NCBI GenBank assembly: GCA_900167895.1
Contig: FUZR01000002.1
Coordinates: 558,001-622,000, forward strand
Direction of reading: 5' to 3'
DNA: 64,000 nucleotides
From: Bacteroidales bacterium WCE2004
Lineage (GTDB): Bacteria; Bacteroidota; Bacteroidia; Bacteroidales; UBA932
Shown: positions 1 to 64,000 of the stretch, piece by piece
Position numbering within the stretch: the first letter of the stretch is position 1
Layout of the letters: every line of letters starts with the position of its first letter
Position numbers and translations under genes: made by a program
Notes under the pieces: model-generated
Seen by the model: only the letters and a program-made list of their open reading frames with translations
Database searches by the model: none
Told to the model about the DNA's origin: nothing

Positions 1-609
1 CTCTCCGAGGAGCGCCTGCGCGCCACCCGGATGGGCATCTGGGCGCTGCTGATGCTGGCCATCGGCGTGGCGAGCACCCTGCTGTGGTTCCTGCGCGCGC
101 GCCGCATCGAGGCCGCCAGGGCGCTCGCCGAGGAGAAGGCCGAGACCGAGCGCTACATCGGCATCGCCGAGGAGCTGCAGGCCCGCCTGTCCGACACGGC
201 CCGGCAGCTGAAGCAGACCGCCAGCGGCAAGAACGAGATACTGGAGCGGCTCTGCGAACAATACTACATCTTCGAGGGGACGGACAAGCTGCAGGGCAAC
301 CTGCTCAAGGAGGCGCGGCAGGCCATCGAGGGCCTGCGCGACGACCCCAAGGTCCACGCGCGGCTCGAGCAGGCCGTGGACGCCGCCCACGACGGCGCGG
401 CGTCCAAGCTCCGCGCCCAGCTGCCCGGCTGCAAGGAAGACGACGTCCGGCTGTTCGTGCTGGCCGCCTCCGGCTTCAGCCGCACGGCCATGGCCACGCT
501 CCTGGACAAGGAGAAGGGCGTGGTCAACAACCGCCTCTGGCGGCTCAAGGGCCGCATCGCGGACTCCGGCGCCCCTGACAAGGAGCTCCTGGCAGGCTGT
601 TTGGACTGA
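1..609 (+). CDS. C-terminal part of membrane-anchored coiled-coil/HTH protein (5' end outside window)
   Basis: The reading frame is open from base 1, so the gene begins upstream and only the last 202 residues are visible. They show a hydrophobic segment beginning GIWALLMLAIGV (about residues 12-31 of the visible part), a charged helical stretch rich in Ala/Glu/Arg that looks like a coiled coil (about 36-80), and a C-terminal region with LFVLAASGFSRTAMATLL followed by VVNNRLWRLKGRI, which resembles the recognition part of a LuxR-type helix-turn-helix. This order (missing periplasmic part, membrane helix, coiled coil, HTH-like tail) is common in Bacteroidales TPR-containing regulators. The function is inferred from architecture only; the upstream sensor part cannot be judged here. 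Confidence 0.6.
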   Translation, partial: LSEERLRATRMGIWALLMLAIGVASTLLWFLRARRIEAARALAEEKAETERYIGIAEELQARLSDTARQLKQTASGKNEILERLCEQYYIFEGTDKLQGNLLKEARQAIEGLRDDPKVHARLEQAVDAAHDGAASKLRAQLPGCKEDDVRLFVLAASGFSRTAMATLLDKEKGVVNNRLWRLKGRIADSGAPDKELLAGCLD

Positions 610-638
610 TTTTCAACACATTGATAATCAAATAGTTA

Positions 639-665
639 CAATCCGCGAGATTTTCTTGCGGATTG
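639..665 (+). terminator. Possible terminator hairpin after the HTH gene
   Basis: CAATCCGC (639-646) pairs with GCGGATTG (658-665) over 8 bp around an 11-nt loop, about 30 bases after the stop codon. The T-tract that follows is weak, so termination efficiency is uncertain. The motif CCGCGAGATTTT occurs here and again near 707-720. Confidence 0.4.
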
Positions 666-733
666 TTGGTTTATAACACACTCATTATCAGGCAGATACG
701 GATAGCCCGCGAGATTTTTTACACGCGCGAAAA

Positions 734-766
734 TTTGGAAAACGGGCGCAGGAGGCCATAACTTTG
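734..766 (+). promoter_or_regulatory. Bacteroidetes-type promoter of the TonB gene
   Basis: TTTG (734-737), 21 nt, TAACTTTG (759-766). This fits the Bacteroidetes housekeeping pattern and ends 25 bases before the ATG at 792. Confidence 0.65.
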
Positions 767-791
767 CATCGGACACTTAAAACGAAAAGTT

Positions 792-1475
792 ATGGAAACC
801 AAGAAAAATCCCAAAGTCGCTCTCGACAACAAGCGCGTCATTTTCCTGGAGATCGGCCTGATCTTCTCCCTGGTCGCCGTGCTCGGCGCATTCTCCTATT
901 CCTCTTCCATCCGGAAAGCGCCGGTCCTGCAGGCGGACGCCGGCGACATCCCGGAGATGGAGATCATCCCCATCATCCAGGAGACGCCGCCGGAGCCCCC
1001 GAAACTGCCCGAAATCCCCGTCTTCTCCGACGTGCTGGATATCGTGGACAATGACATCAAGACCGTCGACGTCCTCACCCTCGAGAGTGACGAGCTCGAC
1101 GTGGTGCCGATCCGCGACTACATCGAAGAGATCAAGGATGAGGTCATGGACGAGGACATCCCGTTCGTTCGGGTGGAGCAGAAGCCGACCTTCCAGGGCG
1201 GCGACGCCAAGGAATTCAGCCGCTGGGTCGCCCAGCACCTCGAATACCCCGAGATGGCCCGGGAAATGGCTCTCGCCGGCTGCGTCGTACTGGAGTTCAC
1301 GGTCCGCAAGGACGGCAGGATCGCCAACATCAAGGTGCTCCGCAGCGTGGACCCGATCCTGGACAAAGAAGCGGTCCGCGTGGTGACCAGCTCCCCGCTC
1401 TGGGAGCCAGGCAGACAAGGCGCACGTCCCGTGAACGTGACTTACCAGTTCCCGGTAATCTTCCAGCTGCGCTAG
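792..1475 (+). CDS. TonB family energy transducer
   Basis: This 227-residue protein is expected to couple the proton-motive force, through ExbB/ExbD (not in the window), to TonB-dependent outer-membrane transporters such as the two SusC proteins here. An N-terminal anchor spans about residues 16-36. A Pro/Glu-rich linker (PPEPPKLPEIP) bridges the periplasm. The C-terminal TonB domain is at about 135-227, with the typical YPEMAREMALAGCVVLEFTV and DGRIANIKVLRSVD segments and a conserved FPVIFQLR end. The ATG at 792 sits 25 bases after a good -7 box. The gene is alone and converges with mltG, with 3 bases between the stop codons. Which transporter it serves cannot be told. Confidence 0.9.
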   Translation: METKKNPKVALDNKRVIFLEIGLIFSLVAVLGAFSYSSSIRKAPVLQADAGDIPEMEIIPIIQETPPEPPKLPEIPVFSDVLDIVDNDIKTVDVLTLESDELDVVPIRDYIEEIKDEVMDEDIPFVRVEQKPTFQGGDAKEFSRWVAQHLEYPEMAREMALAGCVVLEFTVRKDGRIANIKVLRSVDPILDKEAVRVVTSSPLWEPGRQGARPVNVTYQFPVIFQLR

Positions 1476-1478
1476 GAT

Positions 1479-2513
1479 CTATTTCCGCCCGCGGCGGTTG
1501 AGTTCGGCCTGGAATGCCTGCGCGTTGCGGTTGTGCTCGGCCAGGGTCTTGGCGAATACGTGCGTACCGGAGAAGTCGGCGTTGGCACAGAAGTAAAGGT
1601 TGCCCGCGCCCCAGGTGCCGCCGAAGTCAGGATTCAGGACAGCATCAAGCGCAGCGCGCGTAGGCACGCAGATGGGTCCCGGGGGCAGGCCGGTGTGCTT
1701 GTAGGTGTTGTAGTCCGAGTCCACCTCCAGGTGCTTGAGCAGGATGCGGTTGAGCTTGTAGTCGTAGCAGAACGCTATCGTGGGGTCGGCCTGCAGCGGC
1801 ATCCCGATCTTGAGGCGGTTCAGGTACACGCCCGCGATCCGGGGCATCTCGGCCTCGTTGTTGGACTCGGCCTTGACGATCGAGGCCAGCACGGAGACCT
1901 GCTGGCGGGTCAGCCGCAGGGCCTTCGCCTTCGCGTCCCGCTCCGCGGTCCAGAAGGCGTCCCACGCGGCTTTCTGCCTGTCGAAGACGTCCACCATCGA
2001 GGCCGTCCAGTAGATATCGTAGGTGTCGGGGGTAAGCAGCGAGAAGACGTTGCGCGGCGTGAAGCCGTAGTCGGCGAGCAGCCGCTCGTCGTCGAGCGCC
2101 CGGTGCACGGTCGCGGAGTCCAGCAGCAGCTGGCTCGCGATCTTGGCGGCGATGTTGCCCTTGACGCGGAGATTGCCCGTCAGGGAGAGCCGCACGGGGC
2201 TCTGCCAGCCGTTGTTGAGCATCCGCGCCACGTACACGCTCGCGTCGCCCGGCGACACGGTGTAGTGGCCGGGCGTCAGGTACTCAGCCACCCGCTTGGC
2301 CTTGAAGCTGCGCTCCAGGCTCGCGCGGTTGCGCACCTTCGCCTTGTCGGCGATCTCCTCGAGCACCTTGTTGGCCTCGGCGCCCGGATAGACATAAATC
2401 TCGGCCTGCTGGCGGAAATTGGGCAGCTTGTTGTCCCGCAACCAGCTGTAACCGTATGCCCCCGCAATCGCCAGGACAAGCAGCATCAAGAGGAAGAATA
2501 GCGTTTTTCTCAT
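1479..2513 (-). CDS. mltG: Endolytic murein transglycosylase MltG
   Basis: MltG (YceG family) cuts nascent peptidoglycan strands at the inner membrane and helps set glycan chain length. The 344-residue product has an N-terminal membrane helix (residues 4-21, LFFLLMLLVLAIAGAY), a LysM-like region and the YceG catalytic domain with the expected Glu in SIVKAESNNE (E216), followed by NRLKIGMPLQADPTIAF and the HTGLPPGPIC signature. An in-frame TTG lies upstream at 2525, but it falls inside the -7 box (2523-2530), so the ATG at 2513 is chosen. The ATG is only 9 bases after that box, which implies a very short or absent 5' leader. Confidence 0.93.
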   Translation of the reverse strand: MRKTLFFLLMLLVLAIAGAYGYSWLRDNKLPNFRQQAEIYVYPGAEANKVLEEIADKAKVRNRASLERSFKAKRVAEYLTPGHYTVSPGDASVYVARMLNNGWQSPVRLSLTGNLRVKGNIAAKIASQLLLDSATVHRALDDERLLADYGFTPRNVFSLLTPDTYDIYWTASMVDVFDRQKAAWDAFWTAERDAKAKALRLTRQQVSVLASIVKAESNNEAEMPRIAGVYLNRLKIGMPLQADPTIAFCYDYKLNRILLKHLEVDSDYNTYKHTGLPPGPICVPTRAALDAVLNPDFGGTWGAGNLYFCANADFSGTHVFAKTLAEHNRNAQAFQAELNRRGRK

Positions 2514-2522
2514 ACCGAGGGG

Positions 2523-2530
2523 CAAAGATA
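2523..2530 (-). promoter_or_regulatory. -7 box of mltG, 9 nt from the start codon
   Basis: TATCTTTG on the minus strand. Transcription normally starts a few bases after this element, so the mRNA would have nearly no leader. No clear TTTG is seen at the -33 position. Confidence 0.55.
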
Positions 2531-2569
2531 CCGAATTTTGTTCAATTGTCTCTCCATTTGTCCGCAGCT

Positions 2570-2601
2570 CTTGCGCATCTGCCGGGATTTGCGTAAATTT
2601 G
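2570..2601 (+). promoter_or_regulatory. Candidate promoter upstream of the first SusC gene
   Basis: CTTG (2570-2573), 20 nt, TAAATTTG (2594-2601). The -7 part matches well and the -33 part is imperfect. It would give a leader of about 180 nt before the ATG at 2787. The rest of the 2526-2786 gap shows no convincing gene. Confidence 0.4.
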
Positions 2602-2786
2602 AAGAAGTAACACTAGAACGGCCACGTCCCCCACCACACACGACGCGCCACCGACCTATTCATACGCCCCGTCATGAATGCAAAACTTCTTCTTCATTCT
2701 ATTCCATTGTCAGGGGATATTGTGTCTGATAGAGTCCCAAACCTCTATACTAATAACCACTTTTATTCCTTTAATCCCCAATCTGT

Positions 2787-5700
2787 ATGACAACAAATTG
2801 TTTGTTTAGGCGGCTCTTCGCGGTGTTCGCCGGCGTCCTGCTGGCTGCCGCGACGCTCTCCGCGCAGAACAAGACCGTCACGGGTGTCGTCCTGGACGAA
2901 ACCGGCCAGGGCGTCATCGGCGCCGGCGTCATGATCAAGGGCACCGCCAACGGTGTCGCCACGGATCTTGACGGAAAATTCCAGATTTCCTGCCCGCCGG
3001 GCACCGTGCTGGTCATCACCAGCATCGGTTTCCAGGCGGCCGAGGTCCCCGTCGGTGACAAGACGCAGCTGACGGTGCGACTCGAACTGGACCGCGAGCT
3101 CATCGACGACGTGGTCGTCATCGGCTACGGCACCACGCGCGCCAAGAACTTCACCGGCTCCGTGGACGTGCTGAAGACCAGCGAGACGCCGGTCGCCAAC
3201 CTCGGCCTCAACACCGTCTCCGACATGATGCGCGGCCGCCTGTCCGGCGTCGTGATGGGCGCCGAGTCCGCCACGGTCGGCGGCAACGCCAGCGTCCGCG
3301 TGCGCGGCCGCCGCTCCATCAACTCCACCAGTTCCTCCCCGCTGCTCGTGGTCAACGGCGTGATCTTCACCGGCCACCTGGAGGACATCGACCAGAACGC
3401 CATCGAGTCCATCAGCGTCCTCAAGGACGCGACCTCGCTGGCCGCCTACGGCTCCAAGGCCGCCAACGGCGTGATCATGATCACGCTCAAGAAGGGCCAG
3501 GAGGGCAAGCCGCTGATCAATTTCTCCACTTCCCATCAGTTCACCACGCCGTCCTACCGCCAGCGCTACCTCTCTCCCGAGAACTACATCAAGTACCGCA
3601 ACGCCCGCAACGGCGTGGACGACCTCACCAACACGGACTGGATGTCCTTCCTCGAGAAGGCCAACTACGAGAAGGGCAGGACCACGGACTGGTATGACCT
3701 GACCACCCGCACCGGCTACACGCAGAACTACAACCTGAGTTTCTCGGGCCGCACCCAGAACTCCAACTATTATGTCGCGCTCGGCCGCTCCGACCAGCAG
3801 GGCATCGCCGTGGGCAACAATTTCGCCCGCAACAACGTCTCGATGAACCTCAGCTCCCACATCACGGAGAACATCGAGATCGGCGCCAACATGGCGTTCA
3901 CCAACTCCATGGACAACTCCGTCTCCGTCAATACGCAGTCCAAGAACTCCCCGTACATGGAGCCTTACCTGCCGGACGGCAAGACGCTCCGCTACTACGT
4001 CGAGGGCGTCAACGCCTCCTCCACCAACCCGCTGTGGAGAGAGGGCCGCGAGAAGGACAACCGCCGCTTCAACCTCAACCTGGGCGGCTACCTGAGCGTC
4101 AACATCCCCTGGGTCAAGGGACTCAACCTGCGGATGAACGCCTCCTACACCAAGATCAGCTCCAAGAACTACAGCTTCACGCACGAGAACAACACCGTGA
4201 CGCTGCTCGCCAACGACGTGGAAGGCCTGGGACAGACCTCCCAGTACTACAACCTGGCCACCGCCAACGGCTCGATCAGCAACTCGCTGGGCGAGAACTG
4301 GGTCATCGACGCCATCCTCACCTACTCCCGCACCTTCGGGCAGCACTACGTCAACGGCTCGCTGGTCTACACGCGCGACAGCGCCGAGAGCACCGGCGAC
4401 AGCATGAGCGGCCAGGGCTTCACCGCCGCCGGCAACACGCTCACAGGCTGGTACGGCCTGGGCAACGCCGACACCAAGGTCGTCAACAACCCCACCTACT
4501 CGCTCCACACGGACGTCGGCTACCTCGCCCGCGTGATCTATTCCTACAAGGACACCTACCACTTCAACGCCTCCTTCCGCCGGGACGGTTCCTCCGTGTT
4601 CGGTGCGGAGCACAAATGGGGCAATTTCCCCGCCTTCGGCGGCGCCTGGACCATCACCAACGAGGACTTCATGAAGGGCGTCAAGTGGCTGGATTTCCTC
4701 AAGCTGAAGCTCTCCTGGGGCAAGAACGGCGCCCAGACGCTCTCGCCGTACGGCACCCTGTCCACCATCGCGGTGGCCAAGGGCGGCGGCATCCCCAACT
4801 ACTACGGCGGCACCATCCACTGGGGCCAGAAGCTCTCCACCCTCGGCAACCCGACCCTGGCCTGGCAGACCACCACGTCCTGGAACGGCGGCTTCGAGGC
4901 TGACTTCCTGAAGGGACGCATCCACATCGACGTGAACGCCTACGTCTCCAAGACCACCGACCAGATCTTCGACCGCAACATCCCGGTCATGACCGCGGGC
5001 ATCACCACCCAGAAGGCCACGATGGGCCGCGTGGACAACAAGGGCCTCGAGTTCAACCTCAACACCGTCAACGTCAAGAATTCCGCCCTCACCTGGACCT
5101 CCGACTGGGTGTTCACCCTCAACCGCAACAAGATCGTCGACCTCTACGGCGACGGGCAGGACGACCTGACCAAGAGCCTGTTCATCGGCAAGCCGATCAA
5201 CACCCTGTTCGGCTACCGCCACGACGGCATCTTCCAGGAAGGCACCTATGCCGGACGTCCCATCTTCCTGACCGCGACTGGCGAGCAGACGCCCAACCCG
5301 GGTCCGGAAGACCGTACGATCCTCGGCTACACCGACGAGAACTTCCGCCTGTCCTGGGCCAACACCGTGCGCTGGGGCAACTGGCAGTTCTACATGCTCA
5401 TCCAGGGCATCTTCTCCGGCGGCGGCTACGGCCTGGCCGACAACACGTTCGCCTATGTGACCTTCGACACCACGGCCGCCTGCACCGCCTTCGACATCCC
5501 GTTCTGGACCAAGCAGGAGCCCAACAACACCTACCCCGCCCCGAACGTGAGCGAGAGCAAGTACGCCGTCTACAATCCCTACGGGCACATCCGCCTGCAG
5601 GACCTGTCCGTCTCCTACAACCTCAGCAAATGGGCCGGCAAGATCGGCATCAAGAGCGCCCGCCTCACCCTCTCCGGCCGCAACCTCCTGTACATCGCCC

Positions 5701-5792
5701 CGAAGTGGATGCTGAGCGACCCGGAGAACCGCAGCGGCTATGGCATCGGCATCCCGCGTGCCGTCACCGTGGGCCTCAACATCTCCCTTTAG
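2787..5792 (+). CDS. SusC/RagA-type TonB-linked outer membrane transporter
   Basis: SusC-type proteins form the outer-membrane barrel that imports oligosaccharides or peptides with a SusD lid. The 1001-residue protein has a signal peptide (about 1-26, ending TLSAQ), an N-terminal carboxypeptidase-regulatory-like domain (VTGVVLDETGQGVIGAGV, about 29-105), a plug domain starting near VVVIGYGTT, and a long beta barrel ending in an aromatic/hydrophobic strand (TVGLNISL). The plug contains the usual DIDQNAIESISVLKDATSLA and YGSKAANGVIMITLKKG segments. It is followed after 28 bases by the SusD gene. The ligand cannot be read from the sequence; neighbouring GH3 enzymes and esterases suggest a decorated plant-type glycan. 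Confidence 0.95.
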   Translation: MTTNCLFRRLFAVFAGVLLAAATLSAQNKTVTGVVLDETGQGVIGAGVMIKGTANGVATDLDGKFQISCPPGTVLVITSIGFQAAEVPVGDKTQLTVRLELDRELIDDVVVIGYGTTRAKNFTGSVDVLKTSETPVANLGLNTVSDMMRGRLSGVVMGAESATVGGNASVRVRGRRSINSTSSSPLLVVNGVIFTGHLEDIDQNAIESISVLKDATSLAAYGSKAANGVIMITLKKGQEGKPLINFSTSHQFTTPSYRQRYLSPENYIKYRNARNGVDDLTNTDWMSFLEKANYEKGRTTDWYDLTTRTGYTQNYNLSFSGRTQNSNYYVALGRSDQQGIAVGNNFARNNVSMNLSSHITENIEIGANMAFTNSMDNSVSVNTQSKNSPYMEPYLPDGKTLRYYVEGVNASSTNPLWREGREKDNRRFNLNLGGYLSVNIPWVKGLNLRMNASYTKISSKNYSFTHENNTVTLLANDVEGLGQTSQYYNLATANGSISNSLGENWVIDAILTYSRTFGQHYVNGSLVYTRDSAESTGDSMSGQGFTAAGNTLTGWYGLGNADTKVVNNPTYSLHTDVGYLARVIYSYKDTYHFNASFRRDGSSVFGAEHKWGNFPAFGGAWTITNEDFMKGVKWLDFLKLKLSWGKNGAQTLSPYGTLSTIAVAKGGGIPNYYGGTIHWGQKLSTLGNPTLAWQTTTSWNGGFEADFLKGRIHIDVNAYVSKTTDQIFDRNIPVMTAGITTQKATMGRVDNKGLEFNLNTVNVKNSALTWTSDWVFTLNRNKIVDLYGDGQDDLTKSLFIGKPINTLFGYRHDGIFQEGTYAGRPIFLTATGEQTPNPGPEDRTILGYTDENFRLSWANTVRWGNWQFYMLIQGIFSGGGYGLADNTFAYVTFDTTAACTAFDIPFWTKQEPNNTYPAPNVSESKYAVYNPYGHIRLQDLSVSYNLSKWAGKIGIKSARLTLSGRNLLYIAPKWMLSDPENRSGYGIGIPRAVTVGLNISL

Positions 5793-5820
5793 TCCAAGAA
5801 CCTTTTAGCTTGTATACGAT

Positions 5821-7683
5821 ATGAAAACACATAGAATCATCGTTGCCGTCCTGGCAGGCCTGACAGCCGTCTCCTGCATCACGGACAAGGCATTCCTGGA
5901 GGAGAAACCGCGGGCCCAGCTCACCATCGCCAACGGTTACAATACCAGCGACCAGGTGCTCAACACCCTGCTGACCGGCTACTTCGAGTTCGAGGAGCTG
6001 TACTTCCCCAACGCCATGGGACAGGGCATCGCCTACAATACGTCCACGGGCACGGACATGACCGACAACAAGTTCCAGCTGGGCGCCAGCTCCCACATGA
6101 GCAACTTCACGGCGGCCTGGTCGGCCACTTCCGACCTGCCCAAGAGCCTCTGGGACAAGTTCTACAAGATCATCTCCTACGCCAACCTCTCCCTGAGCAA
6201 GCTCGACGCCGTCGAGTGGACCAGCGAGGCGGAGAAGGCGCGCATCGGGGGCGAAGCGCGGTTCCTGCGCGGCCTTTCCTACCTGCGCCTGGGCGAGCTG
6301 TTCGGCGGCGTGCCGATGGTCCTCGAATACACGGAGACCCCGAACTACGCCTATGAGCGCGCCACCCGCACGGAGACCTATTCCGCCGCCATCGACGACC
6401 TGGAGGCGGCCTACGAGGCGCTCCCCTGGAACGTGAGCGCCGAATACGGCCGCGCCGGCAAGGGCGCCGCAGGCATGTATCTCGCCGAGGCCCTGCTGGC
6501 GCGTGGCGTGGAAAACGGCGACAACAAGGGCGACTTCGACCGGGCGGCCACATATGCCCAGGAAGTCATCGCCCACCATCCGCTGATGACGGCGCGTTTC
6601 GGCGCCCGCCTGCCGGATGCGACCGGCTCCAACTACGGCATTCCCAACGCTGATCCGGACGGCAACGTGATCTCCGACCTGTTCGCCGCTCCGAACATCA
6701 TCAGCCCGGCCAATACCGAGGCCATCTGGATCATGGTTTCCGCCCCGGATTATTCGACCTTCGCGGCCAACGGCGGCAGCTTCTTCAACCCGACTCCCGG
6801 CGGACGCCGCTGCAACACGCTGGGCTTCAGCCCGGCCCTGCAGGACTACACCTGGGCGGACACGTATAAGGAAGAAGGCGCCGCGGCTGGCCCCTGGAAG
6901 GCCTTTTCCGCCAAATACGGCGGCGAGATGAGCCCGGCCAGCCACGGCGGCACGGGCTGGGCCCAGAGCACGCCGACCTGGTATGCTTCCTACACGATGT
7001 GGGACGACGAGCATGACAACGGCTCCGCCGGAGAGGATCTCCGCTACATCGAGGACGTCACCGTCAAGACGGAGTTCCTCTGCTGCGACGAGCACCATTC
7101 GCTCTACGAGCAGAAGGTGGGATGGAACCACATCGACCACTCCACGCCGGAGCTGTCGGGCATCTTCTTCCCGATCTGGTACAAGGAGACACCGTTCGAC
7201 CTGTGGGACTACGACCCCAACGACCCGGGATTCAGCTGGCTGGGCAAGTACATCAACTTCTACCGGTCCAAGTATGCCGCCCGCACGGCCGAGGTCTATT
7301 TCCTGCTGGCCGAGGCGAAGCTCCGCGGCGGTGACGCCGCAGCTGCGGCGGATGCCGTCAATGTCGTCCGCGCCCGCGCCAACGCCAGGCCGTTCAGCAC
7401 CGTCACCCTGGACACCATCCTGGACGAGCGCGGCCGCGAACTGCTCTACGAGGAGTTCCGCTGGGCGACCTTCCTGCGGATGAAGCCGGCGGAGTGGAAG
7501 CCGCGCATCTACAACTACGGCATGTACTCCGCCCGTCCCGGCGCGACCGTCTATCCCGAGATCCGCCGCTGGGCCGAGGATTCCGGAGACATCAAGTTCG
7601 ATCTCTTCCCGATTCCGCAGACCTACATCGACCTCAACACCGGTTCCGACGGTCTCTACCAGAACGAAGGCTGGAAGAAATAA
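5821..7683 (+). CDS. SusD/RagB-type glycan-binding lipoprotein
   Basis: This is the surface lipoprotein partner of the preceding SusC and forms the hinged lid of the transporter. The 620-residue product has a lipoprotein signal (LTAVSC, C19), an alpha-helical TPR-like scaffold, and the C-terminal SusD signature AEVYFLLAEAKLRGGD...VNVVRARAN near residues 480-520, followed by LDTILDERGRELLYEEFRW. It starts 28 bases after the SusC stop and ends just before a strong terminator, so the pair forms a two-gene unit. No SusE/F-type binding protein or dedicated regulator follows. Ligand specificity is unknown. Confidence 0.95.
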   Translation: MKTHRIIVAVLAGLTAVSCITDKAFLEEKPRAQLTIANGYNTSDQVLNTLLTGYFEFEELYFPNAMGQGIAYNTSTGTDMTDNKFQLGASSHMSNFTAAWSATSDLPKSLWDKFYKIISYANLSLSKLDAVEWTSEAEKARIGGEARFLRGLSYLRLGELFGGVPMVLEYTETPNYAYERATRTETYSAAIDDLEAAYEALPWNVSAEYGRAGKGAAGMYLAEALLARGVENGDNKGDFDRAATYAQEVIAHHPLMTARFGARLPDATGSNYGIPNADPDGNVISDLFAAPNIISPANTEAIWIMVSAPDYSTFAANGGSFFNPTPGGRRCNTLGFSPALQDYTWADTYKEEGAAAGPWKAFSAKYGGEMSPASHGGTGWAQSTPTWYASYTMWDDEHDNGSAGEDLRYIEDVTVKTEFLCCDEHHSLYEQKVGWNHIDHSTPELSGIFFPIWYKETPFDLWDYDPNDPGFSWLGKYINFYRSKYAARTAEVYFLLAEAKLRGGDAAAAADAVNVVRARANARPFSTVTLDTILDERGRELLYEEFRWATFLRMKPAEWKPRIYNYGMYSARPGATVYPEIRRWAEDSGDIKFDLFPIPQTYIDLNTGSDGLYQNEGWKK

Positions 7684-7709
7684 AACCGGCCCCGATACAT
7701 AACGACAAG

Positions 7710-7740
7710 AAGAGGGCGGCCCTGCTGGGTCGCCCTCTTT
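7710..7740. terminator. Terminator between convergent SusD and GH3 genes
   Basis: AAGAGGGCG (7710-7718) pairs with CGCCCTCTT (7731-7739), followed by T residues on the plus strand and preceded by A/T-rich bases useful on the minus strand. It can serve both converging units. Confidence 0.8.
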
Positions 7741-7757
7741 GACTGTGTCGCGGAGCA

Positions 7758-10019
7758 TTAAATCTCCACTTCGGCCTGCTGGCGGATGTCGTCGGACGCG
7801 GCGCCGAGCAGGAGCTGCAGCTTGCCGTGCTCGAGGTCCCAGGCATTCGTGTCGACGTTCCAGTAGCGGAGGTCCTTAAGCGGGATCTCCAGCGTGACGG
7901 TCTTCTTCTGGCCGGCCTTGAGGCTCACGCGGGCGAAGGCCTTGAGTTCCTTGGCGGGCCACTCCACCTGGCTGTCCACGCGGTGCACGTAAAGCTGCAC
8001 GACCTCGTCTGCGGCCATCTGGCCTTCGTTGGTCAGGTCGAAGCTGACCTTGACGGACTTCTCGGAAGCGGTGGCCTTCATCTCGCCATAGCCGAAGGTG
8101 ACATAGGAGAGGCCGTGGCCGAAGGCGTACATCGGCTTGATCTCCTTGGTGTCGAACCAGCGGTAGCCCACGAGGAAGCCCTCGGTATACTTGGACACCG
8201 GCTTGGGCATCGCGTCGATGAGCGCCTGGCGCTCGGCCGCGCTCATCTTGAGCACGTCGGCGCGGAACATCAGCGTGAAGAGGTCGCCGCCCTGGGCCTT
8301 GTCGGGGAAGTTGCCCAGCGCATACGCCGGGGAATCCTCCAGCTTCGCCGGGAACGTGAACGGCAGCTTGCCGGACGGCGCGATGTCGCCGAAGAGCACT
8401 TCGGCGAGGGCCGTGCCGCCCTCGGTGCCGTTCCACCAGCCCTGGACGATGGCCGGGCTGACCGGCTCGAGTTCGCGCAGGTCGGTCGGGCCGCCGGAGA
8501 CCAGCACGGTCACGAGGTTCCGGTTGGCCGCATAGAGGGCCTTCACGACTTCGTTCTGCCCGGCGGGCAGGTCGATGTTCTTGCGGTCGCTGCCCTCGGT
8601 CTCGATGTTCTTGTTGGTGCCGCCGAAGAAGATGACCACGTCGGCCTCCTGGGCGAGGCGGACGGCCTCGGCGAGCAGGGCCGGGTCGGCCGGCTCGTCG
8701 ATGGCGGAAGCCTCGAGCGGGTCCTTGCTGGCGGCGGGAGGGCCCCAGCGGCGGCCCGGGAAGTTCTTGTAGCCCGGGGCGTAGAGGACTTCCACGCCGG
8801 CGCCGGCGCGTTTGCGGATGCCCTCGAGAGGCGTGACCTCATAGAGGGCCTTGACGCCCGCGCCCATGCCGCCGGACTGGGTTTTCAGGACGGCGTTCTG
8901 GCCGATCACGGCAATCTTCTTGACACCGGCCTGCAGCGGGAGCACGGCGCCTTCGTTCTTCAGGAGGACGATGGACTTCTCGGCCACCGCCTTCGCAATC
9001 TGCTGGCACTCCGGCTGGGAGGTCATCTTCGTGTTGGCGACATCCTCCGGCACCGGCTCGACGGCGAAGCGGACGCGCAGGATCTGGCGGACCTTCTCGT
9101 CCACGAGGGCCTCGGTCAGGGCGCCGGTGGCGATCGAGTCGATCACCGGCTTGCCGAGGTAGTTGTCGCCCGTCATCTGGACATTGAGGCCGTGGAGCAT
9201 GGCGCCCATCGTGCTGTGGGTGCCGCCCCAGTCGGACACGGTCATGCCCTTGAAGCCCCATTCGCCGCGCAGGATCTCGTTGAGCAGGTGCTCGTTCTCC
9301 GAGCAATAGTCGCCGTTGACCTTGTTGTAGGCGGGCATCACGCTCATCGCGCCGCCCTCGACGACCGCGCGCTCGAACGGCTTGAGGTAGATCTCGCGCA
9401 GGGTGCGCTCGTCCACCTGCGCGTCCACGCTGGCGCGGTTGGTCTCCTGGTTGTTGACGGCGAAGTGCTTGATGCACACGGCCGTGCCCTGGTCCTGCAC
9501 ACCTTCGGTGTAGCGGAGCGCGAGGGCGGCCGAGAGGATCGGGTCTTCGCTGAGGTATTCATACGTGCGGCCGCCGACGGGCAGGCGCTGGATGTTGACG
9601 GCCGGGCCGAGGATGACATCCTTGCCGCGCAGGCGGGCCTCGATGCCCATGCCCTTGCCGTAGGCGTAAGCCAGCTCCTCGGACCAGGTCGCCGCAAGGG
9701 CGGAGCCGGTCGGGAAGAAAGTCGCGGAGTCGAGGGTCCAGCCCGCGGACTGGAAGCCATTGGGCACGCCTTCCTCGCGGATGCCGAACGGGCCGTCGGC
9801 GTAGCGGATGTCGGCGATGCCGAGGCGCTCCACGCCGGCGGAGGACATGTTGGTCTTGCTGTGGAGCATGTTGACCTTCTCCTCGAGGGTCATCTGCGCG
9901 ATGATCGCGTCGATCTTCTTGTCATTGGCGGCCAGCCGGTCCTGTGCGGACTTCGGCACCGTCGCACACGCGGCCAGGCAGACGCCCGCGGCCGCGATGG
10001 TCAGGATTCTCTTGAACAT
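7758..10019 (-). CDS. GH3 family beta-glycosidase lipoprotein (BglX-like)
   Basis: GH3 enzymes release terminal beta-linked sugars (glucose, xylose or others) by a retaining mechanism. The 753-residue product has a lipoprotein signal (VCLAAC, C18) and an N-terminal TIM-barrel domain with KHFAVNNQETNR and the nucleophile Asp in MTVSDWGG (D263). The alpha/beta sandwich and C-terminal fibronectin III-like domain follow (FGHGLSYVTF, then the DEVVQLYVHR region). The ATG at 10019 gives a clean lipoprotein signal; an upstream ATG at 10043 would add eight residues with no signal character. It is the last gene of a three-gene operon with two esterases, 25 bases after the nearer one. Exact substrate is open. 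Confidence 0.93.
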   Translation of the reverse strand: MFKRILTIAAAGVCLAACATVPKSAQDRLAANDKKIDAIIAQMTLEEKVNMLHSKTNMSSAGVERLGIADIRYADGPFGIREEGVPNGFQSAGWTLDSATFFPTGSALAATWSEELAYAYGKGMGIEARLRGKDVILGPAVNIQRLPVGGRTYEYLSEDPILSAALALRYTEGVQDQGTAVCIKHFAVNNQETNRASVDAQVDERTLREIYLKPFERAVVEGGAMSVMPAYNKVNGDYCSENEHLLNEILRGEWGFKGMTVSDWGGTHSTMGAMLHGLNVQMTGDNYLGKPVIDSIATGALTEALVDEKVRQILRVRFAVEPVPEDVANTKMTSQPECQQIAKAVAEKSIVLLKNEGAVLPLQAGVKKIAVIGQNAVLKTQSGGMGAGVKALYEVTPLEGIRKRAGAGVEVLYAPGYKNFPGRRWGPPAASKDPLEASAIDEPADPALLAEAVRLAQEADVVIFFGGTNKNIETEGSDRKNIDLPAGQNEVVKALYAANRNLVTVLVSGGPTDLRELEPVSPAIVQGWWNGTEGGTALAEVLFGDIAPSGKLPFTFPAKLEDSPAYALGNFPDKAQGGDLFTLMFRADVLKMSAAERQALIDAMPKPVSKYTEGFLVGYRWFDTKEIKPMYAFGHGLSYVTFGYGEMKATASEKSVKVSFDLTNEGQMAADEVVQLYVHRVDSQVEWPAKELKAFARVSLKAGQKKTVTLEIPLKDLRYWNVDTNAWDLEHGKLQLLLGAASDDIRQQAEVEI

Positions 10020-10044
10020 ATAGTTGCAGTTATGGTTTTTCATC

Positions 10045-11181
10045 CTATTTGAACAGCAGCGGGGCGAAGGTGTTCAGGTAGAGGCGCCAGTTGGACCAGA
10101 CGTGGCCGCCGTCGGACACGTAGAAGATGTGGTCCAGGCCCTGCTCGGTGAGCGTCTTGTCAAGCGCCTTGGAGCCCTCGAAAAGGAAGTCCGTGTCGCC
10201 GCAGGCCAGAAAGTAGAGCTTCACGCCGGCCTTCTTGAGGCGGGCGACCTGCTCGGGCGTGGCCTGTCCGGCCGCGGAGAGCGGGCAGATGTAGTCGAAG
10301 AGTTCCGGATAGAGGATGGAGGCGGCGATGGTGTGGCCGCCGCCCATCGACAGGCCCGCGATGGCGCGCGAAGAGGGCTTCGCGACGGCGCGGAAATTCT
10401 TCTCGACGAACGGGACGATTTCCTCGCAGAGGCTGCGCACGTAGGCGTTCTGGTTCTCGGGGGCACGCCAGTCGAGCTGCTTCTCCGGGATGCCGAGGGT
10501 GCGGGCGGCCTGCTGGCCGGGGTTGCCGTTGGGCATCACCACGATCATCGGCTCGGCGAGGCCCTTCTCGATGAGGTTGTCCAGGATCTGGGCCGTGCGG
10601 CCCATCGAGATCCAGGCCTCCTCGTCGCCGCCGGCGCCGTGCAGCAGGTACAGGACGGGATATTTCTTCTTCGGATTGGCTTCGTAGCCGTACGGGGTAT
10701 AGACGGTCAGGCGGCGGCTGTAGCCGAGCAGCTTGCTGTCGTACCAGGGATGGCTCACGGTGCCGTGCTTCGTGGCCTCGCCGTAGTTCTCGCTGCGCTC
10801 GCCGGGCACGGTGAGCATCGGGAGGTAGCGGGTGCCGTCACGCTGCACATAGACATTCTGCGGATCGTTGACGGTCACGCCATCCACGATGAAGTTGTAG
10901 GTGTAGATCTCTGCCGGCGGCAGAGGGAGCTTGACGGACCAGACGAAGTCCGCGCCGCGCGTCATGTCGACCGTGTCGCCCCAGGGATTGGGCATCCAGG
11001 AGCCGGAAAGCTTGACGACGGTGGCGTAGTCGGCCTTCAGGCGGAAGGTCACGCTGTCGCCCTGGATCTCCGGGGAGATCACCGGGGCGGGGCCGCCCAT
11101 GCGGAAGTTGGCGAGCTCCTGCGCGTGCAGGGCGCCAGACAGCACGAGGGCTGCCGAGAGGATAGTAACGATTCTTTTCAT
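10045..11181 (-). CDS. Exported carbohydrate esterase, CE1-like with N-terminal E-set domain
   Basis: This 378-residue secreted protein combines an N-terminal immunoglobulin-like E-set (CBM48-like) domain (about 30-125) with an alpha/beta-hydrolase esterase domain of the esterase D/feruloyl esterase type. The catalytic serine lies in AGLSMGG (S278); likely partners are D331 in CGDTDF and H360 in SDGGHVWSNW. A Sec signal covers residues 1-20 (ends ALHAQ). CE1-like enzymes remove acetyl or feruloyl groups from plant polysaccharides, which suits its operon with a GH3. The annotation 'enterochelin esterase-like' could also be given by similarity; the polysaccharide role is inferred from context. 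It follows its paralogue after 3 bases. Confidence 0.88.
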   Translation of the reverse strand: MKRIVTILSAALVLSGALHAQELANFRMGGPAPVISPEIQGDSVTFRLKADYATVVKLSGSWMPNPWGDTVDMTRGADFVWSVKLPLPPAEIYTYNFIVDGVTVNDPQNVYVQRDGTRYLPMLTVPGERSENYGEATKHGTVSHPWYDSKLLGYSRRLTVYTPYGYEANPKKKYPVLYLLHGAGGDEEAWISMGRTAQILDNLIEKGLAEPMIVVMPNGNPGQQAARTLGIPEKQLDWRAPENQNAYVRSLCEEIVPFVEKNFRAVAKPSSRAIAGLSMGGGHTIAASILYPELFDYICPLSAAGQATPEQVARLKKAGVKLYFLACGDTDFLFEGSKALDKTLTEQGLDHIFYVSDGGHVWSNWRLYLNTFAPLLFK

Positions 11182-11184
11182 TGG

Positions 11185-12495
<1,311 letters not shown>

Positions 12496-12511
12496 CTAGT
12501 TAACCAATCAT

Positions 12512-14896
12512 ATGATGAAGAAATCCCTCTTGTTATTCGCTGCCGCCGGCTGCGCCCTGAGCGCCGCCGCACAGCCCCAACTGACAAAAGACAACATCGA
12601 CGAGGTGCTCGCCGCCATGACCCTCCAGGAGAAGGCCACGCTGCTGGTCGGCTCCGGCTGGGGCAGCATGGCCGCCGGCTCGATGACGGCCTCCAACGAG
12701 GTGCTCGTGTCCGGCGCCGCCGGCACCACGCGCGCCATCCCGCGCCTCGGCATCCCGCAGACCGTCCTCGCCGACGGCCCTGCCGGCATCCGCATCAACC
12801 CGACCCGTCCCGGCACCAGCCAGACCTTCTACGCCACCGGTTTCCCCGTGGGCACGGTGCTCGCCTCCACCTTCAACACCCCGCTCGTCGAGGAGCTCAC
12901 CACCGCGATGGGTGAGGAGGTCCGCGAATACGGCGCCGACGTGCTGCTCGCCCCGGGACAGAACCTCCACCGCAACCCGCTCTGCGGCCGCAACTTCGAG
13001 TATTTCTCCGAGGATCCGCTCCTGTCCGGCAAGACCGCTGCCGCCTATGTGCGCGGCATCCAGTCCAACGGCGTGGGCGTGAGCGCCAAGCATTTCGCCT
13101 TCAACGACCAGGAGACCAACCGCATGGAGGACGACGCCGTGGTCAATCCCCGCGCCGCCCGCGAGCTCTATCTCAAGGGCTTCGAGATCATGGTCAAGGA
13201 GTCCGATCCCTGGACCGTCATGTCCTCCTACAACAAGGTCAACGGTTCCTACACCCAGCAGAGCTACGACCTGCTCACCACCATCCTGCGCGACGAGTGG
13301 GGCTTCAAGGGCATCGTGATGACCGACTGGGGCAACAAGAACGGCACCGCCAAGGCCGTCAAGGCCGGCAACGACCTGATGGAGCCCGGCATGGAGAATG
13401 AGATCGAGCGCATCGTCAAGGGCGTGAACGACGGCACCATCCCCATGGCCGACGTGGACCGCAACGTCCGCCGCATGCTCGAGTACATCGTCCGCACCCC
13501 GCGTTTCCAGGGCTATAAGTATTCCAACAAGCCGCAGCTCGAGGCCCACGGCAAGCTCGTCCGCAAGGCCGCGGCCGAAGGACTCGTCCTGCTCGAGAAC
13601 AACGGCGTGCTGCCGCTCAAGGGCGTGAAGAAGGTCGCCCTTTACGGTGTCGGTTCCTACGACTTCATCGCCGGCGGCACCGGCTCCGGCAACGTCAACA
13701 AGGCCTACGTCCGCAACGTCGCAGAGGGCCTGCGGGCCAACGGCCTGGAGCCCGACGCCGACATCGAGACCTGGTACAGCCAGTATATCGCCCTGGAGAA
13801 GACCAAGGCCAGGAACAACGCCGCCGGCGCGTCCGCCATCCTCCTCGGCGACGCCGTCATCCCCGAGATGGCCGTCGGCCGCGGCTTTATCGAGAAGAAG
13901 CTCCCCGCCACCGACATCGCGGTGCTGACCATTTCCCGCAACGCGGGTGAGGGCGGCGACCGCCGTGCCGTGGACGGCGACTGGTCGCTGACCGGCGCCG
14001 AGCGCGAGATGATGCAGACCCTCGCCGACGTCTACCACGCCGCGGGCAAGCAGCTCGTCGTGGTGCTCAACGTGGGCGGCGCGGTCGAGACCGCTTCCTG
14101 GAAGCACATCCCCGACGCCGTGCTGCTGGCCTGGACGCCCGGCCAGGAAGGCGGCTACACCGTGGCCGACGTCCTCTGCGGCGCCTCCTACCCTTCCGGC
14201 AAGCTCCCGATGACCTTCCCGGTCAACTATTTTGACATCCCGTCTTCCTACAACTTCCCGTACAACTACACCGGCGGCAACTCCTTCAACCCGTTCCCGG
14301 CTTCGGACGACGACGAAGACGCCGCGGCCCTCGCCGCCGCCTTCGGCTACTCGATCCGCAAGCAGCCCAACGTGGACGAGACGCAGTACAAGGAAGGCAT
14401 CTGGGTGGGCTACCGCTACTTCCAGACCGCCGGCAAGGCCGTCTCCTACCCCTTCGGCTACGGCCTCGGCTACACGACCTTCGCCTACTCCAAGCCGGTC
14501 GTCAAGGTGGCCAAGGACGGCACCGTGACCGCCAGCGTCACCGTGCGCAACACCGGCTCCGCCGCAGGCAAGGAGGCCGTCCAGCTCTACATCTCCGCCC
14601 CTGAGGCCGGTCTCGTCAAGCCCGCCTACGAGCTCAAGGCCTTCGCCAAGACCCGCGAGCTGCAGCCCGGCGAGTCCGAGACCCTCACGATGACGGTCGA
14701 CGCCTACACGCTCGCCTCCTTCAACGAGGCCGCCAGCGCCTGGGAGACCGCCGCCGGCGCCTACACGGCCCGCTTCGGCGCCTCCGCCGCGGACATCCGC
14801 TGCACCGCCCCCTTCAAGCTCGCCAAGGCCCAGTCCTGGCCCGTCCACCCGGTCCTCCTCCCCAAGACCCCCGTCCAGGAGATCACCGTGAAATAA
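12512..14896 (+). CDS. GH3 family beta-glycosidase, secreted
   Basis: The 794-residue enzyme carries a signal peptide (about 1-21, ends SAAAQ), the GH3 N-terminal barrel with RNFEYFSEDP and SAKHFAFNDQETN, and the nucleophile Asp in GIVMTDWGNK (D272). The sandwich domain and the C-terminal fibronectin III-like domain follow (PFGYGLGYTTF, EAVQLYISA). It differs in sequence from the GH3 at 7758-10019, so it probably has a different linkage or sugar preference. It is transcribed divergently from the esterase-GH3 operon across a shared 100-base regulatory region, which suggests co-regulation with the same glycan. A second ATG three bases downstream (12515) is an equally possible start. Confidence 0.93.
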   Translation: MMKKSLLLFAAAGCALSAAAQPQLTKDNIDEVLAAMTLQEKATLLVGSGWGSMAAGSMTASNEVLVSGAAGTTRAIPRLGIPQTVLADGPAGIRINPTRPGTSQTFYATGFPVGTVLASTFNTPLVEELTTAMGEEVREYGADVLLAPGQNLHRNPLCGRNFEYFSEDPLLSGKTAAAYVRGIQSNGVGVSAKHFAFNDQETNRMEDDAVVNPRAARELYLKGFEIMVKESDPWTVMSSYNKVNGSYTQQSYDLLTTILRDEWGFKGIVMTDWGNKNGTAKAVKAGNDLMEPGMENEIERIVKGVNDGTIPMADVDRNVRRMLEYIVRTPRFQGYKYSNKPQLEAHGKLVRKAAAEGLVLLENNGVLPLKGVKKVALYGVGSYDFIAGGTGSGNVNKAYVRNVAEGLRANGLEPDADIETWYSQYIALEKTKARNNAAGASAILLGDAVIPEMAVGRGFIEKKLPATDIAVLTISRNAGEGGDRRAVDGDWSLTGAEREMMQTLADVYHAAGKQLVVVLNVGGAVETASWKHIPDAVLLAWTPGQEGGYTVADVLCGASYPSGKLPMTFPVNYFDIPSSYNFPYNYTGGNSFNPFPASDDDEDAAALAAAFGYSIRKQPNVDETQYKEGIWVGYRYFQTAGKAVSYPFGYGLGYTTFAYSKPVVKVAKDGTVTASVTVRNTGSAAGKEAVQLYISAPEAGLVKPAYELKAFAKTRELQPGESETLTMTVDAYTLASFNEAASAWETAAGAYTARFGASAADIRCTAPFKLAKAQSWPVHPVLLPKTPVQEITVK

Positions 14897-14938
14897 GCGC
14901 GGAACGCCCGTGCAACAAACCACGGCTCCCCCCCCCTA

Positions 14939-14960
14939 AATAATCTCCAAGCAGATTATT
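14939..14960 (+). terminator. AT-rich hairpin after the GH3 gene
   Basis: AATAATCT (14939-14946) pairs with AGATTATT (14953-14960) around a 6-nt loop. It lies directly upstream of a stronger terminator and may act with it. Confidence 0.35.
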
Positions 14961-14978
14961 CACTATTCCCAACAACCG

Positions 14979-15005
14979 CCCGGCAGTCCCCTGCCGGGCT
15001 TTTTC
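14979..15005 (+). terminator. Rho-independent terminator of the second GH3 gene
   Basis: CCCGGCAG (14979-14986), loop TCCC, CTGCCGGG (14991-14998), then CTTTTTC. Confidence 0.85.
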
Positions 15006-15039
15006 GTCCCTCCCATACATCCCCCTCTTCTTTCCCAAT

Positions 15040-15200
15040 CATTTCCTTCCCGGGCACGTTTGACCCCCTTTTTGTGCCCGGCAACCCCGACTTTTTCTCT
15101 CCCGGGCAGCTACCGCTCTTGCCGGCAACGGGCACTCCGTCCGAGAGCTCTAACTCTCGGACGGAGATCGCCCGTAACCGCCGGACGCGATGTCCGGCGG
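15040..15200. repeat. Cluster of GC-rich inverted repeats
   Basis: Three perfect hairpins lie in a row with no coding frame. The first is CCGGGCAC (15050-15057) with GTGCCCGG (15074-15081). The second has 13-bp arms CTCCGTCCGAGAG (15135-15147) and CTCTCGGACGGAG (15154-15166), with a further outer CGGGC/GCCCG pairing. The third is CCGCCGGAC (15178-15186) with GTCCGGCGG (15192-15200). A CCCGGGCAGCT motif near 15102 recurs near 15358. Only the terminator just upstream has a T-tract, so these are not ordinary terminators. Confidence 0.6.
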
Positions 15201-15444
15201 TGGTGCCAAATCCTGCCCAGCCTCACCAGGCTCGTTCGTTTTTCATAAACATCACATCATCAATACCTTGCGCGAACTGACTGGTTCATTTTTCACCCCG
15301 TCACTTTCCTTAAGCACCTATCCACAAACAACTTACGAAAAACACCCACCAACCCTTCCCGGGCAGCTGCCGCTTTTCCCAGCCTCTTTCTTCTACATAA
15401 TGGGAACGGGCCGTTTTTGTAAGTGGCTGTTAGCGTGGCGATTG

Positions 15445-15482
15445 TGATTTTGCTTTGGGGAAATTTCCCCTAAGCAAAATTG
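15445..15482 (+). repeat. 38-bp imperfect palindromic repeat, copy 1
   Basis: The arms are GATTTTGCTTTGGGGA and TTCCCCTAAGCAAAATTG around a short A/T centre. The reverse complement of 39681-39718 matches it at 36 of 38 positions; the two differences are in the centre. Similarity stops sharply at both edges in both places, so it is a discrete dispersed element. Confidence 0.75.
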
Positions 15483-15530
15483 GAAGTCATTGACAATCAA
15501 CGATATGCAAAAACGGGATGCTACGGAGAC

Positions 15531-15587
15531 GGTGGGGGCAGGGAGGATGGTGGGGATAGTGAGGACAGTGGGGGCAGGCAGGGCGGG
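15531..15587 (+). repeat. G-rich tract with direct repeat
   Basis: Many runs of three to five G on the plus strand, including two copies of GTGGGGGCAGG starting at 15532 and 15568 (36 bases apart). It lies immediately after the stop codon of the minus-strand glucosaminidase gene, whose transcript would be C-rich here. G-quadruplex formation on the plus strand is possible. Confidence 0.45.
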
Positions 15588-15590
15588 AAA

Positions 15591-16652
15591 CTAGAGCTTG
15601 CGGAGGATGATGGTGTCGCCGGGGCGGATGGGCGCGGCGCCGCGGAAGGCGTTGTAGAGCTGCAGTTTCTTGAGCTGGATGCCGAACATCTGAGAGATGT
15701 CCCAGAGGGTCAGGCCCTCCTGGTCGACCTCGTAGAGTCCGTAGCCGGGCTCGGCCTCGGGCTTCTTGCGCTCCAGGTAGACCACCATGCCGGAATGCAG
15801 GGGGACGGGCGCGGTCAGGTCGTTGAAACTGAGGAGCTTCTTCAGGGAGAGGTGGTTGTCCTCCGCCAGGGAGGCCCAGGTCTCGCCCTCGATCGCGCGC
15901 ACGTAGCGCACGCCGTTCATCTCATAGAACGCGCGCGACAGCGAGATGCTCACGCTCTCCTTGTAGGCCGGAAGGCCGGCGGTCTCGTCCGCCGCATCGT
16001 CTGCCGCCTCTTCGCTGTGCCCGGCGCGGACCGCGTGCTCGCGGACAGGCTCCGGGGCGGGCGCATCGCTGGCGGCGGGTGCCTCGGCGGCGGGCTCAGC
16101 CGCAGCCGCCTCCGCCACCGGCTCCGCAGCGGCCCCGGCGGGGAGGTCATCCTCCGTCATCGTGTCGAAGCGGTACAGCTGGAAATCCTCGATGAGGTTG
16201 ATCAGCTTGGTGGCATAGCCCGGATCCGTGGCATAGCCGGCGCGGCGCAGGCCGCGCGCCCAGCCCTTGTAGTCGGTGGGGTCGAGCTCGAACAGGAACT
16301 GATACCGCTCGCGTCCGCGCAGGAAATCCGAATGGGCGCGGAAAGAGTCCTCCACCGTCCTGTAGACCCGGAAACACTCGTCCGCCTTGTCGTCGTCGTA
16401 GAAGAATTTCTCGCCCTTCCAGTCGCTGTGGCACTTCATGCCGAAGTGGTTGTTCGCCTTCGTGGCCAGCGGCGACAGGCCATAGCCGGACTCCAGCATG
16501 CCCTGCGCGAGCGTGATGCTCGCCGGCACGCCGGTGCGCTGCATCTCCAGCACCGCCAGGGCGGAATACTGGTCGATATAGGCCAGGCGCGGGTTTTTGC
16601 CGGCCCCGAGGGCCAGGCAGGCCGCGACCAGAAGGAAGAGGATCCGTTTCAT
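15591..16652 (-). CDS. Exported glucosaminidase with two LysM domains
   Basis: This 353-residue peptidoglycan hydrolase has a signal peptide (1-18) and a mannosyl-glycoprotein endo-beta-N-acetylglucosaminidase (FlgJ/GH73-type) domain at about 20-160. The likely catalytic Glu is in QGMLESGYG (E54), followed by NHFGMKC. An Ala/Pro/Glu-rich linker and two LysM wall-binding repeats at the C-terminus follow (one containing EGETWASLAEDN, one EGLTLWDISQMFG). The open frame extends to 16682, but the TATCTTTG -7 box lies at 16658-16665, so the ATG at 16652, five bases after it, is the start. Its promoter box directly abuts the rnz stop codon, so it may be expressed both alone and by read-through from rpsA-rnz. 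Confidence 0.9.
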   Translation of the reverse strand: MKRILFLLVAACLALGAGKNPRLAYIDQYSALAVLEMQRTGVPASITLAQGMLESGYGLSPLATKANNHFGMKCHSDWKGEKFFYDDDKADECFRVYRTVEDSFRAHSDFLRGRERYQFLFELDPTDYKGWARGLRRAGYATDPGYATKLINLIEDFQLYRFDTMTEDDLPAGAAAEPVAEAAAAEPAAEAPAASDAPAPEPVREHAVRAGHSEEAADDAADETAGLPAYKESVSISLSRAFYEMNGVRYVRAIEGETWASLAEDNHLSLKKLLSFNDLTAPVPLHSGMVVYLERKKPEAEPGYGLYEVDQEGLTLWDISQMFGIQLKKLQLYNAFRGAAPIRPGDTIILRKL

Positions 16653-16657
16653 CGGAG

Positions 16658-16665
16658 CAAAGATA
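16658..16665 (-). promoter_or_regulatory. -7 box abutting the rnz stop, 5 nt before the glucosaminidase ATG
   Basis: TATCTTTG on the minus strand, directly after the TAG of rnz (16666-16668). The geometry predicts a leaderless or nearly leaderless transcript. Confidence 0.5.
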
Positions 16666-17469
16666 CTAAATTTCGAACACATCGCCGTCCTGGGCGGCGG
16701 TGGTCTCCGGGAAGATGTCCCGGCACTCCTGCACCAGCGCGTCGAAATCCGCGATGCGGGAAGAATAGTGCCCGATCACGAGCCGGGCGGCTTCCGCGTC
16801 GCGGGCGCACGCCGCCGCCTGCACCGTGGTGGAATGCCCGCGGTCGGCGGCCTTGTCCGCCATCTCGTGCGGGTAGGTCGCCTCGTGGTAGAGGAGGTCC
16901 ACCCCGCGCACCCATTCCGCGAGCTGCGGGAAGGGAGCAGTGTCGGAGCAATACGCGTAGGATTTGGGATGGTAGGCAGGATTCTCCTGCCAATGGCGCT
17001 CGGTCACGATCTCGTCGAAGCGGTAGCCGTAGCACTCGATCTTGTGTTCGAGCGGAAAGGCGCTGACGGTCACCCACTTGGAAGTGTGGATCACCTGCAG
17101 CTCCTTGCAGTCCACCGGGGTGAACAGGATCTCATAGCTCTCGTGCTCGCCGAAGAAACTCCTGTAGAAGTTGATCACCGAACCGAGGGCGCGCGGGCCG
17201 TAGATGTGCAACGGGGCCGTGCGGCCGTACATCGTCATCGTGTTGAGCAGGCCGAAAAGGCCGAAAAGATGGTCGCCGTGGATATGGGAGATGAAGATGG
17301 CCTCTACCTTCAAAAATGCAAGGTGGGCGCGCCGCATCTGCTGCTGCGTGCCCTCCCCGCAATCCAAAAGGAACAAGCGCCCATGCACGGCAAGCATCTG
17401 GGCGCTTGGATTCCTATCAGAAATGGGCATGGCCGAAGCCGTGCCCATTATCGTGAGTGTAAAGATCAT
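16666..17469 (-). CDS. rnz: Ribonuclease Z
   Basis: RNase Z is a metallo-beta-lactamase-fold endonuclease that removes the 3' trailer of tRNA precursors. This matters here because both tRNA genes in the window lack an encoded CCA. The 267-residue protein has the zinc motif SHIHGDH (H62, H64, D66, H67), the N-terminal GTASAMP loop and further ligands in the YCSDTAPFPQL region and RGHSTTVQAA. It is somewhat shorter than the usual ~300 residues. It starts 6 bases after the rpsA stop codon, so the two genes are co-transcribed. Confidence 0.93.
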   Translation of the reverse strand: MIFTLTIMGTASAMPISDRNPSAQMLAVHGRLFLLDCGEGTQQQMRRAHLAFLKVEAIFISHIHGDHLFGLFGLLNTMTMYGRTAPLHIYGPRALGSVINFYRSFFGEHESYEILFTPVDCKELQVIHTSKWVTVSAFPLEHKIECYGYRFDEIVTERHWQENPAYHPKSYAYCSDTAPFPQLAEWVRGVDLLYHEATYPHEMADKAADRGHSTTVQAAACARDAEAARLVIGHYSSRIADFDALVQECRDIFPETTAAQDGDVFEI

Positions 17470-17475
17470 CTGGAA

Positions 17476-19284
17476 TTACTCGCCTTTCTCGAGTTTCTCC
17501 TTCAGAGCTGCAAGAGCGTCGATGTCGCCAAGGGTAGTCTTCTCGACGTTGGAGTTGACCTTCTTGACGGCCTTCTTGGTGTTCTCGGCCTCGCTGGCAG
17601 CGGCGCGCTCCTTGACCTCCTGGTAGGTACGCAGGTGGCTGAGGAGGATGCGGCGGGTGGAGCGACGGAGCTCGATCACCTTGAACGGGAGGGTCTCGCC
17701 GGCGACGGCCTGCTTGCCGTCCTCCTTGACGAGCTCGCGGTTGAACGCGAAGCCCTCGGCGTCACCCTCGAGGGTGATGTTGGCGCCCTTGTCGGTCGTG
17801 GAGGCGATGGTTCCCTCGACGACGGAACCGACCGGGAACTTGGCCTCGATCTCATCCCAAGGGTTCGGGACAAGCTGCTTGTGGCCGAGGCTGAGCTTGT
17901 GGTTCTGCTCGTCGAAGTCGAGGATCTGGACGTCGATCACGTCGCCGGCGGCGACCACCTCGGACGGGTGCTTGATCTTGTTCCAGCTCAGGTCGCTGAT
18001 GTGCACGAGGCCCTCGACACCGTCCTCCAGCTCGGCGAACACGCCGAAGTTGGTGATGTTGCGGACCGTAGCCTTCTGCTTGCTGCCGACAGGATATTTC
18101 TCGCGGATGCTCTCCCAGGGGTTCGGCATGAGCTGCTTCAGACCGAGGGAAATCTTGCGGGCCTCGCGGTCGATGGAAAGCACCTGGGCCTCCACCTCGT
18201 CACCGACCTTGAGGAACTCCTGAGCGGAGTGCAGGCGCGGGGACCAGGACATTTCGGACACGTGGACCAGACCCTCGACACCCGGCTCGATCTCGATGAA
18301 CGCACCGTAGTCGGCGATGAGGATGACCTTGCCCTTGACCTTGTCGCCCTCCTTGATGTTGGCGTCGAGGTTGTCCCAGGGGTGCGGGGTGAGCTGCTTC
18401 AGACCGAGCGCGATGCGCTTCTGCTGCTCGTTGAAGTCCAGGACGACGACCTTGATCTTCTCGTCCAGGGAGACGACCTCCTCGGGGTGGTTGACACGGC
18501 CCCAGGAGAGATCGGTGATGTGGATGAGACCGTCCACGCCGCCGAGGTCCACGAACACGCCGTAGTTGGTGATGTTCTTGACCACGCCTTCGAGGATCTG
18601 GCCCTTCTCCAGCTTGCTGATGAGCTCGGCACGCTTGGCTTCCTGCTCGGCCTCGAGGAGCGCCTTGTGGGAAACGACGACGTTGCGGAACTCCTGGTTG
18701 ATCTTGACGATCTTGCAGTCGATGTTCTGGTTGACGAACTGGTCGTAGTCGCGGATCGGCTTGATGTCGATCTGGCTGCCCGGCAGGAAGGCCTCGATGC
18801 CGAACACGTCGACGATCATACCGCCCTTCGTGCGGGTCTTGACGAAGCCCTTGACGATCTCGTCGTTCTCGAAAGCCTCGTTGACTCTATCCCAAGACTT
18901 GAGGGTACGGGCCTTGCGGTGGGAAAGCACCAGCTGGCCCTTCTTGTCCTCAGCGGACTCGACATACACTTCCACCTTGTCGCCGACCTTGATGTCGGGA
19001 TCATAGCGGAACTCGGACACGGGGATGACGCCCTCGCTCTTGCCGCCGATGGTGACGACGACCTCGCGCTTGGTGACGGCGGTCACCTCGCCCTCGACCA
19101 CGTCGTTCTCGACGACCTTGGAGAGGGTGGCGGCGTAAGCCTCCTCGATGGACTTCTTGTCGGTGTTGCCGTAGACATCACCGCCCTCGAAGGCATCCCA
19201 ATCGAAGTCCTCCGGCTTCACGGATGCGTTCATCCGGATAGCGGAAGCCTTGGTTTCTTTTACTTCATTCTTAATTTCTTCCAT
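17476..19284 (-). CDS. rpsA: 30S ribosomal protein S1
   Basis: S1 binds mRNA on the small subunit. The 602-residue protein shows tandem S1 (OB-fold) domains from about residue 50 to 560, recognisable by recurring G.V....YGAFVE/D..G.EGLVH.S segments, for example NYGVFVDLGGVDGLIHITD and DYGAFIEIEPGVEGLVHVSE. An acidic N-terminus precedes the first domain. In Bacteroidetes, S1 acts on mRNAs that mostly lack strong Shine-Dalgarno sequences, as seen across this window. The gene is divergent from recR and followed closely by rnz. Confidence 0.97.
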   Translation of the reverse strand: MEEIKNEVKETKASAIRMNASVKPEDFDWDAFEGGDVYGNTDKKSIEEAYAATLSKVVENDVVEGEVTAVTKREVVVTIGGKSEGVIPVSEFRYDPDIKVGDKVEVYVESAEDKKGQLVLSHRKARTLKSWDRVNEAFENDEIVKGFVKTRTKGGMIVDVFGIEAFLPGSQIDIKPIRDYDQFVNQNIDCKIVKINQEFRNVVVSHKALLEAEQEAKRAELISKLEKGQILEGVVKNITNYGVFVDLGGVDGLIHITDLSWGRVNHPEEVVSLDEKIKVVVLDFNEQQKRIALGLKQLTPHPWDNLDANIKEGDKVKGKVILIADYGAFIEIEPGVEGLVHVSEMSWSPRLHSAQEFLKVGDEVEAQVLSIDREARKISLGLKQLMPNPWESIREKYPVGSKQKATVRNITNFGVFAELEDGVEGLVHISDLSWNKIKHPSEVVAAGDVIDVQILDFDEQNHKLSLGHKQLVPNPWDEIEAKFPVGSVVEGTIASTTDKGANITLEGDAEGFAFNRELVKEDGKQAVAGETLPFKVIELRRSTRRILLSHLRTYQEVKERAAASEAENTKKAVKKVNSNVEKTTLGDIDALAALKEKLEKGE

Positions 19285-19362
19285 GTTGTGAAATAAAAAA
19301 CAAACTAGTAGTTAAACAATATTTACATCCCGCACGACCGGCAAAGCCGGAAAACGGGCCCG

Positions 19363-19370
19363 CAAAGTTA
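19363..19370 (-). promoter_or_regulatory. -7 box of rpsA
   Basis: TAACTTTG on the minus strand, about 80 bases before the rpsA ATG. It stands 21 bases from the divergent recR -7 box. Confidence 0.55.
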
Positions 19371-19391
19371 GCAAATATTTCTGATTTTCAC

Positions 19392-19399
19392 TACCTTTG
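19392..19399 (+). promoter_or_regulatory. -7 box of recR
   Basis: TACCTTTG on the plus strand, 19 bases before the recR ATG at 19419. Confidence 0.55.
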
Positions 19400-19418
19400 C
19401 ATACCAGTTTTGCAAAAA

Positions 19419-20090
19419 ATGTATTCTACCGAGAAATATCCTTCCCAGGTCCTCCAGGAGGCCGTCGAGGCCATCGGCTCGCTGCCGGGCGTCGGCTCGC
19501 GCAGCGCCCTGCGCCTCGCCCTGCACCTGCTGGGCCAGCCCGCCGACAGCGTCCACCGTTTCGCGGCCGCCATCAACCGCCTGGCCGACGACGTGCACTA
19601 TTGCCATATCTGCCAGATGGTCGCGGACGCGGACACCTGCTCGATCTGCGCCGACCGCACGCGCGACGCCCGCACCATCTGCGTGGTGGAGAGCGTGCGC
19701 GATGTGATGAGCATCGAGGCCACGGGCCAGTACCGCGGCGTCTATCACGTCCTGGGCGGCATCATCTCCCCCATCGACGGCGTCGGCCCGTCCGACCTGC
19801 ACATCCGGGAGCTGGTGGAGCGCATCGACCGCATCCACGAGGAGGACGCCGCCACGGCCGACCTGCCGGGCGGCGGCGACCTGCCCGCCGGCGAGCTCGA
19901 AGTCATCCTCGCGCTGAGCGGCGACGTGGAGGGCGAGACGACGGCGCTCTACATCTACCGGCAGATCGAGGGCAAGGGCGCGAAGGTCTCCACGCTGGCC
20001 CGCGGCCTCGGCTTCGGCGACGACCTCGAGTACGCCGACGCCCTCACGCTCGGCCGCTCGCTGACCGGCCGGCAGCCGTTCCGGCCCTGA
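19419..20090 (+). CDS. recR: Recombination protein RecR
   Basis: RecR acts with RecF and RecO to load RecA at gapped DNA. The 223-residue product has the N-terminal helix-hairpin-helix (GSLPGVGSRSALRLALHL), a four-cysteine zinc finger (C62, C65, C74, C77 in CHICQMVADADTCSIC), a Toprim domain (CVVESVRDVMSIEATGQYRGVYHVLGG, about 89-170) and the usual ARGLGFGDDLEYADALTLGRSL tail. The ATG at 19419 is chosen over an in-frame TTG at 19410 because it gives the family N-terminus. A terminator lies about 135 bases downstream. Confidence 0.95.
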   Translation: MYSTEKYPSQVLQEAVEAIGSLPGVGSRSALRLALHLLGQPADSVHRFAAAINRLADDVHYCHICQMVADADTCSICADRTRDARTICVVESVRDVMSIEATGQYRGVYHVLGGIISPIDGVGPSDLHIRELVERIDRIHEEDAATADLPGGGDLPAGELEVILALSGDVEGETTALYIYRQIEGKGAKVSTLARGLGFGDDLEYADALTLGRSLTGRQPFRP

Positions 20091-20224
20091 CGCCGGGGCG
20101 TGAACCAAAATCAAACGACTCCTCTCCAAAAATGGACGTCCGCACCTTCGCGGAGACGCCGGATGAAGGGAAGTTGAAAAGGAATTGAACCAAAAACGAA
20201 AAGACCCACGTGTCTTGTATACTG

Positions 20225-20252
20225 CCCCGCGGTGACTCCCGCGGGGTTTTTT
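20225..20252 (+). terminator. Rho-independent terminator downstream of recR
   Basis: CCCCGCGG (20225-20232), loop TGACTC, CCGCGGGG (20239-20246), then six T. The remaining gap to 20407 holds only the promoter of the second SusC gene. Confidence 0.85.
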
Positions 20253-20339
20253 CTGTTTGCGAAGTTTTGCCCTGTAATCAGTGACTTGCAATTGCATCGT
20301 TTTGAAAAAAGATTGAAAAAGAGCCCGGCCTTTATTTCA

Positions 20340-20347
20340 TACTTTTG
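20340..20347 (+). promoter_or_regulatory. -7 box of the second SusC gene
   Basis: TACTTTTG on the plus strand, about 60 bases before the ATG at 20408. It also rules out an in-frame upstream start at 20345. Confidence 0.5.
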
Positions 20348-20407
20348 TCTGCACACAGATTAAGCGCACAACCAATCATTATAACCAACATTATTAAACC
20401 CATTTTT

Positions 20408-23400
20408 ATGACAAGCAAACTCTTCCAGAGAGTGGCGGCCGTCGTCCTGATGTCCGTCATGTGCCTGATTGGGACGGCGGCCTTCGGCCAGAACCGCTCC
20501 ATCAGCGGAACGGTTGTCGACGACACCAAGCTCCCCGTCATCGGAGCTTCGGTCATGGTCGTCGGGAACAATGCCATCGGAACTGTCACGGATGCCGACG
20601 GAGCTTTCTCCCTCAGCGTCCCCGCAGGCGCGAGCATCGTCGTCTCCTGCATCGGCTACAGTTCGCAGACCCTGCCCGTCGGGCAGGAAAGCGTGTTCAA
20701 CATCGTCCTTAAAGAGGACGCCGAGTTCCTCGAGGAGACCGTCGTCATCGGCTACGGTACCCAGAAGAAGAAGCTCCTGACCGGCTCCACGATCAACATT
20801 TCCGGAGACGACATCCAGAAGCAGAACACCACCAACGCGCTCGGCGCCCTCTACAGCTCCGTGCCCGGCGTCAACATCGTGCAGTCCAGCGGTCTGCCGG
20901 GCGCTGAATACTCCATCACCGTCCGCGGCCTCGGTACCACCGGCTCCGCCAGCCCGCTCGTCGTCATCGACGGCGTCGCCGGCGGCCACCTGGAAGACCT
21001 CAGCCCCTCCGACATCGAATCCATCGACATCCTCAAGGATGCCGCCTCCGCCGCCATCTACGGCGCCCGCGCCGCCAACGGCGTCGTCCTCGTGACCACG
21101 CGCCAGGGCAAGACCGGCGAGAAGAAGGCGACCGTCACCTTCGACTCCTACATCGGTTTCCAGCAGCCCAACACCAACGGCGTGAAGGTCGTCTCCGCCT
21201 CGGACTACCTCGACCTCGTCGACCGCGAATACCTCGCCAAGGGCACCATCCGCGAGGGCCAGCACTACTATGACATCGACGCCTTGATGCCCAAGCAGAA
21301 GGAGTGGATGGAGAAAGGCCTGTGGAACGGTACCGACTGGTTCAACTCCTCCATCAACCACAATGCCCCGACCAACAACCTGTCGGTGGGCGTGAGCGGT
21401 GGCAGCGACGCTGTCCGCTACTCTTTCAGCTTCTCCAAGGCTTATCAGGAAGGCACCCTGGGCGTCCCCAAGCCCACTTACTACGACAGAACGACCGCCC
21501 GTGCCAACACGGAGTTCACCATCCTCAAGAAGAACAACCGCGACATCATCAAGGTCGGCGAGAACGTGACCGTCTCCCTGACGAGCTCCCGCGGCATGAC
21601 CGTCGCCGGCCGCGGCGGCGATGTCCACAACATGCTCATCAAGTCCCCGCTCCTCCCGGCCTACGACCTGGACGGCTCGTTCTATACCTATCAGGACCAG
21701 CTCCGCGACAGCTGGTTCGTCAAGGACGACGAAGTCAACATCCTGGAGCAGCGCGACCTGGACGAGAAAGAGGGCAAGAACGTCCGCGTCCAGGGCAACG
21801 TCTACCTGGAGGTCAACCCGATCAAGGAGCTCAAGATCCGCTCCGCCTTCGGCTTCCGCGGCTACACGGAGTTCAAGCGCGAATACACGCCCGAGTATCA
21901 GCTCTCGGCCACGACCTACAGGGAATATGACACCGTGAAGGAGAGCGCCAGCATCTCCTCCAGCTGGACCTGGGAGACGACGGCCAACTACAAGAAGACC
22001 TTCGCCAACGACCATACCATCGAGGCCCTCCTCGGTACTTCCGTCGAGGCGAGGGGCTGGGGCATCAGCCTCGACGGCACCCGTTCCAATACCAGCCGCC
22101 ACACCTGGGATTCCGCCAACCTCACCTACGTCGAGGGCGCCCTCACGGCCGACCAGCACGCCAGTATGGGCGGCGACAACACGGTCCCCTACAACGAACT
22201 CATTTCCGCCTTCGGCCGTATCAACTACAGCTACAAGGATAAATATATGGTTACGGTCATCGTCCGCCGCGACGGTTCCTGCAACTTCGACACGGATTAC
22301 AGATGGGGCACCTACCCGTCCGTTTCCGCCGGCTGGATCGTTACTTCCGAGCCCTGGATGCGTCCTTTCAAGAACTGGCTCAACTACTTCAAGATCCGCG
22401 GAAGCTGGGGACAGAACGGTAACTGCCGCATCGACAACTTCCAGTACAACAGTACCATCTCGCTGAACGGCTTCTACGACTTCACCTACGACCAGCAGTC
22501 GCCCGTCATCGCCGCTTATCCGGACAACATCGCCACCAAAGACCTCACCTGGGAGACCTCCGAGCAGACGGCCATCGGCTTCGATTCCCGCTTCTTCAAG
22601 AGCCGCCTGGGCGTCATCTTCGACTGGTACGTCAAGGACACCAAGGACTGGCTGGTCACGCCGCCGGTTGCGGGTATCGAAGGCGCCAACGCTTCTTCCA
22701 AGAACGGCGGTGCCGTCCGCAACGCCGGCGTCGAGCTCAGCTTCACCTGGAACGACCAGATCGGCGACCTCCGCTACAACATCGGCCTCAACGGCTCCTA
22801 CAACAAGAACACCGTCCTCTACATCAACAACAGCGACGGTATCATCCACGGTGACGCCAAGATCCTCTCCGAGAACGTGCGCAACGGCGACGGCTACCGC
22901 GCCGAGCCGGGCAAGCCGATCGGTTACTTCATCGGTATCGCCAGCGAGGGCATCTTCCAGAACCAGGCCCAGATCGACGCCTACAACGCCAAGGGCTACG
23001 CCTTCATGAACGGTTACGAGCAGGCCCAGCCGGGCGACGTGATCTGGATCGACCAGAACGGCGACGGCAAGTACGACGAGCTCGACTGCGTCGAGATCGG
23101 CAACCCGCATCCGGACTTCACGATGGGCTTCAACATCGGTCTCCAGTGGAAGGGCTTCGACCTCAGCATCAACGGTTCCGGCGCCTTCGGCCAGCAGGTG
23201 ATGCAGAGCTACCGCCAGTTCGCCCAGCAGGACCTCGAAGGCTTCACCAACAACTTCGTCAACCGTCTGTGGACGGGCGAAGGCACCACCAACAAGTTCC
23301 CGCGCTTCTCCGACGGTTCGCACAACAACTTCAAGTGCAACGGTTACAACAGCGACATCTGGGCCCAGAACGCCGACTATGTCAAGATCCGCAACATCAC

Positions 23401-23617
23401 CTTCGGCTATGACCTCAAGAAGGCCATCAAGAAGCTCCCGTTCCAGTCCTTCCGCGTCTTCGTGACCGGACAGAACCTCTTCACGATCACCGGATACGAC
23501 GGCATGGATCCGGAAGTGGGCACCGGCGTCCCGCGTGTCAGCTGGACCTCCGGCATCGACACCGGTTACTATCCTTCCCCCAAGGTTTACATGGCCGGCG
23601 TCAGCATCAAATTCTAA
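20408..23617 (+). CDS. SusC/RagA-type TonB-linked outer membrane transporter
   Basis: This second SusC-type importer has 1069 residues: a signal peptide (MTSKLFQRVAAVVLMSVM..., ends AAFGQ), the N-terminal regulatory-like domain (ISGTVVDDTKLPVIGASV), a plug beginning at ETVVIGYGTQKKK with DIESIDILKDAASAA and YGARAANGVVLVTTRQG, and a long beta barrel ending VYMAGVSIKF. The start is set at 20408 because it begins the signal peptide and lies downstream of the -7 box. A SusD gene follows after 12 bases. No glycosidase is adjacent, so the ligand could be a glycan, a peptide or a glycoconjugate. Confidence 0.95.
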   Translation: MTSKLFQRVAAVVLMSVMCLIGTAAFGQNRSISGTVVDDTKLPVIGASVMVVGNNAIGTVTDADGAFSLSVPAGASIVVSCIGYSSQTLPVGQESVFNIVLKEDAEFLEETVVIGYGTQKKKLLTGSTINISGDDIQKQNTTNALGALYSSVPGVNIVQSSGLPGAEYSITVRGLGTTGSASPLVVIDGVAGGHLEDLSPSDIESIDILKDAASAAIYGARAANGVVLVTTRQGKTGEKKATVTFDSYIGFQQPNTNGVKVVSASDYLDLVDREYLAKGTIREGQHYYDIDALMPKQKEWMEKGLWNGTDWFNSSINHNAPTNNLSVGVSGGSDAVRYSFSFSKAYQEGTLGVPKPTYYDRTTARANTEFTILKKNNRDIIKVGENVTVSLTSSRGMTVAGRGGDVHNMLIKSPLLPAYDLDGSFYTYQDQLRDSWFVKDDEVNILEQRDLDEKEGKNVRVQGNVYLEVNPIKELKIRSAFGFRGYTEFKREYTPEYQLSATTYREYDTVKESASISSSWTWETTANYKKTFANDHTIEALLGTSVEARGWGISLDGTRSNTSRHTWDSANLTYVEGALTADQHASMGGDNTVPYNELISAFGRINYSYKDKYMVTVIVRRDGSCNFDTDYRWGTYPSVSAGWIVTSEPWMRPFKNWLNYFKIRGSWGQNGNCRIDNFQYNSTISLNGFYDFTYDQQSPVIAAYPDNIATKDLTWETSEQTAIGFDSRFFKSRLGVIFDWYVKDTKDWLVTPPVAGIEGANASSKNGGAVRNAGVELSFTWNDQIGDLRYNIGLNGSYNKNTVLYINNSDGIIHGDAKILSENVRNGDGYRAEPGKPIGYFIGIASEGIFQNQAQIDAYNAKGYAFMNGYEQAQPGDVIWIDQNGDGKYDELDCVEIGNPHPDFTMGFNIGLQWKGFDLSINGSGAFGQQVMQSYRQFAQQDLEGFTNNFVNRLWTGEGTTNKFPRFSDGSHNNFKCNGYNSDIWAQNADYVKIRNITFGYDLKKAIKKLPFQSFRVFVTGQNLFTITGYDGMDPEVGTGVPRVSWTSGIDTGYYPSPKVYMAGVSIKF

Positions 23618-23629
23618 TCCCGCAAGAAC

Positions 23630-25468
23630 ATGAAAAAGATATTACTTTCCCTGGTTGCATGTCTGATGGTCTTCTCCGGTTGCGACAAGATCAACAGCCT
23701 GCTCGACACGACGAACTACAAGAAACCGGACACGTCCTCCTTCCCGCAGACCGAGAAGGACGCCGAGCAGCTGGTCAATTCGGCCTACTACTCGATGTTC
23801 ACCTTCTATACCGGAAGCATCTTCCGCATCACCCTGTTCCGGCACATGATCGCCAGCGACGACCTCTACGGACACGGTTCCGAGTCCTCCACGGAGACTT
23901 CGGCCGCCGACCGTCTGCTCGAGATCTCCGGCGACGAGAACAACTCCACCTGGGGCAGCTATTATAAGGGTATCCACCGCTGCAACTACGCCCTCGAGGC
24001 CATCGAGGCGATGGACGACGCCCTCTTCACGGGTGACAACAAGAACTGGTACCTGGGCCAGGCGCACTTCATGCGCGCCTTCTTCCTCTGGATCATGGCC
24101 GACCGGCACGAGACCTTCCCGCTGACGCTTTCCTTCCACGTGGAGAATACGCCCAACGCTACCGTGGACGAGATCTACGCGGCCATCGCCGACGACCTGC
24201 TCAAGGCCATCGAGCTCATCCCCGCGAGATACGGTTATTCCCGGGAGAACAACCAGGCCGGCCGTGCGACGAAGTATGCCGCCGAGGCGCTCCTGGGCCG
24301 CGTGTGGCTGTTCTACACGGGCTTCTACAAGAAGGACAGCATGGCCGGCATCACCAAATCCCAGGTGATCAGCTACCTGGAGGACTGCGCCAACACCAGC
24401 GTCTCCCATTTCGACCTGGAGGACGACCCGCGCGAGATCTGGGGCTACACCAACGAGTACTCCAGCGGCCTCGCCTACGGCGCCGACTTCGACACCTACG
24501 TCAGCCGCGAAGGCCTCCGCTGGGTGGGCAACCACAGCAAGGAGACCGTCTGGGGCGTCCACTTCCCGTTCAACACCCCGACCAACACCCAGGCTTACAA
24601 CCGCCTCGGCGAGTGGCTCGGCATGCGCAACGCCGCCAAGACGACCAACAAGGACATCTATCCTTATTCCGCCGAGTCCAACGGCAATGCCTCCGTCAAC
24701 CCCAACATGGTCAAGGAGTGGTATGAGGATCCGGACTACGGCCCGGCCGACAAGCGCTTCTACGGCTCCTTCCTGGCCACCAACCAGGCTTCCATCGAGA
24801 AGGCTTATCCCTGGTTCAAGGACGGCTACGTGGAACTCCCCAACTTCAAGGGCGACAACAACAAGGAGGTCGAGCGTACGCTCTTCTATCCCAAGAAGTA
24901 CGTCATGACCGCCTGCTACACCGACGGCAGCAAGACCAGCATGTACAAGAACTTCTTCCATGCCATCAACAGCGCCATCAGCAACAGCAAGAGCGGCAAC
25001 AAGAACGACGCCATCTACATCCGCTTCGCGGACGTGCTCCTGATGCTCGACGAGCTGAAGGGCACCGTGGAAGGCATGAACGCCCTCCGCGCCCGCGCCG
25101 GTCTGAAGCCGTACACCTCCTACTCTTTCGAGAAGCTCCAGAAGGAGCGCCGCTATGAGTTCGCCTTCGAAGGCATCCGCTTCGACGACCTCCGCCGCTG
25201 GTATCCCGACACGGCCGGTGAGATCATCGAGAAGAACCAGGATGGCGGCTACATCGAGTTCAAGGGCAACGTCGTCCCGGACGGCTACCGCGAGATGCCG
25301 GGCAGATCCTTCTCCCAGCGCTACGCCCAGACGCACGGTTTCTGGATGGTCCCGATGAGCCAGATCACGCTCCAGGAAGGCATGCTCAAGCAGCACGCCG
25401 GCTTCGAGGAGGGCGACAACTGGATCTTCACCAACGGTGACCTCCCCTACTATGATGCTATCAAGTAA
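23630..25468 (+). CDS. SusD/RagB-type nutrient-binding lipoprotein
   Basis: This is the partner of the preceding SusC, 612 residues with a lipoprotein signal (LMVFSGC, C18). It shows the SusD N-terminal helical region (EKDAEQLVNSAYY), TPR-like helices (FMRAFFLWIMADRHETFPL, RATKYAAEALLGRVWL) and the C-terminal signature with IRFADVLLMLDE and FEKLQKERRYEFAFEGIRF. It ends 23 bases before a strong terminator, so this locus is a simple two-gene transporter unit. Confidence 0.95.
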   Translation: MKKILLSLVACLMVFSGCDKINSLLDTTNYKKPDTSSFPQTEKDAEQLVNSAYYSMFTFYTGSIFRITLFRHMIASDDLYGHGSESSTETSAADRLLEISGDENNSTWGSYYKGIHRCNYALEAIEAMDDALFTGDNKNWYLGQAHFMRAFFLWIMADRHETFPLTLSFHVENTPNATVDEIYAAIADDLLKAIELIPARYGYSRENNQAGRATKYAAEALLGRVWLFYTGFYKKDSMAGITKSQVISYLEDCANTSVSHFDLEDDPREIWGYTNEYSSGLAYGADFDTYVSREGLRWVGNHSKETVWGVHFPFNTPTNTQAYNRLGEWLGMRNAAKTTNKDIYPYSAESNGNASVNPNMVKEWYEDPDYGPADKRFYGSFLATNQASIEKAYPWFKDGYVELPNFKGDNNKEVERTLFYPKKYVMTACYTDGSKTSMYKNFFHAINSAISNSKSGNKNDAIYIRFADVLLMLDELKGTVEGMNALRARAGLKPYTSYSFEKLQKERRYEFAFEGIRFDDLRRWYPDTAGEIIEKNQDGGYIEFKGNVVPDGYREMPGRSFSQRYAQTHGFWMVPMSQITLQEGMLKQHAGFEEGDNWIFTNGDLPYYDAIK

Positions 25469-25491
25469 CCAGTCACAACTATAGTTAACCG

Positions 25492-25524
25492 GGGCGTCCG
25501 CAATCCTTTGCGGGCGCCCTTTTT
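25492..25524 (+). terminator. Rho-independent terminator of the second SusC/SusD unit
   Basis: GGGCGTCCGCAA (25492-25503) pairs with TTGCGGGCGCCC (25508-25519) over 12 bp with one G-T wobble, followed by TTTTTC. Confidence 0.85.
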
Positions 25525-25542
25525 CTTTTCCGGGAAAAAGGA

Positions 25543-26091
25543 TTACAACAGGACGCTGACGCCGATGGCAAGCAGCACGAGGCCGCCGGCGATCTCGGCC
25601 CAGCGGCCGAAGCGTGCGCCGATGGCGCTTCCGCCGCGCAAGCCGACGGTCACGGTCAGGGCTGTGACTGCGAAAACGGCCACGAGCAGCGGCAGGAAGC
25701 CATTCCAGGTCACGCCCTCCAGCGACTGCGCCGCGCCCAGGGCGAGCGCGTCGATGCTCGTCGCGACGCCGCCGATCAGGATGTTGCGCCAGCTGCTGAG
25801 GTCGCGGATCTCCTCCGCGCCCCGGATGCCTTCGAGAAGCATCGAGCCGCCGATGTAGAGCAGCAGCAGGAAAGCGAGAACGTGGGAAATCTTCTCGACC
25901 AGGCCGACGAAGAGGTGTCCGAAGGCCCAGCCGGCCAGCAGCAGGCCGGCTTGGATCACGGCGAAGGCCAGCGCCACGCCGAGCACCGGCCGCCAGCGGA
26001 CGTTGTCCAGAGTCACGCCCGAGCAGAGCGAGACGGCCAGGCAGTCCGCGCAAAGCGAGACCGCGAGAAGGATTGCTTCAAGAATTGCCAT
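25543..26091 (-). CDS. mntP: MntP-type manganese efflux pump
   Basis: MntP (DUF204) proteins export Mn2+ across the inner membrane. The 182-residue product is almost entirely hydrophobic with about six helices. It has the twofold pseudo-repeat marked by acidic motifs in LAVSLCADCLAVSLC near the N-terminus and GGVATSIDALALGAA in the second half. The classic first motif is SxDAFAVS; here the matching stretch reads SLCADCLAVS, a slight departure. The ATG at 26091 is preferred over an upstream in-frame start because it gives the family N-terminus. The start codon lies inside a 9-bp inverted repeat, which may be regulatory. Confidence 0.8.
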   Translation of the reverse strand: MAILEAILLAVSLCADCLAVSLCSGVTLDNVRWRPVLGVALAFAVIQAGLLLAGWAFGHLFVGLVEKISHVLAFLLLLYIGGSMLLEGIRGAEEIRDLSSWRNILIGGVATSIDALALGAAQSLEGVTWNGFLPLLVAVFAVTALTVTVGLRGGSAIGARFGRWAEIAGGLVLLAIGVSVLL

Positions 26092-26109
26092 TTTTTGATG
26101 AAAAATGGC
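26087..26109. promoter_or_regulatory. Palindrome covering the mntP start codon
   Basis: GCCATTTTT (26087-26095) and AAAAATGGC (26101-26109) form perfect 9-bp arms around five bases. The mntP ATG (26091-26089) is inside one arm and the -7 box (26112-26119) is two bases beyond the other. It could be an operator or an mRNA hairpin hiding the start codon. Confidence 0.45.
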
Positions 26110-26111
26110 CA

Positions 26112-26119
26112 CAAAAATA
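26112..26119 (-). promoter_or_regulatory. -7 box of mntP
   Basis: TATTTTTG on the minus strand, 20 bases before the mntP ATG. Confidence 0.45.
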
Positions 26120-26152
26120 GAAATTAAACATTCAAATATCAATTATTCTTTC

Positions 26153-26160
26153 TACTTTTG
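26153..26160 (+). promoter_or_regulatory. -7 box of corA
   Basis: TACTTTTG on the plus strand, 85 bases before the corA ATG. Confidence 0.5.
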
Positions 26161-26245
26161 CAGGCTCGCTTCTCCGTAGTGCGAGCTATCCCGTAAGTTT
26201 AACCCCCTTCCGACAAGTGCGCCGGGACCAACATGGAAGGAAGAG
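26161..26245 (+). promoter_or_regulatory. Structured 5' leader of corA
   Basis: The leader can fold into two stems. GGCTCGC (26163-26169) pairs with GCGAGCT (26181-26187), and CCTTCC (26206-26211) pairs with GGAAGG (26235-26240), just before the ATG. The second stem would include the purine-rich bases in front of the start codon. I cannot match it to a known riboswitch class. Confidence 0.35.
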
Positions 26246-27199
26246 ATGATCAAGATTTTCTACAGACGTGGCAATGATATCATTGTCAGCCAGTCCGAAA
26301 CGGAGTTTGCTGCTATCGGCAAAGAAAACGTCCTCTGGATAGACCTCCTGCAACCGACAGGAGAGCAGAAGAGGGCGGTCGAATCATTCCTCGGCACCGA
26401 AATCCAGAGCCGTGCCGAAGCGGAGGAGATCGAGAGCTCCTCCCGGTTCTTCGAAGAAAACAACACCATTTTCGCCAACACCAACTTCCTTTCCCCTTCG
26501 GGCGACGGCATGTTGATGGACCCCGTGTCCTTCATCCTGTCCGGATCGGTGCTGACGACGGTGCGCGAGATTCCCCTGCGTTCGCTGGACCAGCTCCAGC
26601 TCAAGATCCAGGCGCTGCCCCAGGAGTTCCCCGACGGGTTCACCACCTTCGTGGAGATCATGGACAAGCGCGTGGACCTGGACGCCGACATCGTGGAGCT
26701 GATCTCCAAGGAGGTGTCGCAGTTCGGCAAGCGCATCAACCAGAAAGAAGACATCAACGAGGACTTCCTCCTCGACATCAATCAGTTGCAGGAGAACGCG
26801 ATGACCATCCGCGAGAACGTCGTGGACAAGCAGCGCCTCATCTCCAACATCCTCAAGAGCAAGCTCTGTCCCCGCGACGCGGAAGTGCGCGAGGACCTGG
26901 GCATCATCCTCCAGGACATCGCTTCGCTGATCAACCACACGAATTTCAATTTCGAGCGTCTCGAATACCTGCAGGACACCGTCCTCGGCATCATCAACCT
27001 CGACCAGAACAACATCATGAAGATCTTCACCTTCGTGTCGTTGCTCCTGATGCCGGCCACGCTCCTGGCGAGCTTCTACGGCATGAACGTCACCCTCCCC
27101 TTCGCGCAGAAGTGGTGGGCGTGGATCGCGATCGCAGGCGTGATGGTGATGCTCGTGATCTCCATCTGGATCATTTTCAAGCGCAAGAAGATGCTTTAG
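26246..27199 (+). CDS. corA: CorA family divalent-metal transporter
   Basis: CorA forms a pentameric channel for Mg2+ (sometimes Co2+ or Ni2+). The 317-residue protein has the cytoplasmic alpha/beta funnel (1-~240) and two C-terminal helices. The signature GMN is at 279-281 (ASFYGMNVTLPF) and a basic tail (KRKKML) follows the last helix. The usual order and length support the assignment. It is divergent from the MntP-type pump, placing two metal-ion genes back to back, and has an 85-base leader that could be regulatory. Confidence 0.93.
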   Translation: MIKIFYRRGNDIIVSQSETEFAAIGKENVLWIDLLQPTGEQKRAVESFLGTEIQSRAEAEEIESSSRFFEENNTIFANTNFLSPSGDGMLMDPVSFILSGSVLTTVREIPLRSLDQLQLKIQALPQEFPDGFTTFVEIMDKRVDLDADIVELISKEVSQFGKRINQKEDINEDFLLDINQLQENAMTIRENVVDKQRLISNILKSKLCPRDAEVREDLGIILQDIASLINHTNFNFERLEYLQDTVLGIINLDQNNIMKIFTFVSLLLMPATLLASFYGMNVTLPFAQKWWAWIAIAGVMVMLVISIWIIFKRKKML

Positions 27200-27224
27200 C
27201 GCCCGGCCCGGCCGGGATTCCGCC

Positions 27225-27860
27225 TTACATCAGGTACGCGGAGACATCCTCTCCGCGCGCCTGCATTTCGCGGATCTGCGTGGACGAGATGTCCACGATG
27301 GGCGCGTCGATCAGGCGGATGTGGTAGAAGCGGTCCAGGTCCTCGAGGCTGACCGCGCCGGGGGCCGCGCCCTGCGAGGCGTCCAGCACGTACGGAACCG
27401 GGAAATGGCGGCACTCCTCGAGGAGCATTTCGCGCATGCGCGCCATGTCGTAGCCCTTGCGGGGATAGACGGCCACGCCGTATTCGTTGAGGATGCGCGC
27501 GGCGTCGCGCCAGCGGTGGATGTTCTCCAGGTTGTCCGCGCCGATCACGAGCGTGAAGTCGTTCTCCGGTTCGCGCTTCTTGAGCGCGTCCAGGGTGCGG
27601 ATCGTGTAGGTGGGGGCGGGCATTTCCAGCTCGATGTTGTCCACCCAGACGTGCAGCTCGGGATGGCGACGGACGGCCGCGATGGCGTCTTCGTAGCGCC
27701 GCTGCGCGGAAAGGGCCTTGGAGGGGTCTTTGAGCGGGTTCTGCGGCGAGATGACCAGGTAGACCCAGTCGAACTCGCGCGTGGCCGTGAGCCGCTCCAT
27801 GATGGCCTGGTGGCCGATGTGGAGCGGGTCGAACGAGCCGGAGTAAACTGCTATCCGCAT
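27225..27860 (-). CDS. nadD: Nicotinate-nucleotide adenylyltransferase
   Basis: NadD makes deamido-NAD from nicotinate mononucleotide and ATP. The 211-residue protein opens with the nucleotidyltransferase motif YSGSFDPLHIGHQ (GSFDP and the HxGH pair). It contains VIGADNLENIHRW and ends with the SSTQIRE motif. Its start overlaps the end of gmk by 10 bases, indicating translational coupling in a gmk-nadD operon, an arrangement common in Bacteroidetes. Confidence 0.95.
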   Translation of the reverse strand: MRIAVYSGSFDPLHIGHQAIMERLTATREFDWVYLVISPQNPLKDPSKALSAQRRYEDAIAAVRRHPELHVWVDNIELEMPAPTYTIRTLDALKKREPENDFTLVIGADNLENIHRWRDAARILNEYGVAVYPRKGYDMARMREMLLEECRHFPVPYVLDASQGAAPGAVSLEDLDRFYHIRLIDAPIVDISSTQIREMQARGEDVSAYLM

Positions 27861-28420
27861 AGGAATGCATCTACGAGGGCCTCCGCTTCGGCGAAGGTCT
27901 CCTCCAGTTTGTCGTTGACCAGGTCGCGGTCGAACTTGCCGGCGGCGAATTCCAGCTCCGAGGCGGCCTTGTCCAGCCGCTCGCGGATGGCCTCTTCGCT
28001 GTCGGTGCCGCGGCCGCGCAGGCGCTTCTCCAGCACCTCCATGCTGGGCGGGACGATCAGCACGGAGAGGGCGGCGTCGCCGAAATACTTCTTGAGACTG
28101 ACACCGCCTTTGACGTCCACGTCGAAGACGATCACGTGGCCTTTCTGCCAGATGCGCTCGACTTCGCTCTTGAGCGTGCCGTAGAAGCGGTCGCGGTAGA
28201 CTTCCTCATATTCGACGAAGGCGTCCTGCGCGATGAGTTCGCGGAAGCGCGCCGCGTCGATGAAATAGTATTCGACACCATCCTGCTCCTGCCCGCGCGG
28301 GGCGCGCGAAGTGGCCGAAATGGAGAATTCGAACTGCGGATACAGACCCAGCAAGTGATTCACGACGGTGCTCTTGCCGGCACCGGAAGGAGCAGAGAAT
28401 ATGATGACTTTACCTAACAT
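27851..28420 (-). CDS. gmk: Guanylate kinase
   Basis: Guanylate kinase phosphorylates GMP to GDP and so uses the product of the guaA genes in this window. The 189-residue protein has the P-loop SAPSGAGKST (9-18), the GMP-binding stretch ATSRAPRGQEQDGVEYYF, and the LID and C-terminal helices of the family. It overlaps nadD by 10 bases. Its promoter is back to back with that of fba. Confidence 0.96.
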   Translation of the reverse strand: MLGKVIIFSAPSGAGKSTVVNHLLGLYPQFEFSISATSRAPRGQEQDGVEYYFIDAARFRELIAQDAFVEYEEVYRDRFYGTLKSEVERIWQKGHVIVFDVDVKGGVSLKKYFGDAALSVLIVPPSMEVLEKRLRGRGTDSEEAIRERLDKAASELEFAAGKFDRDLVNDKLEETFAEAEALVDAFLCG

Positions 28421-28449
28421 TTATGATGTCTATTATGAGGACTTTTCCG

Positions 28450-28457
28450 CAAAAATA
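28450..28457 (-). promoter_or_regulatory. -7 box of gmk-nadD, one half of a palindrome
   Basis: TATTTTTG on the minus strand, about 30 bases before the gmk ATG. With one extra base it forms the left arm of a perfect inverted repeat with the fba -7 box. Confidence 0.5.
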
Positions 28458-28459
28458 GT

Positions 28460-28467
28460 TATTTTTG
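28460..28467 (+). promoter_or_regulatory. -7 box of fba, other half of the palindrome
   Basis: TATTTTTG on the plus strand, 39 bases before the fba ATG. Only two bases separate it from the gmk -7 box. Confidence 0.5.
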
Positions 28468-28506
28468 CACGATTTAAAGATTCGTTAGTCACAAATTCTA
28501 TATCTT

Positions 28507-29511
28507 ATGAAGGTTTCATTCAAAGAACTGGGCCTGGTGAACACCCGCGAGATGTTCGCCAAAGCCGTCAAGGGTGGTTACGCCATCCCTGCTTTCAACT
28601 TCAACAACATGGAGCAGCTCCAGGCCATCATCCAGGCCGCTGCCGAGACCAAGTCTCCGGTGATCCTGCAGGTGTCCAAGGGCGCCCGCGCCTACGCCAA
28701 CCAGACCCTCCTCCGCTACATGGCGCAGGGTGCTGTGGAGTATGCCAAGGAGCTGGGCTGGAAGAAGCCCCAGATCGTCCTTCACCTGGACCACGGCGAC
28801 AGCTACGAGACCTGCAAGAGCTGCGTTGACTTCGGTTTCTCTTCCGTGATGATCGACGCTTCCTCCCTCCCCTACGAGGAGAATGTCAAGCTGACCCGCA
28901 AGGTCGTCAACTACGCCCACAAGTTCGACGTGACCGTCGAGGCCGAACTCGGCGTGCTCGCCGGTGTCGAGGATGAGGTTTCCTCCGCCGTTTCCCACTA
29001 CACCAAGCCGGAAGAGGTGATCGACTTCGTCAAGAAGACCAAGTGCGACTCCCTCGCCATCTCCATCGGTACCTCCCACGGTGCCTACAAGTTCACCCCT
29101 GAGCAGTGCACCCGCGACCCGAAGACCGGCCGCCTCATCCCGCCGCCCCTCGCGTTCGACGTGCTGAAGGCCATCGAGAAGAAGCTCCCCGGCTTCCCCA
29201 TCGTTCTCCATGGTTCCTCTTCCGTCCCGCAGGAGTATGTCGACATGTGCAACCAGTACGGTGGCAAGCTCCCCAACGCCGTCGGTATTCCTGAGGAGCA
29301 GCTCCGCAAGGCCGCCAAGAGCGCTGTCTGCAAGATCAACATCGACTCCGACAGCCGTCTGGCCATGACCGGCGCCGTCCGCAAGTACCTCGCCGAGAAT
29401 CCCAGCCACTTCGATCCTCGCCAGTACCTCAAGCCGGCCCGTGAGGAGATGAAGAAGATGTACATCCACAAGATCGTGAATGTGCTCGGCTCCAACGGCA
29501 AGGCCCGCTAG
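28507..29511 (+). CDS. fba: Class II fructose-1,6-bisphosphate aldolase
   Basis: This zinc-dependent aldolase interconverts fructose-1,6-bisphosphate with the two triose phosphates in glycolysis and gluconeogenesis. The 334-residue protein shows the metal/catalytic motif HLDHGDS (H93, D95, H96), EAELGVLAG, the phosphate-binding SIGTSHGAYKF and VLHGSSSVP, and KINIDSDSRLA. Codon choice is strongly biased as in a highly expressed gene. It is followed by a strong terminator and transcribed alone. Confidence 0.95.
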   Translation: MKVSFKELGLVNTREMFAKAVKGGYAIPAFNFNNMEQLQAIIQAAAETKSPVILQVSKGARAYANQTLLRYMAQGAVEYAKELGWKKPQIVLHLDHGDSYETCKSCVDFGFSSVMIDASSLPYEENVKLTRKVVNYAHKFDVTVEAELGVLAGVEDEVSSAVSHYTKPEEVIDFVKKTKCDSLAISIGTSHGAYKFTPEQCTRDPKTGRLIPPPLAFDVLKAIEKKLPGFPIVLHGSSSVPQEYVDMCNQYGGKLPNAVGIPEEQLRKAAKSAVCKINIDSDSRLAMTGAVRKYLAENPSHFDPRQYLKPAREEMKKMYIHKIVNVLGSNGKAR

Positions 29512-29530
29512 TCATTACGACACACATTTA

Positions 29531-29560
29531 AAAACCTCCGGTTCGCGCCGGAGGTTTTTT
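29531..29560 (+). terminator. Rho-independent terminator of fba
   Basis: AACCTCCGG pairs with CCGGAGGTT around TTCGCG (29533-29556), flanked by A and T runs, so it may also work for the convergent GH2 gene. Confidence 0.88.
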
Positions 29561-29576
29561 GTTCTGCCGCTGGGCC

Positions 29577-33441
<3,865 letters not shown>

Positions 33442-33442
33442 C

Positions 33443-33871
33443 TTACTTCTTCAGGTCTTTGTTTTCCATCAGGAAGAATGAAAGCTCGCCCTTGACGGCG
33501 AGGTGGCCGTCGACCGTGGCCTGCGCGCCGATGACGTACAGGGCGCCGCGGACGGAGATCGGCTTGGCCGTGATCTCGATCGTGTCGCCGGGACGCACCA
33601 TGTGCTTGAAGCGCACCTTGTCCAGACCGGCGTAGAACGGGGTGTGGCCCTTGAGCTGTTCGCCCAGGATCAGGGTGCAGGACTGCGCCATGATCTCACA
33701 GAGAATGACGCCGGGCACCACCGGGAATCCCGGGAAATGGCCCTGGACGAAGAATTCTTCGCCCGTCACATGATACGTGGCGCGAATGCCTTCGGCATTG
33801 CCTTCCGTCCAGTCCACAAGCAGCATCGGCTCGCGGTGCGGGAGCAGTTGTTTGATTTCTTCTCGATTCAT
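33443..33871 (-). CDS. fabZ: 3-hydroxyacyl-ACP dehydratase FabZ
   Basis: FabZ removes water from 3-hydroxyacyl-ACP. The 142-residue hot-dog-fold protein has the catalytic His in VQGHFPGFPVVPGV (H45) and Glu in ILCEIMAQ (E59), with PHREPMLLVD at the N-terminus. It is the single-domain form; in many Bacteroidetes the dehydratase is fused to LpxC, so this stand-alone copy in a fab operon may be a second one. It lies 18 bases after fabF and 1 base before fabI. Confidence 0.93.
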   Translation of the reverse strand: MNREEIKQLLPHREPMLLVDWTEGNAEGIRATYHVTGEEFFVQGHFPGFPVVPGVILCEIMAQSCTLILGEQLKGHTPFYAGLDKVRFKHMVRPGDTIEITAKPISVRGALYVIGAQATVDGHLAVKGELSFFLMENKDLKK

Positions 33872-33889
33872 TATCAGTAGGTTTGGGTT

Positions 33890-35137
33890 TTATTCGTATT
33901 TGCGCAGGGCGACGGAAGCGTCGTGTCCGCCGAAGCCCAGGGAGTTGGACACCGCCACGCGGACCGGACGCTCCTTCGCCGTGAGCGGCGTGTAGTCCAG
34001 GTCGCACTCGGGGTCCGGGTTGACCAGGCCGATGGTCGGCGGGATGATGCCGTCGCGCAGGGCCAGGGCCGAGGCGAGGATCTCCACCGCGCCGGCGGCG
34101 CCGATCATGTGGCCGGTCATCGACTTGGTGGAGCTGATGCTGGCGCGGCGGGCGTCCGCCTCGCCGAGGGCGAGCTTGATGGCCGCCGTCTCCGTCTTGT
34201 CGTTGAGGTGCGTGCCCGTGCCGTGGGCATTGATATAGAGGTCTTCGCCCTCGTGGTAGCCGGACTGGGCCAGGGCGTCGCGGATGGCCCACGAAGCGGG
34301 CAGGCCGTCCGGGCGCGGGGCCGTGGCGTGATGGGCGTCGCAGTAGTTGCCGTAACCCGTCACCTCGGCGATGATCTTCGCGCCGCGCGCGACCGCGTGG
34401 TTGTATTCCTCCAGCACCAGCATCGCGGCGCCCTCGGCCATCACGAAGCCGGCGCGGTCGATGCTGAACGGCAGCGAGGCGCGCGTCGGGTCTTCGGCGA
34501 GCGTCAGGGCATGGGCGCTGACGAAGCCGCCGAAGGCGAGCGGATGGAGGACGGCTTCGGTGCCGCCCGTGAGGATGGCGTCGGCAAAGCCGAACTTGAC
34601 GGCACGGAACGCCTCGCCGACCGACTGCGTGCTCGAAGCGCACGCGGCCACGGCGGTGAGGTTGGCGCCCTGCGCGCCGTAGCGGATGGCGATGTTGCCG
34701 GCGGCAATGTTACCGATCATCTTGGGAATGAACAGCGGGGAGATGCGGTCGGCGCCTTCCTCGAGCATGACTTTCGTCTGCTCGGCAAAGGTATTCATGC
34801 CGCCGATGCCCGTGCCGACATAGATGCCGAGGCGCTCCGGGGCGATGTTGTCGCCGGCCACCAGGCCGCTCTCCTGCATCGCCTGCTCGGCCGCCGCCTG
34901 TGCGAAAAGGCAGAAGCGGTCGTTGCGCTTGGTCTCCTTGAGCGTAATGCCATAGGCGGTCGGATCGAAATCGCGGACCGCTCCGGCCACGCTGACCGGC
35001 AGGTTCCATTCCTTGGCTTCAGGGTAGGCGCTGATCCCGCACCGGCCCGCCTTGAGGGCGGACCAGAACGCTTCAGTGCCATTTCCGACCGGCGAGATGA
35101 CGCCGGTTCCGGTAATAACTACTCTTCTTTCTTCCAT
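33890..35137 (-). CDS. fabF: 3-oxoacyl-ACP synthase II FabF
   Basis: FabF condenses malonyl-ACP with the growing acyl chain. The 415-residue thiolase-fold protein has the Cys-His-His triad: C166 (VAACASSTQ), H305 (INAHGTGTHLND) and H343 (STKSMTGHMIGAAGA). The start codon overlaps the stop codon of the preceding ligase gene as TAATG, which indicates coupled translation. Together with fabZ and fabI it supplies condensation, dehydration and reduction, but no ketoreductase (fabG) or ACP gene is here. Confidence 0.94.
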   Translation of the reverse strand: MEERRVVITGTGVISPVGNGTEAFWSALKAGRCGISAYPEAKEWNLPVSVAGAVRDFDPTAYGITLKETKRNDRFCLFAQAAAEQAMQESGLVAGDNIAPERLGIYVGTGIGGMNTFAEQTKVMLEEGADRISPLFIPKMIGNIAAGNIAIRYGAQGANLTAVAACASSTQSVGEAFRAVKFGFADAILTGGTEAVLHPLAFGGFVSAHALTLAEDPTRASLPFSIDRAGFVMAEGAAMLVLEEYNHAVARGAKIIAEVTGYGNYCDAHHATAPRPDGLPASWAIRDALAQSGYHEGEDLYINAHGTGTHLNDKTETAAIKLALGEADARRASISSTKSMTGHMIGAAGAVEILASALALRDGIIPPTIGLVNPDPECDLDYTPLTAKERPVRVAVSNSLGFGGHDASVALRKYE

Positions 35138-36792
35138 TACTTATACATAAAGCGGCGGATGCTGCCCTTCGGGGTCTTGGCGAACGGCTCGAAGCGGAGC
35201 TCGTAGTCGTTGATCGCCGAGTAGGCGGGCAGCTTGCCGTTGAGGCATACGATATTCTGTTTCATGATGGCATCGAGGCCGTCGGCACCGATGCCGGCCT
35301 TGTCGAGGGCGTCCAGGTTGGGGACGATGAGCGCCGCGATGCGGTGCTCGCGCTGCAGGACGATGGACTCGGCCACGTAGGGCAGTTCGTTGAGCACGAC
35401 CTCGATCTCCTCCGGATAGACGTTCTGGCCGTTCTCCGTGAGGATCATGTTCTTGCAGCGGCCCAGCAGGAAGATGTTGCCGCCGGCGTCGATGGTGCCG
35501 ATGTCGCCGGTCCGGAACCAGCCGTCCTCGCTGAGCACGGCCGCCGTGGCCTCGGGATTCTTGTAGTAGCCCTTGAAGACGACGTCGCCGCGCACGGACA
35601 GCTCGCCGGCGATGTTCTGCTGGTCCGGAGAGTCGATGCGGTACTCCAGGATCTCAGGCAGCCACTCGCCGCAGGACTTGGGGATGTATTTGCCCACCCG
35701 GCCATAAGAGGCGATCGGGCCGAGCTCGGTCAGGCCGTAGCCGGTCATGAACGGCACCTTGAGCTTGTAGACCAGCAGGGACTCGACCTCGGACGGGATG
35801 GTGGAACCGCCGGTGCAGAACACCTCGACGCGGCCGCCCATCGCAGCCATCAGTTTGTCGTGCAGCATCTTGCAGTAGTCCGCGTTGTTCTCGTAGTCGT
35901 CCAGTTTCGCCTTGCCCTCGGCGCTGCGGATCTCGGAGCCGAGGATGTACTCGGCGAACTTGACGAAGATCAGGGGCACGCCGAAGAAGATGCGCGGCTT
36001 GACTTCCTGGAGCGCTTCGTGCACGTTCATCGGGATCGGCGGGACGCCGAGCACGGTCACATGCATGCCCATCGTCATCGGGATGACCACGTCGCAGGTC
36101 AGGCCGAAGCTGTGGGCGTGCGGCAGGAGGCTGAGATAGTTCTCCCCTTTGTAGAACGGGAAGCCCGGGCGGATGCCCTGGACGTTGGCCGTATAGTTGC
36201 GGTAGGTCAGCATCACGCCCTTCGGGTTGCCGGTGGAGCCGGACGTGTAGAGGATGGCGCAGACCCCGTCGAAGTCGGGATCGACCACCTTGAAGTCGGC
36301 CGGCTGCATCCCTGCGGGATAGTTCGCGGCCAGGAGCTGCGCGCCGCCGGCGTACAGCTCGCCCGCGCCGTTGCGGCTGGCGAGGACGTCGCCGGTGGCG
36401 GAATCGATGACGCAGAGCACCTCGGGCATCTGCTCGAAGTCCATCGCATCGAAGGTGCGCTTCTCGGTGTAGAGGATCTTGCTGTCGGAATGGTTCACCA
36501 GGCGCTGGGTATCGGCCGGGGTGAAAGCATTATAGAGGTGTACGGCGACGTAGCCCTTGCTGACGGCCGCCATGAAGACGGTCACGCCCATCGCGCTGCT
36601 CTTGCAGTTGATGGCGATCTTGTCGCCGGGCTTGATGCCGGCTTTCTTCCAAATCAGGTCAAGCGTCTCGATCTTTTCCGCGAGTTCGCGATAGCTGATC
36701 GTGGACTTCCGGAAGTCGCTCAACGCAGGACGGTCCCAACTGTCGCGGACGGCGCCTTCGAAGAGCTTGATGAAGTTGTCGATCTTGATCAT
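35137..36792 (-). CDS. AMP-forming acyl-CoA/acyl-ACP ligase (fatty-acid activating)
   Basis: The 551-residue protein belongs to the ANL superfamily. It contains the AMP-binding P-loop AILYTSGSTGNPKGVMLTY, TGYGLTELGP, the hinge and Asp motif DGWFRTGDIG, and the C-terminal lysine loop KTPKGSIRR; NGQNVYPEEIE is typical for long-chain acyl ligases. Being first in an operon with fabF, fabZ and fabI suggests it activates free fatty acids for transfer to ACP or CoA and into elongation. A second, related ligase lies at 45117-46763. An AAGGA sequence precedes the ATG, one of the few clear Shine-Dalgarno matches here. Confidence 0.88.
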   Translation of the reverse strand: MIKIDNFIKLFEGAVRDSWDRPALSDFRKSTISYRELAEKIETLDLIWKKAGIKPGDKIAINCKSSAMGVTVFMAAVSKGYVAVHLYNAFTPADTQRLVNHSDSKILYTEKRTFDAMDFEQMPEVLCVIDSATGDVLASRNGAGELYAGGAQLLAANYPAGMQPADFKVVDPDFDGVCAILYTSGSTGNPKGVMLTYRNYTANVQGIRPGFPFYKGENYLSLLPHAHSFGLTCDVVIPMTMGMHVTVLGVPPIPMNVHEALQEVKPRIFFGVPLIFVKFAEYILGSEIRSAEGKAKLDDYENNADYCKMLHDKLMAAMGGRVEVFCTGGSTIPSEVESLLVYKLKVPFMTGYGLTELGPIASYGRVGKYIPKSCGEWLPEILEYRIDSPDQQNIAGELSVRGDVVFKGYYKNPEATAAVLSEDGWFRTGDIGTIDAGGNIFLLGRCKNMILTENGQNVYPEEIEVVLNELPYVAESIVLQREHRIAALIVPNLDALDKAGIGADGLDAIMKQNIVCLNGKLPAYSAINDYELRFEPFAKTPKGSIRRFMYK

Positions 36793-36977
36793 AAAATTTT
36801 CCTTCTTTTCAGGTTTAAGATAATACAGTCACGAAAAACCGGATGCGAAGTTATCTTAAAAATCGGCATCGACTTCCTGTTCAAGGTGTTTTGTGGTCAA
36901 TTTCGGCCCCGGGTGGGTGAAATTGCCCGGACAGGGGCGAAACCCGCGCGCATAGACGCGAATCCCGTCCGAATTGA
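36793..36977 (-). promoter_or_regulatory. Long 5' leader of the ligase-fab operon
   Basis: From the promoter at 36984-37015 the predicted leader is about 185 nt. It contains the perfect 10-bp inverted repeat TTTAAGATAA (36814-36823) and TTATCTTAAA (36851-36860) with a 27-nt spacer, which in RNA would form a stem just upstream of the start codon. A CCCGGG/CCGGG pairing also exists near 36907-36930. A very short frame inside the leader is possible but not supported. Confidence 0.4.
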
Positions 36978-36983
36978 ACCGGG

Positions 36984-37015
36984 CAAAGGTAAAAACGTCC
37001 GCGAGTCCCGGCAAA
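36984..37015 (-). promoter_or_regulatory. Promoter of the ligase-fab operon
   Basis: On the minus strand TTTG (37015-37012), 20 nt, TACCTTTG (36991-36984): a full match to the Bacteroidetes consensus. Confidence 0.75.
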
Positions 37016-37051
37016 CAAAGGAAACCGGCGGACAAAAAAAGTGACGAAAAG

Positions 37052-37082
37052 CTTGTTTTGCGGAAAAAAGGGAATAACTTTG
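37052..37082 (+). promoter_or_regulatory. Promoter of the LytTR-manC unit
   Basis: CTTG (37052-37055), 19 nt, TAACTTTG (37075-37082). It is divergent from the fab operon promoter and gives a leader of about 65 nt. Confidence 0.55.
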
Positions 37083-37151
37083 GGACGAAAATCCGGGTCC
37101 GGGGATTTCGTCCCCGTCCCACGAAAAGGTTTAAAACGAAAGATTCGCCTT

Positions 37152-37955
37152 ATGAACACTCGACTGCGTATCGGCAAGACCTACAAGTCGCAACTGCTTT
37201 ATGTAGTGCTGATCCCGGCCTTCTTCGTCGGATTCTGCTTCCTGTACAACCCCTTCGGCATGCAGGAATACTACCAGGTCGGCAAGCTGTCGTTCGGCTT
37301 CCACTTCGTGATGCTCGCGACGATCCTGATGGCCATCCTGGCCCTCACCCGTCTCGTTTTCAGCGTGCTCTACAAGCACATACCTTTTAAATGGTGGCAC
37401 TATACCGTCTGGTGCTTCGGCGAGGTGTTCGTGTTCTCGTTCTTCATGGCCCTCTACACGGCGCTGTTCTACGACGGGCAGTACTCCTACTTCGTCGTCC
37501 TGTCGCGCTGCTTCAAGTTCAGCTACCTCATCCTCTGCTACCCCTATCTCTACCTGATCCTGGTGCAGATCATCCTCAACAAGGACCAGGACCTCAAGGC
37601 GGAGCCCACCGACACGCTCGTCAAGTTCTACGACGAGCACAAGCGGCTCAAGCTCACGATCGATCCGGCGGCGGTCATCAGCATCCAGGCAGACGCCAAC
37701 TACGTGATCATCCGCTACATGGACGCGGACCGCGTCAAGGATTTCATGCTCCGCGCCTCGATGAAGAGCGTAGAGGCGACGGTCGCCCAGCACGGCCTCG
37801 TGCGCTGCCACCGTTCCTACTTCGTCAACCCCAAATATGTCAAGCTGCTGAGCAAGAACAGAGAAGGGATGATCACGGCGGAGCTCCTCCACCCCGAGGT
37901 CCCGTCCATCCCCGTAAGCAAACAATTCTACAAGCAGCTGTCTGAACTTCTGTAA
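37152..37955 (+). CDS. Membrane-bound LytTR-type transcription regulator
   Basis: The 267-residue protein has four predicted transmembrane helices in its first ~150 residues (for example LLYVVLIPAFFVGFCFLY and VFVFSFFMALYTALFY). A C-terminal LytTR DNA-binding domain lies at about 165-265 (ISIQADANYVIIRYMD, RCHRSYFVNPKYVKLLSKN). There is no receiver domain, so it is not a classical response regulator but a membrane-tethered regulator of a type found in Bacteroidetes. The ATG at 37152 follows a -7 box by about 70 bases; the longer open frame from 37041 would start before that box. It lies 5 bases upstream of manC. Confidence 0.85.
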   Translation: MNTRLRIGKTYKSQLLYVVLIPAFFVGFCFLYNPFGMQEYYQVGKLSFGFHFVMLATILMAILALTRLVFSVLYKHIPFKWWHYTVWCFGEVFVFSFFMALYTALFYDGQYSYFVVLSRCFKFSYLILCYPYLYLILVQIILNKDQDLKAEPTDTLVKFYDEHKRLKLTIDPAAVISIQADANYVIIRYMDADRVKDFMLRASMKSVEATVAQHGLVRCHRSYFVNPKYVKLLSKNREGMITAELLHPEVPSIPVSKQFYKQLSELL

Positions 37956-37960
37956 AAACT

Positions 37961-38821
37961 ATGGCTGACAACCACATCGTCATCATGGCCGGAGGCATCG
38001 GCAGCCGGCTCTATCCTGTCAGCACCCCCGAACGGCCCAAGCAGTTCCTGGACCTGCTCGATTGCGGCAAGACCCTGATCCAGTTGACTTACGACCGCTT
38101 CCTGCGCACCGACCCCGACGCGCAGTTCTGGGTGGTCACCTCCGCCAACTACACCCATTTCATCCGGGAGCAGCTGCCAGGCATCCCCGAGGACCACATC
38201 CTCGCCGAGCCGGAAGCGCGCAACACGGCCCCCTGCATCGCCTATGCCTGCTGGAAGATCCGCCACAAAGACCCGCAGGCCAACATCGTCGTGACGCCGT
38301 CCGACGCCTACGTCCCCGACTACGACGCCTTCGCCGCCACGATGCGTACGGCGCTGGACTTCACCGCCACGCGTTCCGCCATCGTGTGCGTGGGCATCAA
38401 CCCGACCTACCCGCACACCGGCTACGGCTACATCCACGCCCCGGGCGCCACGGACGGCATCGTCAAGGTCGCTTCTTTCAAGGAGAAACCCTCGCTGGAA
38501 GTGGCGCAGGCCTACCTCGACGAAGGCGGCTACTTCTGGAACGCCGGCATCTTCGTCTGGAACGTCGCCACCATCGAGGCGGAGTTGCGCCGCTACGCCC
38601 CGCAGATCTGCGGCGTGATGGACGCGCTCGCGCCCGCCCTCTTCACGCCCGCCGAGCCTGCCGAGCTCGCGCGCCTCTTCCCCACCTGCGAGAAGATCTC
38701 GATCGACTATGCCGTGATGGAGAAATCCGACGACGTGCACATGATTCCGGGCCACTGGATGTGGAGCGATCTGGGCAGTTTCGAGGCGATCGAAAAAATA
38801 ACCGGAAAAAAGTTGAAATAA
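37961..38821 (+). CDS. manC: Mannose-1-phosphate guanylyltransferase (GDP-mannose pyrophosphorylase)
   Basis: This enzyme makes GDP-mannose from mannose-1-phosphate and GTP for surface polysaccharides and glycoprotein glycans. The 286-residue protein opens with the nucleotidyltransferase signature MAGGIGSRLYPVSTPERPKQFLDL. It also contains AEPEARNTAPCIAYA, VVTPSDAYV, FKEKPSLEVAQAYL, YFWNAGIFVW and PGHWMWSDLGSFEAI. It is the short form without a fused isomerase. The stop codon directly precedes the tRNA promoter. Its pairing with a LytTR regulator is unusual and suggests control of glycan precursor supply. Confidence 0.92.
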   Translation: MADNHIVIMAGGIGSRLYPVSTPERPKQFLDLLDCGKTLIQLTYDRFLRTDPDAQFWVVTSANYTHFIREQLPGIPEDHILAEPEARNTAPCIAYACWKIRHKDPQANIVVTPSDAYVPDYDAFAATMRTALDFTATRSAIVCVGINPTYPHTGYGYIHAPGATDGIVKVASFKEKPSLEVAQAYLDEGGYFWNAGIFVWNVATIEAELRRYAPQICGVMDALAPALFTPAEPAELARLFPTCEKISIDYAVMEKSDDVHMIPGHWMWSDLGSFEAIEKITGKKLK

Positions 38822-38822
38822 A

Positions 38823-38854
38823 TTTGGAGAATTCAGAAGAAAGCAATACCTTTG
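38823..38854 (+). promoter_or_regulatory. Promoter of the tRNA-Lys pair
   Basis: TTTG (38823-38826), 20 nt, TACCTTTG (38847-38854). It is an exact match to the Bacteroidetes consensus, starting one base after the manC stop and ending 16 bases before the first tRNA. Confidence 0.8.
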
Positions 38855-38870
38855 CAATCCCAAAACGGAG

Positions 38871-38943
38871 GACTCGTTAGCTCAGTTGGTAGAGCACAAC
38901 ACTTTTAATGTTGGGGTCTCGGGTTCGAGCCCCGAACGGGTCA
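38871..38943 (+). tRNA. tRNA-Lys (anticodon TTT)
   Basis: Cloverleaf of 73 nt: acceptor GACTCGT with ACGGGTC, D-arm GCTCAGTTGGTAGAGC, anticodon stem CAACA/TGTTG with loop CTTTTAA (anticodon 38904-38906), and T-arm with GGTTCGAGCCC. No CCA is encoded after the discriminator base, so the end must be added after processing. Confidence 0.97.
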
Positions 38944-38975
38944 CAAAAGTGAAACGAGCTTTCGTTTGAAATATT

Positions 38976-39048
38976 GCTTCCTTAGCTCAGTTGGTAGAGC
39001 ACCTGACTCTTAATCAGGGTGTCTAGGGTTCGAGCCCCTAAGGGAGCA
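38976..39048 (+). tRNA. tRNA-Lys (anticodon CTT)
   Basis: Cloverleaf of 73 nt: acceptor GCTTCCT with AGGGAGC, D-arm GCTCAGTTGGTAGAGC, anticodon stem CCTGA/TCAGG with loop CTCTTAA (anticodon 39009-39011), T-arm GGTTCGAGCCC. CCA is not encoded. It lies 32 bases after the first tRNA and shares its promoter and terminator. Confidence 0.97.
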
Positions 39049-39051
39049 CTC

Positions 39052-39085
39052 AAAAGGCCTCACAGCAATGCTGCGAGGCCTTTTT
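39052..39085 (+). terminator. Rho-independent terminator of the tRNA operon
   Basis: AAAAGGCCTC (39052-39061) pairs with GAGGCCTTTT (39075-39084), with an inner CAGC/GCTG pairing, followed by T. Confidence 0.88.
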
Positions 39086-39106
39086 CGTACTCCCGGTTCC
39101 CTTATG

Positions 39107-39126
39107 CCGAGGGGTGTTCCCCTCGG
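39107..39126. repeat. Perfect GC-rich hairpin downstream of the tRNAs
   Basis: CCGAGGGG (39107-39114) and CCCCTCGG (39119-39126) around TGTT. There is no T-tract, so it is probably not a terminator. Confidence 0.5.
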
Positions 39127-39204
39127 GCTGCCCCGGTCGCTTCGCTCCGAGACCTCGTTCTGCCGTCAGGAGCATCGGATCCACTGATATAAACAGATAA
39201 AAAT

Positions 39205-39236
39205 GTTGTTTAATTGCGGTTGAATGAGTATATTTG
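39205..39236 (+). promoter_or_regulatory. Promoter 4 nt upstream of the small peptide gene
   Basis: GTTG (39205-39208), 20 nt, TATATTTG (39229-39236). The ATG at 39241 follows after only four bases, predicting a leaderless mRNA. Confidence 0.55.
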
Positions 39237-39240
39237 AGGT

Positions 39241-39348
39241 ATGGAAAATTCCATCAAAAACAACTACGAAGCTCCCCGCACGGAAGTCCTGGAGCTCGAA
39301 CAGGAAGGCCTCGTCTGCATAAGCGGACAGTGGGGTCTTATCGACTGA
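39241..39348 (+). CDS. 35-residue peptide of the Bacteroidales YEAP..EV type
   Basis: A small open frame encoding MENSIKNNYEAPRTEVLELE and ending CISGQWGLID. The pattern (a short polar start, YEAP, EV, then a hydrophobic/acidic stretch, a Cys and SG) is shared with the 48-residue peptide at 59353-59499 (YEAPSVEVVDVV, then IIAASG). I recall similar short Bacteroidales proteins without known function. Support comes from a good promoter and from the motif shared with the second peptide. It has no signal peptide. No lipoprotein or fimbrillin gene follows directly on the same strand; the next feature is a decayed minus-strand gene. Confidence 0.55.
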   Translation: MENSIKNNYEAPRTEVLELEQEGLVCISGQWGLID

Positions 39349-39368
39349 TCGAGCGTTCCCTCCCTTAA

Positions 39369-39627
39369 TTATTTCAGATACGGTTTCAGGTCGGACCAGC
39401 GGACGGCCAGTTCGATTGCGCCCATCGCATAGGGTGCGATCTCGTAGGGATTGTAGGTCCGACTCGGACACGGTCTCGCCCGTGGTCAGGTCGAAGACAT
39501 TGTTGATGACGCCATACATCCCGTGGGCGCCGCCGGTGTAGTCCGAGTAGGTGGCGCTGTAGGTCTGCAGGTGACGGGACTTGCAGGCGGTCGTGAATCG
39601 CCCTTCGCGCTGGAACTCGAAATGGAA
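39369..39627 (-). pseudogene. Truncated, internally deleted copy of the DUF3298 lipoprotein gene
   Basis: Read on the minus strand, this encodes FHFEFQREGRFTTACKSR...YTGGAHGMYGVINNVFDLTTGE...VSESDL, then after a frame change TYNPYEIAPYAMGAIELAV...WSDLKPYLK and a stop. These match the middle and end of the intact gene at 41320-42069. The first ~110 codons are absent, including the lipoprotein signal. Relative to the intact gene 155 bases are missing between two GGACCT copies, which shifts the frame. It is therefore a dead paralogue in the same orientation, about 2 kb from its source. Confidence 0.85.
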
Positions 39628-39680
39628 CCGCCAGGCAGCAAGCGCTCCGTTTTCGCAACCATCTCTCTTACAACCAATTA

Positions 39681-39718
39681 CAATTTTGCTTAGGGGAAAA
39701 ATCCCCAAAGCAAAATCA
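39681..39718 (-). repeat. 38-bp imperfect palindromic repeat, copy 2 (inverted)
   Basis: The arms CAATTTTGCTTAGGGGA and TCCCCAAAGCAAAATCA flank an A/T centre. Its reverse complement equals 15445-15482 at 36 of 38 positions. It lies about 54 bases beyond the broken end of the pseudogene, in a gap that shows no gene between 39628 and 39851. Confidence 0.75.
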
Positions 39719-39797
39719 GAAAGGATTCATCTTCAGATACTTACAGAAACGGGGACTAATTGGGAATCAAGGAAAATGGCATGTAAGTGGGTAAAGG

Positions 39798-39829
39798 CTT
39801 GGGACAATCGGGAATAATGAATATATTTG
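39798..39829 (+). promoter_or_regulatory. Promoter of the small membrane protein gene
   Basis: CTTG (39798-39801), 20 nt, TATATTTG (39822-39829), ending 22 bases before the ATG at 39852. Confidence 0.55.
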
Positions 39830-39851
39830 ATCACAAAACACCAGGACGGTC

Positions 39852-40160
39852 ATGACAATACAGACACTCAGTATCATCTTTGGCGCCATCTTTCTGGTCT
39901 GGGCGCTTCTCGTCTGGCTTTTCGCCGGAGAAAAGTATATGAAATGGTTCCTGCGCTACCACAAGGAAGGGAATCATGACCTGAAAAGGTTCAAGCTTGT
40001 CCATGGTCTGATACTGTGCCTTACGGGACTGGTGTTCACCCTGATGAGCGGGCTGTGGGAAACGAAGATGTATATCCCCCTGCTCCTGATCGCAGTCTCG
40101 GCCTTTGTCCAGAATCTCCTGATCGACAAGTATTGCCGGAAACCGAAGTCGGACGACTAA
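39852..40160 (+). CDS. Small integral membrane protein of unknown function
   Basis: The 102-residue product has three hydrophobic segments (about 7-24 LSIIFGAIFLVWALLVWLF, 50-68 LVHGLILCLTGLVFTLM, 73-92 MYIPLLLIAVSAFVQNLLI) separated by short charged loops (KYMKWFLRYHKEGNHDLKRF), and a basic/acidic tail (CRKPKSDD). It might belong to a DUF3784-like group, but I cannot confirm this. It has its own promoter and is followed after 34 bases by the TPR protein gene, with which it may be co-transcribed. Confidence 0.65.
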   Translation: MTIQTLSIIFGAIFLVWALLVWLFAGEKYMKWFLRYHKEGNHDLKRFKLVHGLILCLTGLVFTLMSGLWETKMYIPLLLIAVSAFVQNLLIDKYCRKPKSDD

Positions 40161-40194
40161 AACCACGGAATCAATCATCTAATTTAATAACACT

Positions 40195-41256
40195 ATGAAA
40201 AAAATCTTTTTACTCCTCATCCTGTCTGTCTTTTCCCTGTCAGCCCTGGCGCAGGACTTCACCGAAGAAGAAGGAGACCTCATCAGACAAGCCTATGAGT
40301 ATTCGGACAGCGGACGGGAAGACGAAGCCATCGCCATCTATGACGGACTGATCAAGAAGCATCCGGACATCTCCGGCCTGAAATTCGAGAAAGCCTACTG
40401 TCTCTACAAGAAGGAAGAATACAAGGCTGCCTACAAGATCCTAAAGGCTACCTTGTCCGCGAAGGACGTCAAACCGGAGTTCTTCGCCGTGGCAGGCAAC
40501 TGCCAGGATATGATGGGGCAGCCCGACAAGGCCCTGAAGACCTACCAGGAAGGGCTCAAGCGTTTCCCCGAATCGGGTTACCTCCACCTGGAGACCGGTA
40601 ATGTCCTGATCGCCCATAACCATACGCAGGAGGGCATCGAGTGCTATGAGCAAGGCATCAAGGCCGATCCGACCTTCGCATCCAACTACTACCGCGCCGC
40701 CCAGTTCCTCATCGACGACCAACCCGTCAAGGGCATCATCTACGCGGAGATGCACAATCTCCTCTATGACCCCAACGGCCCGCGCTGGGCAGAGATCAGC
40801 AAGGCACTGTACGACGCCTACAACGCCAATATCCATTTCGAGGCCGACACCGTACGGACCACGTTCGCACGCGACCGGAACATCTTCATCGACATCAATG
40901 CCATCAACAAAGCCGACGCGCTTCTCAAAGCCCTGGCGCCGGCAGCTCAAGAGATCAAGTTCAGCGACGCCATGGAAGCGTCCATAGATGCGGAAGCCCT
41001 GAAAGCCGCCGGCGGGCAGCTCACCCTCGCCGAGCTTTCCGCCATCCGCCGGCGTTTCCTGGAGAATTTCGACGCCGATGAGCAGGAGAAGTACCCCGTA
41101 TTCGCTTACCAGAAGCATATCCTGGACGGCGGCCATTGGGAAGCCTACAATATGTGGTTGCTGCGCGAAGGCCGGCCGGACGAATATATGGCCTGGTTGC
41201 AGGACGACGCAGACGCCCTCGAGGCCCTCTTCAAGTTCCTCTGGACCTCTGAATAA
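40195..41256 (+). CDS. Secreted tetratricopeptide-repeat protein
   Basis: The 353-residue protein has a Sec signal peptide (MKKIFLLLILSVFSLSALAQ) and TPR-like helix pairs in its N-terminal half (AIAIYDGLIKKHPDISGLKFEKAY, YKAAYKILKATL, DKALKTYQEGLKRFP, GIECYEQGIKADPTFASNYY). The C-terminal half has no recognised motif. TPR proteins are usually scaffolds for periplasmic or outer-membrane complexes; no partner can be named. It ends just before a terminator shared with the convergent DUF3298 gene. Confidence 0.75.
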   Translation: MKKIFLLLILSVFSLSALAQDFTEEEGDLIRQAYEYSDSGREDEAIAIYDGLIKKHPDISGLKFEKAYCLYKKEEYKAAYKILKATLSAKDVKPEFFAVAGNCQDMMGQPDKALKTYQEGLKRFPESGYLHLETGNVLIAHNHTQEGIECYEQGIKADPTFASNYYRAAQFLIDDQPVKGIIYAEMHNLLYDPNGPRWAEISKALYDAYNANIHFEADTVRTTFARDRNIFIDINAINKADALLKALAPAAQEIKFSDAMEASIDAEALKAAGGQLTLAELSAIRRRFLENFDADEQEKYPVFAYQKHILDGGHWEAYNMWLLREGRPDEYMAWLQDDADALEALFKFLWTSE

Positions 41257-41260
41257 ACGG

Positions 41261-41291
41261 ACGCCCCGCAGCGATACTGCGGGGCGTTTTT
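41261..41291. terminator. Terminator between convergent TPR and DUF3298 genes
   Basis: ACGCCCCGCAG (41261-41271), loop CGATA, CTGCGGGGCGT (41277-41287), then T residues on the plus strand. Confidence 0.85.
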
Positions 41292-41319
41292 CTTACTGGC
41301 TGACATTCAATATCATGAT

Positions 41320-42069
41320 CTATTTCAGATAAGGTTTCAGGTCGGCCCAGCTGACCGTAAGCGAGATCGCGCCCACGGCGAAGGGGGCGATTTCGTAGGG
41401 ATTGTAGGTCCAGGTGACGCCTTCTTCCGACACGGCGAAATTGTCGTACGGCTCGGGCTGGCCGAAGACCATGTCCTCCTCCGCTCCGTTCTCCGCGAGC
41501 CAGGCGTCGAGCGCTTTCTTCAGCAGGGCCGTGACGCCTTCCTTGTAGCCGTCGGCGAAGAGGTCCGGCTCGGTCACGACCTCGCCGGTGGTCAGGTCGA
41601 AGACGTTGTTGATGATGCCGTACATCCCGTGGGCGCCGCCGGTGTAGTCGGAACAGGTGGCGGTATAGGTCTGCATGTTGCGGGACTTGCAGGCGGTCGT
41701 GAAGCGGCCTTCGCGCTTGAATTCGAAATGGAACAGCATCGCATTCTCCTCGTCGTAGCTGTCGTCTACGCTGAACTCGCCCAGCTGCTCCGCCACCCAC
41801 TGCCGGCAGGCGGCGGGGACGTCCGTCCGGCCGTCCGCCACGTCGAAGAGGATGTGCCCGGCCACGATGGACGCGTTGATCTTATCTTTCACCTCCTCGC
41901 CCACTCCGCCGGTCACGTAGTCGAACGCGCAGGAGACCTCGCAGCCGGCGTCGATGCCGGCGAGCTCGACGCTGTCCTCCAGCTCAAAGGTCTTGTACGT
42001 CAGTTCGCGGGAACAGCCCGCCGCCAGCAAGAGCAATGCGGAAAGGATGAAATAAGGTTTGCAGTTCAT
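41320..42069 (-). CDS. DUF3298 (RsiV-like) domain lipoprotein
   Basis: The 249-residue product has a lipoprotein signal (LLLLAAGC, C19) and, from about residue 100, a DUF3298-type region with SDYTGGAHGMYG and NVFDLTTGEVV, ending with YNPYEIAPFAVG. The same domain occurs in the anti-sigma factor RsiV, where it binds lysozyme; whether this free-standing lipoprotein binds lysozyme is unknown. The ATG is five bases after a -7 box. A decayed second copy lies at 39369-39627, showing that the gene was duplicated locally. Confidence 0.82.
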   Translation of the reverse strand: MNCKPYFILSALLLLAAGCSRELTYKTFELEDSVELAGIDAGCEVSCAFDYVTGGVGEEVKDKINASIVAGHILFDVADGRTDVPAACRQWVAEQLGEFSVDDSYDEENAMLFHFEFKREGRFTTACKSRNMQTYTATCSDYTGGAHGMYGIINNVFDLTTGEVVTEPDLFADGYKEGVTALLKKALDAWLAENGAEEDMVFGQPEPYDNFAVSEEGVTWTYNPYEIAPFAVGAISLTVSWADLKPYLK

Positions 42070-42074
42070 ATTTA

Positions 42075-42082
42075 CAAATATA
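42075..42082 (-). promoter_or_regulatory. -7 box five bases before the DUF3298 start
   Basis: TATATTTG on the minus strand, then five bases, then ATG. It predicts a leaderless mRNA. A clear -33 element is not seen. Confidence 0.5.
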
Positions 42083-42126
42083 TTGAAATAATCTTGTATC
42101 TTTACTTACTCCAAAAACCAATCTGC

Positions 42127-44127
42127 ATGAAATTCCGTTGCTTCCTTGCCGCGCTGCTTGCGGCGCTCCCCCTCTGCCTTGCGGCCGCGCCGCGCCACTA
42201 CGAGCTGCGCTCCCCCGACGGGCGCCTGTGCGTCGGCATCGACGCCGCCCCCACCCTCCAATACACCCTGAGCTACGACGGGCAGGCCGTCCTCGCCCCC
42301 TCCGCGCTGGCACTGGAGCTGGGCGACGGCAGCCGCTACGACGCCTCCGTGCGCTTCGAGAAGGCCATCCTCAGCTCCGTGGACGAGACCATTTCCGCGA
42401 CCGTCTACAAGCGCGCACAGGTGCGCGACCATTATAACCAGCTGACACTCCGCTACAAGACCTTCGACGTGGTGGTGCGCGCCTACGACGCGGGCATGGC
42501 CTGGCGCTTCGTGTCCCGCTCCCGCAAAGATTTCATCGTCAAGGACGAATGCGCCGAGTTCCGCTTCGCCGAAGACGTCGAGGCGACGGTCCCCTACGTC
42601 GTCCAGGACGCGCCGACCGAGCCTTTCCTCAACTCCTTCGAGGCCTACTACGACATCCATCCGCTCAGCGGCTGGAAAGAGGGCCAGAAGGCCTTCCTGC
42701 CCGTCTCCTTCAAGACGCAGGCCGGCCTGCGCGTCAACGTGACCGAGTCTGACCTGGTCAATTATCCCGGCATGTACCTCCGGCCTGCCGGCGGCACCGC
42801 CGTCCGCGGCCTCTTCGCCCCCTACCCCAGGCTCATCGAGCAGGACGGCTACAACAAGCTGCAGGGCATCGTGCGCACCACCGAGGACTACATCGCGAAG
42901 CAGCCCGCCGGCGCGGCCCTGCCCTGGCGCATCGTGGCCGTGGCCGCGGATGACCGCCAGCTGCTGGACAGCGACCTGGTATGGCAGCTGGGCCGCCCCG
43001 CGCAGGGCGACTGGAGCTGGGTCAAGCCCGGCAAGGTGGCCTGGGACTGGTGGAACGACTGGAACCTCTACGGCGTGGACTTCAAGACCGGTGTCAACAC
43101 GCAGACCTATAAATACTACATCGACTTCGCCGCCGCACAGGGCGTCGAATACGTGATCCTGGACGAAGGCTGGGCCGTCAAGTACAAGGCCGACCTCTTC
43201 CAGGTGGTCCCGGAGATCGACCTGCAGGAGATCGTGGACTACGCCAACGCCAAAGGCGTCGGCATCATCCTCTGGGCCGGCTACTGGGCCATGGACCGCG
43301 ACCTCGAGGCCGTGTGCCGGCACTACGCCGGGATGGGCGTCAAAGGTTTCAAGGTGGACTTCATGAACCGCGACGACCAGGTGATGGTGGACTTCTTCCG
43401 CCGCGCCGCCGAGACCGGCGCCCGCTACCACCTGCTGATGGACTTCCACGGCGCCTTCAAGCCCAGCGGCATGCAGCGCCCCTATCCCAACGTAGTCAAC
43501 CACGAAGGCGTGGCCGGCCTGGAGCAGATGAAATGGGCGCAGCCGCATGTGGACCAGGTCACCTACGACGTCCAGATCCCCTTCATCCGCATGTTCGCCG
43601 GCCCGATGGACTACACGCAGGGCGCGATGCGCAACGCCACCCGCGGCAACTTCCGGGCGGTCAATTCCGAACCGATGAGCCAGGGCACCCGCTGCCGCCA
43701 GCTGGCGGAATACGTCATCTTCGAGGCGCCGCTCACGATGCTCTGCGACTCCCCGTCCAACTATCTCGCGGAGCCGGAATGCCTGCAGTGGATGGCGGCC
43801 GTGCCGACCGTCTGGGACGAGACCGTGGCGCTGGCCGGCCAGGTCGGCGACTACGCCGCCATCGCCCGCCGCAAGGGCGCTGACTGGTACGTGGGCGCGC
43901 TGACCGACTGGTCGGCCCGCGAACTGGAGCTGGACCTGTCGGCCTTCCTGCCGGCAGGCAGCTACAGCGTGGAGATTTTCCGCGACGGGCCCAATGCCGC
44001 CCGCGCCGCCCGCGACTATGTCCGCGAGCTGCAGACCGTCCGCGTGGACGCGGCGCAGCACACGCTGAAGGCCGCGATGGCCCCCGGCGGCGGCTGGACC
44101 GCGAAATTCACCCGCGTGGGCGAATAA
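42127..44127 (+). CDS. GH97 family glycoside hydrolase, probably retaining (alpha-galactosidase-like)
   Basis: The 666-residue enzyme has a signal peptide (1-20), an N-terminal beta-sandwich (about 25-290), a TIM barrel (about 305-575; VEYVILDEGWAVKY, GIILWAGYW) and a C-terminal beta domain. GH97 contains inverting alpha-glucosidases (SusB) and retaining alpha-galactosidases; retaining members use an Asp nucleophile. Here D411 in GVKGFKVDFM and E460 in NVVNHEGVAGLE fit the retaining pair, so an alpha-galactosidase-like activity is inferred. The long frame upstream of 42127 is not used because the signal peptide starts there. A weak TATCTTTA -7 box lies at 42097-42104. Confidence 0.88.
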   Translation: MKFRCFLAALLAALPLCLAAAPRHYELRSPDGRLCVGIDAAPTLQYTLSYDGQAVLAPSALALELGDGSRYDASVRFEKAILSSVDETISATVYKRAQVRDHYNQLTLRYKTFDVVVRAYDAGMAWRFVSRSRKDFIVKDECAEFRFAEDVEATVPYVVQDAPTEPFLNSFEAYYDIHPLSGWKEGQKAFLPVSFKTQAGLRVNVTESDLVNYPGMYLRPAGGTAVRGLFAPYPRLIEQDGYNKLQGIVRTTEDYIAKQPAGAALPWRIVAVAADDRQLLDSDLVWQLGRPAQGDWSWVKPGKVAWDWWNDWNLYGVDFKTGVNTQTYKYYIDFAAAQGVEYVILDEGWAVKYKADLFQVVPEIDLQEIVDYANAKGVGIILWAGYWAMDRDLEAVCRHYAGMGVKGFKVDFMNRDDQVMVDFFRRAAETGARYHLLMDFHGAFKPSGMQRPYPNVVNHEGVAGLEQMKWAQPHVDQVTYDVQIPFIRMFAGPMDYTQGAMRNATRGNFRAVNSEPMSQGTRCRQLAEYVIFEAPLTMLCDSPSNYLAEPECLQWMAAVPTVWDETVALAGQVGDYAAIARRKGADWYVGALTDWSARELELDLSAFLPAGSYSVEIFRDGPNAARAARDYVRELQTVRVDAAQHTLKAAMAPGGGWTAKFTRVGE

Positions 44128-44145
44128 TTATTTCCGAAAGAAGAA

Positions 44146-44982
44146 TTATTTCGAGAGCCGGCTGAGCACCCAGTCGGCTTTTATCTTGTCGATGATGGCC
44201 GTGACCACGCGGTAGGCCGGGCTCTCCGCGGTGTAGACGGCCGGCACGGCGAACGCCACGCGCCCCTGGCGCTTGAGCTTCGCCGCCGTGGCCCGCTTCC
44301 GCTCGTTCTGCGGGTCGTAGACCGCGATCGAATGGCCGCCGAACATGCCCACGATCTTCATGCAGGGCACGTCCGTGTCTCCGTCGCCGAAATAGATCAT
44401 GTGCGTGAAGGGGATGCGTTTCTTGTCCTCGGCCATCGATTCGTTGACCTGCTTGTTGTCGCGGGCGCTGAAGATGCCCTTGCTGATCTTGAAGAGGAAC
44501 TGGGTCTTGGCGGTGTAGTCCACCGCGATGCCCGGCCACTCGGCCTCGCCGTTGGCGTCGTAGATGAAGGTTCCGGCGAAGATGTGCTTGAACTCGTGGG
44601 CGATCGGGCTGCCCTCGATGATCTCCTTGAGGCCCGAGGAATTGATGTAGTGCTCGATCCGCACGCCGTGCTCCTCGCCGTAGCGGTTGATCAGACGGAA
44701 CCACTCGCGCACGCCGTCGAACAGCTGGATGTTCTGCCCGAAGCGCTCGAAATCCTCGCGCCGCAGCTTGATGCCGTTGCGCTTCGCTTCGTCGAACATC
44801 AGTTTCATATACGAGAGGACGTTGGAGGCATCCTGGCCGATGGCGATGCTGTCGCTCATCCGCCAGAACTCGTCGGCCGTCTTGCCGACGGCCTGGATGA
44901 AGCCGAACTCCTGCATGTTGCCCGGAGAGAGCGTTCCGTCATAATCGTAAACGAGCGCGACAATCGGTTTTTTCTGGACCAT
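44146..44982 (-). CDS. HAD-superfamily phosphatase-like hydrolase
   Basis: The 278-residue cytoplasmic protein has HAD motif I DYDGTLSPG (D13 nucleophile, D15 acid/base), motif II near HYINSSGLKEII, a lysine motif around the KTQFLFKISKG region and motif IV YFGDGDTDVPCMK. An inserted cap lies between motifs I and II. These features indicate a phosphohydrolase; the substrate is not predictable. It converges with the GH97 gene (18 bases between stop codons) and is divergent from the acyl ligase at 45117. Confidence 0.82.
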   Translation of the reverse strand: MVQKKPIVALVYDYDGTLSPGNMQEFGFIQAVGKTADEFWRMSDSIAIGQDASNVLSYMKLMFDEAKRNGIKLRREDFERFGQNIQLFDGVREWFRLINRYGEEHGVRIEHYINSSGLKEIIEGSPIAHEFKHIFAGTFIYDANGEAEWPGIAVDYTAKTQFLFKISKGIFSARDNKQVNESMAEDKKRIPFTHMIYFGDGDTDVPCMKIVGMFGGHSIAVYDPQNERKRATAAKLKRQGRVAFAVPAVYTAESPAYRVVTAIIDKIKADWVLSRLSK

Positions 44983-45049
44983 AGTTCACCACATATTATA
45001 GCATTTCGCCCCAAATATCGTAAATATTCGCCACATACGCACACGCGGG

Positions 45050-45081
45050 ATTGGGAAAAAACCGGGATTCGGTTAAATTTG
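45050..45081 (+). promoter_or_regulatory. Promoter of the second acyl ligase
   Basis: ATTG (45050-45053), 20 nt, TAAATTTG (45074-45081), 35 bases before the ATG. Confidence 0.6.
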
Positions 45082-45116
45082 TATTCTCAGATTACTGAAA
45101 CAAACAAACCCAACCC

Positions 45117-46763
45117 ATGGAAAAATATCCGCACTACCTGGAGCGCCTGCAGAATGCGACGCGAAAATATTGGGACAAAGCGGCCCTCAACAGCATCGGC
45201 GGCGAGTCCTTCACTTACGGCCAGATGGCCACCCAGATCGAGAAATTCCACCTCGTTTTCGAGAAACTGGGCATCCAGAAGGGTGAAAAGATCGCCCTCT
45301 GGGCCCGCAACGGCGCCCGCTGGGGCATGAGTTACCTCGCCGTCAATACCTACGAAACCGTCATCGTCCCGCTCCTCGCGGACTTCACCGCCGAGAACGC
45401 CACCTTCCTCGTCAACCACTCCGAGAGCATCGCCCTCTTCACCAACGAAGACAAGTTCGCCCAGATGGACATCGCCCAGATGAGCGCGCTCAAGTTCGTC
45501 GTGGACATCGACAGCTGGAAGCTCCTGTGGGCCGCCTCCCCGGAGGTCGAGGCCACCTACGCCGAGATGGACAGCCTGTTCGCCGCCAAGTGGCCCGACG
45601 GCTACGGCCCCGACGACGTCGTCTACCCGACCGACAACTGGGACAACCTCTCCACGATCAACTACACGTCCGGCTCCACCGGCGACCCGAAGGGCGTCAT
45701 GCTCACCTACCGCAACTTCTGCGCGAACGTCGACTTCAGCCAGCGCCACGTCCCCGCCGGCGACAAGATGGTCTCCATGCTCCCGATGGCCCACATGTAC
45801 GGCCTCGTGATCGAGTTCATCTATCCGCTCTGCAACGGCACCGCGATCTACTGGCTCGGCAAGGCCCCGACCCCGGCCACGCTCATGAAGGCGTTCGCCG
45901 ACGTCAAGCCCTACCTGCTCATCACCGTGCCTCTCGTGATGGAGAAGATCTACAAGTCCAAGATCAAACCCACGCTCGAGAAGCCGGCCGTCAAGTTCCT
46001 CCTCAAGGTCCCCGGCCTCAACCAGATCATCTACAAGAAGGTCAAGGACGGCCTCGTGCAGGCCTTCGGCGGCAACGTCCAGGAGTTCATCATGGGCGGC
46101 GCGGCCCTCAACCCGGAGGTCGAGCGCATCTTCAAGAAGATCAAGTTCCCCTACCTCGTCGGCTACGGCATGACCGAAGCCTGCCCGCTGCTCGCCTATG
46201 AGCACTGGACCAAGTACGTCCCGGGCTCCTGCGGCAAGGCCGTCGACTGCGCCACCGTGCGCATCGACTCCGAGGATCCCCAGCACATCGCCGGCGAGAT
46301 CCAGGCCAAGGGCGAGAACATCACCATCGGCTACTTCAAGAACCCTGAGGCTTCCGCCAACGCCTTCACGGCCGACGGATACCTGCGCACCGGCGACCTC
46401 GGCATCATGGACAAGGCCGGCAACATCTTCATCAAGGGCCGCTCCAAGAGCATGATCCTGACCGCCAACGGCCAGAACGTCTATCCGGAGGAGCTCGAGG
46501 CCATCGTCAACAACCAGCCCTTCGTCAACGAGTCCGTGGTCGTGGACCGCGCCGGCAAGATCGTCGCCCTGGTCTATCTCGACAAGGACGGCATCAAGAA
46601 CGCCAACCTCGACGAGGAGACCGTCTCCGACCTGCCTGAGAAGATCCGCACCGGCGCCAACCGCCACCTGCCCGTCTACAGCCAGATCGCCAAGGTCGAA
46701 ACCGTCCTCGTGCCTTTCGAGAAGACCCCGAAGATGAGCATCAAGCGCTTCCTCTACAAATAA
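45117..46763 (+). CDS. AMP-forming long-chain acyl-CoA ligase
   Basis: The 548-residue ANL-superfamily enzyme has the P-loop INYTSGSTGDPKGVMLTY, VGYGMTEACPLL, DGYLRTGDLG, GQNVYPEELE and the catalytic lysine region FEKTPKMSIKRF. It is clearly related to the ligase at 35137-36792: both end in a (K/R)TPK.SI(K/R)RF.YK motif and share spacing throughout. It activates fatty acids to acyl-AMP and then acyl-CoA. Unlike its paralogue it is a single-gene unit with its own promoter and terminator, so it is probably the housekeeping fatty-acid activating enzyme. Confidence 0.88.
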   Translation: MEKYPHYLERLQNATRKYWDKAALNSIGGESFTYGQMATQIEKFHLVFEKLGIQKGEKIALWARNGARWGMSYLAVNTYETVIVPLLADFTAENATFLVNHSESIALFTNEDKFAQMDIAQMSALKFVVDIDSWKLLWAASPEVEATYAEMDSLFAAKWPDGYGPDDVVYPTDNWDNLSTINYTSGSTGDPKGVMLTYRNFCANVDFSQRHVPAGDKMVSMLPMAHMYGLVIEFIYPLCNGTAIYWLGKAPTPATLMKAFADVKPYLLITVPLVMEKIYKSKIKPTLEKPAVKFLLKVPGLNQIIYKKVKDGLVQAFGGNVQEFIMGGAALNPEVERIFKKIKFPYLVGYGMTEACPLLAYEHWTKYVPGSCGKAVDCATVRIDSEDPQHIAGEIQAKGENITIGYFKNPEASANAFTADGYLRTGDLGIMDKAGNIFIKGRSKSMILTANGQNVYPEELEAIVNNQPFVNESVVVDRAGKIVALVYLDKDGIKNANLDEETVSDLPEKIRTGANRHLPVYSQIAKVETVLVPFEKTPKMSIKRFLYK

Positions 46764-46798
46764 TTGACAATTTGTCACTGGAACAGCATTTGAAACAG

Positions 46799-46831
46799 AA
46801 AAGGCCGGCCCCGCGATGGGCCGACCTTTTT
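46799..46831 (+). terminator. Rho-independent terminator of the second acyl ligase
   Basis: AAAAGGCCGGCCC (46799-46811) pairs with GGGCCGACCTTTT (46818-46830) with one mismatch, followed by T. It lies about 22 bases before the htpG start, so the htpG promoter must be close to or within it. Confidence 0.78.
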
Positions 46832-46852
46832 TGATTTCAAACACACTTGCAT

Positions 46853-48748
46853 ATGGCAACCAAGACACTTAAAGGCAAAATCGGCGTGACCACCGAGAAC
46901 ATCTTCCCGGTGATCAAGCAGTTCCTCTATTCCGACCACGAAATCTTCCTGCGCGAGCTCGTCGCCAACGCGGTGGACGCCTCCCAGAAGATGAAGGCGC
47001 TCGCTTCCAGCGGCGATTTCAAGGGCGAGCTCGGCGAGCTCAAGGTCCGCATCGAGCTGGACGAGAAAGAGAAGACCCTGAAAATCATCGACCGCGGTAT
47101 CGGCATGACCGAGGAGGAAGTCGACCGCTACATCAACCAGATCGCCTTCTCCTCCGCCGGCGAGTTCCTCGAGAAATACAAGGACCAGCTCGACTCGATC
47201 ATCGGCCACTTCGGCCTCGGCTTCTATTCCGCCTTCATGGTCAGCAAGAAGGTCACCATCGACACCCTCAGCTGGCAGGAAGGCGCCAAAGCCGTCCACT
47301 GGTCCTGCGACGGCTCTCCGGAGTATGAGATGAGCGCGGGCACGAAGGAAGACCGCGGCACCGAGATCACCCTCTTCCTCGACGACGACGCCGAAGAGTT
47401 CGCCGCCAAGGGCCGCATCGGCCAGCTCCTGGGCAAATACTGCAAGTTCATGCCCATCCCCGTGGTCTTCGGCAAGAAGACCGAATGGAAGGACGGCAAG
47501 AGCGTCGAGACCGACGAAGACAACGTCATCAACAGCATCGAGCCCATCTGGACCAAGGCCCCGTCCGAGCTCAAGGACGAGGACTACCTGAAATTCTACC
47601 GCGAGCTCTATCCGATGGAGGAGGAGCCGATGTTCTGGATCCACCTCAACGTGGACTATCCGTTCACGCTGACCGGCGTGCTCTACTTCCCCAAGATCAA
47701 GGAGCGCATGGCCATCGACAAGAACAAGATCCAGCTCTACTGCAACCAGATGTTCGTCACCGAGCACGTCGACAACATCGTGCCGGACTTCCTGACCCTG
47801 CTGCACGGCGTGATCGACTCCCCGGACATCCCGCTCAACGTCAGCCGCAGCTACCTGCAGAGCGACGCCAACGTCAAGAAGATCAGCACCTACATCACCA
47901 AGAAGGTGGCCGACCGCCTGGAGGAGATCTTCAAGGAGCAGCGCGACCAGCTGGAGCAGAAATGGGACAACATCAAGCTCTTCATCGAATACGGCATGCT
48001 CTCCGACGAGAAGTTCTGCGAGCGCGCCCTCAAATTCGCGCTCCTCAAGAACACCGACGGCAAATACTTCAGCCTGGAGGACTACCGCACGGCCATCGCG
48101 CCGGCGCAGACCGACAAGGACCAGAACGTCGTCTATCTCTACGCCACCAAGCCGGCCGAACAGTACAGCTGGATCGAAGCCGCCAAGAACCAGGGCTACG
48201 ACGTGCTCCTGATGGACTGCGAGCTGGACAGCCACTTCGTGGGCCTGCTCGAGGCCAAGACCGAACACACCCGCTTCGCCCGCGTGGACAGCGACTCCGT
48301 CGGCAACCTCATCCCGAAGGAAGAGGCCGTCAAGCCGGAGATGAGCGAGGACGACAAGAAGACGCTCGACGAGCTCTTCAAGGCCGTCCTGCCGGAAGGC
48401 AACGACTACCTCGTGGACGCGCAGAACCTCGGCGAGAACGCCGCGCCGGTGCTCATCACCCAGAGCGAGTTCATGCGCCGCTACCGCGAAATGAGCGCCC
48501 TGGGCGGCGGCATGAACTTCTACGGCACGATGCCGGAGGCCTACAACATCCTCGTCAACATGCAGAACCCGCTGATCGCGAAGATCTGGGGCGACAAGAA
48601 AGAAGCCGCCGACACTGCGGCGGCTGACTTTGCCAAGAACAGCGAGCTCCTGCAGCAGATCGTCGACCTGGCCCTCCTCGGCAACGGAATGCTCAAGGGC
48701 AAGGCCCTGTCCGACTTCATCGCGCGCAGCGAGAAGCTGCTGAAATAA
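46853..48748 (+). CDS. htpG: Molecular chaperone HtpG (Hsp90)
   Basis: The 631-residue chaperone has the GHKL ATPase N-domain (ELVANAVDASQKMK, IIDRGIGMTEEEVDRYINQIA, GHFGLGFYSAFMV), the middle domain (PIWTKAPSELKDEDYLKFYR, LYCNQMFVTEHVDNIVPDFL, PLNVSRSYLQSD) and the C-terminal dimerisation domain. The DASQKMK stretch replaces the DAxxKxR of E. coli. The ATG at 46853 is chosen over an in-frame TTG six bases earlier. Expression is probably heat- or stress-linked, but no heat-shock promoter is recognised. Confidence 0.96.
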   Translation: MATKTLKGKIGVTTENIFPVIKQFLYSDHEIFLRELVANAVDASQKMKALASSGDFKGELGELKVRIELDEKEKTLKIIDRGIGMTEEEVDRYINQIAFSSAGEFLEKYKDQLDSIIGHFGLGFYSAFMVSKKVTIDTLSWQEGAKAVHWSCDGSPEYEMSAGTKEDRGTEITLFLDDDAEEFAAKGRIGQLLGKYCKFMPIPVVFGKKTEWKDGKSVETDEDNVINSIEPIWTKAPSELKDEDYLKFYRELYPMEEEPMFWIHLNVDYPFTLTGVLYFPKIKERMAIDKNKIQLYCNQMFVTEHVDNIVPDFLTLLHGVIDSPDIPLNVSRSYLQSDANVKKISTYITKKVADRLEEIFKEQRDQLEQKWDNIKLFIEYGMLSDEKFCERALKFALLKNTDGKYFSLEDYRTAIAPAQTDKDQNVVYLYATKPAEQYSWIEAAKNQGYDVLLMDCELDSHFVGLLEAKTEHTRFARVDSDSVGNLIPKEEAVKPEMSEDDKKTLDELFKAVLPEGNDYLVDAQNLGENAAPVLITQSEFMRRYREMSALGGGMNFYGTMPEAYNILVNMQNPLIAKIWGDKKEAADTAAADFAKNSELLQQIVDLALLGNGMLKGKALSDFIARSEKLLK

Positions 48749-48755
48749 GCTGGAA

Positions 48756-49922
48756 CTACTGCCCCAGGCAGGCGATATGCGCCTCCGGGGCTTCCATGAT
48801 GTTCCAGGAGAGAACGAGTCCCTCGAATCCGTGACCCATCACGGCCTCGAGGGATTCTTTTACGTACTCGGGGGTCGTGTGCGCCACGCCCTCGCGGTAG
48901 TTGATCTCGAGTCCGGGATACTTCGCGCAGGGGCACGCCGCCATCGCGTCGAGCTGCGAATCGAGGAACGCGACGTCCATCGCGAATTCCGGATAACCGG
49001 TCGCGCCGGGCGCGGATTTGCGCAGCAGCTCATACTCGAAGCCCATGCCGGCCGGGGCCGTGGTCTTGCGGTAGAGCATCGGCTTGATGAAATCGGCGTG
49101 CTGCGCCAGGATGGCGTAGTCCTGGCCCACGAAGGGCGCCATGAACGGCGCGAACAGGTCCATGCCGATCTCCAGGCCGCGGCTGCGGAGGCTGTCCGCC
49201 ACCGCCGCGACGCCGCCGCTGACGATGTGGCCCTTGGCCCGGAAGAAGTCGGCCGCGAGCGGATTCACGAAGGTGAAGCCGGTCTCGGGCGCGTAGCCGC
49301 TGACCGACAGGAAGGCGTCGCCTTCGGCTTCCCAGGCGGCCTTGACGGCCTCCAGGTCCACGCCTTCGGCGGCATAGCGCTCCGCGCAAGCGGGGCAGCC
49401 GCAGTTGAGCACGCCGCCGACGCCGCCCACGAAGGACTGCGTGCGGATGCGGTCGAGGAACACGCCGTCGAAGCCGCAGTCGGCGAAGAGGCTGTCATAG
49501 ACCGCCACCACGGCGGCCGCGTTGGCCGGATCCGCAGGGCAGTTGAAACGGAACGCCTCGCCCGCGGTCAGGTTGTAGTTGCCGGGAATCCGGCCCCAGA
49601 GATCGACCGCAGGCGTGCTCTCGCACACCTCTTCGGTCTCGGCGAACACCGGCAGCCAGCACAGCATCTTGATGCCTTTGCCGTGGAGGTACTCCCCCAC
49701 TTCGCGGTAGATGTCTTTGTCGAGGCTCCAGCCGATGATAACTTTGCCGACCGGGATCATTTGGCTGACCGAGTCGATGCGGCTGATGATCTGCCCGGCC
49801 GTATAGGCGGGCGCATGCCAGGTCCCGAGGGACACCTGGACGATATAATCGGCCTGAGCCTGCCGCGTCTGGCAGGAAGCCAGCGCCAACAGGCCCAGGA
49901 CAAAAGATGCAATCTTTCTCAA
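48756..49922 (-). CDS. Lipoprotein with glycosidase-like TIM-barrel features
   Basis: With the TTG start at 49922 the product is 388 residues with a compact lipoprotein signal (KIASFVLGLLALASC, C17). The rest resembles a TIM barrel of the putative glycoside-hydrolase type: YIVQVSLGTWHAP, KVIIGWSLDKDIYREVGEYLHGKGIKMLCWLP, FDGVFLDRIRTQ and a CGCPACAERY cluster. No family can be fixed and the catalytic acid is not certain. The only in-frame ATG (50015) would place the N-terminus inside the permease gene and spoil the signal, so TTG, 7 bases after the permease stop, is preferred. It is the last gene of the guanine operon, an unexpected partner. Confidence 0.7.
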   Translation of the reverse strand: MRKIASFVLGLLALASCQTRQAQADYIVQVSLGTWHAPAYTAGQIISRIDSVSQMIPVGKVIIGWSLDKDIYREVGEYLHGKGIKMLCWLPVFAETEEVCESTPAVDLWGRIPGNYNLTAGEAFRFNCPADPANAAAVVAVYDSLFADCGFDGVFLDRIRTQSFVGGVGGVLNCGCPACAERYAAEGVDLEAVKAAWEAEGDAFLSVSGYAPETGFTFVNPLAADFFRAKGHIVSGGVAAVADSLRSRGLEIGMDLFAPFMAPFVGQDYAILAQHADFIKPMLYRKTTAPAGMGFEYELLRKSAPGATGYPEFAMDVAFLDSQLDAMAACPCAKYPGLEINYREGVAHTTPEYVKESLEAVMGHGFEGLVLSWNIMEAPEAHIACLGQ

Positions 49923-49929
49923 AGCTGTC

Positions 49930-51303
49930 TTATTTCTTCTGGTTCTCCACTTCTTCTTCTGCGCGCGGTCCGAAATTGACGGACACGTCGCCCGGAGCGC
50001 CCTTGCCGAACTCATAGTCGTTGCCCGGGAGCACGGCGTTCAGGAAGATGCCCACGAGGGCGGCGACGGCCAGGCCGCTCAGCGAGGTGAAGCCCAGGCT
50101 GATGGAGTCGTTGGCCCCGTACTTGATGCCGATGGCGAGCACGAGGATGAGCGCCGCGATGATGAGGTTGCGCGAGGAGGTGAAGTCCACCTGGTTCTCG
50201 ACCACGTTGCGCACGCCGACGGCGGAAATCATACCGTAGAGCACCAGGGACACGCCGCCGATGGTCGCGGCCGGCATCACGCCGATGAGCGCGGCGAACT
50301 TCGGGCAGAAGGCGAGGATGATGGCGAAGACGGCGGCGATGCGGATCACGCGCGGGTCGAAGACCTTGGTGATGTTGAGCACGCCGGTGTTCTCACCGTA
50401 GGTCGTGTTGGCCGGAGCGCCGAACAGGGAGGCGACCGCGGTGGCGAGGCCGTCGCCCATCAGGGTGCGGTGCAGGCCCGGATCCCCGAGGTAGTTGATC
50501 CCGGTCGTGGAGGAGATGGCGCACATGTCGCCGATGTGCTCGACCATCGTGGCGAGCGAGATCGGCAGGATGGCGATAATGGCGGCGACGATCAGGCCCC
50601 AGTCAGGGTTCTTGAACACGGCGAAGGCCGTATTCTCGAACGAGAACGGCAGGCCGATCCAGGACGCCTCCTTCACCTGCGAGAAGTCCACCTGGCCGAA
50701 GCAGGCGGCGACGATATACGAACCCAGGACGCCGAGCAGGATCGGGACGATCTTGATCATGCCCTTGCCCCAGATGTTGCAGACAATGATGATGGCCACG
50801 GCCACGAGGGCGATCCACCAGTTCTGGTTGCAGTTCTGGATGGCGGAGCCGGACAACGTCAGACCGATGGCGATGATGATCGGGCCCGTGACGATGGGCG
50901 GGAAGAAGCGCAGCACCTTCTTGGCGCCGAACGCGGCGAACAGGCCCGCCAGCACGAAATACATCAGGCCCGCGCAGAACACGCCGATGCAGGCATAAGG
51001 CAGGGAGTGCGCCAGGTCCAGGCCCTTTTCGGCGCCCATCTGCGTCACGGCGGCATAGCCGCCCAGGAACGCGAAGGACGAGCCGAGGAAAGCCGGGACC
51101 TTGAACTTGGTCAGGAGGTGGAAGAGCAACGTGCCCAGACCTGCGAAAAGCAGGGTCGCGGAGACGGAGAGTCCGGTGATCACCGGAACGAGGACGGTGG
51201 CCCCGAACATCGCAAAGAGATGCTGGAGGCCCAGGACGGTCATCTTGCCCTTGCCGAGCGGGCGGGCGTCATAAATAGCCTGGTCTTTTTGTGCTTTAAC
51301 CAT
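49930..51303 (-). CDS. NCS2 family uracil/xanthine permease
   Basis: The 457-residue inner-membrane protein has the NCS2 pattern of 14 helices, starting with LGLQHLFAMFGATVLVPVITG. It also has GSSFAFLGGYAAV, IAILPISLATMVEHIGDMCAISS, the signature region ANTTYGENTGVLNITKVFDPRV, and CPKFAALIGVMPAATIGGVSLVLYG. Sequence alone does not separate uracil from purine specificity. Its place after guaB, guaA and the second GMP synthase points to xanthine or guanine uptake, although the closest named homologue is UraA. It follows the upstream gene after 40 bases. Confidence 0.88.
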   Translation of the reverse strand: MVKAQKDQAIYDARPLGKGKMTVLGLQHLFAMFGATVLVPVITGLSVSATLLFAGLGTLLFHLLTKFKVPAFLGSSFAFLGGYAAVTQMGAEKGLDLAHSLPYACIGVFCAGLMYFVLAGLFAAFGAKKVLRFFPPIVTGPIIIAIGLTLSGSAIQNCNQNWWIALVAVAIIIVCNIWGKGMIKIVPILLGVLGSYIVAACFGQVDFSQVKEASWIGLPFSFENTAFAVFKNPDWGLIVAAIIAILPISLATMVEHIGDMCAISSTTGINYLGDPGLHRTLMGDGLATAVASLFGAPANTTYGENTGVLNITKVFDPRVIRIAAVFAIILAFCPKFAALIGVMPAATIGGVSLVLYGMISAVGVRNVVENQVDFTSSRNLIIAALILVLAIGIKYGANDSISLGFTSLSGLAVAALVGIFLNAVLPGNDYEFGKGAPGDVSVNFGPRAEEEVENQKK

Positions 51304-51343
51304 AAGTGTTATTGTGAAAATGTGATTGTCTGTCGGTTATCGC

Positions 51344-52327
51344 TTACTCCCACTCGATGGTTCCGGTCGGCTTCGGCGTGAGGTCGTAGAGCACGCGGTT
51401 GACGCCCGGCACTTCCGTCACGATGCGCTGCGTGATGTGGTGAAGCAGCTTGTAGGGAATCTCCTCGATGGTGGCGGTCATCGCGTCGCGGGTGTTCACG
51501 GCACGGATGATGACCGGCCAGTCCCAGCTCCGCTTGTCGTTCTTCACGCCCGTGGACTTGTAGTCCGGCACGATGGTGAAATACTGCCACACCTTGCCCT
51601 CCAGGCCATTCTTGGCGAACTCTTCGCGCAGGATCGCGTCGCTCTCGCGGAGCGCCTCCAGGCGGTCGCGGGTGATGGCGCCGGTGCAGCGCACGCCCAG
51701 GCCGGGGCCGGGGAACGGCTGGCGGTAGACCATATTGTCGGGCAGGCCGAGCTCCTTGCCGACCACGCGCACCTCATCCTTGAACAGGAGCTTGATCGGC
51801 TCCACGAGTTCGAACTGAAGGTCCTCGGGCAGGCCGCCCACATTGTGGTGGCTCTTGACGGGGCCGGATTCGACGATGTCCGGATAGATCGTTCCCTGGG
51901 CCAGGAAGCTGATCCCTTCCAGCTTGCGGGCCTCCTCTTCGAACACGCGGATGAATTCCGCGCCGATGATCTTGCGCTTCTGCTCCGGATCCGCCACGCC
52001 GGCCAGCTTGTCCAGGAAGCGGTCCGTGGCGTCTACATACACCAGGTTGGCGTCGAGCTCGTCGCGGAACACGCGCACCACCTGCTCAGGCTCGCCCTTG
52101 CGGAGAAGTCCGTGGTTGACGTGCACGGACACCAGCTGCTTGCCGACCGCCTTGATAAGCAGGGCGGCCACGACCGACGAATCCACGCCGCCGGACAGGG
52201 CCAGCAGCACCTTCTTGTCGCCGATCTGCGCACGCAGCTCGCGGATCTGTTCTTCGATGAATTTCTGGGCCAATGCCGGAGTCGTGATACGCTCCATATT
52301 CGCGGGCCGAACGTTACCTGTTGACAT
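51344..52327 (-). CDS. Stand-alone GMP synthase ATP-pyrophosphatase (no glutaminase domain)
   Basis: The 327-residue protein corresponds to the synthetase and dimerisation parts of GuaA: PP-loop [12 protein letters not shown] (45-50), [52 protein letters not shown] and the C-terminal [18 protein letters not shown]. It has no N-terminal amidotransferase. It would make GMP from XMP and ATP with free ammonia or with glutaminase help in trans, like the two-subunit archaeal enzyme. It lies 36 bases downstream of a complete guaA, from which it has diverged strongly. An internal start at 52297 is possible. The true substrate could differ from XMP. Confidence 0.85.
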
Positions 52328-52363
52328 AAGTAATTTTGTTATAATGAGTTAATATCCTTTCTT

Positions 52364-55472
<3,109 letters not shown>

Positions 55473-55515
55473 TATTTTTTTCAACAAAATCCGCACATTC
55501 CCTTCCGGAAAACAA

Positions 55516-55544
55516 TTGCGGAACCGGGGATTCCGGTTCCGCAA
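55516..55544 (-). terminator. Hairpin terminator after the TM2 gene
   Basis: TTGCGGAACCGG (55516-55527) pairs perfectly with CCGGTTCCGCAA (55533-55544). On the minus strand TTGTTTTCC follows, a modest T-tract. Confidence 0.7.
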
Positions 55545-55580
55545 CTGCCTGTTCCATTCCCCAGAGGGGAAAGGACCAGC

Positions 55581-56108
55581 CTACCGCGCTACGGGAAGCG
55601 TAAGGCGGGCGTTCTGAAGCGCTTCGTTGAACTGCTTGAAATTGTATTCTTTCGTACGGCGGTCGACAGTGAAGATATCGACCAGCCACCAGATACCGAG
55701 ACCGCCGGCAGTAATCAGCTTGAGCACGCCAAGGCCCGTGTCTCCGAGCAGGAAACGGTCGACACCCAATTCACCGACCAGGATGGAGAGCACCAGCATC
55801 ATCGTAGGATCACGGAAACAGGTTCCGTTCAGGACCTGCAGCTCATAATCGCTCAACTCGGGCAGGAGACCGCGGATGACCGCAAAATCTTCCGGCTTGA
55901 ACATCTTGGAGTTTTCCATCACGAAATGAGAGATCATGTAATCGCGGTCGTAGGCAAGCCCATAATAATCGTTCAAGACCTCGACCTGATTCATCTCCGG
56001 AGCCTCAAGACGTTCCACCAAGATCGCGTCCCTTTCTGCTCCTCTGGCAAAGACACAGGATGCCAGCATCATGACAGCCGCGCATCCGAATTTGAAAAGT
56101 TTATTCAT
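55581..56108 (-). CDS. TM2 domain-containing protein
   Basis: The 175-residue protein has an N-terminal signal-like segment ([18 protein letters not shown], possibly a lipobox), a charged middle part with [20 protein letters not shown], and a C-terminal TM2 domain: two helices around a short turn in [20 protein letters not shown] and [22 protein letters not shown]2 proteins are widespread but of unclear function. The ATG at 56108 begins the signal segment; the frame remains open upstream to 56198 within the previous gene. It is about 90 bases after the thioredoxin-like gene and probably belongs to the same unit. Confidence 0.8.
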
Positions 56109-56194
56109 AATATTAACAGACCCCGCAGCACCCCGATGCGGAAAAAAATAAAGGATGGAGTGCACCCCCATCCTTTTCAAAAAGCAGGCCACTA

Positions 56195-56743
56195 TCAAGG
56201 GAGCTTATCAACGGCCTCCCGAAAATGGTCTTTCGATTTGTCACTCCAGGTCGGATCGCCCACATAGACAACGCGTCCCCGCCGGTCCGTCAGGAAACAA
56301 TGGAACCGGGGATCCTTTGGAATCCATGGATTCAGCGACAAAAACTCGCCCCCGTCATCAATATATACGGGGAATTCCACCTGGTAGTGAATCTGGCTGA
56401 CAGCCCGCTCCCGCTCCTTCGCTTTCGGCGAGATCACGACCACAAAATCAAACACAGAACTTTCCTGCGACCAATGGTAGAGGTCGGAATAGACGACCAG
56501 ATGCCCGATTCTACAAGACGAACACTCCGTTGAATCAATGTACAAGATACATTTCGCCCGGGGATCCAGCGAACCGGAACCAATGGTGTCCATCTGGACC
56601 TTCTTCAACATGGTTGGCGCTACAACCTCTTTCGACAACATCCGGTCCAGAGAACGGTATGTCCTCACCCGGTTGCAGGAGGAAAGAAAAGAGCAGAAAA
56701 GGATGAAGACCAGCGCCAAAAACTCCTTACAGCGGCAGTTCAT
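56195..56743 (-). CDS. Thioredoxin-like lipoprotein
   Basis: The 182-residue product carries a lipoprotein signal ([11 protein letters not shown]23) and a thioredoxin-like core with CxxC motif in [15 protein letters not shown] (C74, C77), a sheet strand [10 protein letters not shown], and a later [16 protein letters not shown]...[15 protein letters not shown] that resembles the TlpA/AhpC fold end. It lacks the usual cis-Pro context that I could be sure of. Its start overlaps the end of the BF3164-like gene by 17 bases. Related trios (NVEALA, 6-bladed propeller lipoprotein, CxxC lipoprotein) are known in Bacteroidales but have no assigned function. Confidence 0.72.
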
Positions 56744-57806
56744 AGCGCGTTATGACATATTCCAGAAGTTCTGGATCCTCTGCTACCGTGTATAGGTAAT
56801 GATTGTCAGGAGAAACAACAAAGTCATGGAACGGTTTATCAGTCTGATAATTAGCAATAAATTGCCCATCCCAGTCGTACACCTCGACTTCGTCGAAGGT
56901 ATGCTTCTCAAAACCTTTATACGACTCCGTTTTTTGGATTTCTTCCCGTGTCCTCTTCAACTGTGCATAGATGTAATCCGCGGTGGAATAGATATCGATG
57001 CCAGCATTCTTTTTGTCTACGTAACTCACGTTGAGCCCATCCGAGTCGACCTTATATTTCGGAAGATTAGAATAGACCAACGCTTTCTCAGCCATTACCC
57101 CATCATCCACCTTGCCGATAAACATATAGCGAGCATACAAATGCGAATAACAAATGCGGTCTCCTTGACTACGCATATAGCAGTCCATATAAACCTGCTG
57201 CTTAAAATTCGCTTGCAGTTGAACCGTATCGGCAGGCCAATACTGAATCGGCGTACACTCCCCGACAAGACAATCGGCAAGGGAAAGAATCGTCTCCGTT
57301 CCCCCTTCTCCAGCCGCAACGACAAACCGGCCAGGACCATATCCCGTAAAAACTTGCCAGGTCATCAAATCTGGATTCGGGAACGCGTATTCCTTCCATA
57401 GGTCCTTATCGTCTATGACGGACATGTCCGTCAACGGAATTCCGAAAATCTGCCTTAGTCCGAAGGGATTACCATTGCTGACAAACAAGGTGTCCCCATA
57501 CAGAGAATACTCCGTGTAAAGGAACTCGCGGGGGCCGCGGCCCTTATCAATCAACCCTTTGAAATACTTCAGCGAATCTCCCGAAACCTGATAGACAACC
57601 AATCGGCTGGTGTCCCGCTCTTCGCGCAGGAAAAGATAATCCTGATAGGCAGCGACCAGCTTCCCCGGCAAAATACCTTCCACCCTCATCGGCTGCCCCT
57701 CCAGCGTCATAGTAACCTTTTTTCTTTCATTATCACGCCCATCCCGGCTGCACGAAAAAGCAACAGCCAGGATGAGCAAAGGGAAAAGGCGTATAAAACG
57801 TCTCAT
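56727..57806 (-). CDS. BF3164-like lipoprotein with predicted beta-propeller
   Basis: The 359-residue lipoprotein (signal ILAVAFSC, C19) fits the BF3164/TolB-like six-bladed propeller family by length and by recurring strands such as YQDYLFLREERDTSRLVVYQV, LFVSNGNPFGLRQIF and WDGQFIANYQTDKPFHDFVVSPDNHYLYTV. It also has the GRGPREF motif typical of the family. The function is unknown. It starts 5 bases after the small NVEALA-like gene and overlaps the thioredoxin-like gene. Base composition is visibly less GC-rich than in the surrounding genes. Confidence 0.75.
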   Translation of the reverse strand: MRRFIRLFPLLILAVAFSCSRDGRDNERKKVTMTLEGQPMRVEGILPGKLVAAYQDYLFLREERDTSRLVVYQVSGDSLKYFKGLIDKGRGPREFLYTEYSLYGDTLFVSNGNPFGLRQIFGIPLTDMSVIDDKDLWKEYAFPNPDLMTWQVFTGYGPGRFVVAAGEGGTETILSLADCLVGECTPIQYWPADTVQLQANFKQQVYMDCYMRSQGDRICYSHLYARYMFIGKVDDGVMAEKALVYSNLPKYKVDSDGLNVSYVDKKNAGIDIYSTADYIYAQLKRTREEIQKTESYKGFEKHTFDEVEVYDWDGQFIANYQTDKPFHDFVVSPDNHYLYTVAEDPELLEYVITRYELPL

Positions 57807-57811
57807 ATCTC

Positions 57812-58048
57812 TTATTCTGTTTTCGAGCGCCCCGGGACACCGACATGTGATTGTTTACCACCCTCATCGGTATATGTATAGCAACACCTCTCACCAGGCC
57901 CTGGACAATTCGTATCGACCTCATAAGGGCTATTATCATCTATGAGGATAGAGCTCTTTTCATAACTAAGATAGGCATAAGCCTTGACGGAGAAGAAAAC
58001 GACAACCACGACGACGGCTGCAAGGAGAGAAATAACTAGCTTTTTCAT
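57812..58048 (-). CDS. NVEALA-like small exported peptide
   Basis: The 78-residue product has a basic start and one long hydrophobic segment (LVISLLAAVVVVVVFFSV), then a polar tail with three cysteines (C48, C55, C56 in NCPGPGERCCYTY). This matches the general form of NVEALA peptides of Bacteroidales, which are typically followed by a BF3164-like lipoprotein gene as here (5-base gap). The NVEALA motif itself is not exact (AYAYLSYE), so the family call rests on form and context. Function unknown; a secreted or surface-tethered peptide is likely. Confidence 0.6.
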   Translation of the reverse strand: MKKLVISLLAAVVVVVVFFSVKAYAYLSYEKSSILIDDNSPYEVDTNCPGPGERCCYTYTDEGGKQSHVGVPGRSKTE

Positions 58049-58089
58049 AATTTGATTTTTGAAGTTAATAAAACAATGAAATAAACATT

Positions 58090-58101
58090 GCTATGCATAG
58101 C
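58090..58101. repeat. 12-bp perfect palindrome upstream of the NVEALA-like gene
   Basis: GCTATGCATAGC, about 45 bases upstream of the ATG at 58048. It could be an operator; no regulator is adjacent. A TAACTTCA -7-like box lies between it and the gene. Confidence 0.35.
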
Positions 58102-58202
58102 TTCGCGAAACTAAAAAAAAAAACGACTTCCGCAATATTTCAGCCCTAATTCTTCTATTATTCAGCATTTTGCCAGATTCCGGACAGGATTTGCCGGGAA
58201 AA

Positions 58203-58240
58203 ACTGGAAGGTCCCTCCTTTTAGAGAGGGACCTTCCAGT
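58203..58240 (-). terminator. Strong terminator of the fimbrillin-like unit
   Basis: ACTGGAAGGTCCCTC (58203-58217) pairs perfectly with GAGGGACCTTCCAGT (58226-58240). On the minus strand a TTTTT run follows. It separates the fimbrillin-like gene from the NVEALA-like unit. Confidence 0.85.
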
Positions 58241-58283
58241 AAAAGCCGGGGTTTTCTGTCCGGAACGAACTGTAAAACGCCGC

Positions 58284-59333
58284 TTAGATCGTGACCTTGA
58301 AGCCGTAGATTTTACCATTTTCGAGCGAGAGCTTGCTCGTGATCGTCTTCCGCATGTCACAGCCGGGGAAAACGGTGACCGAATTCCGGCGTTCCTCCTC
58401 GTCGTCGTAATAGTTGCCGCCGAACTGGAGACAGAGTTCATATCCCGCCTCGAGATCCTTGTCGAAGCGAACGGGCACGAAGAAGGTCTTTTCGACCACA
58501 TCCTCTTCCATCAGCGTGAGGTCGCTGTTATTGCCGCTATCGAGCAGGTAATAGTCCTGCGGTCCTCTCTCGATCGTGAAGGGAGTCCCCGTGTAGCTTC
58601 CGGTGGTCACATCCAGGCCGGAGAACCGGACGAAGACCGGGTCACCGTTCACACCCCACTCTTCCTCTTCGTCCGAGTCGGGATCCAAGCACTTGATGCG
58701 GATGGAATTGATCCGCGCCTGGTCGAAAGGAGAACCGGGAGGCGCCTCGTACGGGAAGTGCCTGAGGGTCACCTCGATACGGAACACGGCGAACTGGCGC
58801 TCCAGATACACGTGGGCGACATCGCCGGAGATCAGCACCTCACCCAGCATCAGGTCGACATCGGAGATAGAAGACGGATCATCGTGCTGCAGGGCACCCG
58901 AAGCGGTCGAAAGGTTTCTCATATAAATGGTCGGAGATCCCACCCGCACAGCGTCGAAGATCGAATTGCCAGCGTACGTGTCCACCGACGGATACAGGCA
59001 GATGACCTTGTCCCCTGCGTTTCCGGTCCAGGTCCCGGAGAATTCCGCCTTGCTGCGGCCTTCCTCACCGGTAGAAGTGAACGTATCGACGGCCGTGATG
59101 CCGCCCTGGTCGAAAGAAACCACCGTAATGGCTTCCTCCGAATTCCAGAACCCTTCCAGCGTCTTGCTTTCCGTGTCGTATTCATAAAGCGTCTTTGTGC
59201 CCGTCGGAGCGACGACGGACGCCTGGATCGTCATCGGAACGCCTGCTTTCTTTTCGACCGGCGTCTTCTGGCAGCTGCTCATCAGCACGGCCGCGCAGGC
59301 CGTCATGGCGATAATCGTAATGATGCGTTTCAT
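58284..59333 (-). CDS. Fimbrillin-like lipoprotein
   Basis: The 349-residue protein has a lipoprotein signal (CAAVLMSSC, C21) and the beta-rich, low-Cys composition of the fimbrillin/Mfa-like family. Typical blocks include VVAPTGTKTLYEYDTESKTLEGFWNSEEAI, AEFSGTWTGNAGDKVICLYP, HVYLERQFAVFRIEVTL and the final SLENGKIYGFKV(T)I strand, which often closes such proteins. Members build short fimbriae or act as surface lipoproteins. No assembly genes are present, so a stand-alone surface lipoprotein is equally possible. A 48-residue peptide gene lies 19 bases upstream in the same direction. Confidence 0.75.
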   Translation of the reverse strand: MKRIITIIAMTACAAVLMSSCQKTPVEKKAGVPMTIQASVVAPTGTKTLYEYDTESKTLEGFWNSEEAITVVSFDQGGITAVDTFTSTGEEGRSKAEFSGTWTGNAGDKVICLYPSVDTYAGNSIFDAVRVGSPTIYMRNLSTASGALQHDDPSSISDVDLMLGEVLISGDVAHVYLERQFAVFRIEVTLRHFPYEAPPGSPFDQARINSIRIKCLDPDSDEEEEWGVNGDPVFVRFSGLDVTTGSYTGTPFTIERGPQDYYLLDSGNNSDLTLMEEDVVEKTFFVPVRFDKDLEAGYELCLQFGGNYYDDEEERRNSVTVFPGCDMRKTITSKLSLENGKIYGFKVTI

Positions 59334-59352
59334 CTTGCAGTCGGTTTATCGG

Positions 59353-59499
59353 TTAAAAATCAAGATCCCAGCCGTGCTCCATGCCCGGCACTTCACCGGA
59401 GGCGGCAATAATGGATTCAGGGACGACGTCGACGACTTCGACGGACGGGGCCTCGTAGGTCTGGCGGCCGAAGGTGCGGATAGAGGATTCGGTTATCAT
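59353..59499 (-). CDS. 48-residue peptide of the YEAP..EV type, upstream of fimbrillin-like gene
   Basis: A short frame encodes a polar start (MITESSIRTFGRQT), the block YEAPSVEVVDVV, then IIAASGEVPG and an acidic/aromatic end (WDLDF). It shares YEAP..EV and a following SG with the 35-residue peptide at 39241-39348. A -7-like box TATACTTG lies at 59526-59533, and the gene is the first of a unit with the fimbrillin-like lipoprotein (19-base gap). It has no signal peptide. Comparable short genes next to surface-protein genes exist in Bacteroidales as far as I recall, without known role. Confidence 0.6.
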   Translation of the reverse strand: MITESSIRTFGRQTYEAPSVEVVDVVPESIIAASGEVPGMEHGWDLDF

Positions 59500-59525
59500 T
59501 TTTCAGTAATTCTTTTAAAAGCTTG

Positions 59526-59533
59526 CAAGTATA
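59526..59533 (-). promoter_or_regulatory. -7-like box of the peptide-fimbrillin unit
   Basis: TATACTTG on the minus strand, 26 bases before the ATG at 59499. Confidence 0.4.
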
Positions 59534-59559
59534 GTGAATTTTATCGGGAAATCCACCCC

Positions 59560-60537
59560 CTATCGGCTTGATTCCGCATCTTTCCGCTTGCGGTACATCT
59601 GATAGGTGTTATAGACGTTGTGCCAGATGCTGTAGAAGCCGCCGGCCACGGAAACGACGGGCGTGAGGAAGGTGTAGCCCATCCAGATGGCAAAGACGGT
59701 GTTCTTCTGGCCGAGGGCCTGCCCGGCGGAGATGGGGCACTTGTAGCGGCGGCCGATCCAGCGGCCGAGCGCGAACTGCAGGATACAGGCGAGCAGCGAG
59801 GCGACGCCGATCTCCCAGAGCACCCGGGGGCCGGCGTCGTTCTGCACGATGGCGCGCGTGCTCATCAGGATGGCGAGCGTCAGCGAGACCGCCCAGATGT
59901 AGAACGAAAGGTTGGGGAATCTGAGCAGCCAGGCGTGGAATTTCGGCAGCAGGTAGCGCACCAGCCAGGCCGTCAGGCACGGCAGGATGAGCAGCGGGAA
60001 CACCTTGGCGAGGATCTTGGCAAAGGCCTCGTAGAAGGTCAGGCCCGCCACCGGATGGATGAGCGGGACCATCAGCGGCACGAGCACCGACACCGCCAGG
60101 TTGATCAGCACCGTGTAGGTGACCACGCCGGCCATGTTGCCGCCCAGCTTGCCCGTCACCACGGCGCAGGCCGTGGCCGTCGGGCAGATCAGGCACAGCA
60201 TCGCCGCCTCGACGCCGTGGCGCAGCGGCAGCTCCGGGCAGAAATACAGCAGCAGCGACAGGCCGACGAACAGCCCGCACTGCACCAGCAGCAGCCAGCC
60301 CATCCAGCGGTGCGGCCGCATCTGGTGCGGCTCGATCTTGCAGAAACTCAGGAACAGCATCACGAAGAGCAGCGAAGGCTGCAGCTCGCGGACAATCTGT
60401 TCCAGCACCGGCCCGGCGGGATGCAGGGCCGGGATGGCATGGTAGCCCAGATACAGGGAGGCGCCCACAATCATGCCGATGATGAGCGCCCAGTCCCTGA
60501 GGAATTTGACTAAAGTATAGCGGTAGGTCCCCATCAC
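59560..60537 (-). CDS. Bile acid:sodium symporter (BASS) family transporter
   Basis: The 325-residue inner-membrane protein has 9-10 hydrophobic helices. BASS-like features include LQPSLLFVMLFLSFCKIEP, the crossing motif ICPTATACAVVTGKLGGN (helix 4 region) and PISAGQALGQKNTVFAIWMGY near the second crossover. Family members move bile acids or other organic acids with Na+; the substrate here is unknown. Its start overlaps the purD-folD stop by 4 bases (ATGA), so it belongs to the purine operon, an unusual setting that raises the possibility of a folate- or purine-related substrate. Confidence 0.82.
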   Translation of the reverse strand: MMGTYRYTLVKFLRDWALIIGMIVGASLYLGYHAIPALHPAGPVLEQIVRELQPSLLFVMLFLSFCKIEPHQMRPHRWMGWLLLVQCGLFVGLSLLLYFCPELPLRHGVEAAMLCLICPTATACAVVTGKLGGNMAGVVTYTVLINLAVSVLVPLMVPLIHPVAGLTFYEAFAKILAKVFPLLILPCLTAWLVRYLLPKFHAWLLRFPNLSFYIWAVSLTLAILMSTRAIVQNDAGPRVLWEIGVASLLACILQFALGRWIGRRYKCPISAGQALGQKNTVFAIWMGYTFLTPVVSVAGGFYSIWHNVYNTYQMYRKRKDAESSR

Positions 60538-62642
60538 TTCCCCATCCGGGCCAGGAAAGCCTCCACCGTGTTCTCCATCAGCATCGCGATGGTCATCGGC
60601 CCGACGCCGCCCGGCACGGGCGTGATCCAGGAAGCGCGCAGGCGGGCGCTGACGAAGTCGACGTCGCCGCAGAGCTTGCCGTCGTCGGTGCGGTTGATGC
60701 CCACGTCGATGACCACGGCCCCGGGCTTGACCATGTCGCCCGTGACCATGTTCGGCCGGCCGACGGCCACCACGAGCACATCAGCCTGGAGCGTCATCGC
60801 CTTGAGGTCCTTGGTGCGCGAATGCGCGATGACCACAGTGGCGTTGCGGTCCAGCAGGAGCTTCGCCACCGGCTTGCCGACGATGTTGCTGCGGCCCACG
60901 ACCACAGCGGTCTTGCCGTTGAGGTCGATGCCGCTCTCGTCGATCAGGCGGAGGATACCCTTCGGCGTGCACGGGATGGTGCAGGGACGGCCGAGCCAGA
61001 GGTCGGAGACGTTGCGCGGATGGAATCCGTCCACGTCCTTCTCCTGGGCGATGGCGTCGATCACGCGCTCCTCGTTGATCTGCTTGGGCAGCGGGAGCTG
61101 CACGAGGATGCCGTCCACCTCCGGATCGCGGTTCAGGTCATCGATCATCTTGAGGAGGGCCTCCTCCGTGGCATCCTCGGCCATCGTGATCAGGCGGGAA
61201 TTCATCCCCACGTAGATCGCGGACTTGACCTTGTTGCGCACGTACACCTGGCTCGCGGGGTTGTTGCCCACGATGATCACGGCCAGCGAAGGCTTGCGGC
61301 CGTATTTGACTTCCAGCTTGGCCACGCGGTCGCGCAGCCCGTCCTTGATGGAGGCGGCGAGCGCCTTGCCGTCCAGGATCTGGCCGTCAAGGGCCCAGTG
61401 GGCGATGTCGCGGCGATGGAAGAGATTGTCACACTGGATCTTGGAGATCTCGCCGTAGACCTTGCGGTAGGCGGCGCGGATGTCCTTGCCCTCGGCCACG
61501 ACCATCATCACGCGGCCGCCGGCCGTCAGCAGGCGGTCGCCGTCGCGCTTCGTGCCCATGTGGTAGACCTTGGCGTCGACCTGGTCTACGCCGAGGATCT
61601 CGGCGCCCTTGTCGTAGGACCCGGGATAGCCCTTGGAGGCCAGCACGACGCCGAGCGTCACGGCCTTGCGCCAGACGGGCTCCGCCGCCGGCTTGCCGCT
61701 GGCCACGGCCAGGAAAATATCATAGATGTCGCTGTCCAGCAGCGGCAGCACGACTTCGGTCTCGGGATCGCCGAAACGGGCGTTGAACTCGATCACCTTG
61801 ATGCCGTCGGGGGTCTTCATCAGGCCGCCGTAGAGCACGCCGGAGAGCGGGCAGCCCTCGGCGACCATCGCCCTGGCGGTCGCCTCGAGGATCTCTTTCT
61901 GCGCAAAGGCGCGGTCCTCCTCCGTGATGAACGGGAGGCCCGTGTAGGCGCCCATGCCGCCGGTGTTCGGGCCCTTGTCGCCGTCGAAGGCGCGCTTGTG
62001 GTCCTGCGAGAGCGGCATCGGATAGACCTTCTCGCCGTCCACGAAGGCCATGAAGGAGAATTCAGGACCGGTCAGGAAGTCCTCGACCACCACGCGGCCC
62101 TTGCCGAAGGCCTCGTCCAGCAGCATGCTGCGGAGCGCGGCTTCGGCCTCCGCCGCATCGGCGGCGATCACTACGCCCTTGCCGGCGGCCAGGCCGTCGT
62201 ATTTGAGCACGGCCGGGAACGGCCGGGCGTTGACATAGTCGAGCGCCTCCTGGAAATCGTCGAAGCTGCGGTAGCCCGCCGTCGGGATGCCGTATTTGTC
62301 CATCAGGACCTTGGCGAACTCCTTGCTGCTCTCGATGCGCGTGGCAGCCTTCGTGTGGCCGAAGATGGCGAGGCCCGCGGCGCGGAAGGCGTCCACGACG
62401 CCGACCGACAGCGCGGCCTCGGGGCCGACGACCGTCAGGTCGATCCCCTGCTCCTGCGCAAAGGCGAGCAGGCCTTTGACGTCCGTATCCTTGATGGGGA
62501 CGCACTCCGCCTGCGCGGCGATGCCGGCGTTGCCGGGAGCGCAATAGATCTTCGCAACCTGCGGGGAGCGGCTGAGCGCATCCACGATGGCGTGGCAGCG
62601 TCCGCCGCCACCGACCACGAGCACTTTCTTGTCCTGGGCCAT
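60534..62642 (-). CDS. PurD-FolD fusion: GAR synthetase plus methylene-THF dehydrogenase/cyclohydrolase
   Basis: One uninterrupted frame of 702 residues joins two full enzymes. Residues 1 to ~419 are GAR synthetase (PurD): VLVVGGGGRCHAI, the ATP-grasp core KYDGLAAGKGVVIA, GPNTGGMGAY, IEFNARFGDPETE, and the end FHRRDIAHWAL. Residues ~421-702 are FolD, full length: QILDGKALAASI, SQVYVRNK (Y467, K471), DGILVQLPLP, the NADP site VVGRSNIVGKP and TPVPGGVGPMT. There is virtually no linker. PurD makes GAR; FolD makes the 10-formyl-THF used by later steps, including PurH, whose gene ends 6 bases upstream. The first motif has Cys where PurD usually has Glu (GGREHA). Confidence 0.95.
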   Translation of the reverse strand: MAQDKKVLVVGGGGRCHAIVDALSRSPQVAKIYCAPGNAGIAAQAECVPIKDTDVKGLLAFAQEQGIDLTVVGPEAALSVGVVDAFRAAGLAIFGHTKAATRIESSKEFAKVLMDKYGIPTAGYRSFDDFQEALDYVNARPFPAVLKYDGLAAGKGVVIAADAAEAEAALRSMLLDEAFGKGRVVVEDFLTGPEFSFMAFVDGEKVYPMPLSQDHKRAFDGDKGPNTGGMGAYTGLPFITEEDRAFAQKEILEATARAMVAEGCPLSGVLYGGLMKTPDGIKVIEFNARFGDPETEVVLPLLDSDIYDIFLAVASGKPAAEPVWRKAVTLGVVLASKGYPGSYDKGAEILGVDQVDAKVYHMGTKRDGDRLLTAGGRVMMVVAEGKDIRAAYRKVYGEISKIQCDNLFHRRDIAHWALDGQILDGKALAASIKDGLRDRVAKLEVKYGRKPSLAVIIVGNNPASQVYVRNKVKSAIYVGMNSRLITMAEDATEEALLKMIDDLNRDPEVDGILVQLPLPKQINEERVIDAIAQEKDVDGFHPRNVSDLWLGRPCTIPCTPKGILRLIDESGIDLNGKTAVVVGRSNIVGKPVAKLLLDRNATVVIAHSRTKDLKAMTLQADVLVVAVGRPNMVTGDMVKPGAVVIDVGINRTDDGKLCGDVDFVSARLRASWITPVPGGVGPMTIAMLMENTVEAFLARMGK

Positions 62643-62648
62643 ATCCTA

Positions 62649-64000
62649 TTAATGCTTGAAATGTCTGATTCCGGTAAAGAGCATCGTGATGCCGAGCTCG
62701 TCGGCCTTCTTGATGGCATCCTCGTCGCGGATGCTGCCGCCCGGCTGGACGATGGCCGTCACGCCGTACTGCGCGGCCAGCGCCACGGTGTCGTCGAAGG
62801 GCAGGAAGCCGTCGGAAGCCAGGATGAGACCTTCGGTGAATCCGGCCGCCTGGGCCTCCTTGAGGGCGATCTCAGCGGAGCCGACGCGGTTGGTCTGGCC
62901 GGCGCCCACACCGATCGTGTGGTTGTCGCGGACCACGGCGATGGCGTTGGACTTGATGTGCTTGACGATGCGCCAGCCGAAGTCGAGGTCGGCCAGCTGG
63001 GCCGCCGTCGGCTTGACCTTCGTCACGCACATCTCCTCGCTGACGGTCTCCATCGCGGTGTCGAGCTGCTGGGCGAGCATACCGCCGTTGACGCCGACAT
63101 ACTGCATCGGGGCCTGCGCCTCGCGCTGCATCGGCACCTCCAGCACGCGGAGGTTCTTCTTGGTGGAGAGGATCTCCAGCGCCTCCGGCGTGAAGGACGG
63201 GGCGATCACGATCTCGAGGAAGATGGGCTTCATCCCGCGCGCCACCTCGGCGGTGAGCTCGCGGTTCACGCCCACGATGCCGCCGTAGATGCTGACCTTG
63301 TCAGCCTCATAGGCGGCCTGCCAGGCCTCCTCGATGTTGGCGCCCACGGCCGCGCCGCAGGGGTTCATATGCTTGAGCGCCACGCAGAACGGCGCGTCGA
63401 AGTCGCGCAGCACGTTCAGGGCGGCGTTGGCGTCCTGGATGTTGTTGTAGGAGAGCTCCTTGCCCTGGATCTGCTTCGCGAAAGCGAGGGAATAGGGCGC
63501 CGGCTCCATCGCCGCATAGAACTTCGCGGCCTGGTGGGGGTTCTCGCCGTAGCGGAGCGGCTGCTTGAGGTCGTACTCCAGGAAGAGCTTCTCGTTCAGG
63601 CCGGCCTGCTTGCGCATCCACGAAGAGATGCACATATCATATTCGGCCGTGTGGGTGTAGGCCTTGGCGGAGAGCTGCAGGCGCGTCTGGTCGGAGGTCT
63701 TGCCGCTGGTGCGGATCTCGTCCAGCACGCGGTCGTAGTCGGCCGGATCGCAGACGATGGTCACGTCGCGCCAGTTCTTGGCGGCGCTGCGCACCATCGA
63801 GGGGCCGCCGATGTCGATGTTCTCGATGGCATCCTCCATCGAGACACCCTCCTTGGCGATGGTCTGGCGGAAAGGATAGAGGTTCACGCACACGAGGTCG
63901 ATCGTGCCGATCCCCTGCTCCTCCAGCGTGGCCATGTGGGCCGGCACGTCACGACGTGCCAGGATGCCGCCGTGCACCTTCGGGTGCAGGGTCTTGACGC
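62649..64000 (-). CDS. purH: Bifunctional AICAR formyltransferase/IMP cyclohydrolase (5' end outside window)
   Basis: The frame is open to the window edge, starting in VKTLHPKVHGGIL, so about the first 60-70 residues are missing. The remaining part contains the end of the MGS-like IMP cyclohydrolase domain (DLVCVNLYPF, ENIDIGGPSMVRSAAKN) and the whole AICAR transformylase domain (RYGENPHQ, ALKHMNPCGAAVG, the KPTAAQLADLDFGWRIVKH block, SNAIAVV, GVGAGQTNRV, SDGFLPFDD, PGGSIRDEDAIKKAD). PurH performs the last two steps to IMP using 10-formyl-THF. The stop is 6 bases before the start of purD-folD, so the cofactor-supplying enzyme is translated from the same mRNA. Confidence 0.95.
   Translation of the reverse strand, partial: VKTLHPKVHGGILARRDVPAHMATLEEQGIGTIDLVCVNLYPFRQTIAKEGVSMEDAIENIDIGGPSMVRSAAKNWRDVTIVCDPADYDRVLDEIRTSGKTSDQTRLQLSAKAYTHTAEYDMCISSWMRKQAGLNEKLFLEYDLKQPLRYGENPHQAAKFYAAMEPAPYSLAFAKQIQGKELSYNNIQDANAALNVLRDFDAPFCVALKHMNPCGAAVGANIEEAWQAAYEADKVSIYGGIVGVNRELTAEVARGMKPIFLEIVIAPSFTPEALEILSTKKNLRVLEVPMQREAQAPMQYVGVNGGMLAQQLDTAMETVSEEMCVTKVKPTAAQLADLDFGWRIVKHIKSNAIAVVRDNHTIGVGAGQTNRVGSAEIALKEAQAAGFTEGLILASDGFLPFDDTVALAAQYGVTAIVQPGGSIRDEDAIKKADELGITMLFTGIRHFKH

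Follow-up and report, generated by a model that had tools for sequence, protein, structure and literature searches.

A single gene joining PurD and FolD in the purine operon of gut and rumen Bacteroidales

Does one long frame in the purine operon of Bacteroidales bacterium WCE2004 encode two complete enzymes in one protein, and if it does, what could be gained from joining them? The frame lies in a 64,000-nucleotide stretch of contig FUZR01000002.1 (hereafter the window) and runs unbroken from an ATG at 62642 to a stop at 60534–60536 in the ORF reading of the window (Table 1). Translation of the same interval on the plus strand is meaningless; the initial sequence-only reading, on which this analysis follows up, had named no strand.

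Table 1. Features of the purD::folD locus, in positions of the window
Feature	Coordinates	Strand	Remarks
purH, 3' part (5' end past the window end)	62649..64000	minus	TIGR00355, 669 bits, whole gene in L144
purD::folD fusion gene	60534..62642	minus	one frame, 702 aa
PurD (GAR synthetase) half, residues 6–417	61392..62627	minus	TIGR00877, Pfam
Junction, residues 418–421	61380..61391	minus	PurD and FolD joined without linker
FolD (methylene-THF dehydrogenase/methenyl-THF cyclohydrolase) half, residues 420–699	60546..61385	minus	PF00763, PF02882
SBF-like membrane protein	59560..60537	minus	weak PF01758 match; start overlaps fusion stop (TGATG)

That this is a single PurD-FolD frame, as first read, was borne out by the ORF and by the Pfam and NCBIfam models. 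Apart from a weak CPSase_L_D2 match overlapping the ATP-grasp part, Pfam shows PurD and FolD domains alone, and the linkerless junction, initially placed near residue 420 (about base 61382), was located there, its sequence being covered by HWALDGQILDGK. The PurD half carries the domains GARS_N (residues 6–104), GARS_A (the ATP-grasp domain, 105–295) and GARS_C (330–415), all far above the cut-off, and matches TIGR00877 (NCBIfam purD) over its full length with 488 bits against a cut-off of 288. Its closest solved relative is 2yrw (455 bits), a chain of 2qk4 being also matched. In the FolD half, both Pfam domains, THF_DHG_CYH (423–538) and THF_DHG_CYH_C (541–697), are complete and far above the cut-off, and NCBIfam FolD models score up to 397.5 bits over residues 420–695, several of them being species-level models whose own cut-offs are not reached. 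Solved PurD and FolD structures cover almost the entire length of their respective halves in alignment.

Twelve motif patterns spread over both halves were each found in 126–128 of the 128 distinct fused proteins that are complete (28 from fetched loci and 100 as database proteins only). This range holds for QDHKR, GPNTGGMG, LAAGKGV and NARFGDPE of the PurD half, all present in the window protein; PASxxYVxxK (127/128), VQLPLP (128/128) and KDVDGFH (127/128) presumably mark the catalytic Tyr/Lys, Gln and Asp positions of FolD. The initial statement that all main motifs are present stood for these patterns but not for the N-domain motif of PurD, whose common form is GGREHA and which reads GGRCHA in the window protein. 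Counting distinct sequences, 108 of 119 fused and 15 of 112 unfused ones have GGRCHA, which was rejected as a marker of fusion because unfused relatives also have it. The position is variable in this lineage, and GGRCHA was not treated as disqualifying for PurD.

A separate FolD start inside the window fusion was also considered. Within 20 codons on either side of the window junction there is no in-frame ATG, GTG or TTG (a GTG stands at +21), and such a start was rejected, as no candidate lies close to the junction. Among 22 distinct junctions of the clade, a GTG is found 3 codons before the junction in 8 and 3 codons after it in 2; an internal FolD start therefore seems not to be conserved in the clade, and may be possible in those junctions that have a nearby GTG.

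The joined frame could stem from faulty sequencing or assembly, or be a pseudogene accompanied by working separate copies elsewhere, a view favoured by the origin of all 29 named fusion records from uncultured or metagenome-assembled genomes and by two related joined frames in which the PurD half is broken (in L013 of genome G213 a TAG interrupts it, and in L034 of G332 the frame breaks near residue 82). Against it stand, besides the 128 distinct complete fused proteins, the following counts. When 8000 candidates were scored with the FolD half, 113 of the best 120 of 4812 matches had PurD on the same chain (three partial); the other 7 (five of them rescanned) have FolD domains but lack PurD, and two carry names of plant proteins. 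Of 79 loci in named genomes, 29 have the joined frame (L013, L034 and some that end at contig edges included), 40 have purD and folD in tandem with a stop between them, 3 have folD nearby on the opposite strand and 7 have no folD, one of these 7 ending at a contig edge. After removal of duplicates and addition of genomes beyond the named set, 133 distinct loci with a PurD at least 60% identical to that of the window comprised 33 with the fusion, 35 with an in-frame tandem, 47 with a tandem in different frames, 15 with the genes apart and 3 with opposite strands, the window's own locus being possibly counted up to three times (L001, L002 and L091).

In the sample of the genus, at least 27 of 400 genomes (376 with any match) have the joined frame among the matches listed, four of them in incomplete form (TAG in G213, frame break in G332, contig edge in G300 and G390), and among the matches listed for the family sample it is also carried by G080, which belongs to another genus of the same family. 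When the order (393 genomes) and the phylum (392 genomes) were sampled evenly, all genomes being at least 85% complete, no further full-length unbroken match besides the window's genome was present among the matches listed, near the top of which a fused protein is expected. The fusion occurs in a Bacteroidales lineage from gut and rumen. The organism of the window probably belongs to the genus of Candidatus Cryptobacteroides avistercoris, given that G364, a genome from the window's genus, and the named locus L022 agree in match coordinates and frame length. Six of the fused proteins (P0006, P0026, P0031, P0040, P0044 and P0093) carry source names that cite PurD alone, so that metabolic reconstructions which rely on these names may score the bacteria as lacking FolD.

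Profile searches of the window's genome, listed as 95% complete, identified the fusion as its sole PurD and sole FolD: it was the only match to PF02882, and PF01071 matched it with 246 bits and two further frames below the cut-off. Intact separate purD and folD together with inactive fusion halves had been named at the outset as what would speak against the fusion. Across all 28 fused genomes, each complete FolD shares a frame with PurD, and a complete FolD outside the fusion was found in none (0/28); 27 yielded exactly one FolD match each, and in G414 the fusion occurs twice, with a further 34-aa fragment at a contig edge. Fourteen of these genomes reach 90% completeness with contamination of 5% or less; the remaining 14 do not, so absences in them carry less weight. 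In addition, the median dN/dS over 190 pairs of 20 distinct loci from the window's clade is 0.162 for the PurD half and 0.160 for the FolD half, i.e. both halves are under equal and strong purifying selection where measured. Assembly error and duplicate copies were rejected as explanations, given the joined frame across many genomes and a FolD nowhere else complete in the 28 fused genomes checked; we regard an error or a pseudogene as vanishingly improbable.

AlphaFold modelling of the single chain with a 79-row alignment gave a mean pLDDT of 93.1 and a pTM of 0.69, predicting that both halves fold well and that their mutual placement is not fixed; a rigid inter-domain interface was not supported by the model (pTM 0.69). 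Judged from the sequence, the fusion gene very probably encodes a genuine bifunctional enzyme (probability about 0.9), whose halves most likely fold independently and work as two enzymes on a single chain. Both activities, their 1:1 ratio and any benefit of the linkage are what we infer for this protein.

The setting of the gene is consistent with this reading. In L144, a locus reaching beyond the window, purE, purL, purC, purF, purM, purN, purH and purD::folD follow one another on one strand, each pur gene being matched by an NCBIfam model (purC 1 bit under the cut-off, the rest above). As had been stated from the sequence, purH ends in a purine operon 6 bases ahead of the fusion start, with its stop at 62649; purN immediately precedes purH, and purM and purN are separate genes. 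The SBF-like gene is probably the last gene of the operon. Among the distinct testable loci it lies directly downstream in 23 of 29 that are fused and in none of 74 that are tandem (42/50 versus 0/76 with duplicates included), and is not behind the fusions of L024, L034, L060, L027, L122 and L020.

On the proposed mechanism, the PurD half would form GAR from phosphoribosylamine, glycine and ATP, and the FolD half would convert 5,10-methylene-THF via methenyl-THF to 10-formyl-THF. The chain would then make both substrates of PurN, whose gene lies two places upstream, and its 10-formyl-THF would also feed PurH, encoded immediately upstream; since PurN uses GAR as well as 10-formyl-THF, co-location could help. 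PurN and PurH consume 10-formyl-THF, PurU hydrolyses it, and PurT uses formate instead. PurT and PurU are both present in the window's genome, and with PurT, PurN is not the sole way to formylate GAR. No match to formate-THF ligase (FTHFS; PF01268) was found in this genome, listed as 95% complete, or in the fusion protein, which leaves FolD as the only recognised route to 10-formyl-THF there. FTHFS was found in none of the 28 fused genomes and in 5 of 28 unfused relatives picked by hand from the genus, one of the five being partial at a contig edge. The fusion would fix the two enzymes at a 1:1 ratio, tie the only recognised source of 10-formyl-THF to expression of the purine operon, and bring FolD near the users of its product.

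How the genes came to be joined can be read from relatives that retain the stop. The series of junctions opens with tandem genes that overlap. In L112, in which the genes are in tandem and in frame, the boundary reads ...H-C-A-F-E-stop-I-M-G-N-I-I-D-G-K, so that a single substitution in the stop codon would join the two genes. A single stop parts 25 of the 35 distinct in-frame pairs, with folD starting at most 12 nt after the stop in 21 (e.g. L112 and L115). In the fused protein P0045 (...H-Y-A-L-D-Y-H-M-A-N-I-I-D-G-K), the stop has been replaced and the Met of the former folD start kept; other fusions have the length of P0045 with both stop and Met replaced; and in the window's clade (...H-W-A-L-D-G-Q-I-L-D-G-K) the junction is three codons shorter and both stop and start are gone. 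Across the fusions, the linker ranges from -2 to +5 residues. Such a series suggests a likely route from folD behind purD, to folD in frame behind one stop, to the fused gene, and the tandem relatives point to loss of the intervening stop between adjacent genes as the first cause. In this way the purine operon would have gained the fusion at its 3' end; in the window's clade the folD start is gone too, so that FolD would be made only as part of PurD.

The number of such events was examined with trees. On the concatenated tree, which took in no loci with folD apart, 31 of 35 fused rows fall in one clade (SH-aLRT 86), all 31 rows of which are fused, and L024/L060, L027 and P0114 lie outside it. 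This tree requires 4 changes, 2 of them forced, and the PurD tree likewise requires 4, with 1 forced by well-supported branches. A single origin was not rejected by the AU test with all 35 fused rows (p = 0.062), nor once the long rows P0114 and L063 were left out (p = 0.44), and forcing the L024/L060 pair into the main clade gave a higher likelihood (AU p = 0.62). The differing junction lengths may go back to distinct fusions or to indels that came afterwards: P0048, which has no linker, groups with P0045, which has a 3-residue linker and retains the start Met. Absence of the SBF-like gene behind some fusions hints at separate events. As the AU tests do not reject one origin, the number of fusions is left between one and about four, and independent origins are not claimed.

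This history raises the question of whether the linkage was selected at all. The fusion may be neutral, fixed by drift after chance loss of a stop between adjacent co-transcribed genes, with no benefit from the linkage. Adjacency of purD and folD is common (40 of the 79 named loci are tandem) and a single stop parts most in-frame pairs, both in favour of this account. Moreover, Fmt is joined in a single frame to the functionally unrelated permease LptF/LptG in 78 of 80 genomes (79 of the genus and one of another genus; in the other two, the Fmt match is partial or broken over contigs), so a fusion in this genus need not mean channelling. The median GC3 of 0.88 in fused loci versus 0.66–0.68, a comparison in which the fused loci are mostly one clade with duplicates included, also fits neutrality; as a correlate of fusion, high GC3 was set aside since it is confounded by shared ancestry. 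However, the main-clade fusion has been kept down to about 65–75% identity to the window, all rows of that clade on the tree (loci with folD apart not being on it) are fused, and the purifying selection on both halves is strong where measured. We give the neutral account close to, though below, an even chance.

At the other extreme, the fusion may be a selected channelling enzyme that hands GAR and 10-formyl-THF to a docked PurN, and 10-formyl-THF to PurH, with less 10-formyl-THF lost by back-reduction in an anaerobe. The presence of PurN, PurH and the fusion in one operon, and of FolD as the only recognised source of 10-formyl-THF, would suit this idea, and precedents are on record. According to the part of the report available, human MTHFD1, dehydrogenase/cyclohydrolase activity included, co-precipitates with the purine enzyme PAICS, the argument there being that formyl-THF is drawn off before its reduction (PMC9035706); in Escherichia coli, split-YFP contacts link folate and purine enzymes across the two pathways, with PurD among the most interactive proteins (PMC12583656, from the accessible portion). 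By analogy with these two cases, a benefit of co-location is plausible. However, the accessible portion of the latter source describes E. coli FolD as peripheral in the folate cluster and names no PurD-FolD contact. AlphaFold gives no fixed arrangement of the two halves, the linker varies in length, the PurD and FolD reactions are not consecutive, and the joined frame is limited to the at least 27 of 400 genomes of the genus among the matches listed. A selected channelling enzyme thus seems unlikely.

Of the functional proposals made from the sequence alone, coupling of one-carbon supply to purine synthesis holds as a link at the level of the gene, i.e. one polypeptide that is the sole PurD and FolD and is encoded in the purine operon. 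Channelling or a PurD-FolD-PurH complex, proposed alongside it, found no support, in view of the pTM of 0.69, the non-consecutive steps and the tandem relatives that explain the first cause. The lack of a fixed interface and the variable linker make a bifunctional protein with two enzymes on one chain, in 1:1 ratio and under the control of the purine operon, the simplest model.

A bolder version, which we consider quite unlikely, is that in these anaerobes without formate-THF ligase the chain acts as a feeder of both PurN substrates on which PurN and PurH dock, forming a minimal bacterial purinosome. If it were true, the gain from enzyme fusion would be measurable in a natural series within one genus, from separate genes to fusion. 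In any case, close relatives with the genes apart, in tandem, parted by one stop or fused offer a natural experiment that asks if the union of two enzymes alters flux or just makes expression tidier.

No description of a PurD-FolD fusion was found in the portion of the open-licence PubMed Central literature that was accessible. Stand-alone bacterial PurD (TIGR00877) and FolD have the same domains and motifs as the two halves of the window protein but are encoded by two genes, which in many close relatives are in tandem with a stop between them. In eukaryotic MTHFD1, the FolD part is N-terminal and its partner is formate-THF ligase, whereas in the window fusion FolD is C-terminal and joined to PurD, in a genome where no formate-THF ligase was found. 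What the two proteins share, as far as the available part of the source goes, is a FolD domain within a larger enzyme, MTHFD1 (C1-THF synthase) supplying 10-formyl-THF for purines (PMC9035706). Eukaryotic GART (GARS-AIRS-GART, i.e. PurD-PurM-PurN) likewise has a PurD domain within a multifunctional purine enzyme (PMC10912719, in the part available), but its partners are the purine steps PurM and PurN, whereas the window fusion has a folate enzyme as partner and no PurM or PurN domain. The hisNB and hisIE fusions, as presented in the accessible part of PMC1963479, are likewise lineage-specific mergers of pathway genes; they join steps of one pathway, whereas the fusion described here joins the purine and folate one-carbon pathways. 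Compared with these systems, the purD::folD gene is a merger of neighbouring metabolic genes whose pair of partners is apparently undescribed and whose set of intermediates is unusually complete.

Most fused PurD-FolD proteins carry Cys in place of Glu in the PurD N-terminal motif: GGRCHA, as read in the window, instead of GGREHA, the form usually given, was found in 108 of 119 distinct fused proteins and in 15 of 112 distinct unfused relatives. An SBF-like gene lies immediately 3' of folD in 23 of the 29 distinct fused loci that could be tested, whereas none of the 74 tandem loci, in which a stop separates purD from folD, has this arrangement.

In many unfused relatives (loci L111–L120 and L166–L181), folD is in frame directly 3' of a single purD stop, and 21 distinct in-frame tandems combine a single purD stop with folD within 12 nt. 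Judged from this sequence arrangement, read-through of the stop would give a putative fusion product. The PurD half is itself interrupted in two fused relatives, at loci L013 and L034, which may represent a broken gene, an assembly error or stop read-through. Two fused copies, sharing 86% and 85% identity with the window protein, were found in one genome bin, G414 (locus L108 and contig C73), and may reflect duplication or a mixed bin.

Coordinates of the features discussed (window positions unless a locus or genome is named)
Feature	Position	Strand	Remark
GuaA pair, side by side	51344-53944	minus	
guaB	53937-55415		adjoins GuaA pair
SBF-like membrane protein	59560-60537		start overlaps stop of PurD-FolD fusion
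PurD N-terminal motif, GGREHA to GGRCHA	62589-62612		residues 11-18
In-frame TAG in PurD half	L013, about 6523-6525		G213, L109
Frame break in PurD half	L034, near residue 82		G332
Fmt::LptF/LptG permease frame	G000:C1:776450-778858 = L194 948-3359	minus	outside window; G000, window's own genome

One gene of the GuaA pair encodes a full-length GMP synthase (526 aa), and the other a 327-aa protein consisting of the ATP-PPase and C-terminal parts only, without the glutamine amidotransferase domain.

Elsewhere in the same genome, an 803-aa single frame joins methionyl-tRNA formyltransferase (Fmt), another 10-formyl-THF user, with an LptF/LptG permease. This joining was detected in 78 of the 80 genomes tested (79 of the window's genus and 1 of another), in those with and without fused PurD-FolD alike.
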